Positions 1 to 47,413 of a stretch of DNA of 47,413 nucleotides are shown one piece after another. A program made the translations under genes and the position numbers. The DNA lies in contig SCRO01000010.1 in the NCBI GenBank assembly GCA_004298505.1, forward strand, positions 1 through 47,413, written 5' to 3'. Origin of the DNA: Rhodanobacter sp. (lineage in GTDB: Bacteria; Pseudomonadota; Gammaproteobacteria; Xanthomonadales; Rhodanobacteraceae). Numbering within the stretch: position 1 is the first letter of the stretch; each line of letters starts with the position of its first letter. The notes under the pieces were generated by a model. The model worked only from the letters and a program-made list of their open reading frames with translations. It did not search any database and was not told where the DNA came from.

Positions 1-88
1 CCACTCGGTCGCTTTGGTCGCTGGCGATTGCCGGCTATTATGCACAGTCCAGCCTTCGCGAAAGTTCCGTCCCAACGAGCCAGCATCC

Positions 89-1696
89 ATGAGCGTCATT
101 GCATCGCAGATCGATCCGCGTTCTCCCGAGTTCCAGGCGAGCACCACCCAGTTGCGCGCGGTGGTCGACGACCTGCAGCGTGAATTGGCCCGCAGCGCGG
201 AGGGCGGTGGCATCAGGGCGCGCGAGAAGCATGTGGCGCGCGGCAAGCTGCTGCCGCGCGAGCGCATCCGCGCGCTGCTCGACCCCGGCTCACCCTTCCT
301 CGAGCTGTCGCCGCTGGCGGCGCACGGCATGTACCACGATGCTGCCCCCGCGGCCGGCGTGATCACCGGCATCGGCCGGGTCAACGCCATCGAGGTGATG
401 GTGGTGGCCAACGATGCCACCGTCAAGGGCGGCACTTATTTTCCGATCACGGTGAAGAAGCATCTGCGCGCACAGGAGGTAGCACTGGAAAACCGCCTGC
501 CATGCATCTACCTGGTCGACTCCGGCGGCGCCTTCCTACCGCTGCAGGACGAGGTGTTTCCGGACAAGCAACACTTCGGCCGGATCTTCTACAACCAGGC
601 GCAGATGTCGTCGCTCAACATTCCGCAGATCGCGGTGGTGATGGGTTCGTGCACCGCCGGCGGCGCCTATGTGCCGGCGATGAGCGACGAGACGATCATC
701 GTGCGCGAACAGGGCACGATCTTCCTCGGCGGTCCGCCGCTAGTAAAAGCGGCCACCGGCGAGGTGGTGGATGCCGAAACGCTGGGGGGTGCCGACGTGC
801 ACACCTCGATCTCCGGCGTGGCCGATCACTTTGCCGAGAATGACGCGCATGCACTGGCCATTGCCCGCGATATCGTCGGCCACCTCAACCGCACGAAACA
901 GATGCCACTGGCGTTGCGCCCGCCGGTTGAACCGAAATACCCCGCCGAAGAACTGTATGGCGTGATCCCGGCCGACACCCGTCGCCCGTTCGACATCCGC
1001 GAGGTGATCGCGCGTATCGTCGATGGCTCCGAGTTCCACGAATTCAAGGCGCGCTACGGCAAGACCCTGGTTTGCGGCTTCGCGCACATCCACGGCTATC
1101 CGGTCGGCATCGTCGCCAACAACGGCATCCTGTTCGCCGAGAGCGCGCTCAAGGGCGCGCACTTCATCGAGCTGTGCAACCAGCGCAACGTGCCGCTGGT
1201 GTTCCTGCAGAACATCACCGGCTTCATGGTCGGCAAGAAATACGAGCAGGCCGGCATCGCCAAGGACGGCGCCAAGATGGTGACCGCGGTGGCGTGCTCG
1301 CACGTACCGAAGTTCACCGTGGTGATCGGCGGCAGTTTCGGCGCCGGCAATTACGCGATGTGCGGTCGTGCCTACGGCGCGCGCTTCCTGTGGATGTGGC
1401 CGAACGCGCGGATCAGCGTGATGGGCGGCGAACAGGCCGCCTCGGTGTTGGCCACGGTCAAGCGGGACGGCATTGAGGCCAGCGGCGGCGAGTGGTCGGC
1501 CGAGGAGGAAGAGGCGTTCAAGGCGCCACTACGCGAGCAGTACGAACGCCAGGGCCACCCCTACTACGCCAGCGCGCGGCTGTGGGACGACGGTATCATC
1601 GACCCGGTCGATACACGCCGCGTGCTGGGGCTGGCCATCTCGGCTTCGATGAATGCGCCGATCGAGCCCCAGCGCTATGGTGTGTTCCGCATGTAG
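89..1696 (+). CDS. liuB: Methylcrotonoyl-CoA carboxylase beta subunit (carboxyltransferase)
   Basis: Biotin-dependent carboxyltransferase subunit that moves CO2 from carboxybiotin to 3-methylcrotonyl-CoA in leucine/isovalerate breakdown, in the cytoplasm as a complex with the biotin-carrying alpha subunit. The 535-residue length from ATG 89 equals the usual length of the family. The block [17 protein letters not shown] followed by [12 protein letters not shown], then [16 protein letters not shown] and [17 protein letters not shown], is characteristic of the methylcrotonyl rather than the propionyl/acetyl branch. An upstream in-frame ATG at 14 would add 25 unconserved residues, so 89 is preferred. 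The alpha subunit (liuD) is not downstream: the next gene is convergent with a 4-bp gap, so any partner must lie left of the window. Family assignment is firm; exact acyl-CoA preference is inferred from motif similarity. Confidence 0.94.
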
Positions 1697-1700
1697 TCGG

Positions 1701-2594
1701 TCATGAAGTGCGACCGGGTTGCGCTTGTTGCATCAGCTCCGACCGGGGTTGTGCAGCACTCTCCGATTCGGGCGAACTGGCTTGACGCCGCGGCGGCTGG
1801 GCAGCGCGGGTAACCAACCTTGCGCCGAGCCACAATGCCAACAGGGTTGACGCATAGACCGTCAATTGCATGCCTGACGGTCGCGCGTCGTAGCCGACCA
1901 GGATGTGCGCGGTCTGACCCAGCAATGATCCATTGTCGAGCAACCAGGAGCTATCCCACAGTTGCGGGCTCCATGCCGGCAACAGATTGGCCTGGATCAG
2001 GTAGCGCGCTGCGCTGGACGCCAGTCCGGCAGCCAGCAGGCTCAACATACCGTTGGTGAAACCGAAGAAGTGTCGCATCGGAATCCGCAGCAACCCGGCA
2101 TACAAGGCCAAGCCAAGCGCCGAACCGGCAATTACGCCGATGGCCAGCCCTGCCCACAAATGATCCGCACCGCCGGCGCGCATGCCGTACAGGAACAACA
2201 CGATCTCGGAGCCCTCGCGCAGTACCGCGATGGCGACCACCACCAGCAGCAGGGTCAACGAACTGGCTCCACTCTGCACCGCGCTGCCCAGCGCCTGCAT
2301 CTGGCGAGCGAGCTCGCGACCATGACTGGCCATCCACAGCACATGCCAGCCGATCATCAGCACCGCCGCCAGCAGCACCGTCGCATTGAACAACTCCTGG
2401 CCAACACCGCTGAACGCCGAGGCCAGCAGTCCGGCCGACAGCGCCACCAGCACCGCCCCCGACACGCCCAACGCGATGCCGCCGCCAACAAACCAGCCGC
2501 GCCGATGCACGCCGCGCGTGGCCGCAGCCACCACGCTGACGATCAGCGCCGCTTCCAGCACTTCCCTGAAAACCAGCAAGGCTACAGCCCACAT
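1701..2594 (-). CDS. FTR1-family iron permease
   Basis: Polytopic inner-membrane protein of the FTR1/EfeU family, which imports ferric iron usually after oxidation of ferrous iron by a partner. About 297 residues. The first RExxE iron-binding motif, REVLEA, lies at residues 9-14 inside the first membrane segment; the second, REGSE followed by IVLFLYG, sits mid-protein. Several further hydrophobic segments are evident. The start at 2594 places the first RExxE helix at the N-terminus as usual; a longer frame to 2648 would add an arginine/tryptophan-rich tail unlike the family. It begins 4 bp after the upstream cupredoxin gene ends on the same strand, so the two almost certainly form an operon under the putative Fur-controlled promoter at 2953-2992. 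No EfeB peroxidase or full EfeO is in the window. Confidence 0.9.
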   Translation of the reverse strand: MWAVALLVFREVLEAALIVSVVAAATRGVHRRGWFVGGGIALGVSGAVLVALSAGLLASAFSGVGQELFNATVLLAAVLMIGWHVLWMASHGRELARQMQALGSAVQSGASSLTLLLVVVAIAVLREGSEIVLFLYGMRAGGADHLWAGLAIGVIAGSALGLALYAGLLRIPMRHFFGFTNGMLSLLAAGLASSAARYLIQANLLPAWSPQLWDSSWLLDNGSLLGQTAHILVGYDARPSGMQLTVYASTLLALWLGARLVTRAAQPPRRQASSPESESAAQPRSELMQQAQPGRTS

Positions 2595-2598
2595 GGCG

Positions 2599-2925
2599 CT
2601 ACTCCACCACCAGCGTGCCCTGCGCCGTGGGCTGGTGGAAATCTCCATAGAAGTTGTAACGCCCGGGCTTGAGCGGGCCGATGAAAAGACTCATCCGGCT
2701 GTTTGGCATCACGATTTTCTCGGCTGGGAAATCATTGCTTTCGAACTCCTCGGGCGAGGGATCCTGGTTGATCAGCTCAAGCTTGATCCGGCTATGCGCC
2801 GGAATATGCAGGGTGCTGGGTTGATAGCGGTGGTTCTTCAGCACCAAGGTGTAGGTCGGCGCGTCGGCAGCGAGCGCCGACGTCGGCAACAGCGCCGCCA
2901 GCACGAACGGCAGGGATCGCTTCAT
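2599..2925 (-). CDS. Periplasmic cupredoxin-domain protein of the FTR1 iron-uptake operon
   Basis: 108-residue exported protein: signal peptide MKRSLPFVLAALLPTSALAA, then a small cupredoxin-like beta-sandwich (TYTLVLKNHRYQPSTLHIPA ... SPEEFESNDFP ... GRYNFYGDFH). Single cupredoxin domains of this type occur as EfeO N-terminal domains or as stand-alone partners of FTR1 permeases, where they are thought to bind copper and/or iron and feed the permease. The Glu/Met/His pattern EFESND, VMPNSRM and YGDFH may provide metal ligands. This is inferred from the family and was not verified by structure. The start at 2925 is chosen because it begins a good signal peptide; an ATG at 2946 would add seven residues. 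It is the first gene of a two-gene operon with the permease. Confidence 0.82.
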   Translation of the reverse strand: MKRSLPFVLAALLPTSALAADAPTYTLVLKNHRYQPSTLHIPAHSRIKLELINQDPSPEEFESNDFPAEKIVMPNSRMSLFIGPLKPGRYNFYGDFHQPTAQGTLVVE

Positions 2926-2952
2926 GGAATGCATGCCTTCAATCACCTTGAA

Positions 2953-2967
2953 TGATACCTATTATTA
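2953..2967. promoter_or_regulatory. Candidate Fur box upstream of the cupredoxin-FTR1 operon
   Basis: TGATACCTATTATTA matches the 7-1-7 Fur consensus TGATAATnATTATCA at 11 of 14 informative positions. It lies 28 bp upstream of the cupredoxin ATG and overlaps the predicted minus-strand -10 hexamer. That position would let iron-loaded Fur block RNA polymerase, which fits an iron-uptake operon. This is a sequence match only. Confidence 0.6.
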
Positions 2968-2992
2968 TACAGGAACAAAAAAAGAACCCCAA
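2964..2992 (-). promoter_or_regulatory. Promoter of the cupredoxin-FTR1 operon
   Basis: On the minus strand a perfect TATAAT (2969-2964) is preceded after 17 bp by TTGGGG (2992-2987), a -35 matching only its TTG. Transcription would begin near 2957, about 30 bp before the ATG. The -35 overlaps the stem of the upstream obgE terminator. Confidence 0.55.
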
Positions 2993-3018
2993 CGTCTGGC
3001 GGTTACCTGCCGTTGGGG
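2976..3018 (-). terminator. Rho-independent terminator after obgE
   Basis: Read on the minus strand, an 8-bp perfect stem CCCCAACG/CGTTGGGG closes a 16-nt loop and is followed by TTCTTTTTTTG. It lies 113 bp beyond the obgE stop and separates that operon from the iron-uptake operon on the same strand. Confidence 0.65.
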
Positions 3019-3131
3019 CGGGCCTGAGTCATGTCAGCAGGTCACTGCTGCTTTGTACCGGCCACGCACGATACCACTCTTGACCTGGATCAACCCGAAG
3101 CCACATCGAAGCCGCCAGGTCTTCGAGGCAG

Positions 3132-4333
<1,202 letters not shown>

Positions 4334-4340
4334 AGCTCGC

Positions 4341-4369
4341 CAAAAACAAAAGCCCCGCAACGCGGGGCT
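4341..4369 (-). terminator. Rho-independent terminator after rpmA
   Basis: On the minus strand AGCCCCGC-gtt-GCGGGGCT forms an 8-bp G+C-rich stem followed by TTTGTTTTTG. It starts 23 bp past the rpmA stop, so obgE may be read through it or from its own promoter. Confidence 0.85.
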
Positions 4370-4391
4370 CTCATTCGCGTTACTGGCGAGC

Positions 4392-4649
4392 TTACGCCTG
4401 CACGACGTCGACGAATCGGCGGTTCTTGGCGCCGCGAACGGCGAAGTGAACCTTGCCGTCGACCAGTGCAAACAGTGTGTGGTCGCGACCCAGGCCCACG
4501 CCGGTGCCCGGATGAAACTGGGTACCGCGCTGGCGCACGATGATGTTGCCCGCCTCGATGGCCTGGCCACCGTAGATCTTGACGCCGAGGTATTTCGGGT
4601 TCGAATCGCGACCGTTGCGGGTGGAGCCGCCTGCCTTTTTATGTGCCAT
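4392..4649 (-). CDS. rpmA: 50S ribosomal protein L27
   Basis: 85-residue L27 beginning [19 protein letters not shown], the near-invariant N-terminus that reaches the peptidyl-transferase centre. The conserved core [20 protein letters not shown] follows. There is no N-terminal extension of the kind that needs Prp cleavage in Firmicutes. It is co-transcribed with rplU (20-bp gap). Confidence 0.98.
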
Positions 4650-4669
4650 GACTATCTACTCCAGCTAAA

Positions 4670-4984
4670 TCAGGCGTTGATGCCCGTGATCTCGATTTCA
4701 GTGAAATGCTGCCGATGGCCCTGCTGACGCTTGTAGTGCTTGCGGCGGCGGAACTTGATGATGCGGATCTTGTCGGCCCGACCGTGCTTGCGCACGGTAG
4801 CGCTGACGGTGGCGCCTTCGACCACCGGCGCACCGACCGTGATCGACTCGCCGGTGCCGACCAGCAACACCCGATCGAAACTCACCGTGGCGCCTTCATC
4901 GGCGGTCAACAGCTCCACGCGCAGCACGTCGCCCTGCTGCACACGGTACTGCTTGCCACCGGTCTTGATGACTGCGTAACTCAT
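4670..4984 (-). CDS. rplU: 50S ribosomal protein L21
   Basis: 104-residue L21: [19 protein letters not shown] at the start and the basic 23S-rRNA-binding stretch [19 protein letters not shown] near the end, both diagnostic. It is the first gene of the rplU-rpmA(-obgE) operon and is preceded by a strong promoter at 5051-5080. Confidence 0.98.
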
Positions 4985-5050
4985 GGGAATGCCCTTCTGT
5001 CGTTATTCTCTTGGGTATCGCCATGACCCAACAGATCTGGCGAACCGCGG

Positions 5051-5080
5051 ATTATAGCGAGCCCAGTCCGGGCTGGTCAA
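5051..5080 (-). promoter_or_regulatory. rplU operon promoter
   Basis: Minus strand: TTGACC (5080-5075), 18-bp spacer, perfect TATAAT (5056-5051). This gives a leader of about 60 nt to the rplU ATG. The -35 lies in the 10-bp palindrome 5070-5094. Confidence 0.7.
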
Positions 5081-5094
5081 ATACTGACCAGCCC
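5070..5094 (-). terminator. Stem-loop between the DUF2059 gene and rplU
   Basis: GGGCTGGTCA-aatac-TGACCAGCCC is a perfect 10-bp inverted repeat lying 36 bp beyond the DUF2059 stop. It has no following U tract, so it may be a weak terminator or an RNA 3' end. Because it contains the rplU -35 it could also be an operator. Confidence 0.4.
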
Positions 5095-5129
5095 GCTTCC
5101 ACGCTATCGCGCCGTCTACCCGCAAGGGC

Positions 5130-5642
5130 TCAATGGCCGGGGTCCGGCGCGGTAGACGGCAGCTTGGCCGCCGGACTCCCCGGACAGCGGCCCTCGGCAT
5201 CCAGCGTACCCTTGTGCTGCAGCTCCTTGATCATCGCTTCGCCGCGTTGGCGCCCCCACTGCTGGCCGATCTTCATGCCCTGGGCCATGGTTATCGGCAT
5301 CTGGGTGATCACTTTCTGGCCCAGCGGCGACTTGTAGAACTTGAGCAGGCCAGCCACGTCCTCGGCCGTGAAGTGCGCCTGGTAAACCGGCACCATCTTG
5401 CCCAGCAACTGCTCGCTATTACTCGCATCGATAAAGTTCTGCCAGTAGGACGCGGGCACGCACGGCACGGCCTGCCCCATGATACCGGCCATCTGCGAGT
5501 TCATCTGGCCGAACATCTGGCCCAGGTGCATGACTTCGAACAACTGGCGCACCTGCTGGTTGCTGGGCCGTGCCGCCATCGCCTGGCCACTTCCCCCCAG
5601 GGCGAAGGCCGTCCCGACCGCAATCCCGATCCACTTGCGCAT
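5130..5642 (-). CDS. Secreted DUF2059-domain protein
   Basis: 170 residues beginning [20 protein letters not shown], a signal peptide ending near AMAA, so a periplasmic product is predicted. The helical body contains [20 protein letters not shown], the hallmark of DUF2059, a family of unknown biochemical function. The C-terminal tail is proline-rich and variable. The start at 5642 is chosen because it opens the signal peptide; a further in-frame ATG at 5699 gives an unlikely N-terminus. It is divergent from uvrA with a 195-bp gap in which I see no clear operator. Confidence 0.8.
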
Positions 5643-5837
5643 GGCTCTCGTCTCCTGTTGACCACTACAAAACCGCACCGCTGGCGGCAAACGCGCCATT
5701 TAGCCACAACGACGGACGCGATGCGAACCCGCAACTACTCAGGCGCGGCGGCCGCGATTCCAGGGACGGCGGGCAGCGCCTGCCCCATGTACAGAACGCC
5801 TTGGTATAGTAATGGGCTTCCCCCATATACGGCATCA

Positions 5838-8780
5838 ATGGACACCATTCGCATCCGCGGCGCGCGCACGCACAACCTCAAGAACATCGACCTCGACCTG
5901 CCACGCGATCAGCTGATCGTCATCACCGGCCTGTCCGGCTCGGGCAAATCCTCGCTGGCGTTCGACACCATCTACGCCGAAGGGCAGCGCCGCTACGTGG
6001 AATCCCTTTCCGCGTATGCACGGCAGTTTTTGTCGATCATGGAAAAGCCCGACGTCGACCACATCGAAGGCCTGTCACCGGCAATTTCGATCGAGCAGAA
6101 ATCCACCTCGCACAACCCGCGCTCCACCGTCGGCACGATCACCGAGGTGTACGACTACCTGCGCCTGCTATACGCCCGCGTGGGTACGCCGCGCTGCCCG
6201 GACCACGGCACACCGCTGGAAGCGCAGACAGTAAGCCAGATGGTCGATGCCACCCTCGCGCTGGATCCCCAGCAGCGCTATATGCTGCTAGCGCCGGTGG
6301 TCCGCGAGCGCAAGGGCGAACACGTACAGGTGTTCGAGCAGTTGCGCGCGCAGGGTTTCGTGCGCGCACGCGTCGACGGCGCGGTCTACGATCTGGATGC
6401 GGTGCCGCCCCTGACTTTGCGCCAGAAGCACACGATCGAAGTGGTGATCGACCGCTTCCGTCCGCGCGAGGACATCCAGCAGCGTCTGGCCGAATCGTTC
6501 GAGACGGCACTGCGCCTTGGCGATGGTCTGGTGATCCTGGCCAACATGGATGATGCGGCAGCGCCCGAGCAGCTGCTGTCCTCGCGTTATTCCTGCCCGA
6601 TCTGCGACTACTCACTGCCCGAGCTGGAACCGCGATTGTTCTCCTTCAACTCGCCGATCGGCGCCTGCCCCTCCTGCGACGGCCTCGGTGTAACCCAGGT
6701 GTTCGATCCCGCGCGCGTGGTCGGGCATCCCGAGCTGTCGCTGGCCAGCGGCGCGGTGCGCGGCTGGGACCGGCGCAACGCGCACTACTTCCAGCTAATC
6801 CTGTCGCTGGCGGCGCACTACGGCTTCGCGGTGGACACGCCGTGGCGGGAACTTCCTGCCGAGGTACAAAAGGCTGTGCTGTACGGCAGCGGCAAGGACA
6901 AGATCGCGTTCCGCTACCTCACCGAGCGCGGCGGCAAGGTCACCCGCGAGCATGCGTTCGAAGGCATCTTGCCGAACCTCGAACGACGCTACAAGGAAAC
7001 CGAATCGGCGGCCGTGCGCGACGAGCTGGCCAAATACATCAGCGACCAGCCCTGCCCTGCCTGCGGCGGCCAACGTCTGAATCGTTCGGCGCGCAACGTG
7101 TTCGTTGCCGACCACGCGCTGCCATCGCTGACCCACCGCTCGATCGACGACGCGCTGGCGTTCTTCGCCGAACTCAAGCTGGCCGGCTGGCGCGGCGAGA
7201 TCGCGCTGAAGATCGTCAAGGAGATCCGCGAGCGGCTGACCTTCCTCAACGACGTCGGGCTGAACTACCTCACGCTGGATCGCCAGGCCGACTCGCTATC
7301 CGGCGGCGAGGCGCAGCGCATCCGACTCGCCTCGCAGATCGGCGCCGGCCTGGTCGGCGTGATGTACGTGCTGGACGAACCGTCGATCGGCCTGCACCAG
7401 CGCGACAATGCGCGCCTGCTCGGCACGCTTACCCGCCTGCGCGACCTAGGCAATACCGTGATCGTGGTCGAGCATGACGAGGACGCCATCCGCATGGCCG
7501 ATCACGTACTCGACATCGGCCCTGGCGCCGGCGTGCACGGCGGCGAGATCGTGGCGCAAGGCAGCGTGCAGGACATGCTCGATGCGCCCCGTTCGGTCAC
7601 CGGCCAGTTTCTCTCGGGCGAACGCGCGATCGAAGTGCCGACCGAACGCCGCCAGCCCATCGACGCCGATTCGTGGCTGCATCTGAAAGGAGCCCGCGGC
7701 AACAATCTGAAGCATATCGACCTGGCGATCCCCGCCGGCTTGTTCACCTGCATCACCGGCGTTTCCGGCTCGGGCAAGTCGACCCTGGTCAACGACACTC
7801 TGTTCCGCCTCGCCGCCGCCGAATTGAACGGCGCCAGTACCTCGGCGGCGCCGTACACGTCGGTCGACGGCATGGATCTGTTCGACAAGGTGGTCGACAT
7901 CGACCAGTCGCCGATCGGTCGCACGCCGCGTTCCAACCCGGCAACTTATACCGGCCTGTTCACGCCGCTGCGCGACATGTTCTCGCAGGTACCGGAAGCG
8001 CGTTCGCGCGGCTACACGCCGGGTCGCTTCAGCTTCAACGTGCGTGGCGGCCGCTGCGAAGCCTGTGAGGGCGACGGGCTGATCAAGGTGGAAATGCACT
8101 TCCTGCCCGACGTCTACGTGCCGTGCGACGTCTGCCACGGCAAGCGCTACAACCGCGAGACGCTGGACATCCTCTACAAAGGCTACACGATTGCCGACGT
8201 GCTCGACATGACGGTCGAGGATGCGCTGAAGCTGTTCGAGAACGTACCGAGCATCGCGCGCAAGCTCGACACCCTGCGTGCGGTGGGCCTGGATTACATC
8301 AAGCTCGGCCAGAGCGCGACCACGCTCTCAGGCGGCGAGGCACAGCGCGTGAAGCTGTCCAAGGAACTGTCCAAGCGCGACACCGGCCGCACCCTGTACA
8401 TCCTCGACGAGCCCACCACCGGCTTGCACTTCCACGACATCGAGCAGTTGCTCGACGTGCTGCACCAGCTGGTCGACCAGGGCAATACCGTGGTGGTGAT
8501 CGAACACAACCTCGACGTGATCAAGACCGCCGACTGGGTCGTCGACCTCGGCCCCGAGGGCGGCGACGGCGGCGGTCGCATCCTGGTGGCCGGCACGCCG
8601 GAGACGGTGGCGGCCACGCCCGCTTCGTACACCGGCCGCTTCCTCGCACCACACCTGAAACCGGCGAAGCCCAGGAAGCCGGGCACCACCAAGCGGGTCA
8701 AGGCCGCCACCAGGCACATCGCCTCGGCCGACAAGTACAAGCCGATGCGCGGAAGGAAAAAAACTCGTGAAACCAGCTGA
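5838..8780 (+). CDS. uvrA: Excinuclease ABC subunit A
   Basis: DNA-damage recognition ATPase of nucleotide excision repair that loads UvrB. 980 residues. It begins [19 protein letters not shown]. The first Walker [10 protein letters not shown] is at 31-39; zinc-binding CPIC and CPSC are near 253 and 277 with CPACGG further on. The first ABC signature [16 protein letters not shown] is present, then the second Walker [10 protein letters not shown] near 641, the CEAC/CDVC zinc module near 740-763, and the second signature [18 protein letters not shown]. The last 45 or so residues form a lysine/arginine-rich tail absent from the E. coli protein. The reading frame is open far upstream (to 5133), but that part overlaps the divergent DUF2059 gene; ATG 5838 is the conserved start. 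I could not identify a LexA box upstream. Confidence 0.98.
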
Positions 8781-9213
8781 TTCCAGCCCTGCCGTCGCCA
8801 CCACCACCGACGCACCGTTGTTCGTCGCCACCCTTGGCGTGCGCTGGCGCGATCTGGATGCATTAAACCACGTCAACAACGCAAACTTCCTGACCTACCT
8901 GGAGGAGGCCCGCCTGCAATGGCTGCAACACGTGCACGACTGGTTCAACGAAGATACGATGCCGGTGCTGGCGGCCAGTGAATTGCAGTATCGCCGACCG
9001 ATCGCGTGGCCGGCCACGCTGCATGTCGAATTGCGTTGCACGCGACTGGGCAACAGCTCGATGACGATCGCCCACCGCATCATCGACGCCGATGATGCCA
9101 GTTGCCTGTACAGCGACGGCCATGTCGTGATGGTGTGGATGAACCCCACCACCGGCAAGTCAGTGGCACTGCCCGACTCCATCCGTGCGGTAGCGCACGA
9201 ATCCGCCGCCTGA
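8767..9213 (+). CDS. Acyl-CoA thioesterase, 4HBT hotdog family
   Basis: 148 residues with the hotdog-fold thioesterase signature [20 protein letters not shown], where the DxxxHVNN segment carries the catalytic Asp of the 4-hydroxybenzoyl-CoA thioesterase/YbgC type. [13 protein letters not shown] and the later FEVDLRCTR-like strand ([11 protein letters not shown]) fit the family. It probably hydrolyses medium- or long-chain acyl-CoA in the cytoplasm; the substrate is not predictable from sequence. The GTG start at 8767 overlaps the uvrA stop by 14 bp, indicating translational coupling. An aspecific N-terminal 18 residues precede the fold. Confidence 0.85.
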
Positions 9214-9311
9214 CACCACGGCGGCGGCGGCGCGCGAGCCATCCTGCCCACGCCAACCATTCACCTGTCATCGCTATGATGGGGTCCGGTTTTCATGATG
9301 GCCTTTCCCCG

Positions 9312-9682
9312 ATGACCACATCACCGCGCCGCTTGCTGACTCTTTCCGCCGCTTGCACTCTCGCATTGGCCGGTCTTGCGCCGGTCCACGCCGCCACCGC
9401 GCCGAGCGCACGCGCACCAGTTTCCATGTCGACATGAACGGGCGCACGCTGGACGAGGCCTTCCGCATCGAGCTCAGCAATGTCGGCGACAGCCCGCGTA
9501 CGGTGACCGTACGCGAACATCCGAACCGCTGGCGCGAGTGGAAGCTGGTTTCCTCCAGCAGCAAACCCAGGACCCAGACCGCCGACACGCTGGAATTCCG
9601 CATCGAGATTCCCGCCAACGGCAAGGCCGCACTCACCTATGCAGTACGTTACAACTGGACTGCCGACGAGCAACCACAGTAA
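9312..9682 (+). pseudogene. Deletion-scarred DUF4139-like exported protein
   Basis: Two pieces of one gene appear joined after loss of its middle. From ATG 9312 a signal peptide (MTTSPRRLLTLSAACTLALA, then GLAPVHAA) reads in one frame and stops at 9437. A second frame, open from about 9398 to 9682, encodes a C-terminal domain (DMNGRTLDEAFRIELSN, VREHPNRWREW, ANGKAALTYAVRYNW). This resembles the end of DUF4139 proteins, which are normally about 450-550 residues. The frames differ by one register and the segment between signal peptide and C-terminus is absent, so the product would be only a 41-residue secreted peptide. I infer a deletion with breakpoint near 9390-9400. The family call rests on remembered motifs. 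Confidence 0.62.
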
Positions 9683-9699
9683 TCCCATCGGAGTACACC

Positions 9700-10458
9700 A
9701 TGCTCAACCTGATCACGCATGACAACGCGATCCGCGAAATCCAGCTGGCGCGCCCCCCGGTCAATGCACTGAACCTGGAGCTGTTGCAGGCGCTGCACAA
9801 GGCCATCGACGACAGTGTGCGCGAGGGGGTGCGCGGCATCGTGCTGTCCGGCGCGCCGGGGCTTTTCTCGGCCGGCATCGACGTACCCGCCCTGCTCCAG
9901 CGCGACCGTCAGGGCGTGCTGGAGTACTGGCGCGAATTTTTCGCGTTGTGCGGCACCCTGGCGCGCGCACCAATCCCCATGGTCGCTGCAATCACCGGAC
10001 ACAGCCCGGCCGGTGGTGCGGTGCTGGCGCTGTTCTGCGACTACCGCGTGATGGCGGAAGGCCCGTACCGGATCGGCCTCAACGAAGTGCAGGTTGGTCT
10101 GATCGTGCCCGAGGCGATCCAGCTGGCGCTGCGCCGCGTGGTCGGGACCTACCGCGCCGAGCGGCTGCTGGTTTCCGGTGCCATGATCGACTCCGCGCAG
10201 GCGCACGCCTGCGGTTTCGTCGACGAACTCACGGGAGTCGACCAGGTCACGATGCGTGCCGTCCACTGGCTGACCGAACTGCTCGCGCTGCCCTCGCACG
10301 CGATGCTGACCACCCGCCGCCTGGCGCGTGCGGATCTTGCAGACGCCTACGCCGACATGCAGGCGTTGCCGTTGGACGACTTCACCGAGGCATTCTTCCA
10401 TGCCGAGACGCAGACCGTATTGCAGCAACTGGTCGCACGCCTCAAAGCCAGGAAATAG
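9700..10458 (+). CDS. Enoyl-CoA hydratase/isomerase family protein
   Basis: 252-residue crotonase-fold protein: short N-terminal strand (NAIREIQLARPPVNALN), oxyanion-hole segments GLFSAGIDVPALL and GHSPAGGAVLALFCDYRVMA, and C-terminal helices. The position of the second catalytic Glu of true hydratases is less clear (NEVQVGLIVPEAI), so it may be a delta3,delta2-enoyl-CoA isomerase rather than a hydratase. It lies 17 bp after the DUF4139-like pseudogene and has its own start (ATG 9700). The stop codon is inside the first copy of a 14-bp tandem repeat. Confidence 0.85.
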   Translation: MLNLITHDNAIREIQLARPPVNALNLELLQALHKAIDDSVREGVRGIVLSGAPGLFSAGIDVPALLQRDRQGVLEYWREFFALCGTLARAPIPMVAAITGHSPAGGAVLALFCDYRVMAEGPYRIGLNEVQVGLIVPEAIQLALRRVVGTYRAERLLVSGAMIDSAQAHACGFVDELTGVDQVTMRAVHWLTELLALPSHAMLTTRRLARADLADAYADMQALPLDDFTEAFFHAETQTVLQQLVARLKARK

Positions 10459-10480
10459 GCATGCCGAAATAGGCATGCCG
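10453..10480. repeat. Tandem duplication of a 14-bp unit over the crotonase stop codon
   Basis: AAATAGGCATGCCG occurs twice in direct succession (10453-10466, 10467-10480). The first copy supplies the TAG stop of the crotonase gene. It abuts the REP-like pair that follows. Confidence 0.85.
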
Positions 10481-10556
10481 CAGGAGCCCGCTCGCGGGCG
10501 ATGCTCCTGCTCTGATGCACGAAGGGCAGATCACATCGCCCGCAAGCGGGCTCCTA
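10481..10556. repeat. REP-like inverted pair (BIME-type)
   Basis: caggagcccgctcgcgggcg (10481 on) and, in reverse orientation, catcgcccgcaagcgggctc (10534-10556) form a head-to-head pair of 23-bp palindromic units separated by 30 bp. The unit 'aggagcccgcNNgcgggcgat' resembles REP elements dispersed in pseudomonad and xanthomonad genomes. A single, slightly diverged copy is at 32547-32568. The pair sits between convergent genes, a typical REP location, and could fold into one long hairpin. No RAYT transposase is in the window. Confidence 0.75.
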
Positions 10557-10566
10557 CGGTTGCAGG

Positions 10567-11415
10567 TCAGCCTTTGGCCACCGGCCGCGCCGGGTCGCTG
10601 ACCCAGCCGCTCCACGACGGCGCATACAGGCGTGACCCCTGCAGGCCCGCATGCTCCATCGCCAGCAGGTTGTGGCAGGCGGTGACACCGGAGCCGCACA
10701 TGTGCACGACGTGTGCCGGCTCGGCGCCAGCCAGCACCGCGGTGAACTCCGCGCGCAATTGCGCAGCCGGCTTGAAACGGCCGTCATGGTCCAGGTTGTC
10801 GGCGAACGGGCGGTTCAGCGCACCGGGCACGTGGCCGCCCACGCGATCCAGCGGTTCAACCTCGCCGCGATAACGCGCAGCGCCACGCGCGTCCAGCAAT
10901 TGGCCTGACGTGCCATCGGCTATGTCGGCGTGATCGAGCAACAGCTGGCTCGCGTCATAGCGCAGCGACAGCTTGCTGGCTGGTCGTGGCAGCGCCTCGC
11001 CGGATTCAGTCGGCAGCGCCGCGGCCAGCCACGCGGCATAGCCGCCATCCAGCACGGCGGCCTCGACTGCGACCAGACGCAGCAGCCACCACAGGCGTGC
11101 TGCGGCCATGGCGCCACCGGCAGCGTCATAACTGACCACCTGCATGCCGCCGCGCCAGCCCCAGCGTGACAGCAGCGCACTGAACGCCGATTCTAGCGGC
11201 AACGGATGTCGACCCAGGCCTTCGGCCTGCCGCGATCGATCCGACAAATCGCGATCCAGGCTGGCATAGACTGCACCGGGAATATGGCCATCCCGATAGT
11301 CGCGCTCGCCCTGCGTCGGATCGGACAACGCGAAGCGGCAGTCCACGATCAGGACCTGGTCCGACGACCGCGCCGCGAGATCGGCAGCATCGATGAGAGT
11401 GGTTTTCAGTGTCAT
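10567..11415 (-). CDS. sseA: Sulfurtransferase, 3-mercaptopyruvate type (tandem rhodanese)
   Basis: 282 residues with two rhodanese domains. The inactive N-terminal one contains VDCRFALSDPTQGERDYRDG and GHIPGAVYASLDRDLS. The C-terminal catalytic one has LLDARGAARYRGEVEP and active-site Cys240 in the loop CGSGVTA. The CGSGVTA loop is typical of 3-mercaptopyruvate sulfurtransferases; thiosulfate sulfurtransferases usually have CRKGVTA. It would transfer sulfane sulfur to thiols or cyanide in the cytoplasm. Its ATG overlaps the 3' end of the Nudix gene by 4 bp, so the DUF1289-Nudix-sseA genes form a translationally coupled group. Confidence 0.92.
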   Translation of the reverse strand: MTLKTTLIDAADLAARSSDQVLIVDCRFALSDPTQGERDYRDGHIPGAVYASLDRDLSDRSRQAEGLGRHPLPLESAFSALLSRWGWRGGMQVVSYDAAGGAMAAARLWWLLRLVAVEAAVLDGGYAAWLAAALPTESGEALPRPASKLSLRYDASQLLLDHADIADGTSGQLLDARGAARYRGEVEPLDRVGGHVPGALNRPFADNLDHDGRFKPAAQLRAEFTAVLAGAEPAHVVHMCGSGVTACHNLLAMEHAGLQGSRLYAPSWSGWVSDPARPVAKG

Positions 11416-12002
11416 GTGCGCTCCATTCTTTGCAGCAGGTTGCAGAGCATCGCGGCAGTAGCACCCCAGATGCGATGCCCGGCGTGGACGAACTCCACCA
11501 TCGGGCGCTGGTGGCCACGAAACTCCATGGTGTAGCGCCGCAGGTTGGCCGGATCGAGCAAGAAAGCCAACGGCACTTCGAATACTTCGGCGACCTCCTC
11601 CGGCGCGGGATACAAACGTGCGTGGGACGCAATCCTCGCTACCACCGGAGTGACGCAGAAACCACTGATGGTCTCGAAACGATCCAGGTAACCCAGTGGC
11701 GTCACCAGGTTGCGATCGAGGCCGATTTCCTCCTCGCTCTCGCGCAAGGCCGTGGCGAGGGCATCGTGGTCTTCCGGCTCGCTGCGGCCACCGGGAAACG
11801 CCACCTGACCGGCATGGGCCGCCAGATGGTCGGTACGCACGGTGAGCACCAGCCGTGGCTGCACACCTTCGCGAATGCCCACCAGTACTGCCGCCGACCG
11901 GCGCGCGCCCTGGCCCAGCAAGTCGCTCATGTCGGCGTGGTTCCAGCCTGGCCCTGTGGGTGGCGCCGACAGCGGCAGCAGCGCGTAGCCCAGGTCCTCC
12001 AT
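11412..12002 (-). CDS. Nudix hydrolase, CoA pyrophosphatase family
   Basis: 196 residues. The Nudix box is intact: GGRSEPEDHDALATALRESE followed by EEIGL, matching GX5EX7REUXEEXGU, and is preceded by the VLTVRTDHLAAHAGQVAFPG segment typical of the NudL/YeaB CoA-pyrophosphatase group (UPF0035). It probably hydrolyses CoA or related dinucleotides with Mg2+ or Mn2+. The start at 12002 shares one base with the stop of the DUF1289 gene (TGATG), supporting this start over an in-frame extension to 12203. Confidence 0.88.
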   Translation of the reverse strand: MEDLGYALLPLSAPPTGPGWNHADMSDLLGQGARRSAAVLVGIREGVQPRLVLTVRTDHLAAHAGQVAFPGGRSEPEDHDALATALRESEEEIGLDRNLVTPLGYLDRFETISGFCVTPVVARIASHARLYPAPEEVAEVFEVPLAFLLDPANLRRYTMEFRGHQRPMVEFVHAGHRIWGATAAMLCNLLQRMERT

Positions 12003-12193
12003 CACGGCAGTCTGCGCGCCGGTAGGATCACCTTCATCACATGTAGTCGTTCGAAATCGCTCATCGCCCGCCAGCGGCCGATCTCCTCGCCGCTGCGCTG
12101 GCAGCCCACGCAATAGCCACGCGGGTCCAGCCGGCAGATGCCGGTACACGGGCTCGGGAGAAGGTCTTGCAGGGGATCCGGCGCGTTCGACAT
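12002..12193 (-). CDS. DUF1289-domain small Fe-S-like protein
   Basis: 63 residues carrying the four-cysteine DUF1289 pattern: SPCTGICRLDPRGYCVGCQR followed by SGEEIGRW. The Cys spacing suggests metal or Fe-S binding, but the function of the family is unknown. It is often found beside Nudix or Fe-S genes; here its stop overlaps the Nudix start by one base, so the two are surely co-translated. ATG start, no signal peptide. Confidence 0.88.
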   Translation of the reverse strand: MSNAPDPLQDLLPSPCTGICRLDPRGYCVGCQRSGEEIGRWRAMSDFERLHVMKVILPARRLP

Positions 12194-12220
12194 ACCGGTT
12201 CATGGTAACACTCGTGCCAC

Positions 12221-12961
12221 TCAGGGTTGCTCGTGCTCGGGCTTGATCGCCAGCAGTTCAATCTCGAACTGCAGCACCTCGTTCGGGCCGATTCGCGGCA
12301 GCGCGCCCTCCTCGCCATAGGCCAGGCGCGGCGGGATCACCACCTTCCAGCGATCGCCCACGTGCATGCGCGGGATCACATCGCGCCAGCCGGGGATTAC
12401 CTTGTCCACGGCGAAGCTCACCGGTGCGCCGTGCGCCCAGGTGCTGTCAAATTCGGTGCCATCAGCCAGCATGCCGCGATAGTTCACCACCACCGTGCTG
12501 GTCACGCTGGGGTGTACCGTGCCGGCGCCCTTGCTCAGCACCGAGTACTGAATACCCGACGGCAACTGCACCACGCCGGGCTTCTTGCGGTTCTGCGCCA
12601 TGAATGCCGCGCTCTTGCGCGCGTTGGCGGCGGCAATGCTGTTGAACGCGGCCAGCGCCTCGCCGTGCATCTGCTGCTGCAGACGGTGCAGCTGGGCCTG
12701 CATTTCCTGGATTGGCACGGTCGGCTTGCGCTTGCCATAGGCATCGGCGATCGCCTTTTGCAGCGTCGGCAGATCCACATCCGGACTGCCCTCGGCGAAG
12801 CGGCTGCCAATCTGGTAACCGATGGCATAGGAAAGCTTGACCTTGTCCGGCTTCGCCGCCGCGGGGGCTGGCGCGGCGGCATGTCGCTGCGCGTGCAGCG
12901 CGCCGCCCAGCAGCATGCCCGCGAGCAGGAAACCACCCAGATATGTCGCGCCAGTTGCCAT
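12221..12961 (-). CDS. FKBP-type peptidyl-prolyl isomerase, FkpA/Mip-like, exported
   Basis: 246 residues. It has an N-terminal hydrophobic signal or anchor (TYLGGFLLAGMLLGGALHAQ), then a helical dimerisation domain (KLSYAIGYQIGSRFAEG, typical of FkpA/FklB/Mip N-terminal domains, with a glutamine-rich helix). The C-terminal FKBP domain has VVVNYRGMLADGTEFDSTW, VIPGWRDVIPRMHVGDRWK and IPPRLAYGEEG. It would act as a periplasmic or membrane-attached folding catalyst. Start 12961 is favoured because it directly precedes the signal sequence; 13012 would add 17 charged residues. It stands 27 bp upstream of the DUF1289 gene on the same strand. Confidence 0.9.
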   Translation of the reverse strand: MATGATYLGGFLLAGMLLGGALHAQRHAAAPAPAAAKPDKVKLSYAIGYQIGSRFAEGSPDVDLPTLQKAIADAYGKRKPTVPIQEMQAQLHRLQQQMHGEALAAFNSIAAANARKSAAFMAQNRKKPGVVQLPSGIQYSVLSKGAGTVHPSVTSTVVVNYRGMLADGTEFDSTWAHGAPVSFAVDKVIPGWRDVIPRMHVGDRWKVVIPPRLAYGEEGALPRIGPNEVLQFEIELLAIKPEHEQP

Positions 12962-13115
12962 CGATCCATGCCTTGAGTCGAGAAAAGAATTCGCGCGGGC
13001 GTCCCTTGCCATTTACGCATATGCGCATTGCACACGCACACGGCTGTGAGAAACCCGCTGCCGGCAAAGGTTCCCGCTGCTACCATCACCCGTTGAGTCT
13101 TCGAAGGAGCCTGTC

Positions 13116-13898
13116 ATGGCCTATCGCAACCTGGAAACCAGCAACCGCGGTGCAGTGCGTACGATCGCAGTGAACCGGCCCGACAAGCTCAACGCACTCA
13201 ATCGCGACACCCTCAACGAACTGACACTGGCGTTCGCGCAGGCCGCCCAGGACGATGCGGTGCGCGTGGTGGTGCTGACCGGCACCGGCGAAAAGGCGTT
13301 CGTCGCCGGTGCCGATATCGCCGAGATGAACGGCTATACGCCGATCCAGGCCCAGGCGTTCTCGCGCACCGGCCAACGTCTGATGAGCTCGATCGAACGG
13401 CTGGGTAAGCCAGTGATCGCACGCATCCAGGGCTTTGCGCTGGGCGGCGGCATGGAACTGGCGATGGCCTGCCACCTGCGCGTAGCCAGCGAGAAGGCGA
13501 AGTTCGGCCAGCCGGAAATCAACCTCGGGCTGATTCCCGGCTTCGGCGGCACCCAGCGCCTGCTGCGCCTGGCCGGTCGTGGCGCCGCGCTGGAGCTGTG
13601 CCTGAGCGGCGCCGTGATCAACGCACAGCGCGCGTGCGAACTGGGCCTGGTCACCCGTGTCGTCGCCGCTGAAGCGTTGGACGATGCGGTGAACGTCCTG
13701 GCCGATCAGCTGGCCGCGGCCGCACCACTGGCGGCGGCCGGCATTCTCGACGCGGTGCTGCAAGGTGGAGAGATGGCACTGGACCAGGCTCTGGAGTTCG
13801 AGACGCAGGGTTTCGCGCTGGCGTTCTCTACCGATGACATGCGCGAAGGCACCAGCGCCTTCCTGGAAAAGCGCAAGGCCGAATTCAAGGGAAGCTAG
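13116..13898 (+). CDS. Short-chain enoyl-CoA hydratase
   Basis: 260-residue crotonase. The oxyanion-hole segments (FVAGADIAEMNG and GFALGGGMELAMACHLRVAS) and both catalytic glutamates are present: Glu in GGGMELAMAC and Glu in FGQPEINLGLIPGFGGTQRL. It should hydrate short enoyl-CoA esters in fatty- or amino-acid oxidation. The protein is complete, with the usual C-terminal EGTSAFLEKRKAEFKG. It is transcribed away from the FKBP gene with a 154-bp gap and followed at once by a G+C-rich hairpin. Confidence 0.93.
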   Translation: MAYRNLETSNRGAVRTIAVNRPDKLNALNRDTLNELTLAFAQAAQDDAVRVVVLTGTGEKAFVAGADIAEMNGYTPIQAQAFSRTGQRLMSSIERLGKPVIARIQGFALGGGMELAMACHLRVASEKAKFGQPEINLGLIPGFGGTQRLLRLAGRGAALELCLSGAVINAQRACELGLVTRVVAAEALDDAVNVLADQLAAAAPLAAAGILDAVLQGGEMALDQALEFETQGFALAFSTDDMREGTSAFLEKRKAEFKGS

Positions 13899-13916
13899 GG
13901 CGGGCAGTGCCCGCCC
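13898..13916 (+). terminator. Hairpin after the enoyl-CoA hydratase gene
   Basis: GGGCGGGC-agt-GCCCGCCC, a perfect 8-bp stem that begins on the last base of the stop codon. There is no T tract after it on the plus strand, so termination may be weak or Rho-assisted. Confidence 0.5.
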
Positions 13917-13938
13917 TCGGTGACCGCTGGCTGGCCGC

Positions 13939-14159
13939 TCAATGCGCGCCGGCGTACTTTTTCTCGCTGGCGGTCACGCGCATGTCCAGACGGTTTTCCG
14001 GTGGCGCCAGCGGACAGGCGGCAAACGAGGTGAACGCACACGCCTGGTTGAAATCCAGCACGAGCTTGCCGTTCTTGGGCGGATCAACGTAGAGGAATCG
14101 CGCAACCGCATAGGTTTCCTTGCCGCTGGTGCCGCCCCCTGCAACAAACGGTCCCGACG
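13939..14159 (-). pseudogene. 3' remnant of a DUF1684-family gene
   Basis: Immediately after the mutL stop, a minus-strand frame ending in TGA 13941-13939 encodes about 70 residues: GGGTSGKETYAVARFLYVDP, PKNGKLVLDFNQACAFTSFA and ACPLAPPENRLDMRV. This matches the C-terminus of DUF1684 proteins (about 200-300 residues), whose hallmark is LDFNxAYNPPCAFTxxATCPLPPxxNRL. The N-terminal two-thirds and any start codon are missing, and about five residues of the AYNPPC segment are also gone (DFNQACAFT). I infer a deletion removing the region between mutL and this 3' end. Base composition matches the surroundings. Confidence 0.7.
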
Positions 14160-14161
14160 GA

Positions 14162-15958
14162 TCAACGACCGCGCATGAACAGCTTGTCGAGCTCGGCCAG
14201 GCTCAGCTGCACCCAGGTCGGACGCCCATGATTGCATTGCCCGGAACGCTCGGTCACCTCCATCTCGCGCAGCAGTGCATTCATCTCCGGAATGGTCAGG
14301 CGGCGACCGGCGCGCACCGAGCCATGGCAGGCCATGGTCGAGAGCAGCTCGTTCTCCAGTTCCTGCAGCCGACGCGAACTACCGTGCTGGGCCAGCTCGG
14401 ACAGCACGTCGCGACTCAGCTGCGCGACATCGGTGCCTTCCAGCAGCGCCGGAATGCGCCGCACCACGATGCTTGCCGGGCCGCTGCGCGACAGCTCCAG
14501 ACCCCAGCCGGCCAGCGCGTCGGCGTATTCCTCCGCGGCAGCGGCTTCCTTCGCGCTGACCGCGACCGACTGCGGCACCAGCAGCATCTGCGCGCGCAGG
14601 TTGCTGCCGGTGCGGCCGGATTTCAACTTTTCATAGGTGATCCGCTCGTGCGCCGCATGCATGTCGACCAGGATCAGGCCCTGCGCATTCTCGGCGAGCA
14701 CGTAAATGCTCTTGAGCTGGGCAATCGCGAAACCCAGAGGCGGGGCCTCGCCGGGCTCGGCCTGGCTCATCGACGAAGTACGCGGCGCTTCGCCCAGCAG
14801 CGCGGCGTAGTCGGCCAGCGGCTCGTCGCGCACGCCCAACGACAAGCGGTGCTGGCCGGCACGCGCCGGCCATGATTGCGGCATCGACAGCGGTGTCGTG
14901 GCGCCGGACAGGCGCAGGCTGCCGCCGGCTTCCTGCGCCTGCGAAACTACCTGACCGGCGCGCGTGTGCGCCAACGCCTCGTGCAGGGTGCGGAACAGGA
15001 AATCGTGCACCAGGCGCTGCTCACGGAAACGCACCTCGTGCTTGGCCGGGTGCACGTTCACGTCGACACCGGCCGGATCGAGTTCCAAGTACAGCACGAA
15101 GGCCGCATGGCGACCGTGAAACAGCACGTCGGCATAAGCCTGGCGCACCGCATGCGCCACGATGCGGTCGCGCACCAAGCGGCCGTTGACGTAGAAATAC
15201 TGCGAATCGGCCTGCGCCCGCGAGGCGGTCGGCAAGCCGACCCAGCCGGACAGCTGCAATCCGGCGGCCGCGTGGTCGATGCGCAGACTCTGCGCCGGAA
15301 ACTCCACACCGAGCACCTCGGCAACCCGCTGCAATGTGGCCTGCTCATCGCGCGCGGCTTTCCAGATGCGCACCGGCTTGCCGTTGTGGCTGAGGCGGAA
15401 CTCGACCGAACTGCGCGCCAATGCCAGCGACTTGAGCAGGTCGTCGATGTGGGCGAACTCGGTGCGCTCGGCGCGCATGAATTTCCGTCGTGCCGGGACA
15501 TTGTGGAACAGATCACGCACCTCGACGCTGGTACCCGGCGGATGCTGCGCCGGGCGTACCGCCTGCAGCTTGCCACCATCGACCTCGACCCGGTACGCCG
15601 CAGCGTCGCCGCGCAGGCGCGAAGTCAGCGCAAAGCGCGACACCGATGACACCGAGGCCAGCGCCTCGCCACGGAAACCCATGCTGGCGACGTGCTCCAG
15701 GTCGTCGAAGCTGCCGATCTTGCTGGTCGCATGCGAGGCTACCGCCAGCGGCAGCTCGTCGACGTGGATGCCGCCGCCATCGTCGCGCACGCGAATCAGG
15801 CGCACACCGCCGGCCTCGATATCCACCTCGATCCGCGTGGCGCCGGCGTCGAGACTGTTCTCGACCAGTTCCTTGACTACCGACGACGGCCGCTCGATGA
15901 CTTCGCCGGCGGCAATCTGGTTGATGAGCTGGGGAGGAAGCAAGCGGATGACAGACAT
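14162..15958 (-). CDS. mutL: DNA mismatch repair protein MutL
   Basis: 598 residues. The GHKL ATPase domain carries the motifs [29 protein letters not shown] and [15 protein letters not shown] variable linker follows, then a C-terminal dimerisation domain with the segment [12 protein letters not shown] near residue 430 and the ending [17 protein letters not shown]. It couples MutS mismatch recognition to strand incision. [12 protein letters not shown] keeps the spacing of the DQHAx2Ex4E endonuclease motif except Gln to Met, so intrinsic nicking activity is possible; E. coli MutL lacks it. It is followed by a gene remnant and preceded 34 bp upstream by amiC on the same strand, a common arrangement. 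Confidence 0.97.
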
Positions 15959-15992
15959 CCGCGAACTTTAGCAGCGAACGAGCGTGGTGCCG

Positions 15993-17468
15993 TCAGCCCG
16001 AAGGAATCGTCAGCACCGCACCGGCGTACACGGTATTGCTGTTGATCTGGTTTGCGCTCTTGAGCGCACCCACGCTGACCCCGTATTGCCGCGCGATGCT
16101 GCTCAGGCTTTCGCCGCGCCCGACCTTGTGCATGTCCGAACGCGCCAAGGGTTTGCCGATCGCGGCAACAGACGTACGTGCGCTCGTCCGGGAGCTGCCG
16201 ACTGACGCCACGCGGGTGCCGCCGCGCTGCGCACCCTGTGCCGCAAACCACGTACCCGGTGGCGGCGTCGACTCGAAATAATTCTTCACGCCGTTCATGA
16301 TCGCCTGGGCGAGCAGCTTCTGGTGGCCCGGATCGCGCAGCTTGCGCTCCTCCTGCGGATTGCTGATGAACGCTGTCTCGACCAGGATCGAGGGGACGTC
16401 GGGCGAGCGCAGCACCACGAAGTTGGCGCGCTCGACATACCCGCGGTGGGTCGGTCCCAGTTGCGCCAAGGCCTTGAGCACATTGCGGGCTACTTCATCG
16501 CTGGCCTGCATCGCCCAGCCCTGTTGCAGATCCAGCAGCACCTTGGCGAGCCCGTCGTTCTTGTCGTCCAGGCTGACGCCACCGATCAGATCGGAGCGGT
16601 TCTGCCCATCGGCGAGCCAGCGCGCGGCCATGCTGGTCTTGCCACGCGACGACAGCACCCACACCGACGAACCCCTGGCGTCGTCGCTGGTGAAGGAATC
16701 GGCGTGAATCGACACAAACAGATCGGCGTTGTTCTCGCGGGCGATCTCGTAGCGCTGCTTGAGCGGAATGAAATAGTCGCCGCTGCGGGTCAGTACGGCT
16801 TTCATGCCGGACTGGCGATTGATCTGCGCCGCCAGGTCGCGTGCCACCGCGAGAGTCACGTTCTTTTCCAGCGTACCGTCGGGGCCGTGCGCACCCTGAT
16901 CCTTGCCGCCGTGGCCGGCATCGACCGCCACCACTACCGCGCGCTGACCGTCGAGCATCGCCGCCGCCTGCTCGGCAGCCACCCGGCGGCTATGGGTCGG
17001 GTTGCTGTAGGACACGGTCACCGCGGCCGGCGCTGGCGTCGCGACGCGGCCGGCGGTCTTGCCTTTGCCTGGATACAGATCCAGCACCAGCCGATAATCC
17101 TCGTCACCGGCGGGCTTGAGCACGAAGCTCTTGAGCCGGCTCGACGGGTCGACTTTGGCGGTGAGCAGCAGGCTCTTGCCGCTGCGGGCATGGCTCAGGC
17201 CCCGGAACAGCCCCTGCGCGCCGGGTGCAGAAAAACTTGCCGCCGTCTGGCTGTCGCCCAGATCAACCACGATCTGCCCATCCTTCTGGTCGATCTGGTA
17301 TTTCAAAGGGCCGCTGGCATCGAGCACCACACGGGTGTACTCGGGACCGGCCCAGACGCGGGCATCCTTGACCTCGGCCGCCCGCACCCCACCGAGCGCG
17401 GCGCCCGCCAGAATCGCGGCGACCAGCAGAACGGCCAGCTTGTTCAGGTAACCCGTCATGAGCCGCAT
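15993..17468 (-). CDS. amiC: N-acetylmuramoyl-L-alanine amidase, AmiC type with LysM
   Basis: Periplasmic zinc amidase that splits septal peptidoglycan between MurNAc and the stem peptide. 491 residues from ATG 17468 (ATG 17459 is equally plausible; neither has a decisive Shine-Dalgarno). Order of domains: signal peptide (KLAVLLVAAILAGAALGGVR), AMIN domain (ARVWAGPEYTRVVLDASGPL), amidase_3 domain with VVVAVDAGHGGKDQGAHGPD, the metal-binding Glu in TLEKNVTLAVARDL and SIHADSF, and a C-terminal LysM (VGRGESLSSIARQYGVSVGA ... VLTIP). The LysM module is absent from E. coli AmiC but usual in pseudomonads and xanthomonads. A MITE separates it from tsaE upstream. Confidence 0.95.
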   Translation of the reverse strand: MRLMTGYLNKLAVLLVAAILAGAALGGVRAAEVKDARVWAGPEYTRVVLDASGPLKYQIDQKDGQIVVDLGDSQTAASFSAPGAQGLFRGLSHARSGKSLLLTAKVDPSSRLKSFVLKPAGDEDYRLVLDLYPGKGKTAGRVATPAPAAVTVSYSNPTHSRRVAAEQAAAMLDGQRAVVVAVDAGHGGKDQGAHGPDGTLEKNVTLAVARDLAAQINRQSGMKAVLTRSGDYFIPLKQRYEIARENNADLFVSIHADSFTSDDARGSSVWVLSSRGKTSMAARWLADGQNRSDLIGGVSLDDKNDGLAKVLLDLQQGWAMQASDEVARNVLKALAQLGPTHRGYVERANFVVLRSPDVPSILVETAFISNPQEERKLRDPGHQKLLAQAIMNGVKNYFESTPPPGTWFAAQGAQRGGTRVASVGSSRTSARTSVAAIGKPLARSDMHKVGRGESLSSIARQYGVSVGALKSANQINSNTVYAGAVLTIPSG

Positions 17469-17642
17469 TGAAACGCAGTCATGCAGCGAATGCAACAGGT
17501 TTTTCCTTTTAATATCCAAGACCTGCATGCTATTCATCAAGCGATATCAAGTTATCGACCACCAGTCACGCATTCCGAACAGATCCTCGCCGGGACAGCG
17601 GGTTCAGCAAAATCCCGAGCAGGAATAAGTACTTGGCTCCGC

Positions 17643-17826
17643 TCAGAGGCTGTGAAAAATTCGACCGCCGTAGCGAGAGCGTCGCCGGGCGTTCGTGGCA
17701 AGGTGCGCTGCGGGCCAATCCGGGGAGTTTGGTGAACCAAATGACTCGGATTGGCCCGTAGTGCGCCGCCGGCACGGGCGGGCGGCGACGTTCGCAGTAG
17801 GTGGGCGATTTTTTCACAGCCTCTCA
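17643..17826. mobile_element. MITE-like palindromic element with 3-bp target duplication
   Basis: A non-coding element of 178 bp (17646-17823) begins GAGGCTGTGAAAAATTCG. Its other end, read in reverse complement, begins GAGGCTGTGAAAAAATCG. The two halves pair imperfectly over about 85 bp, with near-identical inner arms GGCCAATCCG/CGGATTGGCC and GAGTTTGGT/ACCAAATGAC around the centre. TCA flanks both sides (17643-17645, 17824-17826), a TNA-type 3-bp duplication as produced by some IS5-family transposases, so it is probably a MITE mobilised in trans by an IS5-group element. The right-hand TCA is the complement of the TGA stop of tsaE. No transposase is encoded. Confidence 0.75.
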
Positions 17827-18297
17827 GGACAGTTGCCGGAGCAACCTCACGCCACGCGCAGTGAAGGCACGCAGTTGTGCGCGGCGACCCTCGCCGAGGT
17901 AATCGAGCCGAAGCTCAAGATCCGCAGCGGGCAAAGCGCCCGCACCGCGCTCGGGCCACTCCACCAATACCAGCGCGTCCGGATCGGTCAGTGTGTCCAG
18001 ACCCAGCCATTCGAGCTCGCCCGGATCGGCAATGCGATACAAGTCGAGATGCCAGGCTGGTCGTTCCCGGGCGGTGTAGCCCTCCATCAGGCTGTAGGTC
18101 GGGCTCTTCACCCGTTCCCCCACACCAAGCGCAGTCAGCAAGGCGCGCGCGAAGCTGGTCTTGCCGGCCCCAAGCGGCCCGTGCAGATAAAACACGAGCC
18201 CGTCATCCAGCCGGGCTGCTACGCGCGACGCCAACGCCGCGGTTGCCGCCTCGTCGGGTAGCGGCCAGACCGGACCGGTTTCGAGGTGCCCGCTCAT
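17824..18297 (-). CDS. tsaE: tRNA threonylcarbamoyladenosine biosynthesis ATPase TsaE
   Basis: 157 residues. Small P-loop ATPase that works with TsaB and TsaD to make t6A37 in ANN-decoding tRNAs. Walker A GPLGAGKTSFAR begins at residue 40; KSPTYSLMEGY and HLDLYRI are the conserved switch segments, and LVEWPERGAGALP the C-terminal hallmark. It overlaps nnr by 4 bp (ATGA), the widespread nnr-tsaE pairing. Its stop codon is exactly the TCA target duplication of the MITE downstream, so translation ends at the insertion point. The last residues (VRLLRQLS) might differ from the uninterrupted ancestral end. Confidence 0.95.
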   Translation of the reverse strand: MSGHLETGPVWPLPDEAATAALASRVAARLDDGLVFYLHGPLGAGKTSFARALLTALGVGERVKSPTYSLMEGYTARERPAWHLDLYRIADPGELEWLGLDTLTDPDALVLVEWPERGAGALPAADLELRLDYLGEGRRAQLRAFTARGVRLLRQLS

Positions 18298-19790
18298 GCC
18301 TCCCGCTCGCTGCTCGACAAGCCGTTGCCCAGCACGCGCAATGGCGTCAGCAGGTCGCTGGCCAGCAGACCGCGTTCGCCCGCCTGCGCGGCGCAATCGC
18401 CGGCGCGCGCGTGCAGGCCCACACCGATGCAGGCCGCCTGCCAGCCATCGCAGCCCTGCGCCAGCAGCGCGGCAATGATGCCGGTGAGCAGATCGCCCAT
18501 GCCGCCGGAAGCCATGCCGGGGTTGCCCCATGGACAGACGTGCAGACGTCCATCCGGATCGGCGACCAGGCTGCCGGCACCTTTCAGGACCACCACGGCG
18601 GCGTGACGGCGGGCGAGCTCCCTTGCGCCAGCGAAGCGGTCGCGTTCGACCTCGGCGATGGACACGCCGAGCAGACGACTGGCCTCGCCGGGATGCGGAG
18701 TCAGCACGGTTGGCGTGGTGAACCGCCGCGGCTCGCTCGCGAGCAGATTCAGGCCATCGGCATCGAGCACCAGCGGCTTGCCGCTCTCCAGTGCAGTCAG
18801 CCACAACGCGTGTCCCCACGCGGACCGACCCAGCCCGGGTCCAAGCGCCAGCACGTCGGCACGCTCGAGCAGCGGTTGCAACGCCTGCGGTCCGTCGACA
18901 CCGTGCGCCATCAGCTCCGGCCGTGCCGCGTTCAGCGCCGACACATGCTCGGTGCGCGTCGCCACGCTGACTTTGCCGGCACCGGCACGAAGCGCAGACG
19001 CGCCGGCAAGATGCACGGCACCGGCCATGCCCTGTGCGCCACCGATCACCAGCACGTGGCCGTAGCTGCCCTTGTTGCCGCACCGATCGCGCGGCGGCAA
19101 CGCCTCGGCGGACAGCAGGCGCGCATCGCATGGCACATGCGCGAACACGCTGGCGGGCACGCCCAGCGTTGCCAGCTCCAGTACGCCGACGCAAGCGGCG
19201 GCACGGCCGGTATGCAGACCGCGCTTGTGCACGATGAAAGTCACCGTCTGGTCTGCGCGAATCGTTGCACTGGGACAATGCCCGCTGTCCGCATTCAGTC
19301 CGGAAGGAACGTCCAGCGCCAGGACCGGCGCGCCGTCGGCGTTGATGCGCTCGATCAGGCTTGCGGCGACAGTTTCGGGCGCCCGGTTGAGGCCGATGCC
19401 GTACAGCGCATCCACATGCAGTTCGGCCATGGGCAAGGCAGCGTGCGCGTCCCACAATTGCACCTGACCGCCGCCCTCTACCCACATGGCACGCGCTACG
19501 ACAGCATCCCCGTGCGAAGCGGGCGTCAACGCCACCACCTCCACTGGCAGGCCGACCTCACGCGCCAGCACCGCCAGCAGGAAGCCGTCGCCACCGTTGT
19601 TGCCCGGACCGCAGTGCACGCAGATCCTGCGCACCTGCGGCCAATGTCGACGCAGGTGGCTCAGGGCGGCGCTGGAGGCACGTCGCATCAGCTCGACACC
19701 GGAGAGCTCCAGCGCCGCCAGCGCCGTACGGTCGATCTCGCGCATTTGCTCGACGGTATACAGATCGCGGCTGGGTTGATACTCGGACAT
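18294..19790 (-). CDS. nnr: Bifunctional NAD(P)H-hydrate epimerase / ADP-dependent dehydratase
   Basis: 498 residues. Repairs hydrated NADH/NADPH: the N-terminal YjeF_N domain epimerises NAD(P)HX and the C-terminal YjeF/ribokinase-like domain dehydrates the S form using ADP. N-domain: TVEQMREIDRTAL and GPGNNGGDGF at 61-70. C-domain: GNKGSYGHVLVIGGAQGMAG, LTPHPGEASRLLG and GNPGMASGGMGDLLTGI with the catalytic Asp. The start at 19790 is chosen because the preceding in-frame extension (to 19868) overlaps the divergent queG and is unconserved. A 35-bp gap to queG must hold both promoters or start sites. Confidence 0.95.
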   Translation of the reverse strand: MSEYQPSRDLYTVEQMREIDRTALAALELSGVELMRRASSAALSHLRRHWPQVRRICVHCGPGNNGGDGFLLAVLAREVGLPVEVVALTPASHGDAVVARAMWVEGGGQVQLWDAHAALPMAELHVDALYGIGLNRAPETVAASLIERINADGAPVLALDVPSGLNADSGHCPSATIRADQTVTFIVHKRGLHTGRAAACVGVLELATLGVPASVFAHVPCDARLLSAEALPPRDRCGNKGSYGHVLVIGGAQGMAGAVHLAGASALRAGAGKVSVATRTEHVSALNAARPELMAHGVDGPQALQPLLERADVLALGPGLGRSAWGHALWLTALESGKPLVLDADGLNLLASEPRRFTTPTVLTPHPGEASRLLGVSIAEVERDRFAGARELARRHAAVVVLKGAGSLVADPDGRLHVCPWGNPGMASGGMGDLLTGIIAALLAQGCDGWQAACIGVGLHARAGDCAAQAGERGLLASDLLTPLRVLGNGLSSSEREA

Positions 19791-19825
19791 AGGATGGATT
19801 ATAGGGGCACGTTTACAATAGACGG

Positions 19826-20893
19826 ATGCCCACGCACGTGCCCTCCGACTGCCCCGACTACGCCACACTCGCGCTCGACATCAAGCGCTGGGCGATCGAA
19901 CTGGGTTTCGCCGACGCCGGCATCAGCGGCACCCACCTGGGCAACGACGAGCAGCACCTGCAACGCTGGCTCGATGGCGGCCACCATGGCGAAATGGAGT
20001 ACATGGCCCGCCACGGCACCAAGCGCACCCGACCGGCCGAACTGGAACCGGGCACGCAACGGGTCATCTCGGTGCGCATGGATTACATCCCGCCCGGCAT
20101 GGCGAATGCGTGGCAGGTGCTGGATGACGCCGAGGCCGGCTACGTGTCGCGCTATGCGTTGGGGCGCGATTACCACAAACTGATGCGCCAACGCCTGCAG
20201 AAACTGGCCGAGCGTATTCATGGCGTGGTCGGCGACTTCGGCTATCGCGCCTACGTCGATTCGGCGCCGGTGCTGGAGAAGGCACTGGCGCGCAATGCCG
20301 GCCTGGGCTGGATCGGCAAGCACACCGTGCTGATCAATCGACGCGCCGGTTCCTACTTCTTTCTGGGCGAGCTCTACACCGATCTGCCGTTGCCGGTGGA
20401 CGAGCCAGCCAGCGAGCACTGCGGTACTTGCACGCGCTGCATTGAGGTGTGCCCGACCCAGGCGATCACCGGGCCGTACCAACTCGACGCCAAACGCTGC
20501 ATCTCCTATCTCACGATCGAACTGAAAGGCAGCATCCCGGAAGAGCTGCGCGCACCCATGGGTAACCGCATCTTCGGTTGCGACGACTGCCAACTGGTGT
20601 GCCCATGGAACAAGTTCGCGCAGGTCACGACCGAGCCGGATTTCGCACCACGGCACCGCCTGGACGGCGCGAAACTGGTTGAACTGTTCGGCTGGACCGA
20701 GGCGGAATTCCTCAAGCGTACCGAAGGCATGGCCATCCGCCGCACCGGTTACGCAGGCTGGCTGCGCAACATCGCAGTGGCGCTGGGCAACGCGCCGCCT
20801 TCAACCGTAGTCCGCGAGGCCCTGATGGCACGGGCCGATCATCCGTCGGCGGTCGTGCGCGAGCACGTCGCGTGGGCGCTGGCCCGACAATAG
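19826..20893 (+). CDS. queG: Epoxyqueuosine reductase QueG
   Basis: 355 residues. Cobalamin-dependent enzyme that performs the last step of queuosine synthesis in tRNA anticodons. The N-terminal domain contains GHHGEMEYMARH and YVDSAPVLEKALARNAGLGW with the catalytic Asp145. Two [4Fe-4S] sets follow: CGTCTRCIEVCP (C199, C202, C205, C209, with partner C259) and CDDCQLVCP (C252, C255, C259, with C225). A C-terminal HEAT-like repeat end (SAVVREHVAWALARQ) completes it. It is divergent from nnr and convergent with panD, with a 2-bp gap. All ligands are present. Confidence 0.96.
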   Translation: MPTHVPSDCPDYATLALDIKRWAIELGFADAGISGTHLGNDEQHLQRWLDGGHHGEMEYMARHGTKRTRPAELEPGTQRVISVRMDYIPPGMANAWQVLDDAEAGYVSRYALGRDYHKLMRQRLQKLAERIHGVVGDFGYRAYVDSAPVLEKALARNAGLGWIGKHTVLINRRAGSYFFLGELYTDLPLPVDEPASEHCGTCTRCIEVCPTQAITGPYQLDAKRCISYLTIELKGSIPEELRAPMGNRIFGCDDCQLVCPWNKFAQVTTEPDFAPRHRLDGAKLVELFGWTEAEFLKRTEGMAIRRTGYAGWLRNIAVALGNAPPSTVVREALMARADHPSAVVREHVAWALARQ

Positions 20894-20895
20894 GC

Positions 20896-21288
20896 TCAGG
20901 CTGCAGCCATCTGTTTGGGAATCGAGCGATTAGTGTGGCTGATGCGGTTGCCTTCGCCGGCGGCGATGTACACGCAGATCGGCTGGAACTTTTCCAGCTC
21001 CGCCTCGCTCAGCTGGGCGAACGCGGCGATGATCACCACGTCGCCGGGCGTGGCCCGATGCGCGGCGCTACCGTTCACCGAAATGATGCCCGAGCCTTCC
21101 TCGGCGCGCAGCGCGTAGGTGACGAAGCGCTTGCCGTTGTTCACGTTCCACGCATGGATCTGCTCATACTCGCGGATACCGGCGGCATCCAGCAGCAAGC
21201 CGTCGATCGCGATCGAGCCTTCGTAGTGGAGCTCGGCGTGGGTCACCGTGGCACGGTGGATCTTGGCCTTGAGTATGTTCAGCTGCAT
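20896..21288 (-). CDS. panD: Aspartate 1-decarboxylase proenzyme
   Basis: 130 residues. Makes beta-alanine from aspartate for pantothenate. The self-processing site is visible: HYEGSIAID, where cleavage between Gly24 and Ser25 creates the pyruvoyl group. [20 protein letters not shown] and [19 protein letters not shown] are family hallmarks. It is the third pan gene of a panB-panC-panD-ordered minus-strand cluster (96-bp gap to panC). The in-frame extension to 21345 is unconserved. Confidence 0.97.
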
Positions 21289-21384
21289 GACTTGTTCCCG
21301 CGGCGCTCTGCAAATGTGTTGATTATCGAACCGTTGGCACTGCACTGCAACATCAACGGCCCACAGCCAACATATGCGGGTGCT

Positions 21385-22230
21385 TCAATCGATCAGCAAG
21401 TTGTCGATCAGGCGGGTGGTGCCGAGGCGTGCGGCAATCAGCGCGATCAGGCCCGCACGCTGTCCGTCAGCCGGTTCGGCAAGGTCCTCGGCGCGGCGGA
21501 TCACGACATAGTCGGGCGCAAAGCCGGCCCGCACCAGGCGCGCCCCACCGACTTGTTCCAGCGCGCGCCAGGCATGCCCCTTGCCCAGCAATTCGCGCAT
21601 CTTCAGCAAGGTGTCGTGGATCAGCGGTGCCCGCGCCCGCTCGGCAGCAGACAGATACTGGTTGCGCGAGCTCAGCGCCAGGCCGTCGTCGGCACGCAGG
21701 ATTGGTGCCGCGAGCACCTTCACCGGCAGCGACAGGTCGCGCACCATGCGCTCGATCACCTTCAGCTGCTGGAAATCCTTCTGGCCGAAGATGGCCAGAT
21801 CCGGTTGCACCAGGTTGAACAGCTTGCACACCACGGTGGCCACGCCATCGAAATGGCCCAGCCGGTGCGCCCCTTCCAGCACCTCGGTGATCTGCGGCAC
21901 GTGCAAGCTCACGCTGTGCCCGGCGCCAAACGGATAGATCGTGCCCACCTCAGGCGCAAACAACAGGTCGCAGTCTTCATCGGCCAGCGCTGCCTGATCC
22001 TGCACCAGGGTGCGCGGATAACGCTCGAAATCCTCGTTCGGGCCGAACTGGGTGGGATTGACGAACACGCTGGCGACGACCCGCTCCGCGCGCGCGCGTG
22101 CCAGCCTGATCAACGATTGATGACCAGCGTGCAGGTTGCCCATCGTCGGCACGAAGCCGACCGTCTGGCCGTTGCCGCGCCAGCCACGAATCGCGGCACG
22201 CAGGGCAGGAGCATCCTGTATGGTTTGCAT
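21385..22230 (-). CDS. panC: Pantothenate synthetase
   Basis: 281 residues. ATP-dependent ligation of pantoate and beta-alanine. The nucleotidyl-transferase motif is PTMGNLHAGH (HAGH at 34-37), followed by FVNPTQFGPNEDFERYPRT, FGQKDFQQL and LALSSRNQYLS (KMSKS-like). Full family length. It lies 18 bp downstream of panB. Confidence 0.97.
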   Translation of the reverse strand: MQTIQDAPALRAAIRGWRGNGQTVGFVPTMGNLHAGHQSLIRLARARAERVVASVFVNPTQFGPNEDFERYPRTLVQDQAALADEDCDLLFAPEVGTIYPFGAGHSVSLHVPQITEVLEGAHRLGHFDGVATVVCKLFNLVQPDLAIFGQKDFQQLKVIERMVRDLSLPVKVLAAPILRADDGLALSSRNQYLSAAERARAPLIHDTLLKMRELLGKGHAWRALEQVGGARLVRAGFAPDYVVIRRAEDLAEPADGQRAGLIALIAARLGTTRLIDNLLID

Positions 22231-22248
22231 GATGTCGCGACTCGCGGC

Positions 22249-23079
22249 TCAGTTGAAACAGTGTTCTGGTGCAGGGAAAGTGCCGCCGCGCACAGCCTCG
22301 GCATAGGCGGCGATCGCTGCCGCCACCGAGTCGCGCCCGAGCAGGAAATCCTTGCTGAACTTCGGTCGCTTGCCGGGCGTGATGCCGAGCATGTCGTGGA
22401 TCACCAGCACCTGACCATCACAGTGCGGACCGGCACCAATACCGATGACCGGAATGGCCAGTGCTTCGGTCACCCGTCGTCCCAGCTCCACCGGCACGCC
22501 TTCCATCACCAGCAGCTCGGCACCGGCCGCCTGCACCGCCAGCGCATCAGCCAGCATGCGCTCAGCTGCCGCCTGCTCGCGTCCCTGCACACGAAAGCCG
22601 CCGAACCGGTGAACCGACTGCGGAGTCAAACCCAGGTGCGCGCATACCGGAATCGAGCGGGCGGTCAGTGCCGCAATCGCGTCGAGCACATGCGCTGCGG
22701 AACCCTCGATCTTCACCATCGCCGCACCCGCTTCGCCCACCAGCCGGGCACCAGCTGTCAGGGCATGTGCCACGTCGCGGTCGGCCATGAATGGCAGGTC
22801 GGCCACCAGCAAGGTCGCGCGCAAGCCGCGGGCAACCGCAGACGTGTGATAGACCATATGCTCCAGTGTCACCGGCAAGGTGCTGGCGTGTCCCTGCACC
22901 ACCATGCCCAGCGAATCACCGACCAGCGCGATATCGATGCCGGCCGCCTCCAACTGCCACGCAAAGCTGGCGTCATAGGCGGTCAGCATCACGATGCGTT
23001 GCCCTTGCGTCTTCATCGCACGCAAGCCCGGCACGGTCACCGGCTTGCGGTCGAGGACACTCGCGTTTTGCACGTACAC
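22249..23079 (-). CDS. panB: 3-methyl-2-oxobutanoate hydroxymethyltransferase
   Basis: 276 residues. First committed step of pantothenate synthesis. TIM-barrel signature features: [32 protein letters not shown] with the Mg-binding Asp, [34 protein letters not shown] and the catalytic Glu193 in [12 protein letters not shown] second in-frame ATG at residue 22 ([10 protein letters not shown]) is closer to the conserved core, so the true start could be 23016. Gene order folK-panB-panC-panD is common in this group. Confidence 0.96.
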
Positions 23080-23110
23080 GGCAGTTCCTGGTCAGATGGA
23101 TAATCATCGA

Positions 23111-23596
23111 TTATGGCTCAAGCAGCCTATCGCAGCCGGCAGTATCGATCCCGGCCAGCAGTTGCGCCACCGTGCCGAGCCCCGGCAGCGACAACGTGGG
23201 TGCCACGTCGTTGAGCGGCAACAAAACGAAGGCGCGCTCGGCGATGCGCGGGTGCGGCAGGGTCAGCTCCGGGGAATCGAGTCGCACGCCGTCCATATGC
23301 AACAGATCGAGGTCCAGCGTGCGCGGGCCATTACGCTCGGTGCGTACCCGGCCCGCCCGTTGCTCGATCGAGAGCAAGGCCTGCAACAGCGCCTGCGGCG
23401 ACAATCCAGTATCCAGTTCGACAACCGCATTGATGAACGGCGGTTGCTGCAGCACACCCCATGGCGGTGTGCGATAGAGCGCCGAACGCCGCAGCAAGCG
23501 CGTATCCGGCAACTGCGCCAGCGCCGCGCAGGCGTCGAGCACCTGTTGCCGAGGGGAGCCGAGATTGCTGCCCAGCGCAACGTAGCCCAGCGTCAC
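23111..23596 (-). CDS. folK: HPPK: 6-hydroxymethyl-7,8-dihydropterin pyrophosphokinase
   Basis: 161 residues. Transfers pyrophosphate in folate synthesis. YVALGSNLGSPRQQVLDA at the start, SALYRTPPWGVLQQPPFINA, and the signature GPRTLDLDLLHMDG with its two Mg-binding aspartates. The GTG start at 23596 overlaps the pcnB stop by 4 bp (GTGA), so pcnB-folK are translationally coupled. A longer open frame to 23944 is only the antisense-free extension inside pcnB and is rejected. Confidence 0.96.
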   Translation of the reverse strand: MTLGYVALGSNLGSPRQQVLDACAALAQLPDTRLLRRSALYRTPPWGVLQQPPFINAVVELDTGLSPQALLQALLSIEQRAGRVRTERNGPRTLDLDLLHMDGVRLDSPELTLPHPRIAERAFVLLPLNDVAPTLSLPGLGTVAQLLAGIDTAGCDRLLEP

Positions 23597-25044
23597 GCCG
23601 AACCCGGCTTGTCGGCTCGCTTGTGGCGGCGCCGACGGGGCCTTGGCGGCCTTGCTGCCATCGGCGCGGGGGCTTGCTCGACGGCACTGCCGCCGCCAGC
23701 TGGCAGTGCCGCGGCGAGCACGTCCTGGGGTAACTGCTGGGCGTGCGCCCACCACTGACCCAATTCGCGCATCGTGGCGGATTCGTCGGCGCGCAGCACC
23801 AGGAAATCGAATGCGGCGCGAAAGCGCGGGTGCGCCATCAGGCGGAACACCCGTTTGCGCTGGATCTGTTCGAACCGCGGTTGCAACGACCAGATCTCCT
23901 CCATCGTGAAGGTGAACCGCCGCGGGATTGCGACGCGCTGACACTGCTCGGCGACCACCTTGGTCGCCGCCCGTGCCCAGGCTTCGTTGCCGTCCTGGCC
24001 ATGTTCGATGGCCTGCCGGGCCAGATCGCGCACTTCACCCCACAGCAGCACCGCGAACAGAAAGGCAGGCGTTACCGATTTGCCTTCGCTGATCCGCGCG
24101 TCGGTATTGGACAGGCCGTGCTCGATCAGCGAACGCAGCGCGACATCGTCACGCTTGAGCGCTCGCGCCGTGGCCGGAAACAGGAACTTCAGCAGGCCGC
24201 ACTGCTCCAGCATGCGGAAGCTCTTCAGGCCGTTGCCGCTCAGGAACATCTTCAAGGATTCATCGAGCAGGCGTGCCGGCGCAGCATCCGCCAGCAACGG
24301 ACCCAGCGACTCGAACGGCGCCATGGCGGCGGCATCGATACGCATGCCGAGCTTTGCCGCCAGTCGCGCCGCACGCAACATGCGCACCGGGTCCTCGCGA
24401 TAACGCACTTCCGGATTGCCGATCAATCGCAGCACGCGATCCTCAAGATCGCGCATGCCACCCACATAATCGCGCACGGAGAAATCGCTGATGTCGTAGT
24501 ACATCGCGTTGACGCGGAAATCCCGCCTGACCGCGTCTTCCTCGATCGTGCCCCAGATGTTGTCGCGAACAATGCGACCATCGACGATATGCCGATCGCC
24601 TTCGCCACCTTCCTCGCCGGTACCGCGAAAGGTCGCGACCTCGATGATCTCGGGCCCGAATACCACATGCGCCAGCCGGAAACGGCGCCCGATCAGGCGG
24701 CAGTTGCGAAACAGCTTCTTCACCTCGTCCGGCGTAGCATCGGTGGCGACGTCGAAGTCCTTCGGCTGCACGCCCAGCAGCAGGTCGCGCACGGCCCCGC
24801 CGACCAGGAAGGCCGTATAACCGGCCTCGTTGAGCCGGTACAACACCCGCAGCGCCGCCTTGGAGATGTTCTTGCGCGAAATGATGTGCTGGTCGCGCGG
24901 AATGATCCGCAGCGCTGGGGCGAGGTCGGTCCGTGATTCGAGATTCAAGCGGTTGGAATCCTTGCGAGGCAATACAACCCGGGGTTGCCATGAGTCACGA
25001 TGCCGAGCATCGCCGATCGCCCCGCGTGACGGCAACAAGTGCAT
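23593..25044 (-). CDS. pcnB: Poly(A) polymerase I
   Basis: Class II nucleotidyltransferase that polyadenylates RNA 3' ends and promotes decay. 483 residues as drawn. Conserved parts: RIIPRDQHIISRKNISKAAL, nucleotidyl-transferase motif FLVGGAVRDLLLGVQPKDFDVATDAT with the catalytic DxD, RRDFRVNAMYYD, the RNA-binding middle (YREDPVRMLRAARLAAKLG), and an Arg/Pro-rich C-terminal tail (RPPRPRRRRHKRADKPGSA). The start is uncertain: pcnB genes often use rare start codons, and homology begins about 45 residues in, so the true N-terminus may lie downstream of 25044. Confidence 0.93.
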   Translation of the reverse strand: MHLLPSRGAIGDARHRDSWQPRVVLPRKDSNRLNLESRTDLAPALRIIPRDQHIISRKNISKAALRVLYRLNEAGYTAFLVGGAVRDLLLGVQPKDFDVATDATPDEVKKLFRNCRLIGRRFRLAHVVFGPEIIEVATFRGTGEEGGEGDRHIVDGRIVRDNIWGTIEEDAVRRDFRVNAMYYDISDFSVRDYVGGMRDLEDRVLRLIGNPEVRYREDPVRMLRAARLAAKLGMRIDAAAMAPFESLGPLLADAAPARLLDESLKMFLSGNGLKSFRMLEQCGLLKFLFPATARALKRDDVALRSLIEHGLSNTDARISEGKSVTPAFLFAVLLWGEVRDLARQAIEHGQDGNEAWARAATKVVAEQCQRVAIPRRFTFTMEEIWSLQPRFEQIQRKRVFRLMAHPRFRAAFDFLVLRADESATMRELGQWWAHAQQLPQDVLAAALPAGGGSAVEQAPAPMAARPPRPRRRRHKRADKPGSA

Positions 25045-25088
25045 CCTCGGGACGTGTTTCGAACCCTGCCGGCGGCGTCAACCGCGCA

Positions 25089-25116
25089 TTGCCGTTCAAA
25101 ACGATTCCGCTATACT
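25089..25116 (+). promoter_or_regulatory. Promoter of the tRNA-Glu gene
   Basis: TTGCCG (25089-25094), 16-bp spacer, TATACT (25111-25116), then a G+C-rich discriminator (AGCGCGC). Transcription would start about 14 nt before the mature tRNA. Confidence 0.65.
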
Positions 25117-25136
25117 AGCGCGCTTCGCAAGATAAC

Positions 25137-25212
25137 GCTCCCTTCGTCTAGTGGCCCAGGACACTGCCCTCTCAAGGCGGGAACACGAGTTCGAGTCTCG
25201 TAGGGAGCACCA
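25137..25212 (+). tRNA. tRNA-Glu, anticodon CTC
   Basis: A 76-nt cloverleaf. Acceptor GCTCCCT (25137-25143) pairs with AGGGAGC (25202-25208), followed by discriminator A and an encoded CCA. The anticodon stem CTGCC/GGCGG (with one T-G pair) encloses loop CTCTCAA, giving anticodon CTC for GAG codons. The T arm is ACGAG-TTCGAGT-CTCGT. The D-arm 'tcgtctagtggcccaggaca' is that of glutamate tRNAs. Confidence 0.95.
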
Positions 25213-25378
25213 TTATTTGTGCGATCTTCCATGATTGCCGTTGTCGGGAAGCGCCTCGCCAACCCACGACGCCCGGCTGTTGGCTGGATCAGAAGCGGCC
25301 ATCCATGGCCGCACTTCTCACAAGAGCCCGCGTCCCCTGGCACTCAGCCGTCCTGCATAGCCGAAGAGTCTTGATCTC

Positions 25379-25702
25379 ATGACTTTTGTTGTCATCGACA
25401 ATTGCATCAAGTGCAAGTACACCGATTGTGTCGAGGTGTGCCCGGTGGATGCGTTCCATGAAGGCCCCAATTTCCTGGTGATCGATCCGGACGAGTGCAT
25501 CGACTGCACCCTGTGCGAGCCGGAGTGCCCGATCAACGCGATCTATCCGGAGGATGACGTGCCAGCCGGGCAGGAGGCGATGCTGGCGCTGAATGCCGAA
25601 CTAGCCAAGGGCTGGCCGGTGATCACCGAGCGCAAGGACGCGCCGGCCGACGCGAAGGACTGGGAAGACAAGCCGGGCAAGCTCGCACTGCTGCAGCACT
25701 GA
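25379..25702 (+). CDS. fdxA: 7Fe/8Fe-type ferredoxin FdxA
   Basis: 107-residue two-cluster ferredoxin. N-terminal cysteines C9, C12(?), C17, C21 in [20 protein letters not shown] provide the [3Fe-4S] and shared ligands; C40, C43, C46, C50 in [12 protein letters not shown] ligate [4Fe-4S]. The acidic C-terminal extension ([28 protein letters not shown]) is typical of the FdxA family. It is a soluble electron carrier of unassigned partner. It stands alone between tRNA-Glu and a strong bidirectional terminator. Confidence 0.95.
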
Positions 25703-25723
25703 TCAATACCCGGTGAACGCCAG

Positions 25724-25763
25724 ACAAAAAGCAACGCCGCCCTTGGGCGGCGTTGCTTTTTGT
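25724..25763. terminator. Bidirectional terminator between fdxA and the BamC-like gene
   Basis: ACAAAAAGCAACGCCGCCC and its exact reverse complement meet around a CTTG loop, giving a 16-18-bp stem flanked by A5 and T5. It serves the convergent genes fdxA (+) and the lipoprotein gene (-). Confidence 0.92.
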
Positions 25764-25788
25764 CCATGCTGTGTACTGCCGCGAGGAA

Positions 25789-26391
25789 TTACTTCTTGCC
25801 AAGCTTTGATTTCAAGGCGTCGATCACGTTCGCCACCACGGCCAGCGAGTCGCTCTGGGCGCGGACCTCACTGGCATCTGCAGCACTGCTGTTGATGCTG
25901 ATCTGCACCTGATGCACGCCGCCGCCGGACGTGCTGGCCGTACCCTCCTTGTGGCGCCTGAACAGCCGCCCGAAGAAGCCGCGCTTCTTCCTTGCTTCGG
26001 TGGCGGTCACGCTGACTACGTAAGTGTGCGTGACATCGTCATGGCTGAGCACCTGCCCGAGACTGTCACCGGCCAGCGCCTGGCCCACCCGCTGGTAGAT
26101 GCTGTCCACACTGCCGGGATGCATGAAGCCATCGGAAATCTGACCAGCCTGGCCCTGAACTCCGGCCACCGACGCCGTTACGCCATTTGCCGTCGGCTGG
26201 TTTGCCCCCGGCGGCGGTATCACCAGGGCATCACTGGTGGAAGGGCGATCGATGCTCGGCGGAATCTCCAGCGGGGACTCCTGCTGGGCGCTCTTCCAGG
26301 CACTGTGCGAGCGAAACATGCCGCAACCGGAAAGCAGCAGGCCACTGAGGGCCACCGCCGGCAACGCCACGAGGAGTGAAGTTTTCTTCAT
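25789..26391 (-). CDS. BamC/NlpB-like outer-membrane lipoprotein
   Basis: 200 residues. Lipoprotein signal MKKTSLLVALPAVALSGLLL with lipobox LSGC and acylated Cys23. The following segment QESPLEIPPSIDRPST resembles the BamC start (PLxIPPDLxxP), and the gene directly follows dapA, the position of bamC in many proteobacteria. The C-terminal part (SIYQRVGQALAGDSLGQVLS ... THTYVVSVT, FFGRLFRR) fits one BamC helix-grip domain; E. coli BamC is about 344 residues with two, so this is a short version. I infer a role in outer-membrane protein assembly; sequence similarity beyond the N-terminus is limited. Confidence 0.68.
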   Translation of the reverse strand: MKKTSLLVALPAVALSGLLLSGCGMFRSHSAWKSAQQESPLEIPPSIDRPSTSDALVIPPPGANQPTANGVTASVAGVQGQAGQISDGFMHPGSVDSIYQRVGQALAGDSLGQVLSHDDVTHTYVVSVTATEARKKRGFFGRLFRRHKEGTASTSGGGVHQVQISINSSAADASEVRAQSDSLAVVANVIDALKSKLGKK

Positions 26392-26424
26392 TGAGTCAGT
26401 TCCGTGAGATAAGTCGGGCACGAA

Positions 26425-27342
26425 TCAACCGGCCACAGTCGCCAAGGATGCCAGACTGGACAGCGCCTGGTGCAATCGGACCCGATCCGGGCCGTCGTTC
26501 AATTCCACCAATGGCAACCGCGGCAAGCCCAGACCCAGCCCCAGGACTGGCATGCCGGCCTTGACCGCAATCGGGTTGGGGGCACAGTCCAGTGCCCGCA
26601 ACAGCGGCTCAAGCGCGGCTTGACACCGCGCGGTCGCCGCCTGATCGCCACCGGTAGCCATGTCGCACAAGGCCCGGAATGCCTGCGGCACCAGGTTGGC
26701 CACCACCGAGATGGTACCTGCCGCACCGGCCAGCATCGCCGCACCGGCGCCGTCGTCATCGCCGCACAGATAGACGAAATCCCGACGCACAAGTTCCGCC
26801 AGCGCCGAAATTCGCTCGCGATCGCTGCGCGCCTCCTTGATGCCGATGATGGCCGGATGGTCGCGCAACCTGGCCACGGTGTCGGGCAACAAGTCGCATC
26901 CGGTGCGGCCAGGCACGTTGTACAACAGCACCGGCAGACCAGCCGCGTCGGCAACCGCCGTAAAATGCCGGAATAGACCCTCTTGCGTGGGACGCACGTA
27001 GTACGGGGTCACCACCAGGGCCGCGTCGGCCCCCAGGACTTGCGCACGGCGGGTGAGCGCCACCGTCTTGGCGGTGCCCGCCTCACCGGTACCGGCGATC
27101 ACCGGCATCCGGCCGGCGACGTGCTCGAGAGCAAACGACAGCAGGCGATCGAACTCGTCGGGTTCAAGCATGTGTGCCTCGCCGGTCGACCCGGCCACCA
27201 CCAGCGCCTGGGTGCCACCGGCGATCTGGTACTCGAGCAAACGGCCAAACGCGGCCAGGTCGAGCGTACCGTTGGCCGCAAACGGGGTGACTAGCGCACA
27301 GATGCTTCCACGAATGTTCACGACCTGAGGTTCCGCTGACAA
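26425..27342 (-). CDS. dapA: 4-hydroxy-tetrahydrodipicolinate synthase
   Basis: 305 residues. Condenses pyruvate with aspartate semialdehyde in lysine/diaminopimelate synthesis. Schiff-base Lys169 in IIGIKEARSD, Tyr141 in YNVPGRTGCD, and GSTGEAHMLEPDEF, the counterpart of the E. coli GTTGE loop with Ser replacing the first Thr. Ends near residue 305, slightly longer than usual (about 292-300). It is divergent from the GcvR-like gene (65-bp gap) and followed by the BamC-like gene, the classical dapA-bamC order. Confidence 0.94.
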   Translation of the reverse strand: MSAEPQVVNIRGSICALVTPFAANGTLDLAAFGRLLEYQIAGGTQALVVAGSTGEAHMLEPDEFDRLLSFALEHVAGRMPVIAGTGEAGTAKTVALTRRAQVLGADAALVVTPYYVRPTQEGLFRHFTAVADAAGLPVLLYNVPGRTGCDLLPDTVARLRDHPAIIGIKEARSDRERISALAELVRRDFVYLCGDDDGAGAAMLAGAAGTISVVANLVPQAFRALCDMATGGDQAATARCQAALEPLLRALDCAPNPIAVKAGMPVLGLGLGLPRLPLVELNDGPDRVRLHQALSSLASLATVAG

Positions 27343-27407
27343 GACAAGCCATGCATATTACTTGCCGCCTCGCAACGCGGGCAAGTAAGCTCAGTGGGAG
27401 TAGTCTG

Positions 27408-28025
27408 ATGTTTCCGCATCGGGCGCAACGATGGCCACAGGTGGACCCCTTGAAATCTTCTTCAGCTGCTTCTTCCGCGGCTAACCGCGCAGGCGCCGAC
27501 AATCAGTTGCTGATCCAGGCTCTCACGCCAGCCGATAAATCGCCCCTGCTCGCGCTGGCCAGGCGTATTGCCGACGCTGGTTGCAACCTCTCCGAATCGC
27601 GTGTCTCGACGATCGGCACGGAAGTTTCCCTGATGCTGCTGGCCAGCGGCGCCTGGGACGCGCTAGCCAAGCTGGAAACCGCACTGACCAAACTCGCCCG
27701 CGACGAAAGCCTGCGCCTGGTGCACTACCGTACCGGTCCGCGCGAGAACAGCGGGCACCTGCTGCCCTATCTGGTGGAAGTGGTGGCCGCCGACCGGCCG
27801 GGCATCGTGGCCAGGATCGTGGAGTTCTTCAGCCAGCACGAGATCAGCGTCGAACAGCTGAACTCCACCCGCTATCTCGCCATGCAAACCGGCGCGGAAA
27901 TGTTCCAGGCCCAGTTCACTATCGGCATTCCGGCGGATATCCACATCGCCGCGCTGCGCGACGACTTCCTCGAACTGTGCGACGGCCTGAATCTCGACGC
28001 GATCATGGATCCGGTGAAATTCTGA
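27408..28025 (+). CDS. GcvR-like ACT-domain regulator
   Basis: 205 residues from ATG 27408, chosen because GGGAG lies 7 nt upstream; GTG and TTG codons at 27441 and 27450 are alternatives closer to the conserved region. Two ACT-like domains are visible: LLIQALTPADKSPLLALARR with the typical IADAGCNLSESRVSTIGTEV, and YLVEVVAADRPGIVARIVEF with SVEQLNSTRY. This is the architecture of the glycine-cleavage repressor GcvR, a protein-level regulator without its own DNA-binding domain. It lies divergent to dapA, as gcvR-like genes often do. Target unknown. Confidence 0.82.
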   Translation: MFPHRAQRWPQVDPLKSSSAASSAANRAGADNQLLIQALTPADKSPLLALARRIADAGCNLSESRVSTIGTEVSLMLLASGAWDALAKLETALTKLARDESLRLVHYRTGPRENSGHLLPYLVEVVAADRPGIVARIVEFFSQHEISVEQLNSTRYLAMQTGAEMFQAQFTIGIPADIHIAALRDDFLELCDGLNLDAIMDPVKF

Positions 28026-28266
28026 GATCCCTGCGCTCTGCCGAGCATCGCGCGAACGTGCCTTCCTGACAAGGCCTGTCATCTGCTGCCCTGCCCGCGC
28101 TAATCTGTGACCGTGACCTTGCCGGAGGGACGTTGCATTGCAAACCGCGAGTCGAATCATGCCAGTCGTTTCCGCCACGGTGCCTCGCCGCAACGTCGCC
28201 GCCTATGTCGCACCACTCATTCTTCCACCTGCTGGCACGGCGGCGCATCGCCGTGCAGGATTCGCC

Positions 28267-28728
28267 ATGCTCGAAATCGGCAAGAAACCGCCCACGCTGA
28301 AAGGCACCACCGGCGACGGCAATGAATTGAAACTGTCCAGCCTCAAGGGCGAATGGCTGGTGGTGTACTTCTACCCGAGGGACTCCACCCCCGGCTGCAC
28401 CAACGAGGCGAAGGACTTTCGCGACCTCTACCCGGCATTCCGCAAGCGCCACGCGCAGATCATCGGCGTGTCGCGCGATTCGCAAAAATCGCACGCCAAC
28501 TTCGCCGCCAAGCAGGAGCTGCCGTTCCCGCTGGTATCCGATCCCGACGAAACTTGGTGCCAGGCGTTCGACGTAATCCACGAGAAGGTGCTGTACGGCA
28601 AGCGACACCTGGGCATTGTACGCAGCACCTTCCTGATCGACCCCGACGGCAGGTTGGCGCGCGAGTGGCGCGGGGTGAAAGTCCCCGGCCACGCACAGGC
28701 CGTACTCGAGGCTATTCCCGTCGCCTGA
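28267..28728 (+). CDS. bcp: Peroxiredoxin PrxQ/Bcp
   Basis: 153 residues. Thiol peroxidase reducing H2O2 and organic peroxides. Peroxidatic Cys44 is in YFYPRDSTPGCTNEA. The position five residues on, which holds the resolving Cys in many Bcp proteins, is Lys49; the only other Cys is Cys98 in DETWCQAFDV, so the protein acts as a 1-Cys or an atypical 2-Cys enzyme. GIVRSTFLIDPDGRLAREWR is the conserved end of the fold. The start at 28267 has AGGA 6 nt upstream; in-frame extension to 28138 is unconserved. Confidence 0.93.
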   Translation: MLEIGKKPPTLKGTTGDGNELKLSSLKGEWLVVYFYPRDSTPGCTNEAKDFRDLYPAFRKRHAQIIGVSRDSQKSHANFAAKQELPFPLVSDPDETWCQAFDVIHEKVLYGKRHLGIVRSTFLIDPDGRLAREWRGVKVPGHAQAVLEAIPVA

Positions 28729-28789
28729 CCGCCCGCTCGATACTCGAATCCTGCCCGCTCCCTCCACCCACCCGCGAGGACACTTCCGC

Positions 28790-30172
28790 ATGACCGGAAG
28801 CAAGCGCATCTACGCTCTCGACACCAACGTCCTGCTGCATGACCCGACCTCGCTGTTCCGTTTCGAGGAACACGACGTCTTCATTCCGATGACCGTACTG
28901 GAGGAGCTCGACGAAAAGAAGAAAGGTGCCTCGGAAGTCTCGCGCAACGGCCGCCAGGTCAGTCGCTTCCTCAACGAGCTGATCGAGGCCGGCAAGCAGC
29001 ACGACCTCGGCGAAGGCCTGGATCTGGCCAACCCGCAAGGCATCAAGCTCAAGCGCGGCGGCTCGGTCGGCCGCCTGTATTTCCAGCACCGCACCAGCAG
29101 CAACGGCCACGCCAAAGCCGACAACCAGATCCTCGCGGCGGTGATCGAACTGCGCGACCAGCATCCCGATCGCGACGTGATCCTGGTCACCAAGGACATC
29201 AACCTCAGGATCAAGGCCAGCATCAACGGCCTGGTTGCCGAGGACTACGAGAACGACCGCGCGCTGGACGATTTCGCGTTGTTGTATACCGGTTCGACGG
29301 AACTGCCGACCGACTTCTGGGATCTGCATCCGGAAGTTCGTTCATGGACCGAGCACGGCCGCACCTACTACCAGCTGGATCGCCGCGAGGACGAGCGCTG
29401 GCATCCCAACGAATGCCTGTACCTGCCGGGCGAGAACGAGATCGAACTGCGCGTGCTGCGCCTGGAGGACGAGCACGCCACGATGGTGCTGCTGGACGAC
29501 CATTCGCACGCCAACCACCACGTCTGGGGTATCGGCGCACGCAACCGCGAGCAGAATTTCGCGCTCAACGCGTTGATGGATCCCGAGATCGACTTCGTCA
29601 CCCTGCTCGGCAACGCCGGGACCGGCAAGACCCTGCTCGCGCTGGCCGCCGGCCTGGCCCAGGTGATGGACCAGCAGCGCTATCGCGAGATCATCATGAC
29701 CCGCGCCACCGTGTCGGTGGGCGAGGACATCGGCTTCCTCCCCGGCACCGAGGAGGAAAAGATGACGCCATGGATGGGCGCGCTGACCGACAACCTCGAA
29801 GTGCTGGCCAATCCCGAGGATGGCGGCAGCTGGGGTCGCCAGGCCACCAACGACCTGCTCGCCTCGCGCATCAAGATCCGTTCACTGAACTTCATGCGCG
29901 GGCGCACCTTCCTGTCGCGCTACCTGATCATCGACGAGGCGCAGAACCTCACCCCGAAACAGATGAAAACCCTAATCACCCGTGCCGGCCCTGGCACCAA
30001 GATCGTCTGCCTGGGCAACGTCGAGCAGATCGACACGCCCTACCTCACCGAAACCACCTCCGGCCTCACCTATGCCGTGGATCGCTTCAAGAGCTGGGAG
30101 CATTCGGCGCACATCACGCTGCGTCGCGGCGAGCGGTCGCGGTTGGCCGACTTTGCGGCGGAGATGATGTAG
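28790..30172 (+). CDS. PIN-PhoH family ATPase
   Basis: 460 residues, two domains. The N-terminal PIN nuclease-like domain starts YALDTNVLLHDPTSL with acidic metal ligands and includes VTKDINLRIKA. The C-terminal PhoH P-loop ATPase has Walker A GNAGTGKTLLAL at about 274 and Walker B YLIIDEAQNLTPKQMKTLIT. PIN-PhoH fusions of this layout are proposed RNA-processing or unwinding ribonucleases. It probably forms a unit with the upstream bcp gene (61-bp gap). Start ATG 28790. Confidence 0.92.
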   Translation: MTGSKRIYALDTNVLLHDPTSLFRFEEHDVFIPMTVLEELDEKKKGASEVSRNGRQVSRFLNELIEAGKQHDLGEGLDLANPQGIKLKRGGSVGRLYFQHRTSSNGHAKADNQILAAVIELRDQHPDRDVILVTKDINLRIKASINGLVAEDYENDRALDDFALLYTGSTELPTDFWDLHPEVRSWTEHGRTYYQLDRREDERWHPNECLYLPGENEIELRVLRLEDEHATMVLLDDHSHANHHVWGIGARNREQNFALNALMDPEIDFVTLLGNAGTGKTLLALAAGLAQVMDQQRYREIIMTRATVSVGEDIGFLPGTEEEKMTPWMGALTDNLEVLANPEDGGSWGRQATNDLLASRIKIRSLNFMRGRTFLSRYLIIDEAQNLTPKQMKTLITRAGPGTKIVCLGNVEQIDTPYLTETTSGLTYAVDRFKSWEHSAHITLRRGERSRLADFAAEMM

Positions 30173-30177
30173 GAGAG

Positions 30178-30228
30178 GGTGTTCGGTGTTCGGTGTTCGG
30201 TTGCCGGGCTCCTGAACCCTGAACACCG
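30178..30228. repeat. GGTGTTC tandem repeat with downstream inverted partner
   Basis: GGTGTTC occurs three times head-to-tail (30178, 30185, 30192) and is followed 10 bp later by CCTGAACCCTGAACACC (30211 on), which pairs with the tract. The architecture resembles the pair at 4223-4333 though the sequence differs. Confidence 0.7.
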
Positions 30229-30302
30229 CCCCCAACACAGCCGGCTTCCGGTATCCAGGCAGGTACAATAGCCGCCTGCTCACTCCATGCCGTACCGCTC
30301 CC

Positions 30303-31256
30303 ATGCTGCTCACCCCTCGCCTCATCCTGCTGGTCCTGTTCGCCTTGTTCGCGTTGTGCGTGCTGCTGGTGCACCTGCGCGGGCGCGTGCGGCTGCGCTT
30401 CGATCGACAGCTGGTCGATCACTCGGCGGTATTCGCGCCGTACAACCTGCTGATGTACGCGTTCTCGGCGGTGCCAGCCAAACCCATTCTCGACCGTCGC
30501 AGCTTTCCACAACTGGATCTGTTGCAGGCGAACTGGGAGACCATTCGCGAGGAGGCACTGCGCCTGACCGACCAGGGGCGCATCCGCGGCACCACGAAGC
30601 ACAACGATGCGAGTTTCAACAGCTTCATCAAGCAGGGCTGGAAGCGCTTCTACCTGAAGTGGTACGGCGAGCCGCTGGCCTCGGCGCAGGCACTATGCCC
30701 GAAGACGGTGGAGCTGCTCAATTCGATTCCTGGCATCAAGGCGGCGATGTTCGCCACGCTGGCGCCGAACAGCAAGCTCAACCCCCACCGCGACCCGTTC
30801 GCCGGTTCGTTGCGCTACCACCTGGGCCTGATCACGCCGAACTCGCGCGAGTGCCGCATCCTGGTCGACGGCGAGGAACACGCCTGGGGCGACGGCAAGG
30901 ACGTGGTATTCGACGAAACCTTCGTGCACTGGGTGGAAAACAAGACCGACCAGACCCGCGTGATCCTGTTCGCCGATGTCGAGCGCCCGCTGCGCACGCG
31001 CTGGATGAGCGCGATCAACCACCGCGTCGGCACGTTCATGGGCAAGATCACCGCCTCGCCGAACGACGACGGGGGGACGGAGAAGACCGGCTTCGTGAAT
31101 CGTCTGTATGCGCGGAGCCAGCGCAAAAGCGCCATGCACCGGTGGCGGAAGGAATTCAAGAGCCGGCACAAGAAGATCTACAAGGCGGGCAAGTACGTTG
31201 GCATCCTGGCGGTGATGTGGGTGATTTTCCTGGCGCCCTGGCCGATTGCCCGCTGA
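30303..31256 (+). CDS. LpxO-like Fe(II)/2-oxoglutarate aspartyl/asparaginyl beta-hydroxylase
   Basis: 317 residues. An N-terminal membrane segment (LLTPRLILLVLFALFALCVL) is followed by an aspartyl/asparaginyl-hydroxylase domain. Iron ligands are visible in HRDPFAGSLRYHLGL and, further on, FVHWVENKTDQTRVILFAD; AWGDGKDVVFDETF is also conserved. The C-terminus is basic and ends with another hydrophobic helix (VGILAVMWVIFLAPWPIAR). Membrane-anchored relatives include LpxO, which 2-hydroxylates lipid A acyl chains, so a lipid A role is likely but not certain. It ends before a bidirectional terminator. Confidence 0.83.
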   Translation: MLLTPRLILLVLFALFALCVLLVHLRGRVRLRFDRQLVDHSAVFAPYNLLMYAFSAVPAKPILDRRSFPQLDLLQANWETIREEALRLTDQGRIRGTTKHNDASFNSFIKQGWKRFYLKWYGEPLASAQALCPKTVELLNSIPGIKAAMFATLAPNSKLNPHRDPFAGSLRYHLGLITPNSRECRILVDGEEHAWGDGKDVVFDETFVHWVENKTDQTRVILFADVERPLRTRWMSAINHRVGTFMGKITASPNDDGGTEKTGFVNRLYARSQRKSAMHRWRKEFKSRHKKIYKAGKYVGILAVMWVIFLAPWPIAR

Positions 31257-31309
31257 TCACCTGCGGTTGCCGTCAACGATCTGACCTGGCGTGCACCAAA
31301 TGCCAGCAC

Positions 31310-31350
31310 CATGAAAAAAGCCGAGGCTGTCAACCGCGGCTTTTTTCATG
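31310..31350. terminator. Bidirectional terminator between the hydroxylase and isocitrate dehydrogenase genes
   Basis: CATGAAAAAAGCCG and its reverse complement CGGCTTTTTTCATG enclose a 13-nt loop; A6 and T6 tracts flank the stem, serving both convergent genes. Confidence 0.9.
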
Positions 31351-31367
31351 CACGATGAAGCCGAAAC

Positions 31368-32381
31368 TCAGCCCTTGATCCGCTTCACGATCGCCTCGGC
31401 GAAACTGCTGGTGCTGCCCTTGCCGCCAAGATCAGGCGTCACTTGTGCATGGTCGAGCTCGATCGTGGCGCGGATCGCCTGGCGCAACTGGTCGCCCTTG
31501 GCCACCATGTCCAGGTAATCGAGCATGTCGGCCGCGGCCAGCAGCAGTGCGCACGGGTTGGCAATGCCCTTGCCGGCGATATCCGGCGCCGAGCCGTGCA
31601 CGGCCTCGAAGATCGCCGCATGCTCACCAATGTTGTCGCCCGGCGCCAAGCCCAGGCCACCGACCAGCCCGGCGCACAGGTCGGACAGGATGTCGCCGAA
31701 CAGGTTGGTGGTGACGATCACGTCGAACTGTTCGGGTTTCATCACCAGCTGCATGCAGGTGTTGTCCACGATCATTTCGTTGAACTCGATCTGCGGATAT
31801 TCCCTGGCGATCTCGCGTGCCATGTTGAGGAACAGGCCCGAGCTGGTCTTCAGGATGTTTGCCTTGTGCACGGCGGTGACTTTCTTGCGGCCCTTCTTCG
31901 CCGCCAGCTCAAACGCGTAGCGCACGATCCGGCTGCTGCCCTTGCGCGTGTTGCGCGTCACCGATTCGGCGATCTCGCCATCTTCGGAGAGGGTTTGCCC
32001 CTCGGCACGGTAGGCACCCTCGGTGTTCTCGCGCACGATGATGATGTCGATGTTCTCGTAGCGTGATTTGGTGCCAGGAAAGCTCACCGCCACACGCACA
32101 TTCGCGTACAGGTCGAAGTGCCGCCGCAGAGTGACGTTGACCGAAGTGAAACCGCCGCCGATCGGTGTGGTCAGCGGCCCCTTCAGCGCCACCTTGTGCT
32201 CGGCGATCTTGTCCAGTGTGGACTTGGGCAGCAGGTCGCCCTGCTTTTCCAGCGCCACCATGCCGGCGTCGGCAAAGTCGTAACTCAAACCACAGTCCAA
32301 CGCGTCGAGCACGCGCAGCGTGGCAGTCATGATCTCCGGACCGATACCGTCGCCGGGGATCACGGCAAGTGTCTTGCTCAT
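31368..32381 (-). CDS. NAD-dependent isocitrate dehydrogenase
   Basis: 337 residues, the compact isopropylmalate-dehydrogenase-like type. Begins MSKTLAVIPGDGIGPEIM. Substrate site VRENTEGAYRAEGQ and FGDILSDLCAGLVGGLGLAP; cofactor site HGSAPDIAGKGIANP. The Asp-Ile after SAP is the pair associated with NAD preference; NADP enzymes have Lys-Tyr there. It should oxidatively decarboxylate isocitrate in the TCA cycle. Homoisocitrate or isopropylmalate dehydrogenase are less likely because of the serine-rich FTSVNVTLRRHFDLYANVR segment. Start at 32381; the longer frame to 32498 is unconserved. Confidence 0.88.
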   Translation of the reverse strand: MSKTLAVIPGDGIGPEIMTATLRVLDALDCGLSYDFADAGMVALEKQGDLLPKSTLDKIAEHKVALKGPLTTPIGGGFTSVNVTLRRHFDLYANVRVAVSFPGTKSRYENIDIIIVRENTEGAYRAEGQTLSEDGEIAESVTRNTRKGSSRIVRYAFELAAKKGRKKVTAVHKANILKTSSGLFLNMAREIAREYPQIEFNEMIVDNTCMQLVMKPEQFDVIVTTNLFGDILSDLCAGLVGGLGLAPGDNIGEHAAIFEAVHGSAPDIAGKGIANPCALLLAAADMLDYLDMVAKGDQLRQAIRATIELDHAQVTPDLGGKGSTSSFAEAIVKRIKG

Positions 32382-32546
32382 TGGGATACTCCTTGGGGCT
32401 GTTCGCATGCGTGCAGTGTGAAAACGCCTGCAAAGACCGCTTATTATCGCGCGTGCACCCTTAACCGGACAGCCAACCCATCGCGTGCGACGTTGCAAAT
32501 CCTCGCACGGAGCGTTGCGGAAACTCGCACCGCACGCAACTTCTTG

Positions 32547-32568
32547 CAGGAGCCCGCTCGCGCGCGAT
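32547..32568. repeat. Single REP-like unit
   Basis: caggagcccgctcgcgcgcg plus 'at' is one arm of the REP-like sequence also found at 10481-10503, with one substitution in the palindrome. It abuts the stop codon of the AhpD-like gene. Confidence 0.6.
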
Positions 32569-32945
32569 CAGGTGTGGTCGGCGCACTCCGCGGCGGCAGG
32601 TTCGCCGGTTTCCAGTTTGTCCAGGAAGTCCACCGCGCGGCGCAGGTGCGGGATCACGATGGATCCACCGACCACCAGACCCACGCTGAACACCTCGAAG
32701 AACTCATCACGTTGCACCCCGACCTGCTTGCACTGCGTCACGTGATAGCTGATGCAATCGTCGCAACGCAGCACCATTGAGGCGACCAGCCCAAGCATCT
32801 CCTTGGTCTTTACGTCCAGCGCGCCAGCCTTGTAGGTCTGCGTATCCAGGGCGAAGAAACGCCGCACAACCTGGTTGTCCTCGGCCAGGATGCGCTCGTT
32901 CATGCGCTGGCGGAAGGCGCTGAATGCGGCCAGTTGGTCGCTCAT
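32568..32945 (-). CDS. AhpD/carboxymuconolactone decarboxylase-like protein
   Basis: 125 residues. The AhpD-like core CDDCISYHVTQCKQVGV contains the CxxC pair C61/C64 and His68, the thiol-reductase triad of AhpD; the helix KTKEMLGLVASMVLR precedes it. AhpD relatives reduce peroxiredoxin systems, while other CMD-fold proteins decarboxylate; the CxxC favours a redox role. It overlaps the glutaredoxin gene by 4 bp, consistent with joint redox function. ATG 32945. Confidence 0.87.
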   Translation of the reverse strand: MSDQLAAFSAFRQRMNERILAEDNQVVRRFFALDTQTYKAGALDVKTKEMLGLVASMVLRCDDCISYHVTQCKQVGVQRDEFFEVFSVGLVVGGSIVIPHLRRAVDFLDKLETGEPAAAECADHT

Positions 32946-33205
32946 GCGGCAGACTCCAGCAACTGCTTGAGCTGGCCGTTGCGATCGGCCGCCGCCAGCT
33001 GGTCAAAGCCGCCGACATGCCGGTCGTTAATGAAGATCTGCGGCACCGTGCGGGCGCCGCCACTGCGCGCCAGCATCGCTTCGCGCTGCGCCGGATCGGC
33101 ATCTACGCGCACTTCGGTCCACTCCAGCCCACGGGCCTTGAGCAGGTTCTTTGCGGCTACGCAGTACGGGCATACCGCGGTGGAATAAACCTCGATCTTG
33201 GGCAT
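32942..33205 (-). CDS. grxC: Glutaredoxin, GrxC type
   Basis: 87 residues. MPKIEVYSTAVCPYCVAAK with dithiol active site C12-P-Y-C15, cis-Pro segment ARTVPQIFINDRHVGGFDQL, typical of GrxC. A glutathione-dependent disulfide reductase in the cytoplasm. The start at 33205 gives the normal length; an extension to 33262 is unconserved. It is first in a two-gene unit with the AhpD-like protein. Confidence 0.96.
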   Translation of the reverse strand: MPKIEVYSTAVCPYCVAAKNLLKARGLEWTEVRVDADPAQREAMLARSGGARTVPQIFINDRHVGGFDQLAAADRNGQLKQLLESAA

Positions 33206-33319
33206 CACGACAACTCCGGACAATATGGGAACTGCAGGTAAATGGGGTCCGACCGACTGCAAGGCAAGCCACGGAACCGACGCCCCGGCAGGTGGTCACA
33301 ATGTTATTGTCGCGTACCC

Positions 33320-35020
33320 ATGGCCATGACCCCAAGACGCCCCACCGCGTGCCTGTTGACGGCGCTGATCACCGCCGGCCTCACCTGCAGCGCCGGCGCG
33401 CAGGATGACGTGCGCCTGCCGGACCTGGGCAGCTCGGCCAACGCGCTGATCTCGCCACAGGAGGCGCAGGACTACGGTGCTTCCATGCTGCGCCAGATGC
33501 GCGCGCTGAACATGGTGGTTGACGACCCGCTGCTGGACGACTACATCAACGACCTCGGCCACCGGCTCGCCGCCAGCTCCGACAAGCCCAGGGATCATTT
33601 CGCCTTCTTCATCGTGAAAGATCCGGAAATCAATGCGTTCGCAGCGCCCGGTGGCTACATCGCGGTCAACTCAGGCCTGATCACGATCGCCCGCAACGAG
33701 AGCGAACTGGCCGGGGTGATCGCGCACGAAATCGGCCACATCACCCAGAACCACCTGCAGCGCGCGTTCGAGGCCTCGAAGAAGGATGCACCACTCATGG
33801 CGCTGGTGCTGCTCGGCGCGATCGTGGCCGGCGCCAGCAGCCACAGCGGCGATGCGCCGATGGCCGTGCTCGCCGGCGGCCAGGGCCTGCTTGCGCAAAA
33901 ATCGATCAACTTCACCCGCAAGGACGAGATCGAGGCCGATCGGGCCGGCATCCAGACGCTGGCGCGGGCTGGGTTCGATCCGAATGCGATGGCGGATTTC
34001 TTTCAGCGCATGCAGGATGTGCTGAGCACCGGCGCTGGCGGCGAAGACGTGCCGGCCCTGCTGCAGACTCACCCGGTGACCACGATGCGGATCAGCGATG
34101 CCAAGGCGCGTGCCGGTGCGCTGATCGCCGCGCAGAAACTGCGTCCCTCGGCCAGCATGGATGTTCAGGAGTGGGCCCGGACCACCGTCCCGATTGCTTT
34201 CGTCAAGAATCCGGCCAGTCTGCTCGAACCGCCCAAGGCTGGCCCGATCGATACGTTTGCGCTGATCCGCGAGCGCGTGCGGGTACTTGCCGGTGATGCG
34301 ACCAGAGAGGCCAGCTATTACGGCTCCAACCTGCACAACAGGCACGACTTCGATACCCCGGCGAACCATTACGGTTATGCGCTTGCGCTCACCCGCAGCG
34401 GTCGCGGCGCGGCGGCCATTGCCCAGTTGCAGCCGTTGCTGCGCACCTCGCCAGACAACCTGATTCTGAAGCTCGCGTTGGCCGACGCTGAACTGCAGGC
34501 CGGACAGCGGGCGCCCGCGCTGGAGATCTACAAGGCGCTTAACGCGCAATCGCCGCGCAATCGTGCCGTCGCGCTCGCCTACGCCAAGGCACTGACCGCC
34601 GGCGGCAGCAGGGACCAGGCCAGCCTCGCCGCGAGCTTGCTGCGGCCGATGCTGGACGACGCCAGCGAACCAGAAATCTACAGCGCTTACGCGCGCGCCA
34701 ACGACGAAGCCGGCGACAGCGTGCGAGCCAGCGAGGCCTACGCCGATGCCAGCTACTACGCGGGCCGGCCGTTCGATGCGATGGAACAGCTCAAGCGCCT
34801 GCTCAAGCGCACCGACCTGGACTACTACGCGCGCGCCCGAATCGAGGCCCGCATCACCGAACTGACCCCGCTGGTACTGGAACTGCGCAAGCGCAAGATC
34901 CAGACCGCAGACAATCCCGATGGACGCCAGCAGCAGTTGCAGCAGGACGTGGATTGCCACGGGCGGCTTTGCGTCGACTCCGGTGCCGCGCCCGTGGAAG
35001 CCTGGCGTACAAACCCATAG
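33320..35020 (+). CDS. BepA-like M48 metalloprotease with C-terminal TPRs
   Basis: 566 residues. The signal peptide (PTACLLTALITAGLTCSAGA) directs it to the periplasm. Zinc motif HEIGH at 136-140 (VIAHEIGHITQNHLQRAFEA), with third ligand Glu205 in DEIEADRAGIQTLARAGFDP. The C-terminal half has TPR-like helices (AAIAQLQPLLRTSPDNLILK, KLALADAELQAGQRAPALEI). E. coli BepA/YfgC has this architecture and monitors LptD/BAM assembly. Start at 33320; a second ATG is 6 bp on. Full length. Confidence 0.92.
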   Translation: MAMTPRRPTACLLTALITAGLTCSAGAQDDVRLPDLGSSANALISPQEAQDYGASMLRQMRALNMVVDDPLLDDYINDLGHRLAASSDKPRDHFAFFIVKDPEINAFAAPGGYIAVNSGLITIARNESELAGVIAHEIGHITQNHLQRAFEASKKDAPLMALVLLGAIVAGASSHSGDAPMAVLAGGQGLLAQKSINFTRKDEIEADRAGIQTLARAGFDPNAMADFFQRMQDVLSTGAGGEDVPALLQTHPVTTMRISDAKARAGALIAAQKLRPSASMDVQEWARTTVPIAFVKNPASLLEPPKAGPIDTFALIRERVRVLAGDATREASYYGSNLHNRHDFDTPANHYGYALALTRSGRGAAAIAQLQPLLRTSPDNLILKLALADAELQAGQRAPALEIYKALNAQSPRNRAVALAYAKALTAGGSRDQASLAASLLRPMLDDASEPEIYSAYARANDEAGDSVRASEAYADASYYAGRPFDAMEQLKRLLKRTDLDYYARARIEARITELTPLVLELRKRKIQTADNPDGRQQQLQQDVDCHGRLCVDSGAAPVEAWRTNP

Positions 35021-35088
35021 AACCGCAGCGGCTGAACGCTGCACCATCGGACGATGTATTTGGTGCGCGCCATGCGCCAGAATGAGTC

Positions 35089-37182
35089 ATGTCCAGACCA
35101 TCCACCCGCTTGGCGCCCACCGTCGATCTGTGCGCGCCGCAGCTGTATCTCAGTCGCGAACTGGCCGCTCTGGAGTTCAATTTCCGTGTACTGGCGATGG
35201 CGCGCGAGGCCCGCGTCCCGCTGCTGGAACGCTTGCGCTACCTGAGCATCGTGGCAAACAACCTCGACGAGTTCTTCGAGGTGCGGGTGGCGATGCTCAA
35301 GCACCACCATGCCTACGGCTCGGCCGCCCCCGGCCCTGACGGCATCCCCTCGGGCGAATTGCTGGCACGGATCCGCAGTCGCGTGCTGGACCTGGTCGCG
35401 GAGGTCTACGCCGCGTGGCAGGAGCAGATCGGCCCACAGCTCGATGCCGAACAGATCCACATCCTGACCCGCAAGCACTGGAGTCCGCGCCAGCGCCGCT
35501 GGCTGCAAGGCTATTTCGAGCACGAGGTGCTGCCCGTGCTGTCGCCGCTGGGGCTGGACCCGGCACACCCGTTTCCGCGCATCCTCAACAAGACATTGAA
35601 CATTGCGGTGGTGTTGAAGGGGCGCGACGCGTTCGGCCACGAAGGCCATATGGCGCTGGTACGAGCGCCACGTTCACTGCCGCGCATCATCCGGGTTCCA
35701 GCCGAGGTCAGCGGTCCGGGTGTGCATTTCGTGTTTCTGGCCGAGCTGCTGCAGACCTTCGTCGACCTGATGTTTCCCGGCCTCAAAGTGGTCGGTTCCT
35801 ACCAATTCAGGGTCACCCGCAACAGCGAGCTGATCGTCGAGGAGGCGGAGGTGGAAAACCTCGCACTCGCGCTCAGCGAGGAACTGGTCGGCCGCGGCTA
35901 CGCGCGTCCGGTGCGGCTGGAGATTGCCAACGACTGCCCGCAGGCGATCACCGCCATGCTGGTGGAGAACTTCCAGCTCGGCGAAGCCGACGTGTACCGC
36001 TGCGATGGCCCGGTCAACATCATCCGTGCCGCTTTGATCTACGACTGGCTGGATCGTCCGGAACTGAAATTCCCGCGTTTCACGCCGCAATTGCCGCCTG
36101 ACCTGGACAGCAGCCACAACAAGTTCGACCTGATCGCCAGGCGCGACGTGCTGCTGCACCATCCTTACCAGAGCTTCGCCGCGGTGATCGACCTGCTGCG
36201 CCAGGCCACCGCCGATCCGCAGGTGCTCGCGATCAAGCAGACCCTGTACCGGGCCGGCGAGGACACCCCGCTGGTCGACCTGCTCATCGAAGCCGCGCGC
36301 CAGGGCAAGGATGTCACCGTGGTGATCGAGCTGCGTGCGCGTTTCGACGAGGCGGCCAACATCGGCCTGGCCACGCGCCTGCAGGAAGCCGGCGTGCAGG
36401 TGGTCTATGGCGTGGTCGGTTACAAGACCCACGCCAAGATGATGCTGATCGTGCGCCGCGAAGGCGGCACCTTGCGCCGCTACGCACATCTCTCGACCGG
36501 CAATTACCACCAGGCCAACAGCCGCATGTACACCGACATCGGGCTGATGACGGCCAACCCGGAGATCGGCGAGGATCTGCACAAGGTCTTCCAGCAGCTG
36601 AGCGGGCTGGGCCCGATCATCGCGTTGAAGCGGCTGCTGCACTCACCGTTCACGCTGTATACGCAGGTGATGTCCAAGATCGAGCGCGAGATCGCCCATG
36701 CACGCGCCGGCCGTCCCGCACGCATCGTCGCCAAGCTCAACGCGCTGAACGAGGCGCGCGTGATTGCGGCGCTGTATCGCGCCTCGCAGGCCGGCGTGGA
36801 GATCGACCTGATCGTGCGCGGCGCCTGCACCCTGCGCCCCGGCCTGCCCGGAATCTCCGAACGCATCCGGGTCCGCTCGATCGTGGGGCGGTTCCTCGAG
36901 CACAGCCGGGTGTACTGGTTTGCCAACGACGGCGCGGCGGAAATCTACTGTGCCAGCGCCGACTGGATGGAACGCAACCTGATGCGACGCATCGAAATCG
37001 CATTTCCCATCCTTGACCCCGAGCTGGCCACGCGCGTGTTCGAGGAAACCCTCGCCAATGGCCTGGCCGACAACACCCAGGCCTGGTTACTGGGCAACGA
37101 CGGCCGCTACGTGCGCGCCGAGCCTGGTGACGAACCGCCGTACAGCGCACAGCAGGGCTTGCTCAAAAGGTTTTGTCAGTGA
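35089..37182 (+). CDS. ppk1: Polyphosphate kinase 1
   Basis: 697 residues. Synthesises polyphosphate from ATP. N-terminal domain: LYLSRELAALEFNFRVLAMA, NLDEFFEVRVAML. Phospholipase-D-like catalytic domains: the autophosphorylated His448 in GYKTHAKMMLI and His605 in RFLEHSRVYWF, with YLRYAHLST-like RYAHLSTGNYHQANSRMYTD between. It is followed 70 bp downstream by ppx on the same strand, the classical pair controlling polyP level. Full length. Confidence 0.96.
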   Translation: MSRPSTRLAPTVDLCAPQLYLSRELAALEFNFRVLAMAREARVPLLERLRYLSIVANNLDEFFEVRVAMLKHHHAYGSAAPGPDGIPSGELLARIRSRVLDLVAEVYAAWQEQIGPQLDAEQIHILTRKHWSPRQRRWLQGYFEHEVLPVLSPLGLDPAHPFPRILNKTLNIAVVLKGRDAFGHEGHMALVRAPRSLPRIIRVPAEVSGPGVHFVFLAELLQTFVDLMFPGLKVVGSYQFRVTRNSELIVEEAEVENLALALSEELVGRGYARPVRLEIANDCPQAITAMLVENFQLGEADVYRCDGPVNIIRAALIYDWLDRPELKFPRFTPQLPPDLDSSHNKFDLIARRDVLLHHPYQSFAAVIDLLRQATADPQVLAIKQTLYRAGEDTPLVDLLIEAARQGKDVTVVIELRARFDEAANIGLATRLQEAGVQVVYGVVGYKTHAKMMLIVRREGGTLRRYAHLSTGNYHQANSRMYTDIGLMTANPEIGEDLHKVFQQLSGLGPIIALKRLLHSPFTLYTQVMSKIEREIAHARAGRPARIVAKLNALNEARVIAALYRASQAGVEIDLIVRGACTLRPGLPGISERIRVRSIVGRFLEHSRVYWFANDGAAEIYCASADWMERNLMRRIEIAFPILDPELATRVFEETLANGLADNTQAWLLGNDGRYVRAEPGDEPPYSAQQGLLKRFCQ

Positions 37183-37252
37183 GGTCCGACGCCAGCACTG
37201 GTAGCGCCGATGCATGCGAAAATACGCGTTTTGCCACAAGCGGAGTCCCGAC

Positions 37253-38770
37253 GTGAGCGCGACCGAACAGACACCGATCCGCGATGGCGAACTGATGGCC
37301 GCGGTGGATCTCGGTTCGAACAGCTTCCACATGGTGGCGGCACGCATGGAACATGGCGAGCCGCGCGTGATCGACCGCCTGCGCGACGCTGTGCGGATGG
37401 CCGCCGGCCTGCACGCCGACGGCAGCCTGGATGCCGAACGGCGCACCCGCGCACTGGCCTGCCTGGCACGTTTCGGTCAGCGGATCGCGGGCGTTCCCTC
37501 GATGCGGGTGCGCGCGGTCGCCACCAACACGGTGCGCCAGCTGGCCTCGCCACAGGCGTTCCTGACCGCTGCCGAAGCCGCACTCGGCCATCCGATTGAA
37601 GTCGTCTCCGGCCGCGAGGAGGGCCGCTTGATTTTCCTCGGCACCGCGCACGATCTGCCTGCCTCGCGCGGGCCTCGCCTGGTGATCGACGTCGGCGGCG
37701 GCAGCACGGAATTCATCATCGGTCGCGACCTGGCACCGCTACACACCGAGAGCGTGCAGGCTGGCTGCATCGCCTCGACCCTGCGCTTCTTTCCCGGCGG
37801 CAAGCTCACCCGCGCGCGCTGGCAGCACGCCCTCAGCGAAATCGGCGTGTTGCTGCAACAGTTCGCCGAGGACTACCGCGAGTTCGGCTGGCAGGATGCC
37901 TACGGCTCATCCGGCACCGCCAAGTCGATCGGCTCGGTGGTCCAGGCGATGAAGCTTTCCGACGACGGCATCACGCCGATGTCGCTCGCCACATTGCGCG
38001 ACGCGCTGATCCACCAAGGGCGGATTGCTACACTGAAATTGCCCGGCCTGGTCGCCGAACGCGCGCCGATTTTTGCCGGTGGCGTGATCATCATGGAAGC
38101 GGCCTTCGCCGCGCTCGGTATCGAACGACTGCGTATCTGCGAAAGCTCGATGCGCGAAGGCCTGCTGTGGGACCTGATCGGCCGTGCCGGCGGCAGCGAT
38201 CCACGCACAGCCAGCATCGACGCCCTGGCCGCCCGTTACGCCGTCGATCGAGCCCAGGCATGTCGCGTCGAGGCGACCGCGCTGATACTTTTTGACCAGG
38301 TCGCGCGCAGCTGGAAACTGGACGCCGATGCCCGCGAATGGCTGTCATGGGCCGCGCGCGTGCACGAGATCGGCCTGGCCATCGCGCACAGCCAGCACCA
38401 GCGCCATGGCGCCTACATCCTGCGCCACGCGGACCTGGCTGGCTTTTCGCGGCAGGAGCAGCAACTGCTCGCTGCCGTGGTCGAGCTGCATCGACGCAAG
38501 CCGGACAAGTCGCTGGCGAGCGCCCTGCCGCTGCGCTATCGGGCCCTGGCAAAACACATTACTGCGCTACTGCGCCTCGCCGTATTGTTCCGGCGCGCCC
38601 GCCGCGCCGAGTCGCTGCCGCAGATGCAGCTGGTTGCCGGCAGCAAGTCGCTGCGCCTGAAGCTGCCGGCCACATGGCTCGAACAGCACCCGCTCACCGA
38701 GGCCGACCTGCAACAGGAACGATCGCCCATGGCCGAACTCGGCGTGAAACTGGAGGTCTCCGGCAAGTGA
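37253..38770 (+). CDS. ppx: Exopolyphosphatase / guanosine pentaphosphate phosphatase
   Basis: 505 residues. ASKHA-fold phosphatase removing terminal phosphate from polyphosphate or pppGpp. AVDLGSNSFHMVAARMEHGE and VIDVGGGSTEFIIGRD are the two phosphate-binding loops; GVSGREEG-like VVSGREEGRLIF and the C-terminal HD-like helical region complete it. GTG 37253 is chosen because GGAG lies 7 nt before it; an ATG at 37214 would add 13 residues. It is the partner of ppk1 upstream. Confidence 0.95.
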   Translation: MSATEQTPIRDGELMAAVDLGSNSFHMVAARMEHGEPRVIDRLRDAVRMAAGLHADGSLDAERRTRALACLARFGQRIAGVPSMRVRAVATNTVRQLASPQAFLTAAEAALGHPIEVVSGREEGRLIFLGTAHDLPASRGPRLVIDVGGGSTEFIIGRDLAPLHTESVQAGCIASTLRFFPGGKLTRARWQHALSEIGVLLQQFAEDYREFGWQDAYGSSGTAKSIGSVVQAMKLSDDGITPMSLATLRDALIHQGRIATLKLPGLVAERAPIFAGGVIIMEAAFAALGIERLRICESSMREGLLWDLIGRAGGSDPRTASIDALAARYAVDRAQACRVEATALILFDQVARSWKLDADAREWLSWAARVHEIGLAIAHSQHQRHGAYILRHADLAGFSRQEQQLLAAVVELHRRKPDKSLASALPLRYRALAKHITALLRLAVLFRRARRAESLPQMQLVAGSKSLRLKLPATWLEQHPLTEADLQQERSPMAELGVKLEVSGK

Positions 38771-38854
38771 CCACGCCAACCGCAAGCCAGCTGATCGCAT
38801 TGCCGCGTATCATGGGAGTTCATCCCTGAGTGCTGGCCCGGACCATTTGATGCC

Positions 38855-39574
38855 ATGCTGAAAACCCTGCTCACCGCCCTGCTCCTGTTCGCGCCACTGA
38901 TTGTGCTCGCACAAGCCGCCAAGCCCGTGGCCGCCGCATCGACGACGCCCGCAGTCAAGCCGGAGGTGCTGCTGCACACGTCGCAGGGCGATATCACGCT
39001 GGAGCTGTACCCGGACAAGGCACCCAAGAGTGTGGCCAACTTCCTGCAGTACGTGCGCGATGGTTTCTACGACGGCACCTTGCTGCACCGGGTGATCCCC
39101 GGCTACCTGGTGCAAGGCGGCCTGTACAATCGCGAACTGCAGCCAAAGCGCACGCGACCGGCCATTCCCAGCGAGGCGGACAACGGCCTGTCGAACCTGC
39201 GCGGCACGATTGCCGTCGCCCGCGGGGCTGACCCGAATTCCGGTACCGCGCAATTTTTCTTCAACCTCGTCGACAACCGCCGGCTTGATTTCGTCGGCAA
39301 CCAGAGCGGCCTCACCTGGGGCTTCGCCGTGTTCGGCAAGGTGACCAAGGGCATGGATGTACTCGACAAGATGGCCGCTTTGCCGACGCGCCCACTCGGC
39401 CCGTTTGCCGGAGACGTGCCCAACCCGCTGGTGGTGATCGAAAGCGCACGTGTCATCGGTGACGAGTTGCCCGCCGCGGCCGGCAGCACTGCCAAATCGG
39501 CAAAACCGGCCTCCCGCAAGCCCGCCCCAGCAAAGTCGCACAGGAAGGCCACTGCGCACGCCAGCAAGGGTTGA
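38855..39574 (+). CDS. Exported cyclophilin-type peptidyl-prolyl isomerase
   Basis: 239 residues. Signal peptide MLKTLLTALLLFAPLIVLAQ, then the cyclophilin domain: VLLHTSQGDITLELYPDKAP, FYDGTLLHRVIPGYLVQGG, NSGTAQFFFNLVDNRRLD and WGFAVFGKVTKGMDVLDKM. The Lys/Ala-rich tail (PASRKPAPAKSHRKATAHAS) is not part of the fold and may bind the wall or nucleic acid. PpiA-like periplasmic folding role is likely. 4 bp separate it from lpxH. Confidence 0.93.
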   Translation: MLKTLLTALLLFAPLIVLAQAAKPVAAASTTPAVKPEVLLHTSQGDITLELYPDKAPKSVANFLQYVRDGFYDGTLLHRVIPGYLVQGGLYNRELQPKRTRPAIPSEADNGLSNLRGTIAVARGADPNSGTAQFFFNLVDNRRLDFVGNQSGLTWGFAVFGKVTKGMDVLDKMAALPTRPLGPFAGDVPNPLVVIESARVIGDELPAAAGSTAKSAKPASRKPAPAKSHRKATAHASKG

Positions 39575-39578
39575 GAGC

Positions 39579-40313
39579 ATGGCCACGCTGTTCATCGCCG
39601 ACCTGCATCTGGATCCTTCGCGTGCGCAGATCACGCAGTTGTTCGAAAGCTACCTGGCCAGCGCCGAGGTCCGCCACGCCGAGGCGCTGTACATCCTCGG
39701 CGACCTGGTGGAAGCGTGGATCGGTGACGATGACGACGCGGAGCTGCCGCAACACATCGCCGACGCCACTCGCGCCGTGCGCGCCGCCGGGGTGCCCGTG
39801 TATTTCATGGTCGGCAACCGCGATTTCCTGCTGGGCGAGGCGTTCGCCGCGCGCGCGGGCATGACCTTGCTGGACGACGGCATCGTGCACGATATCCACG
39901 GCCGCCCCACCTTGCTGATGCACGGCGACGTGCTGTGTACTGATGACATCGCCTACCAGGCTGTGCGCCGGCAGGTGCGTACGCCTGAATGGCAGGCGCA
40001 CATCCTGTCGCTGCCGCTGGCGGCGCGCCGCGCGTTTGCCGCGAAAGCCCGTCACGACAGCAAGGCGCACACCGGCAGCACCATGGAAAGCATCATGGAC
40101 GTAAACGCCGAAGCGGTGGCCGCAACCATGCGCAGCGCGGGCGTGACCAGGCTGATCCACGGGCACACGCACCGGCCAGCCGTGCATGCCTTCGAGCTCG
40201 ACGGGAAACCCGCGGAACGGATCGTTCTTGGGGATTGGTACGAGCACGGGTCGGTGTTGCGGGTGGATGGGGACGTGGTGGAACTGCGAGGGCTGGCGCT
40301 CGATCGTATCTGA
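39579..40313 (+). CDS. lpxH: UDP-2,3-diacylglucosamine diphosphatase
   Basis: 244 residues. Calcineurin-like metallophosphatase of lipid A synthesis (UDP-2,3-diacylglucosamine to lipid X). Metal-binding motifs are in order: DLHLDPSR, GDLVEAWIGDDDD, GNRDFLLG, MHGDVLCTDD, and IHGHTHRPAVH. Start ATG 39579; the upstream open extension overlaps the cyclophilin gene. Possible co-transcription with the cyclophilin. Confidence 0.96.
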   Translation: MATLFIADLHLDPSRAQITQLFESYLASAEVRHAEALYILGDLVEAWIGDDDDAELPQHIADATRAVRAAGVPVYFMVGNRDFLLGEAFAARAGMTLLDDGIVHDIHGRPTLLMHGDVLCTDDIAYQAVRRQVRTPEWQAHILSLPLAARRAFAAKARHDSKAHTGSTMESIMDVNAEAVAATMRSAGVTRLIHGHTHRPAVHAFELDGKPAERIVLGDWYEHGSVLRVDGDVVELRGLALDRI

Positions 40314-40414
40314 TGCGGTTGCACCGGCAACCCACTGGACTGGATCGCCCGAACGAATCGCGCGCACTCAGCTCACTGGCAAGCTGATCCCGCTTCGGCC
40401 CACGCTCCTGGGCG

Positions 40415-40843
40415 TTACTCGGGCACGCTCTGGCCCGATCCGCCCAGCTCGGCCGGAAAATCTCTCAGCTTGGGCAAGCCGTCCTTCATGGGCAGCACGC
40501 TCTCGGCGTAGTTCACGTGGACGGCGGGCACGAAGGCCAGGGTCGGGATGGTTGCGGCGTAGACGTCGATCAGGCCGAGCGTAGGGTGGCTGGTCATCAC
40601 ATGGCCGCCGCATTGCTTGCAGAACTGGCGGTCGCTGGCTTCGGTCTTCCGGAAATGGCCGACGAATTCGGCGCCTCGGGTGAGCTTGACGCTGGAAGGC
40701 TTCCACAACGTGAATGCATTTACCGGCCCGGCCGACCAGGATCGGCAGGAACTGCAATGGCAGTAACCCATCGCCTCCGGCGCGCCAGTTACCTCGAGCT
40801 CCACGGCACCGCAGAAACAGCTACCCGTATGCTTGGCTGTCAT
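40415..40843 (-). CDS. GFA-family (glutathione-dependent formaldehyde-activating-like) zinc protein
   Basis: 142 residues. GSCFCGAVELEVTG and YCHCSSCRSWSAG carry the first zinc cysteines, CKQCGGHVMT the second set; this is the GFA/CENP-V fold. Family name notwithstanding, enzymatic function of most members is unproven. Begins at ATG 40843; no partner genes nearby. It marks the start of the accessory stretch. Confidence 0.88.
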   Translation of the reverse strand: MTAKHTGSCFCGAVELEVTGAPEAMGYCHCSSCRSWSAGPVNAFTLWKPSSVKLTRGAEFVGHFRKTEASDRQFCKQCGGHVMTSHPTLGLIDVYAATIPTLAFVPAVHVNYAESVLPMKDGLPKLRDFPAELGGSGQSVPE

Positions 40844-41044
40844 ATCGTCTCTCCCAGCGTGTTGGTGGTGTTTGGTTCCATGCCCAATCATGGCTGGCGA
40901 AAGCCGGAGCGCCAAGTCGGGGCAATGCGCCATCTTGTCCTCGGTGGAGTCCGGGCTTCTGCGCGCGCACCGAGCTTATACCCGCCACGTCCGGTATGGA
41001 TGAATCGGCCGCAAGGGTCCGTCCTGAAACCGGGACTGAAGCCG
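40844..41044. other. Non-coding stretch before the GGDEF remnant
   Basis: No reading frame here resembles a known family, and I see no repeat or hairpin of note. With the remnant that follows, it fills the roughly 350-bp interval between the GFA gene and the PEP-CTERM gene. Confidence 0.5.
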
Positions 41045-41140
41045 GGGCGGCACGGAGGCGATGAATTCATTGCGGTATGGCCGGACACGAACCATGCCAG
41101 TGCCCTGGAAATTGCCAGTCGCGTCAGCGAACTCGTGCGT
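41045..41140 (+). pseudogene. Fragment of a GGDEF (diguanylate cyclase) domain
   Basis: The plus-strand segment encodes GRHGGDEFIAVWPDTNHASA followed by LEIASRVSELVR, the half-site loop and following helix of a GGDEF domain. Nothing upstream or downstream in the frame resembles the rest of the domain (normally about 160 residues), so only about 32 residues remain. It cannot be active and is a deletion remnant. Confidence 0.75.
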
Positions 41141-41190
41141 GGAGGTGCTGCCCGCCAGGCGGCCTTTTCCGCTTCACCGCCTCCAAAAAA

Positions 41191-42135
41191 CTACGCTACG
41201 TCCGATTTCCCGTCCTCGGGCGACACGTCATGCCGCCTGCGGTACAGCACGAACCCCATCATCGCAAGCAACCCGGTTCCGAACAGCGGCAGGATGCCTG
41301 GTTCCGGCACCGCCTGGGCAGCCGTTTGAAAATCGACCATGTCGCCGCCATTGACGAGATTCGACTGGAACCAGTCCACATACGTGTAGTTGTTGCGCTG
41401 ATAGGAACCCAGGTTGAAGCCTATTTCATAGATGTGGTAGTCGTTACTCAGCACATCACCAAACGTGGCGTCGTTGGCCCAGGCGTCGAGTGACTGCTTC
41501 TTGCTGGCCCCGGGCGCCGTACCAAGGGACCCATTGCCGTATAGCCGCCAGGTTGCACTGTCCTTGTTGGCCGTGAACGTTTGCCACGTGTCAGGCAGAT
41601 TGGTTGGATTGAGATACGAGAACGTATAAGCGCTGCTTGTGCCGTCAAACAGGGAGATACTGAGGCCCAGCGTGCGATTGGTCGGTGCGGGCTGGCTGTA
41701 GTCCCTAAATGATGCATAAAAGTCGGAGCCAACAAGCGCAGTGCCCGCACCAAACCCACTGGGGGTGGTGTCCGCCACGCTGAGATTCGCCTTGCCTTGA
41801 TTTTTGTCGGTCGCATATACCTGCACCGCACCGTCGCCATCAAGCGATCCGGCAGGCCCGGCGACAAAACCGATCTGCTGCTCGATTTTCGCATCGTCGC
41901 CTGCTACAGCGCCGTGCTGAGCTATCAGGTACGGCTGAGTATCCTTCTGACCATAAAGATTGGTGCCGTTCGCGTCCCGCGTATCGGACGAATACCAGCC
42001 AGAAGCGCCAAAATGGTTGACGATGACGGGCGAGGCCTCGGCTGGTTGGGCAACAAGACTCAAGCCAGCCGCGATACCGGATGCTGCGATGAGCGTCAGG
42101 GCGGCGGTTGAAAGACGTGGGATGCAAGTTCTCAT
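41191..42135 (-). CDS. PEP-CTERM sorting-signal exported protein
   Basis: 314 residues. Signal peptide (RLSTAALTLIAASGIAAGLS, cleavage after QPAEA), a beta-rich body without a recognised enzyme domain, and a classical PEP-CTERM tail: VPEPGILPLFGTGLLAMMGF, then an Arg cluster YRRRH at 298-302. Exosortase (EpsH/XrtA) would cleave at the PEP and anchor it in the envelope or matrix. Shine-Dalgarno GAGGAG lies 7 nt before the ATG. No exosortase or other PEP-CTERM gene is in the window. Function unknown; probably a surface or matrix protein. Confidence 0.85.
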   Translation of the reverse strand: MRTCIPRLSTAALTLIAASGIAAGLSLVAQPAEASPVIVNHFGASGWYSSDTRDANGTNLYGQKDTQPYLIAQHGAVAGDDAKIEQQIGFVAGPAGSLDGDGAVQVYATDKNQGKANLSVADTTPSGFGAGTALVGSDFYASFRDYSQPAPTNRTLGLSISLFDGTSSAYTFSYLNPTNLPDTWQTFTANKDSATWRLYGNGSLGTAPGASKKQSLDAWANDATFGDVLSNDYHIYEIGFNLGSYQRNNYTYVDWFQSNLVNGGDMVDFQTAAQAVPEPGILPLFGTGLLAMMGFVLYRRRHDVSPEDGKSDVA

Positions 42136-42389
42136 AATTAGACTCCTCGTGGATGCCGGATCTCCGAGAGGTGAAGCAGGCGTGACACACAACCCCGGGT
42201 ACCTGGGGTCGGCGCATCCTGATTCCGCCGACGTTGATATCTAAGCAATTTCCGTGCCAAAAATATAAATTGATGTTTTCTCTAGAATAGTTTCATGTAT
42301 CTTCGGCGTGAGTAGCGCAATTCTGTAAAGAATTTCGACGTTCTCCGGGGAAACAGCGGTGCGCAACAGGGACGAGCAGGCCTTTACCG

Positions 42390-42560
42390 ACCGTGCGTGC
42401 GCTTGTCGGTGCTGGCCCAGCTCAACGTCTGGCGCAGCCTGGATGAGTAGGTTCGGCAGGTGGAAAAGTGGGTTCTTGCTGCGCACCCGCGACAAGGCGA
42501 ACGGGAGGCGCTGTGCTCGACACTGGGCATCGGGCGCATCCTGAGTCTGACCCCGTTGCG
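42390..42560 (+). pseudogene. Possible IS110-family transposase relic
   Basis: The frame reads LAQLNVWRSLDE-stop-VRQVEKWVLAAH and then LCSTLGIGRILSLT. The second part resembles the helix-hairpin-helix segment (xxTxPGIGxxLAxT) that follows the catalytic domain in IS110/IS1111 transposases. It is interrupted by a stop and has no ends. The family call is tentative. Confidence 0.35.
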
Positions 42561-42723
42561 AGGATGCCGCCCATCGACCGAGCCCTTGAGGGTTGATCCG
42601 CTTCAAGCGAGATCGTGAATCTGTGCACCGCGCGAGCGGGCACATGGACGGATCCGATGGCAACCGACGAGTGTTGCACGGCCCCCATCCCTGGCGGCCG
42701 CCCTCCGGGCCAGCTGCACTGTT

Positions 42724-42747
42724 CGGTTTTTGCTCTGGCAAAAACCG
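42724..42747. repeat. Perfect 10-bp hairpin
   Basis: CGGTTTTTGC-tctg-GCAAAAACCG. There is no adjacent gene end, so it is more likely part of a repeat or relic than a terminator. Confidence 0.6.
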
Positions 42748-42972
42748 TGGGAGCGCAAGCTCAAGGGCGTGAAAGCGTCTTGATCCAGAACGGCCGAGGG
42801 CATGGATGCCCGAGGTAGAGCAATGCAGGAGCAATTGCCGAGACTGGTGCGGGATCTTCCCGCAACCCATTGAGAACGTCGCGGCGACGGCACACTCCAT
42901 CCGGGTGCAACCACGCAGCCTGCAAAAGCCGGAGCGGGAGTCTGTGTCCCTGTTGACACCCGCGGCGAAATG

Positions 42973-43002
42973 GTGACCCCAAAGCTCGTGACCCCAAAGC
43001 TC
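42973..43002. repeat. 15-bp tandem duplication
   Basis: GTGACCCCAAAGCTC occurs twice without a gap about 60 bp past the 3' end of the response regulator gene. Confidence 0.8.
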
Positions 43003-43063
43003 GACGACGCGACCCTGCGCATCTTCCGCTGGAGACGTCTCAGTCTGTTTCCTGCTGGCGGAT

Positions 43064-43711
43064 TTATGCTTCGATCAATCCGTTCCGGACCGCGATCAAG
43101 GTCAGCTCAGCCTGATTTCCCACCCCGAGCTTTTGCTTGATGTTGTAAAGATGTGTACCGACGGTGTTGGGCGACAGGTTCATGATCTCCGCGATGTGCC
43201 GTACCGACTGACCGCGTGCAAGCTGCAGGAAAATCGAGAACTCCCGTTCCGTCAGCGCTTCGACACTCCCTGCTACGCCGCCCAAGCCTTGCATCGCCAG
43301 TTGGCGTGCGATTTCCACATCCAGATAGCGGCGCCCGGCCGTGACTGCGTAAACTGCCTCGATCAGTTCTTCCGGTGCAGTACGTTTGGACAAGTAGCCA
43401 AGCGCACCAGCCTGGAGCGCGCGTCTTGGATGCGCGGTATCTTCGTGGGCCGAAAGCACCAGCACGCGCGCCGCTTTGTCCTTGGCGAGCAGGTGACGTA
43501 CCGCGTCGATCCCGCCCATGCCGGGCATCGACAGATCCATGATCACCACGTTCGGTCGGACTTCCGCGTAACGCTGATAGGCGACTTCGCCGCTTTCGGC
43601 TTCGGCGACGACTTCGATGTCACCCGTAGCGGACAGCAGCATGCGGAAGCCAACCCGCACCACAGCGTGATCGTCGACCAGCATCACGCGGATTTTCGCC
43701 GTTGCGGTCAT
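43064..43711 (-). CDS. NarL/FixJ-type response regulator
   Basis: 215 residues. Receiver domain with acidic pocket D13/D14, phospho-acceptor Asp59 (NVVIMDLSMPGMGG), Ser87 in VLVLSAHED and Lys109 in GYLSKRT. A C-terminal LuxR-type HTH follows (LTEREFSIFLQLARGQSVRH, MNLSPNTVGTHLYNIKQKLG). It is a complete protein. It lies 3 bp after the truncated histidine kinase gene, so it was its cognate regulator. NarL-type pairs next to pqq genes control PQQ/alcohol metabolism in pseudomonads; a similar role here is inference from position only. With its kinase damaged, activation would need another phosphodonor. Confidence 0.92.
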   Translation of the reverse strand: MTATAKIRVMLVDDHAVVRVGFRMLLSATGDIEVVAEAESGEVAYQRYAEVRPNVVIMDLSMPGMGGIDAVRHLLAKDKAARVLVLSAHEDTAHPRRALQAGALGYLSKRTAPEELIEAVYAVTAGRRYLDVEIARQLAMQGLGGVAGSVEALTEREFSIFLQLARGQSVRHIAEIMNLSPNTVGTHLYNIKQKLGVGNQAELTLIAVRNGLIEA

Positions 43712-43714
43712 TGT

Positions 43715-44545
43715 CTATTCCAGTGGCAGGCGCGCATGCGTGCGCACGCCGCCGGCTTCATTGTTCTCGATCTCGACATCGCCGCCCAGCGTACGTGCTC
43801 GTTCACGCATACCGCGTATACCATAGTGGCCAGCCAGCTCCCAGTCGGGTGCGAGGCCGCGACCATCGTCGCGCACGTCGATATGCAATGCGTGAGCGTC
43901 GCTACCAAGCTCGATCTCGATACGCCGAGCCTGCGCGATCGCGCGCGCTTCGCGGTTCTTGAACTCGGGCAGGCGCGCGAGGGATAGGCCGCCCTGCATG
44001 TCCTCGAGGCCGCGGACGATATCCCGGAGCGGCCGGATCGTGCGCCCGACCAGCCAGAACACGAGCAAGTTGCCCACCACCATCACGATCAGGCCGAGCT
44101 GCAGCAGGTAGACGGTGTCGTCCCAACCATCCAGTACCGCCCGCGACGAATTTGACTGGATATCGAGCACGCTGCCGGCGAGGCGCAGTTGATAGTGCAA
44201 CGGCGCCGGCGCGACCAGTGCGGAGTACCACCCCGGTGCGTTGAGCCCGACCTTGTAGGGCGAAGGCGGCGACCGGTATATCACGCGGCCATGCGCATCG
44301 TGCAAGGTCATGTCGGTGGACCGCACATGGCCGAGTCGCTGCAACGACTGCCGTACCACTGGTTCGCTGGCATCCGCGTAGGTATCCACGAAATAAGTGA
44401 GCATTTGGGCCGCGACCTTGCTTGCCGAATCGGTATCTTCGCGCACCCGGGCGCGCGTGTCGCTGAGCTGAAACGCGAGCACGACGGCCGTGAACACCAC
44501 CATCAAGACGGCAACCAACAGGTTGAGCTGGACGCGCAGGCTCAT
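43715..44545 (-). pseudogene. Sensor histidine kinase with internal deletion
   Basis: An open frame of 276 residues: TM1 about 9-29 (LLVAVLMVVFTAVVLAFQL), periplasmic domain, TM2 about 146-167 (LLQLGLIVMVVGNLLVFWLV), HAMP (RTIRPLRDIVRGLEDMQGGL). Then at about residue 205 (REARAIAQARRIEIEL, near 43933) it jumps straight to the end of the HATPase domain (DDGRGLAPDWELAGHYGIRG). The whole HisKA_3 dimerisation helix with the phospho-accepting His and the ATPase N box, about 150 residues, are missing without loss of frame. It cannot autophosphorylate. It overlaps the hydrolase fragment by 4 bp. I class it as an in-frame deletion derivative; a regulatory role without kinase activity cannot be excluded. 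Confidence 0.78.
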
Positions 44546-45117
44546 GATGCTGCCGCGTTGGCGACAGTCGCCCAGCGCGAGAAGTCGTGCGTCGCCGCAA
44601 AGGCCTCGGTGGCGCTGCGCAACAGCCGCGACGTCGCCGGATGCGTTGGATCGTGCCCGGCACGCGTGGCCCAGGCCAGCCGGCTGCCTGCACAGGTACG
44701 CTGCACGCGCCAGGCGTTGCAGGGGCGACAAACCCAGTCTTGCGTGCCGCGCACGAGCGCGACGGGCATGCCGTGCAACGCGCTGGCGGCACGCAGCACC
44801 GCAGCCTCGCCGAGGAAACACCGCCGCGCGAGGTAGTGCGCTTGCACGCGATACTTGGCGATCAATCGTTGCGCCTTCCCGGCATCCGGCGCCGCTGGCG
44901 GCGCGCGCGTGGGGTGCAGTCCGCCGAGCGCCTGCTCGTAGGCCTGCCACGCCAGCGCAACCCGCAGTGCGCGCTCGCGATCGGCGTCCACGTCGGCGAA
45001 GCAGCGGTCGAGCCAAGTGATGACGCTGCGGTGCCAACGCCGCGGAATGACCGCCATGAAATCTGCATGGGGTTGCGACACCAGTGCGCCGACGCCATGA
45101 AAAAACCATTCAAGAGT
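44542..45117 (-). pseudogene. 5'-truncated proline iminopeptidase-like alpha/beta hydrolase
   Basis: The frame encodes the C-terminal part of an S33 proline iminopeptidase-like hydrolase: [61 protein letters not shown] (acid region) and RATRAGHDPTHP-like LAWATRAGHDPTHP with the catalytic His. The N-terminal half, with the GGSWGS nucleophile-Ser motif, is absent. Homology stops at about 45112-45117, exactly where pqqC homology begins on the other strand. A GTG at 45081 could start a 179-residue product without a nucleophile. The tail overlaps the kinase gene by 4 bp, so the three minus-strand genes formed an operon. Confidence 0.72.
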
Positions 45118-45685
45118 CGCAAACCGCTACTACTACCAGATCTCGATCCCGGTGAAGGATGCCGCGATCCTCTCCAATTGTCCGGATCGGGCCGTGCGCC
45201 GGCAGTGGGTGCAGCGCATCCTGGACCACGACGGCCACGGCGACGATCCCGGCGGTATCGAGGCGTGGGCACAGCTCGCGCTGGCGACCGGACTCGCGCG
45301 CGAGGAGCTGGAGGACCTGCGCCACGTGGCGCCTGGCATGCGTTTTGCCGTCGACGCCTACGTGAACTTCGCGCGCCGCGCACCGTGGCAGGAAGCGGCG
45401 TGCTCGGCGCTGACCGAGCTGTTCGCGCCGAAGATCCACAAGGAACGCCTTGCCAACTGGCCGCAGCACTATCCGTGGATCGAAAGCAACGGCCTGCAGT
45501 ATTTCCGCAACCGTGTTTTGCAGGCACGCCGTGACGTTGAACAGGCACTTGAAGTCACGCTGACTTATTTTGTCACGCCTGCACAGCAACAACGCGCGCT
45601 CGACATCCTGCAATTCAAACTCGATGTCCTGTGGGCAATGAACGACGCGATGGCACTCAAGTACGCAGCGGAGCTGACAGCATGA
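45116..45685 (+). pseudogene. pqqC: 5'-truncated pqqC (pyrroloquinoline-quinone synthase)
   Basis: The frame opens after TGA 45098 and shows PqqC homology from [20 protein letters not shown] onward, through [40 protein letters not shown] and [20 protein letters not shown] to the stop. PqqC is normally about 250 residues and has about 45-50 residues before VANR, including the Tyr-His active-site pair; these are missing. No start codon precedes VANR; the first is GTG 45152, giving 177 residues. PqqC performs the final oxygen-dependent ring closure of PQQ synthesis. Loss of the N-terminal helix suggests inactivity. It overlaps pqqD by 4 bp (ATGA). Upstream pqqA and pqqB are absent. Confidence 0.85.
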
Positions 45686-45987
45686 ATGTCGTTACGGTCG
45701 CCACCGACGAAACCACGGGATTTACACCCGGCAGCATCCCGCGCATAGGCCGCGGCTTCCGCCTGCAGTGGGAACCGGTACAGAAAGCACATGTGCTGCT
45801 GTACCCGGAAGGCATGGTCAAGCTCAACCGCACCGCCAGCGAGATTCTTTCGCGCTGCGACGGTGTGAAACCGGTGGCAGCGATCGTTGCCGAACTCGAA
45901 GAACTCTTCGATCAAACAGGACTGGATGCGGACGTGGTGGCGTTCCTCGACCTCGCTTGGACCCAACGATGGGTGGAATGCACATGA
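45682..45987 (+). CDS. pqqD: PQQ peptide chaperone PqqD
   Basis: 101 residues. Winged-helix RiPP recognition protein that delivers the PqqA precursor peptide to Pqq[21 protein letters not shown] and [20 protein letters not shown] are hallmark strands, followed by the three-helix bundle. ATG overlaps the pqqC stop (ATGA) and its stop overlaps the pqqE start (ATGA), so C-D-E are translationally coupled. Slightly longer than the usual 90-95 residues, at the N-terminus. Its substrate gene pqqA is not in the window. Confidence 0.93.
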
Positions 45988-47135
45988 ACGCACAAGCACA
46001 ACCGGCAATTCCTGAAACCACGATCGGCCCTCCATTCTGGCTGCTGGCCGAGCTTACCTATGAGTGCCCGTTGCATTGTCCGTTCTGCTACAACCCGGTC
46101 GACTTCGCGAAGCAGAAGACCGAACTGTCGACCGATGACTGGCTGCGCGTGCTGCACGAGGCACGTGCGATCGGCTCGGTGCAATGCGGCTTCTCCGGCG
46201 GCGAGCCGCTGCAGCGAAAAGACCTTGAGGTACTAGTCGCCGAGGCTCATCAGCTCGGCTATTACACCAACCTGCTCACCTCCGGCATTGGTCTCAATGA
46301 GAAACGTATCGTTGCCCTCAAGGAAGCCGGGCTCGATCACATCCAGCTCTCGTTCCAGGACTCGACGCGCGAGGTCAACGACTTCCTGTCCTCGACGCGC
46401 ACCTTTGACTTGAAGCGAGAGGCCGCCAGGCTCATCAAGAAGTACGATTTCGAGATGGTGATGAACTGCGTCATCCACCGCATGAACATCGACCACGTTG
46501 ACGAGATCATCAAGTTCGCGGTGGAGATCGACGCCAACTATCTCGAGCTCGCCAATGCGCAGTACTACGCGTGGGCACACATCAATATCGAGCGCCTGAT
46601 GCCAACGCGCGAGCAGCTCGTGCGCGCCGAGGCGACCACTAACCGCTGGCGCGAAAAGCTCGGCAACAAGATGCGACTGTTCTTCATCGTGCCGGACTAC
46701 TACGAGACGCGTCCGAAAAAGTGCATGAACGGCTGGGCCAACGTATTCCTGACCATTGCGCCCGACGGCGTTGCACTGCCGTGTCACACCGCGCGCATGC
46801 TGCCCGGGGCGCCCTTCCCGAACGTAAATGAGATGGGCGTACGCGAGATCTGGTATGACTCCGAGGGTTTCAATCGCTACCGCGGCACCGGCTGGATGAA
46901 GGAGCCCTGCCGCAGTTGCACGGAGCGCTTCAACGATCTCGGTGGCTGCCGCTGCCAGGCGTTCATGTTAACCGGCGATCCCACGAGTGCCGATCCGGTT
47001 TGCGACAAATCGCCTCATCACGGCGCCGTGCTGGCCGTGGTCGCAACGGCGCAACTCCCGCAGGATCCGAAAAAGTCGAAACCACTGGTGTTTCGCGGTA
47101 GCAAAGAGTCGGCCAGCGCGGAAAAGTTGTTCTAG
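45984..47135 (+). CDS. pqqE: PQQ biosynthesis radical SAM enzyme PqqE
   Basis: 383 residues. Radical SAM/SPASM enzyme that cross-links Glu and Tyr of PqqA, the first step of PQQ synthesis. CxxxCxxC motif C28-C32-C35 in LTYECPLHCPFCYNP; SAM-binding CGFSGGEPLQRKDLE; SPASM cysteines in LPCHTARMLPG, EPCRSCTERFNDLGGCRCQA and DPVCDKSPHH. Intact and full length. The start at ATG 45984 overlaps the pqqD stop; an upstream extension to 45768 lies inside pqqD. Without pqqA and with pqqC cut, the operon is unlikely to make PQQ unless those functions lie elsewhere. Confidence 0.96.
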   Translation: MNAQAQPAIPETTIGPPFWLLAELTYECPLHCPFCYNPVDFAKQKTELSTDDWLRVLHEARAIGSVQCGFSGGEPLQRKDLEVLVAEAHQLGYYTNLLTSGIGLNEKRIVALKEAGLDHIQLSFQDSTREVNDFLSSTRTFDLKREAARLIKKYDFEMVMNCVIHRMNIDHVDEIIKFAVEIDANYLELANAQYYAWAHINIERLMPTREQLVRAEATTNRWREKLGNKMRLFFIVPDYYETRPKKCMNGWANVFLTIAPDGVALPCHTARMLPGAPFPNVNEMGVREIWYDSEGFNRYRGTGWMKEPCRSCTERFNDLGGCRCQAFMLTGDPTSADPVCDKSPHHGAVLAVVATAQLPQDPKKSKPLVFRGSKESASAEKLF

Positions 47136-47413
47136 ACATGCGCCGTGGCTGCCGTTGTCACGTAGTGTCGATGACGCCGAGCGGGTGTACTTGATCGACA
47201 CCTCGTAGGCGCTGCATGCGTCGATGCGCATGTGCGCCTTCAGTAGACGAACCAGGGATCAGCCTCGGAAGCACGGGTCAAGAAGCACGGGGTCTAGCAG
47301 CCTGTCGGACTTACGGAAAATCACAAAATTTTGGTCAAAAAGTGATCAAAACTGCCGGCGTAGGTCGCCTCAAATTGAGTTCGAGTCCTCAAGTTGCCGC
47401 AAATCGACGTACG
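47136..47413. other. Intergenic end of window with a possible mobile-element border
   Basis: No gene is recognisable. From 47298 (cagcctgtcggacttacgga) composition changes to A+T-rich (aaaatcacaaaattttggtc). The wording 'agcagcctgtcggactt' reminded me of insertion-sequence termini in this group. Only one end is in view, so this is a weak call. Confidence 0.3.

Follow-up and report, generated by a model that had tools for sequence, protein, structure and literature searches.

The DNA analysed here (the window) is an entire contig, C4 with 47,413 bp, of Rhodanobacter sp. (G000), whose 3.78-Mb draft genome is distributed over 139 contigs with an estimated contamination of 3.5%. The right end of this contig carries a block of genes related to the biosynthesis of the cofactor PQQ, arranged in the order regulator, sensor kinase, hydrolase fragment, pqqC fragment, pqqD and pqqE (Table 1), and the end of pqqE is separated from the contig end by 280 bp. 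The single tRNA gene of the window (25137-25212) is located away from this region, and an Rfam search of positions 40000-47413 returned no family at threshold.

Table 1. Features at the right end of the window and PQQ-type dehydrogenases encoded elsewhere in the genome.
Feature	Position	Strand	Basis or remark
Genus-native repeat of about 45 bp on the left side of the pqq remnant	42795-42841		At least 25 congeners with matches of 82-94%
NarL/LuxR-type response regulator, intact	43064-43711	-	Response_reg and GerE
Sensor histidine kinase shortened internally and in frame by about 0.5 kb, junction at about 43928-43931	43715-44545	-	Alignment, spacing
C-terminal half of a proline-iminopeptidase-type alpha/beta hydrolase, no start at the broken end	44542-45117	-	TIGR01249, alignment
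Deletion junction with loss of about 1.8-1.9 kb between hydrolase and pqqC	45114-45116		Alignments and locus spacing
pqqC lacking about 46 N-terminal residues, no upstream start	45116-45685	+	TIGR02111, PDB 1otv
pqqD, open and complete	45682-45987	+	TIGR03859 and NF002535 over cut-off
pqqE, open and complete	45984-47135	+	TIGR02109, 8e-151
About 120-bp dispersed repeat ending the contig, right of the remnant	47294-47413		91-100% copies on C114, C79, C120 and C52
PQQ alcohol dehydrogenase	C110 (L151:2282-4492)		
PQQ alcohol dehydrogenase	C48 (L152:2087-3814)		
PQQ alcohol dehydrogenase	C122 (L153:2332-4029)		

Two of these genes lack their 5' parts. The plus-strand frame at 45116-45682 matches positions 42-226 of 239 of the PqqC model TIGR02111 (1.4e-82) and, with 276.7 bits, still scores above the cut-off of 240, while the first 41 model positions are absent and no start codon is present there, so that it does not constitute a complete pqqC. 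Klebsiella-type PqqC structures likewise match from chain residue 47 or 48 (47 for 1otv), in line with the 45-50 missing residues estimated in a first-pass annotation of this DNA. The frame opens after a TGA codon (45098-45100) and its first ATG, GTG or TTG codon is the GTG at 45152, which is situated inside the conserved region. In an alignment with six relatives, the window's row starts with VANRYYYQ opposite WVANR. Of the 30 residues preceding VANR, at least 15 (median 22) are identical to those of R. cellulosilytica in all 81 testable loci, the R. cellulosilytica reference itself included, compared to 1 of 30 in the window. None of these relatives naturally starts pqqC at this point, as the frame is open and PqqC-like for at least 46 codons upstream in 81 of 81 cases. 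A standard start codon is found at least 35 codons upstream in 79 of them; of the remaining two, L011 is cut off by the edge of its contig, and L013 encodes the N-terminal sequence but offers no standard start in reach. The downstream genes pqqD and pqqE are still open, as had been noted before, and the pqqE cysteines that align to those of 6c8v are retained.

The hydrolase fragment on the opposite strand (44545-45117) matches positions 136-306 of 307 of TIGR01249 with an E-value of 1e-12. Its score of 47.9 compares to a cut-off of 259.75 and to 236.1 for the intact orthologue of a Rudaea relative (L004, 331 aa), which is itself just below the cut-off and matches solved proline iminopeptidases. 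When aligned with five relatives, the fragment starts with ATLEWFF opposite ADLDWFF, two stray letters further upstream being alignment noise, and the GGSWG block is therefore absent. The Asp and His regions are kept, yet the missing GGSWG block sets the fragment apart from true members of the family. We take this block to be the nucleophile elbow that acts together with Asp and His, and the hydrolase has thus lost its nucleophile half, as proposed in the first-pass annotation. The frame is closed by a TAG codon at 45127-45129, and the first in-frame start is an internal GTG at 45081.

Both truncations end at the same place. On the minus strand, homology to the hydrolase ceases at about 45114-45117, and on the plus strand, homology to pqqC starts at 45116, so that the two abut within about 1-4 bp; these limits, obtained from profile matches and alignments, agree with those read initially from the sequence (about 45112-45117 and about 45116). 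The DNA at this point reads TTCAAGAGTCGCAAAC, which places the junction at 45114-45116. Since the nearest intact PqqC found is only about 82% identical, the breakpoint and a possible microhomology are not readable at the level of single bases.

The ancestral arrangement was sought in 82 loci, comprising the best 80 of 236 pqq loci together with G087 and G080. Among these, pqqC is matched from its third residue or earlier in 81 (L018 is cut), and matches to the hydrolase, the kinase and the regulator were obtained in 48, 43 and 40 loci, respectively; some of the 34 loci that gave no hydrolase match are cut by contig ends. In the relatives, a leftward set of regulator, sensor kinase and hydrolase faces a rightward pqqA-B-C-D-E operon. 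The order hydrolase, pqqA, pqqB, pqqC, for which the first-pass annotation had suggested looking, is present in Rudaea cellulosilytica (L002) and Rudaea sp. MAG_CA158 (L004), where the minus-strand hydrolase is followed by pqqA, pqqB, pqqC, D and E. The intervening DNA of both loci contains pqqA (24 aa) and pqqB, each over its curated cut-off, as well as both 5' ends, and hence exactly those parts that had been proposed to be removed here. The Rudaea pqq block shares gene order and orientation with the window, and its PqqC and PqqE are 80-82% and 72% identical to those of the window, respectively, whereas pqqA, pqqB, the 5' half of the hydrolase, the 5' end of pqqC and the kinase core are missing from the latter.

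From this comparison, a deletion of 1,787 bp relative to L002 or 1,909 bp relative to L004 can be inferred. More generally, the points that are in contact in the window are separated by 1,648-1,924 bp in 47 of the 48 loci in which the hydrolase was matched. An intact block in relatives, whose homologous points meet as two stumps in the window, is what characterizes an operon inactivated by deletion, and the narrow spacing supports the earlier proposal that one deletion accounts for both truncations. In the exceptional locus, L080, the distance amounts to 3,333 bp. This locus contains an extra partial pqqC match (L080:4603-4779, corresponding to the first 55 residues of the fragment) between the hydrolase and a full pqqC, possibly as a result of duplication or misassembly.

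The first-pass annotation had confined the disruption to the hydrolase and pqqC. This holds for both genes but underestimates the extent of the damage, because the adjacent sensor kinase is broken as well. Its sequence reads AIAQ-ARRIEIEL where relatives carry about 165 additional residues, including RELHDE and the N-box region, and the two kinase pieces that touch here are 423-576 bp apart in all 37 loci in which both were matched. The remnant of 276 aa has lost the H-box and the N-box region and retains only a C-terminal HATPase match. It therefore lacks what defines a sensor histidine kinase, i.e. a DHp domain with its phospho-acceptor His and a complete ATPase domain (the roles of these motifs being presumed), and, judged by sequence, its product should be nonfunctional as a kinase. 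The regulator, which is 71-75% identical to the two Rudaea orthologues, adjoins the pqq cluster in many relatives.

Very probably, the block is a decaying PQQ biosynthesis locus in which a single deletion of about 1.8-1.9 kb has joined two stumps head to head and a separate deletion has affected the kinase. An ancestor with the standard arrangement of leftward regulator, sensor kinase and hydrolase facing rightward pqqA-B-C-D-E would have lost, in one event, the first approximately 44% of the hydrolase, the divergent spacer with the presumed promoters, pqqA, pqqB and the first approximately 46 codons of pqqC. The stumps would thereby have been left head to head with no or few bases in between, and expression of both units would presumably be lost. 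The sensor kinase has lost its phospho-acceptor part to a separate deletion, which is in frame and about 0.5 kb long. In the absence of the precursor peptide PqqA, of PqqB and of a complete PqqC, PQQ could not be made by this route, and pqqD and pqqE, although open, are probably unused.

The wider setting of the block was inferred from comparison with congeners. The region 31315-40301 belongs to the genus backbone and is 85.8% identical to and colinear with the corresponding DNA of G003 (8,987 vs 8,986 bp). Among the matches listed, its last part (37000-40300) is matched as one piece of more than 3 kb in 37 of 44 congeners and as two pieces in four more. The DNA that follows position 40301 in G003 is found in the genome studied here on another contig (C2:129430), in a repeat-rich spacer, which identifies 40301 as a rearrangement point; the gene preceding this breakpoint is presumably LpxH-like, a name given from reading of the sequence. 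Beyond this point, 40407-40873 and 41232-42368 find their best matches in G029 and G012, respectively, among the matches listed. A minus-strand frame in this variable region (41191-42192) carries a PEP-CTERM sorting signal, and similar DNA (83%) occurs in G012 only, again among the matches listed. The pqq remnant is further flanked by genus repeats on both sides (Table 1); copies of the right-hand repeat with 82-84% identity are present in G060, and those on C114 and C79 were checked. These repeats, together with the pieces matched in single congeners, argue against simple contamination.

The breakpoint at 40301, with the congeners' neighbour of 40300 residing on C2, would also suit an inversion or translocation that moved pqqA, pqqB and the two 5' ends elsewhere. 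This is extremely improbable, given that the stumps join at positions that are homologous within a single conserved block and that the missing parts were not found in the genome. For pqqB, merely a match over 38 positions was obtained (E 0.03), and nothing scored over the cut-off for pqqA (best E 2.2), so that neither gene can be assigned. The same models detect both genes in L002 and L004, which serves as a positive control for their absence here, with the reservation that a pqqA of only about 24 aa could be missed if located in an assembly gap. Likewise, no orphan N-terminal half of the hydrolase is present among the five other TIGR01249 matches of the genome. Those on C66 and at C15:25294 are full-length paralogues, and the match at C15:22554, which covers the complementary part of the model, was dismissed as part of a complete hydrolase of 329 aa. 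The matches on C7 and C88 are located in other long hydrolase-type frames, and these, like that of C15:22554, resemble the missing half weakly and over a short stretch at most.

That the junction is an artefact of the assembly or of a chimeric read and conceals an intact cluster in the living strain is unlikely, if somewhat less so than relocation. The number of contigs, the contamination estimate and the position of the cluster at a contig end, in a repeat, all speak for such an error. Yet, the hydrolase and pqqC homologies share at most a few bases, i.e. less than the overlap that assemblers need, and the missing pqqB is found on no other contig. Moreover, a second deletion is located 1.2 kb away, and colinearity with G003 is maintained over the 9 kb of backbone that precede 40301.

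The deletion-bearing cluster is a rarity in its genus. A survey of 45 genomes, including the one studied here, of which seven are outside the set with at least 90% completeness and at most 5% contamination, revealed pqqC of this type in none of the 44 other genomes, and the same picture was obtained for pqqE. One of the 44 congeners, G030, has a divergent type with a PqqC of 44% identity. This divergent pqqC-D-E set (L082, G030:C587) resides on a short contig in an assembly of 690 contigs, and the frame preceding pqqC is, by our own reading, presumably pqqB-like; the cluster may be of foreign origin or a contamination. In the entire family, any pqqC was found in 12 of 233 genomes, G000 included. 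Trees of PqqC and PqqE pair the window with G080 from the same family (support 95/97, 22 rows), near Rudaea and Hydrocarboniphaga. In a 79-row tree, the support for this pairing is 96, with long branches, including that of G080, being flagged. As none of the 44 congeners possesses this pqq type, what is decaying here is probably a cluster that was acquired or has rarely been kept. The simplest reading is that it was acquired from within the family or near it and decayed afterwards, the alternative being an old cluster that was lost by all sampled congeners; the picture is thus that of a single lineage in the course of losing a cluster which its congeners either lost earlier or never possessed.

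The remnants also provide hints to the age of the deletion. Sites showing no variation across five intact relatives (four in the case of the hydrolase) were considered, and changes in the window were compared to those in the pooled relatives. No internal stops are present in the remnant frames, and no excess of changes was observed in pqqC (2/113 vs 19/574), pqqD (1/37 vs 9/189) and the hydrolase (3/53 vs 28/228), and the pqq deletion therefore looks recent, which suggests an event that is recent on the scale of divergence. The regulator, with 7 changes at 99 sites, is not significantly above the pooled relatives. Changes are in excess in pqqE (17/217 vs 41/1041, p 0.02) and the kinase (12/74 vs 21/331, p 0.009), in pooled tests that ignore branch lengths and are uncorrected for six genes. 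Hence, the decay of the block may date further back than indicated by the figures for pqqC, and the data allow that the kinase failed before the pqq deletion.

These figures bear equally on whether the truncated set is still at work. A shortened pqqC, started from the GTG at 45152, could conceivably function with pqqD and pqqE on an outside substrate or in another peptide-modifying role, as the open pqqD and pqqE frames, the conserved 6c8v-aligned cysteines and the lack of excess changes in pqqC and pqqD would be in keeping with. Such continued function is very unlikely, since pqqA has been lost along with the spacer preceding it, no precursor peptide was found, pqqE shows a mild excess of changes, and a start at GTG 45152 would additionally forfeit a conserved stretch of 12 residues. 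Loss of PQQ production by deletion and decay thus remains the preferred reading. The first-pass annotation had called the locus an unusual snapshot of PQQ loss. The loss with pqqD and pqqE still open stands, whereas the process is better described as ordinary operon decay, albeit a clean case. This locus was not found described in the literature on PQQ genes, their loss or their neighbours, as covered by titles and abstract openings. The general picture remains unchanged. The second deletion and the genus context make this instance of decay fuller, and the locus offers a well-bounded example of cofactor pathway loss, in which one deletion across a divergent spacer would disable two transcription units simultaneously, with stumps of a comparable kind being left of both.

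The enzymes that would use the cofactor are still encoded. Three proteins of the genome score over the cut-off for PQQ-dependent methanol/ethanol dehydrogenases (Table 1), and PQQ-type dehydrogenases over cut-off occur in 11 of the 45 genus genomes. Apart from G000 and G030, none of these 11 has pqqC or pqqE at the applied thresholds, which leaves nine genomes (G005, G010, G011, G015, G024, G026, G032, G064 and G066, with G005, G011 and G066 being only 86-89% complete). Other species of the genus thus already carry such dehydrogenases with no detectable PQQ pathway. According to PMC12124388, use of PQQ without its synthesis is a known strategy, e.g. in Escherichia coli with PqqU and Gcd, and loss of the pathway need hence not cost the dehydrogenases. 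Like E. coli, the genome studied here combines PQQ-type dehydrogenases with the lack of a complete PQQ pathway; unlike E. coli, it still contains the broken remnant (PMC12124388).

Together with the retained dehydrogenases, the locus provides a testable case of a bacterium that turns from producing a shared cofactor to consuming it. As a tentative suggestion that is rather less than probable, the species might only recently have switched from making to scavenging PQQ, with synthesis freshly broken and three full-length dehydrogenases, probably of the lanthanide type, remaining. All three proteins contain a D-x-D motif (WDYD in C110 and C122, WDWD in C48), which we take to be a lanthanide-type signature in these dehydrogenases. 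The C48 enzyme harbors HH at the position where those of C110 and C122 have an adjacent Cys pair.
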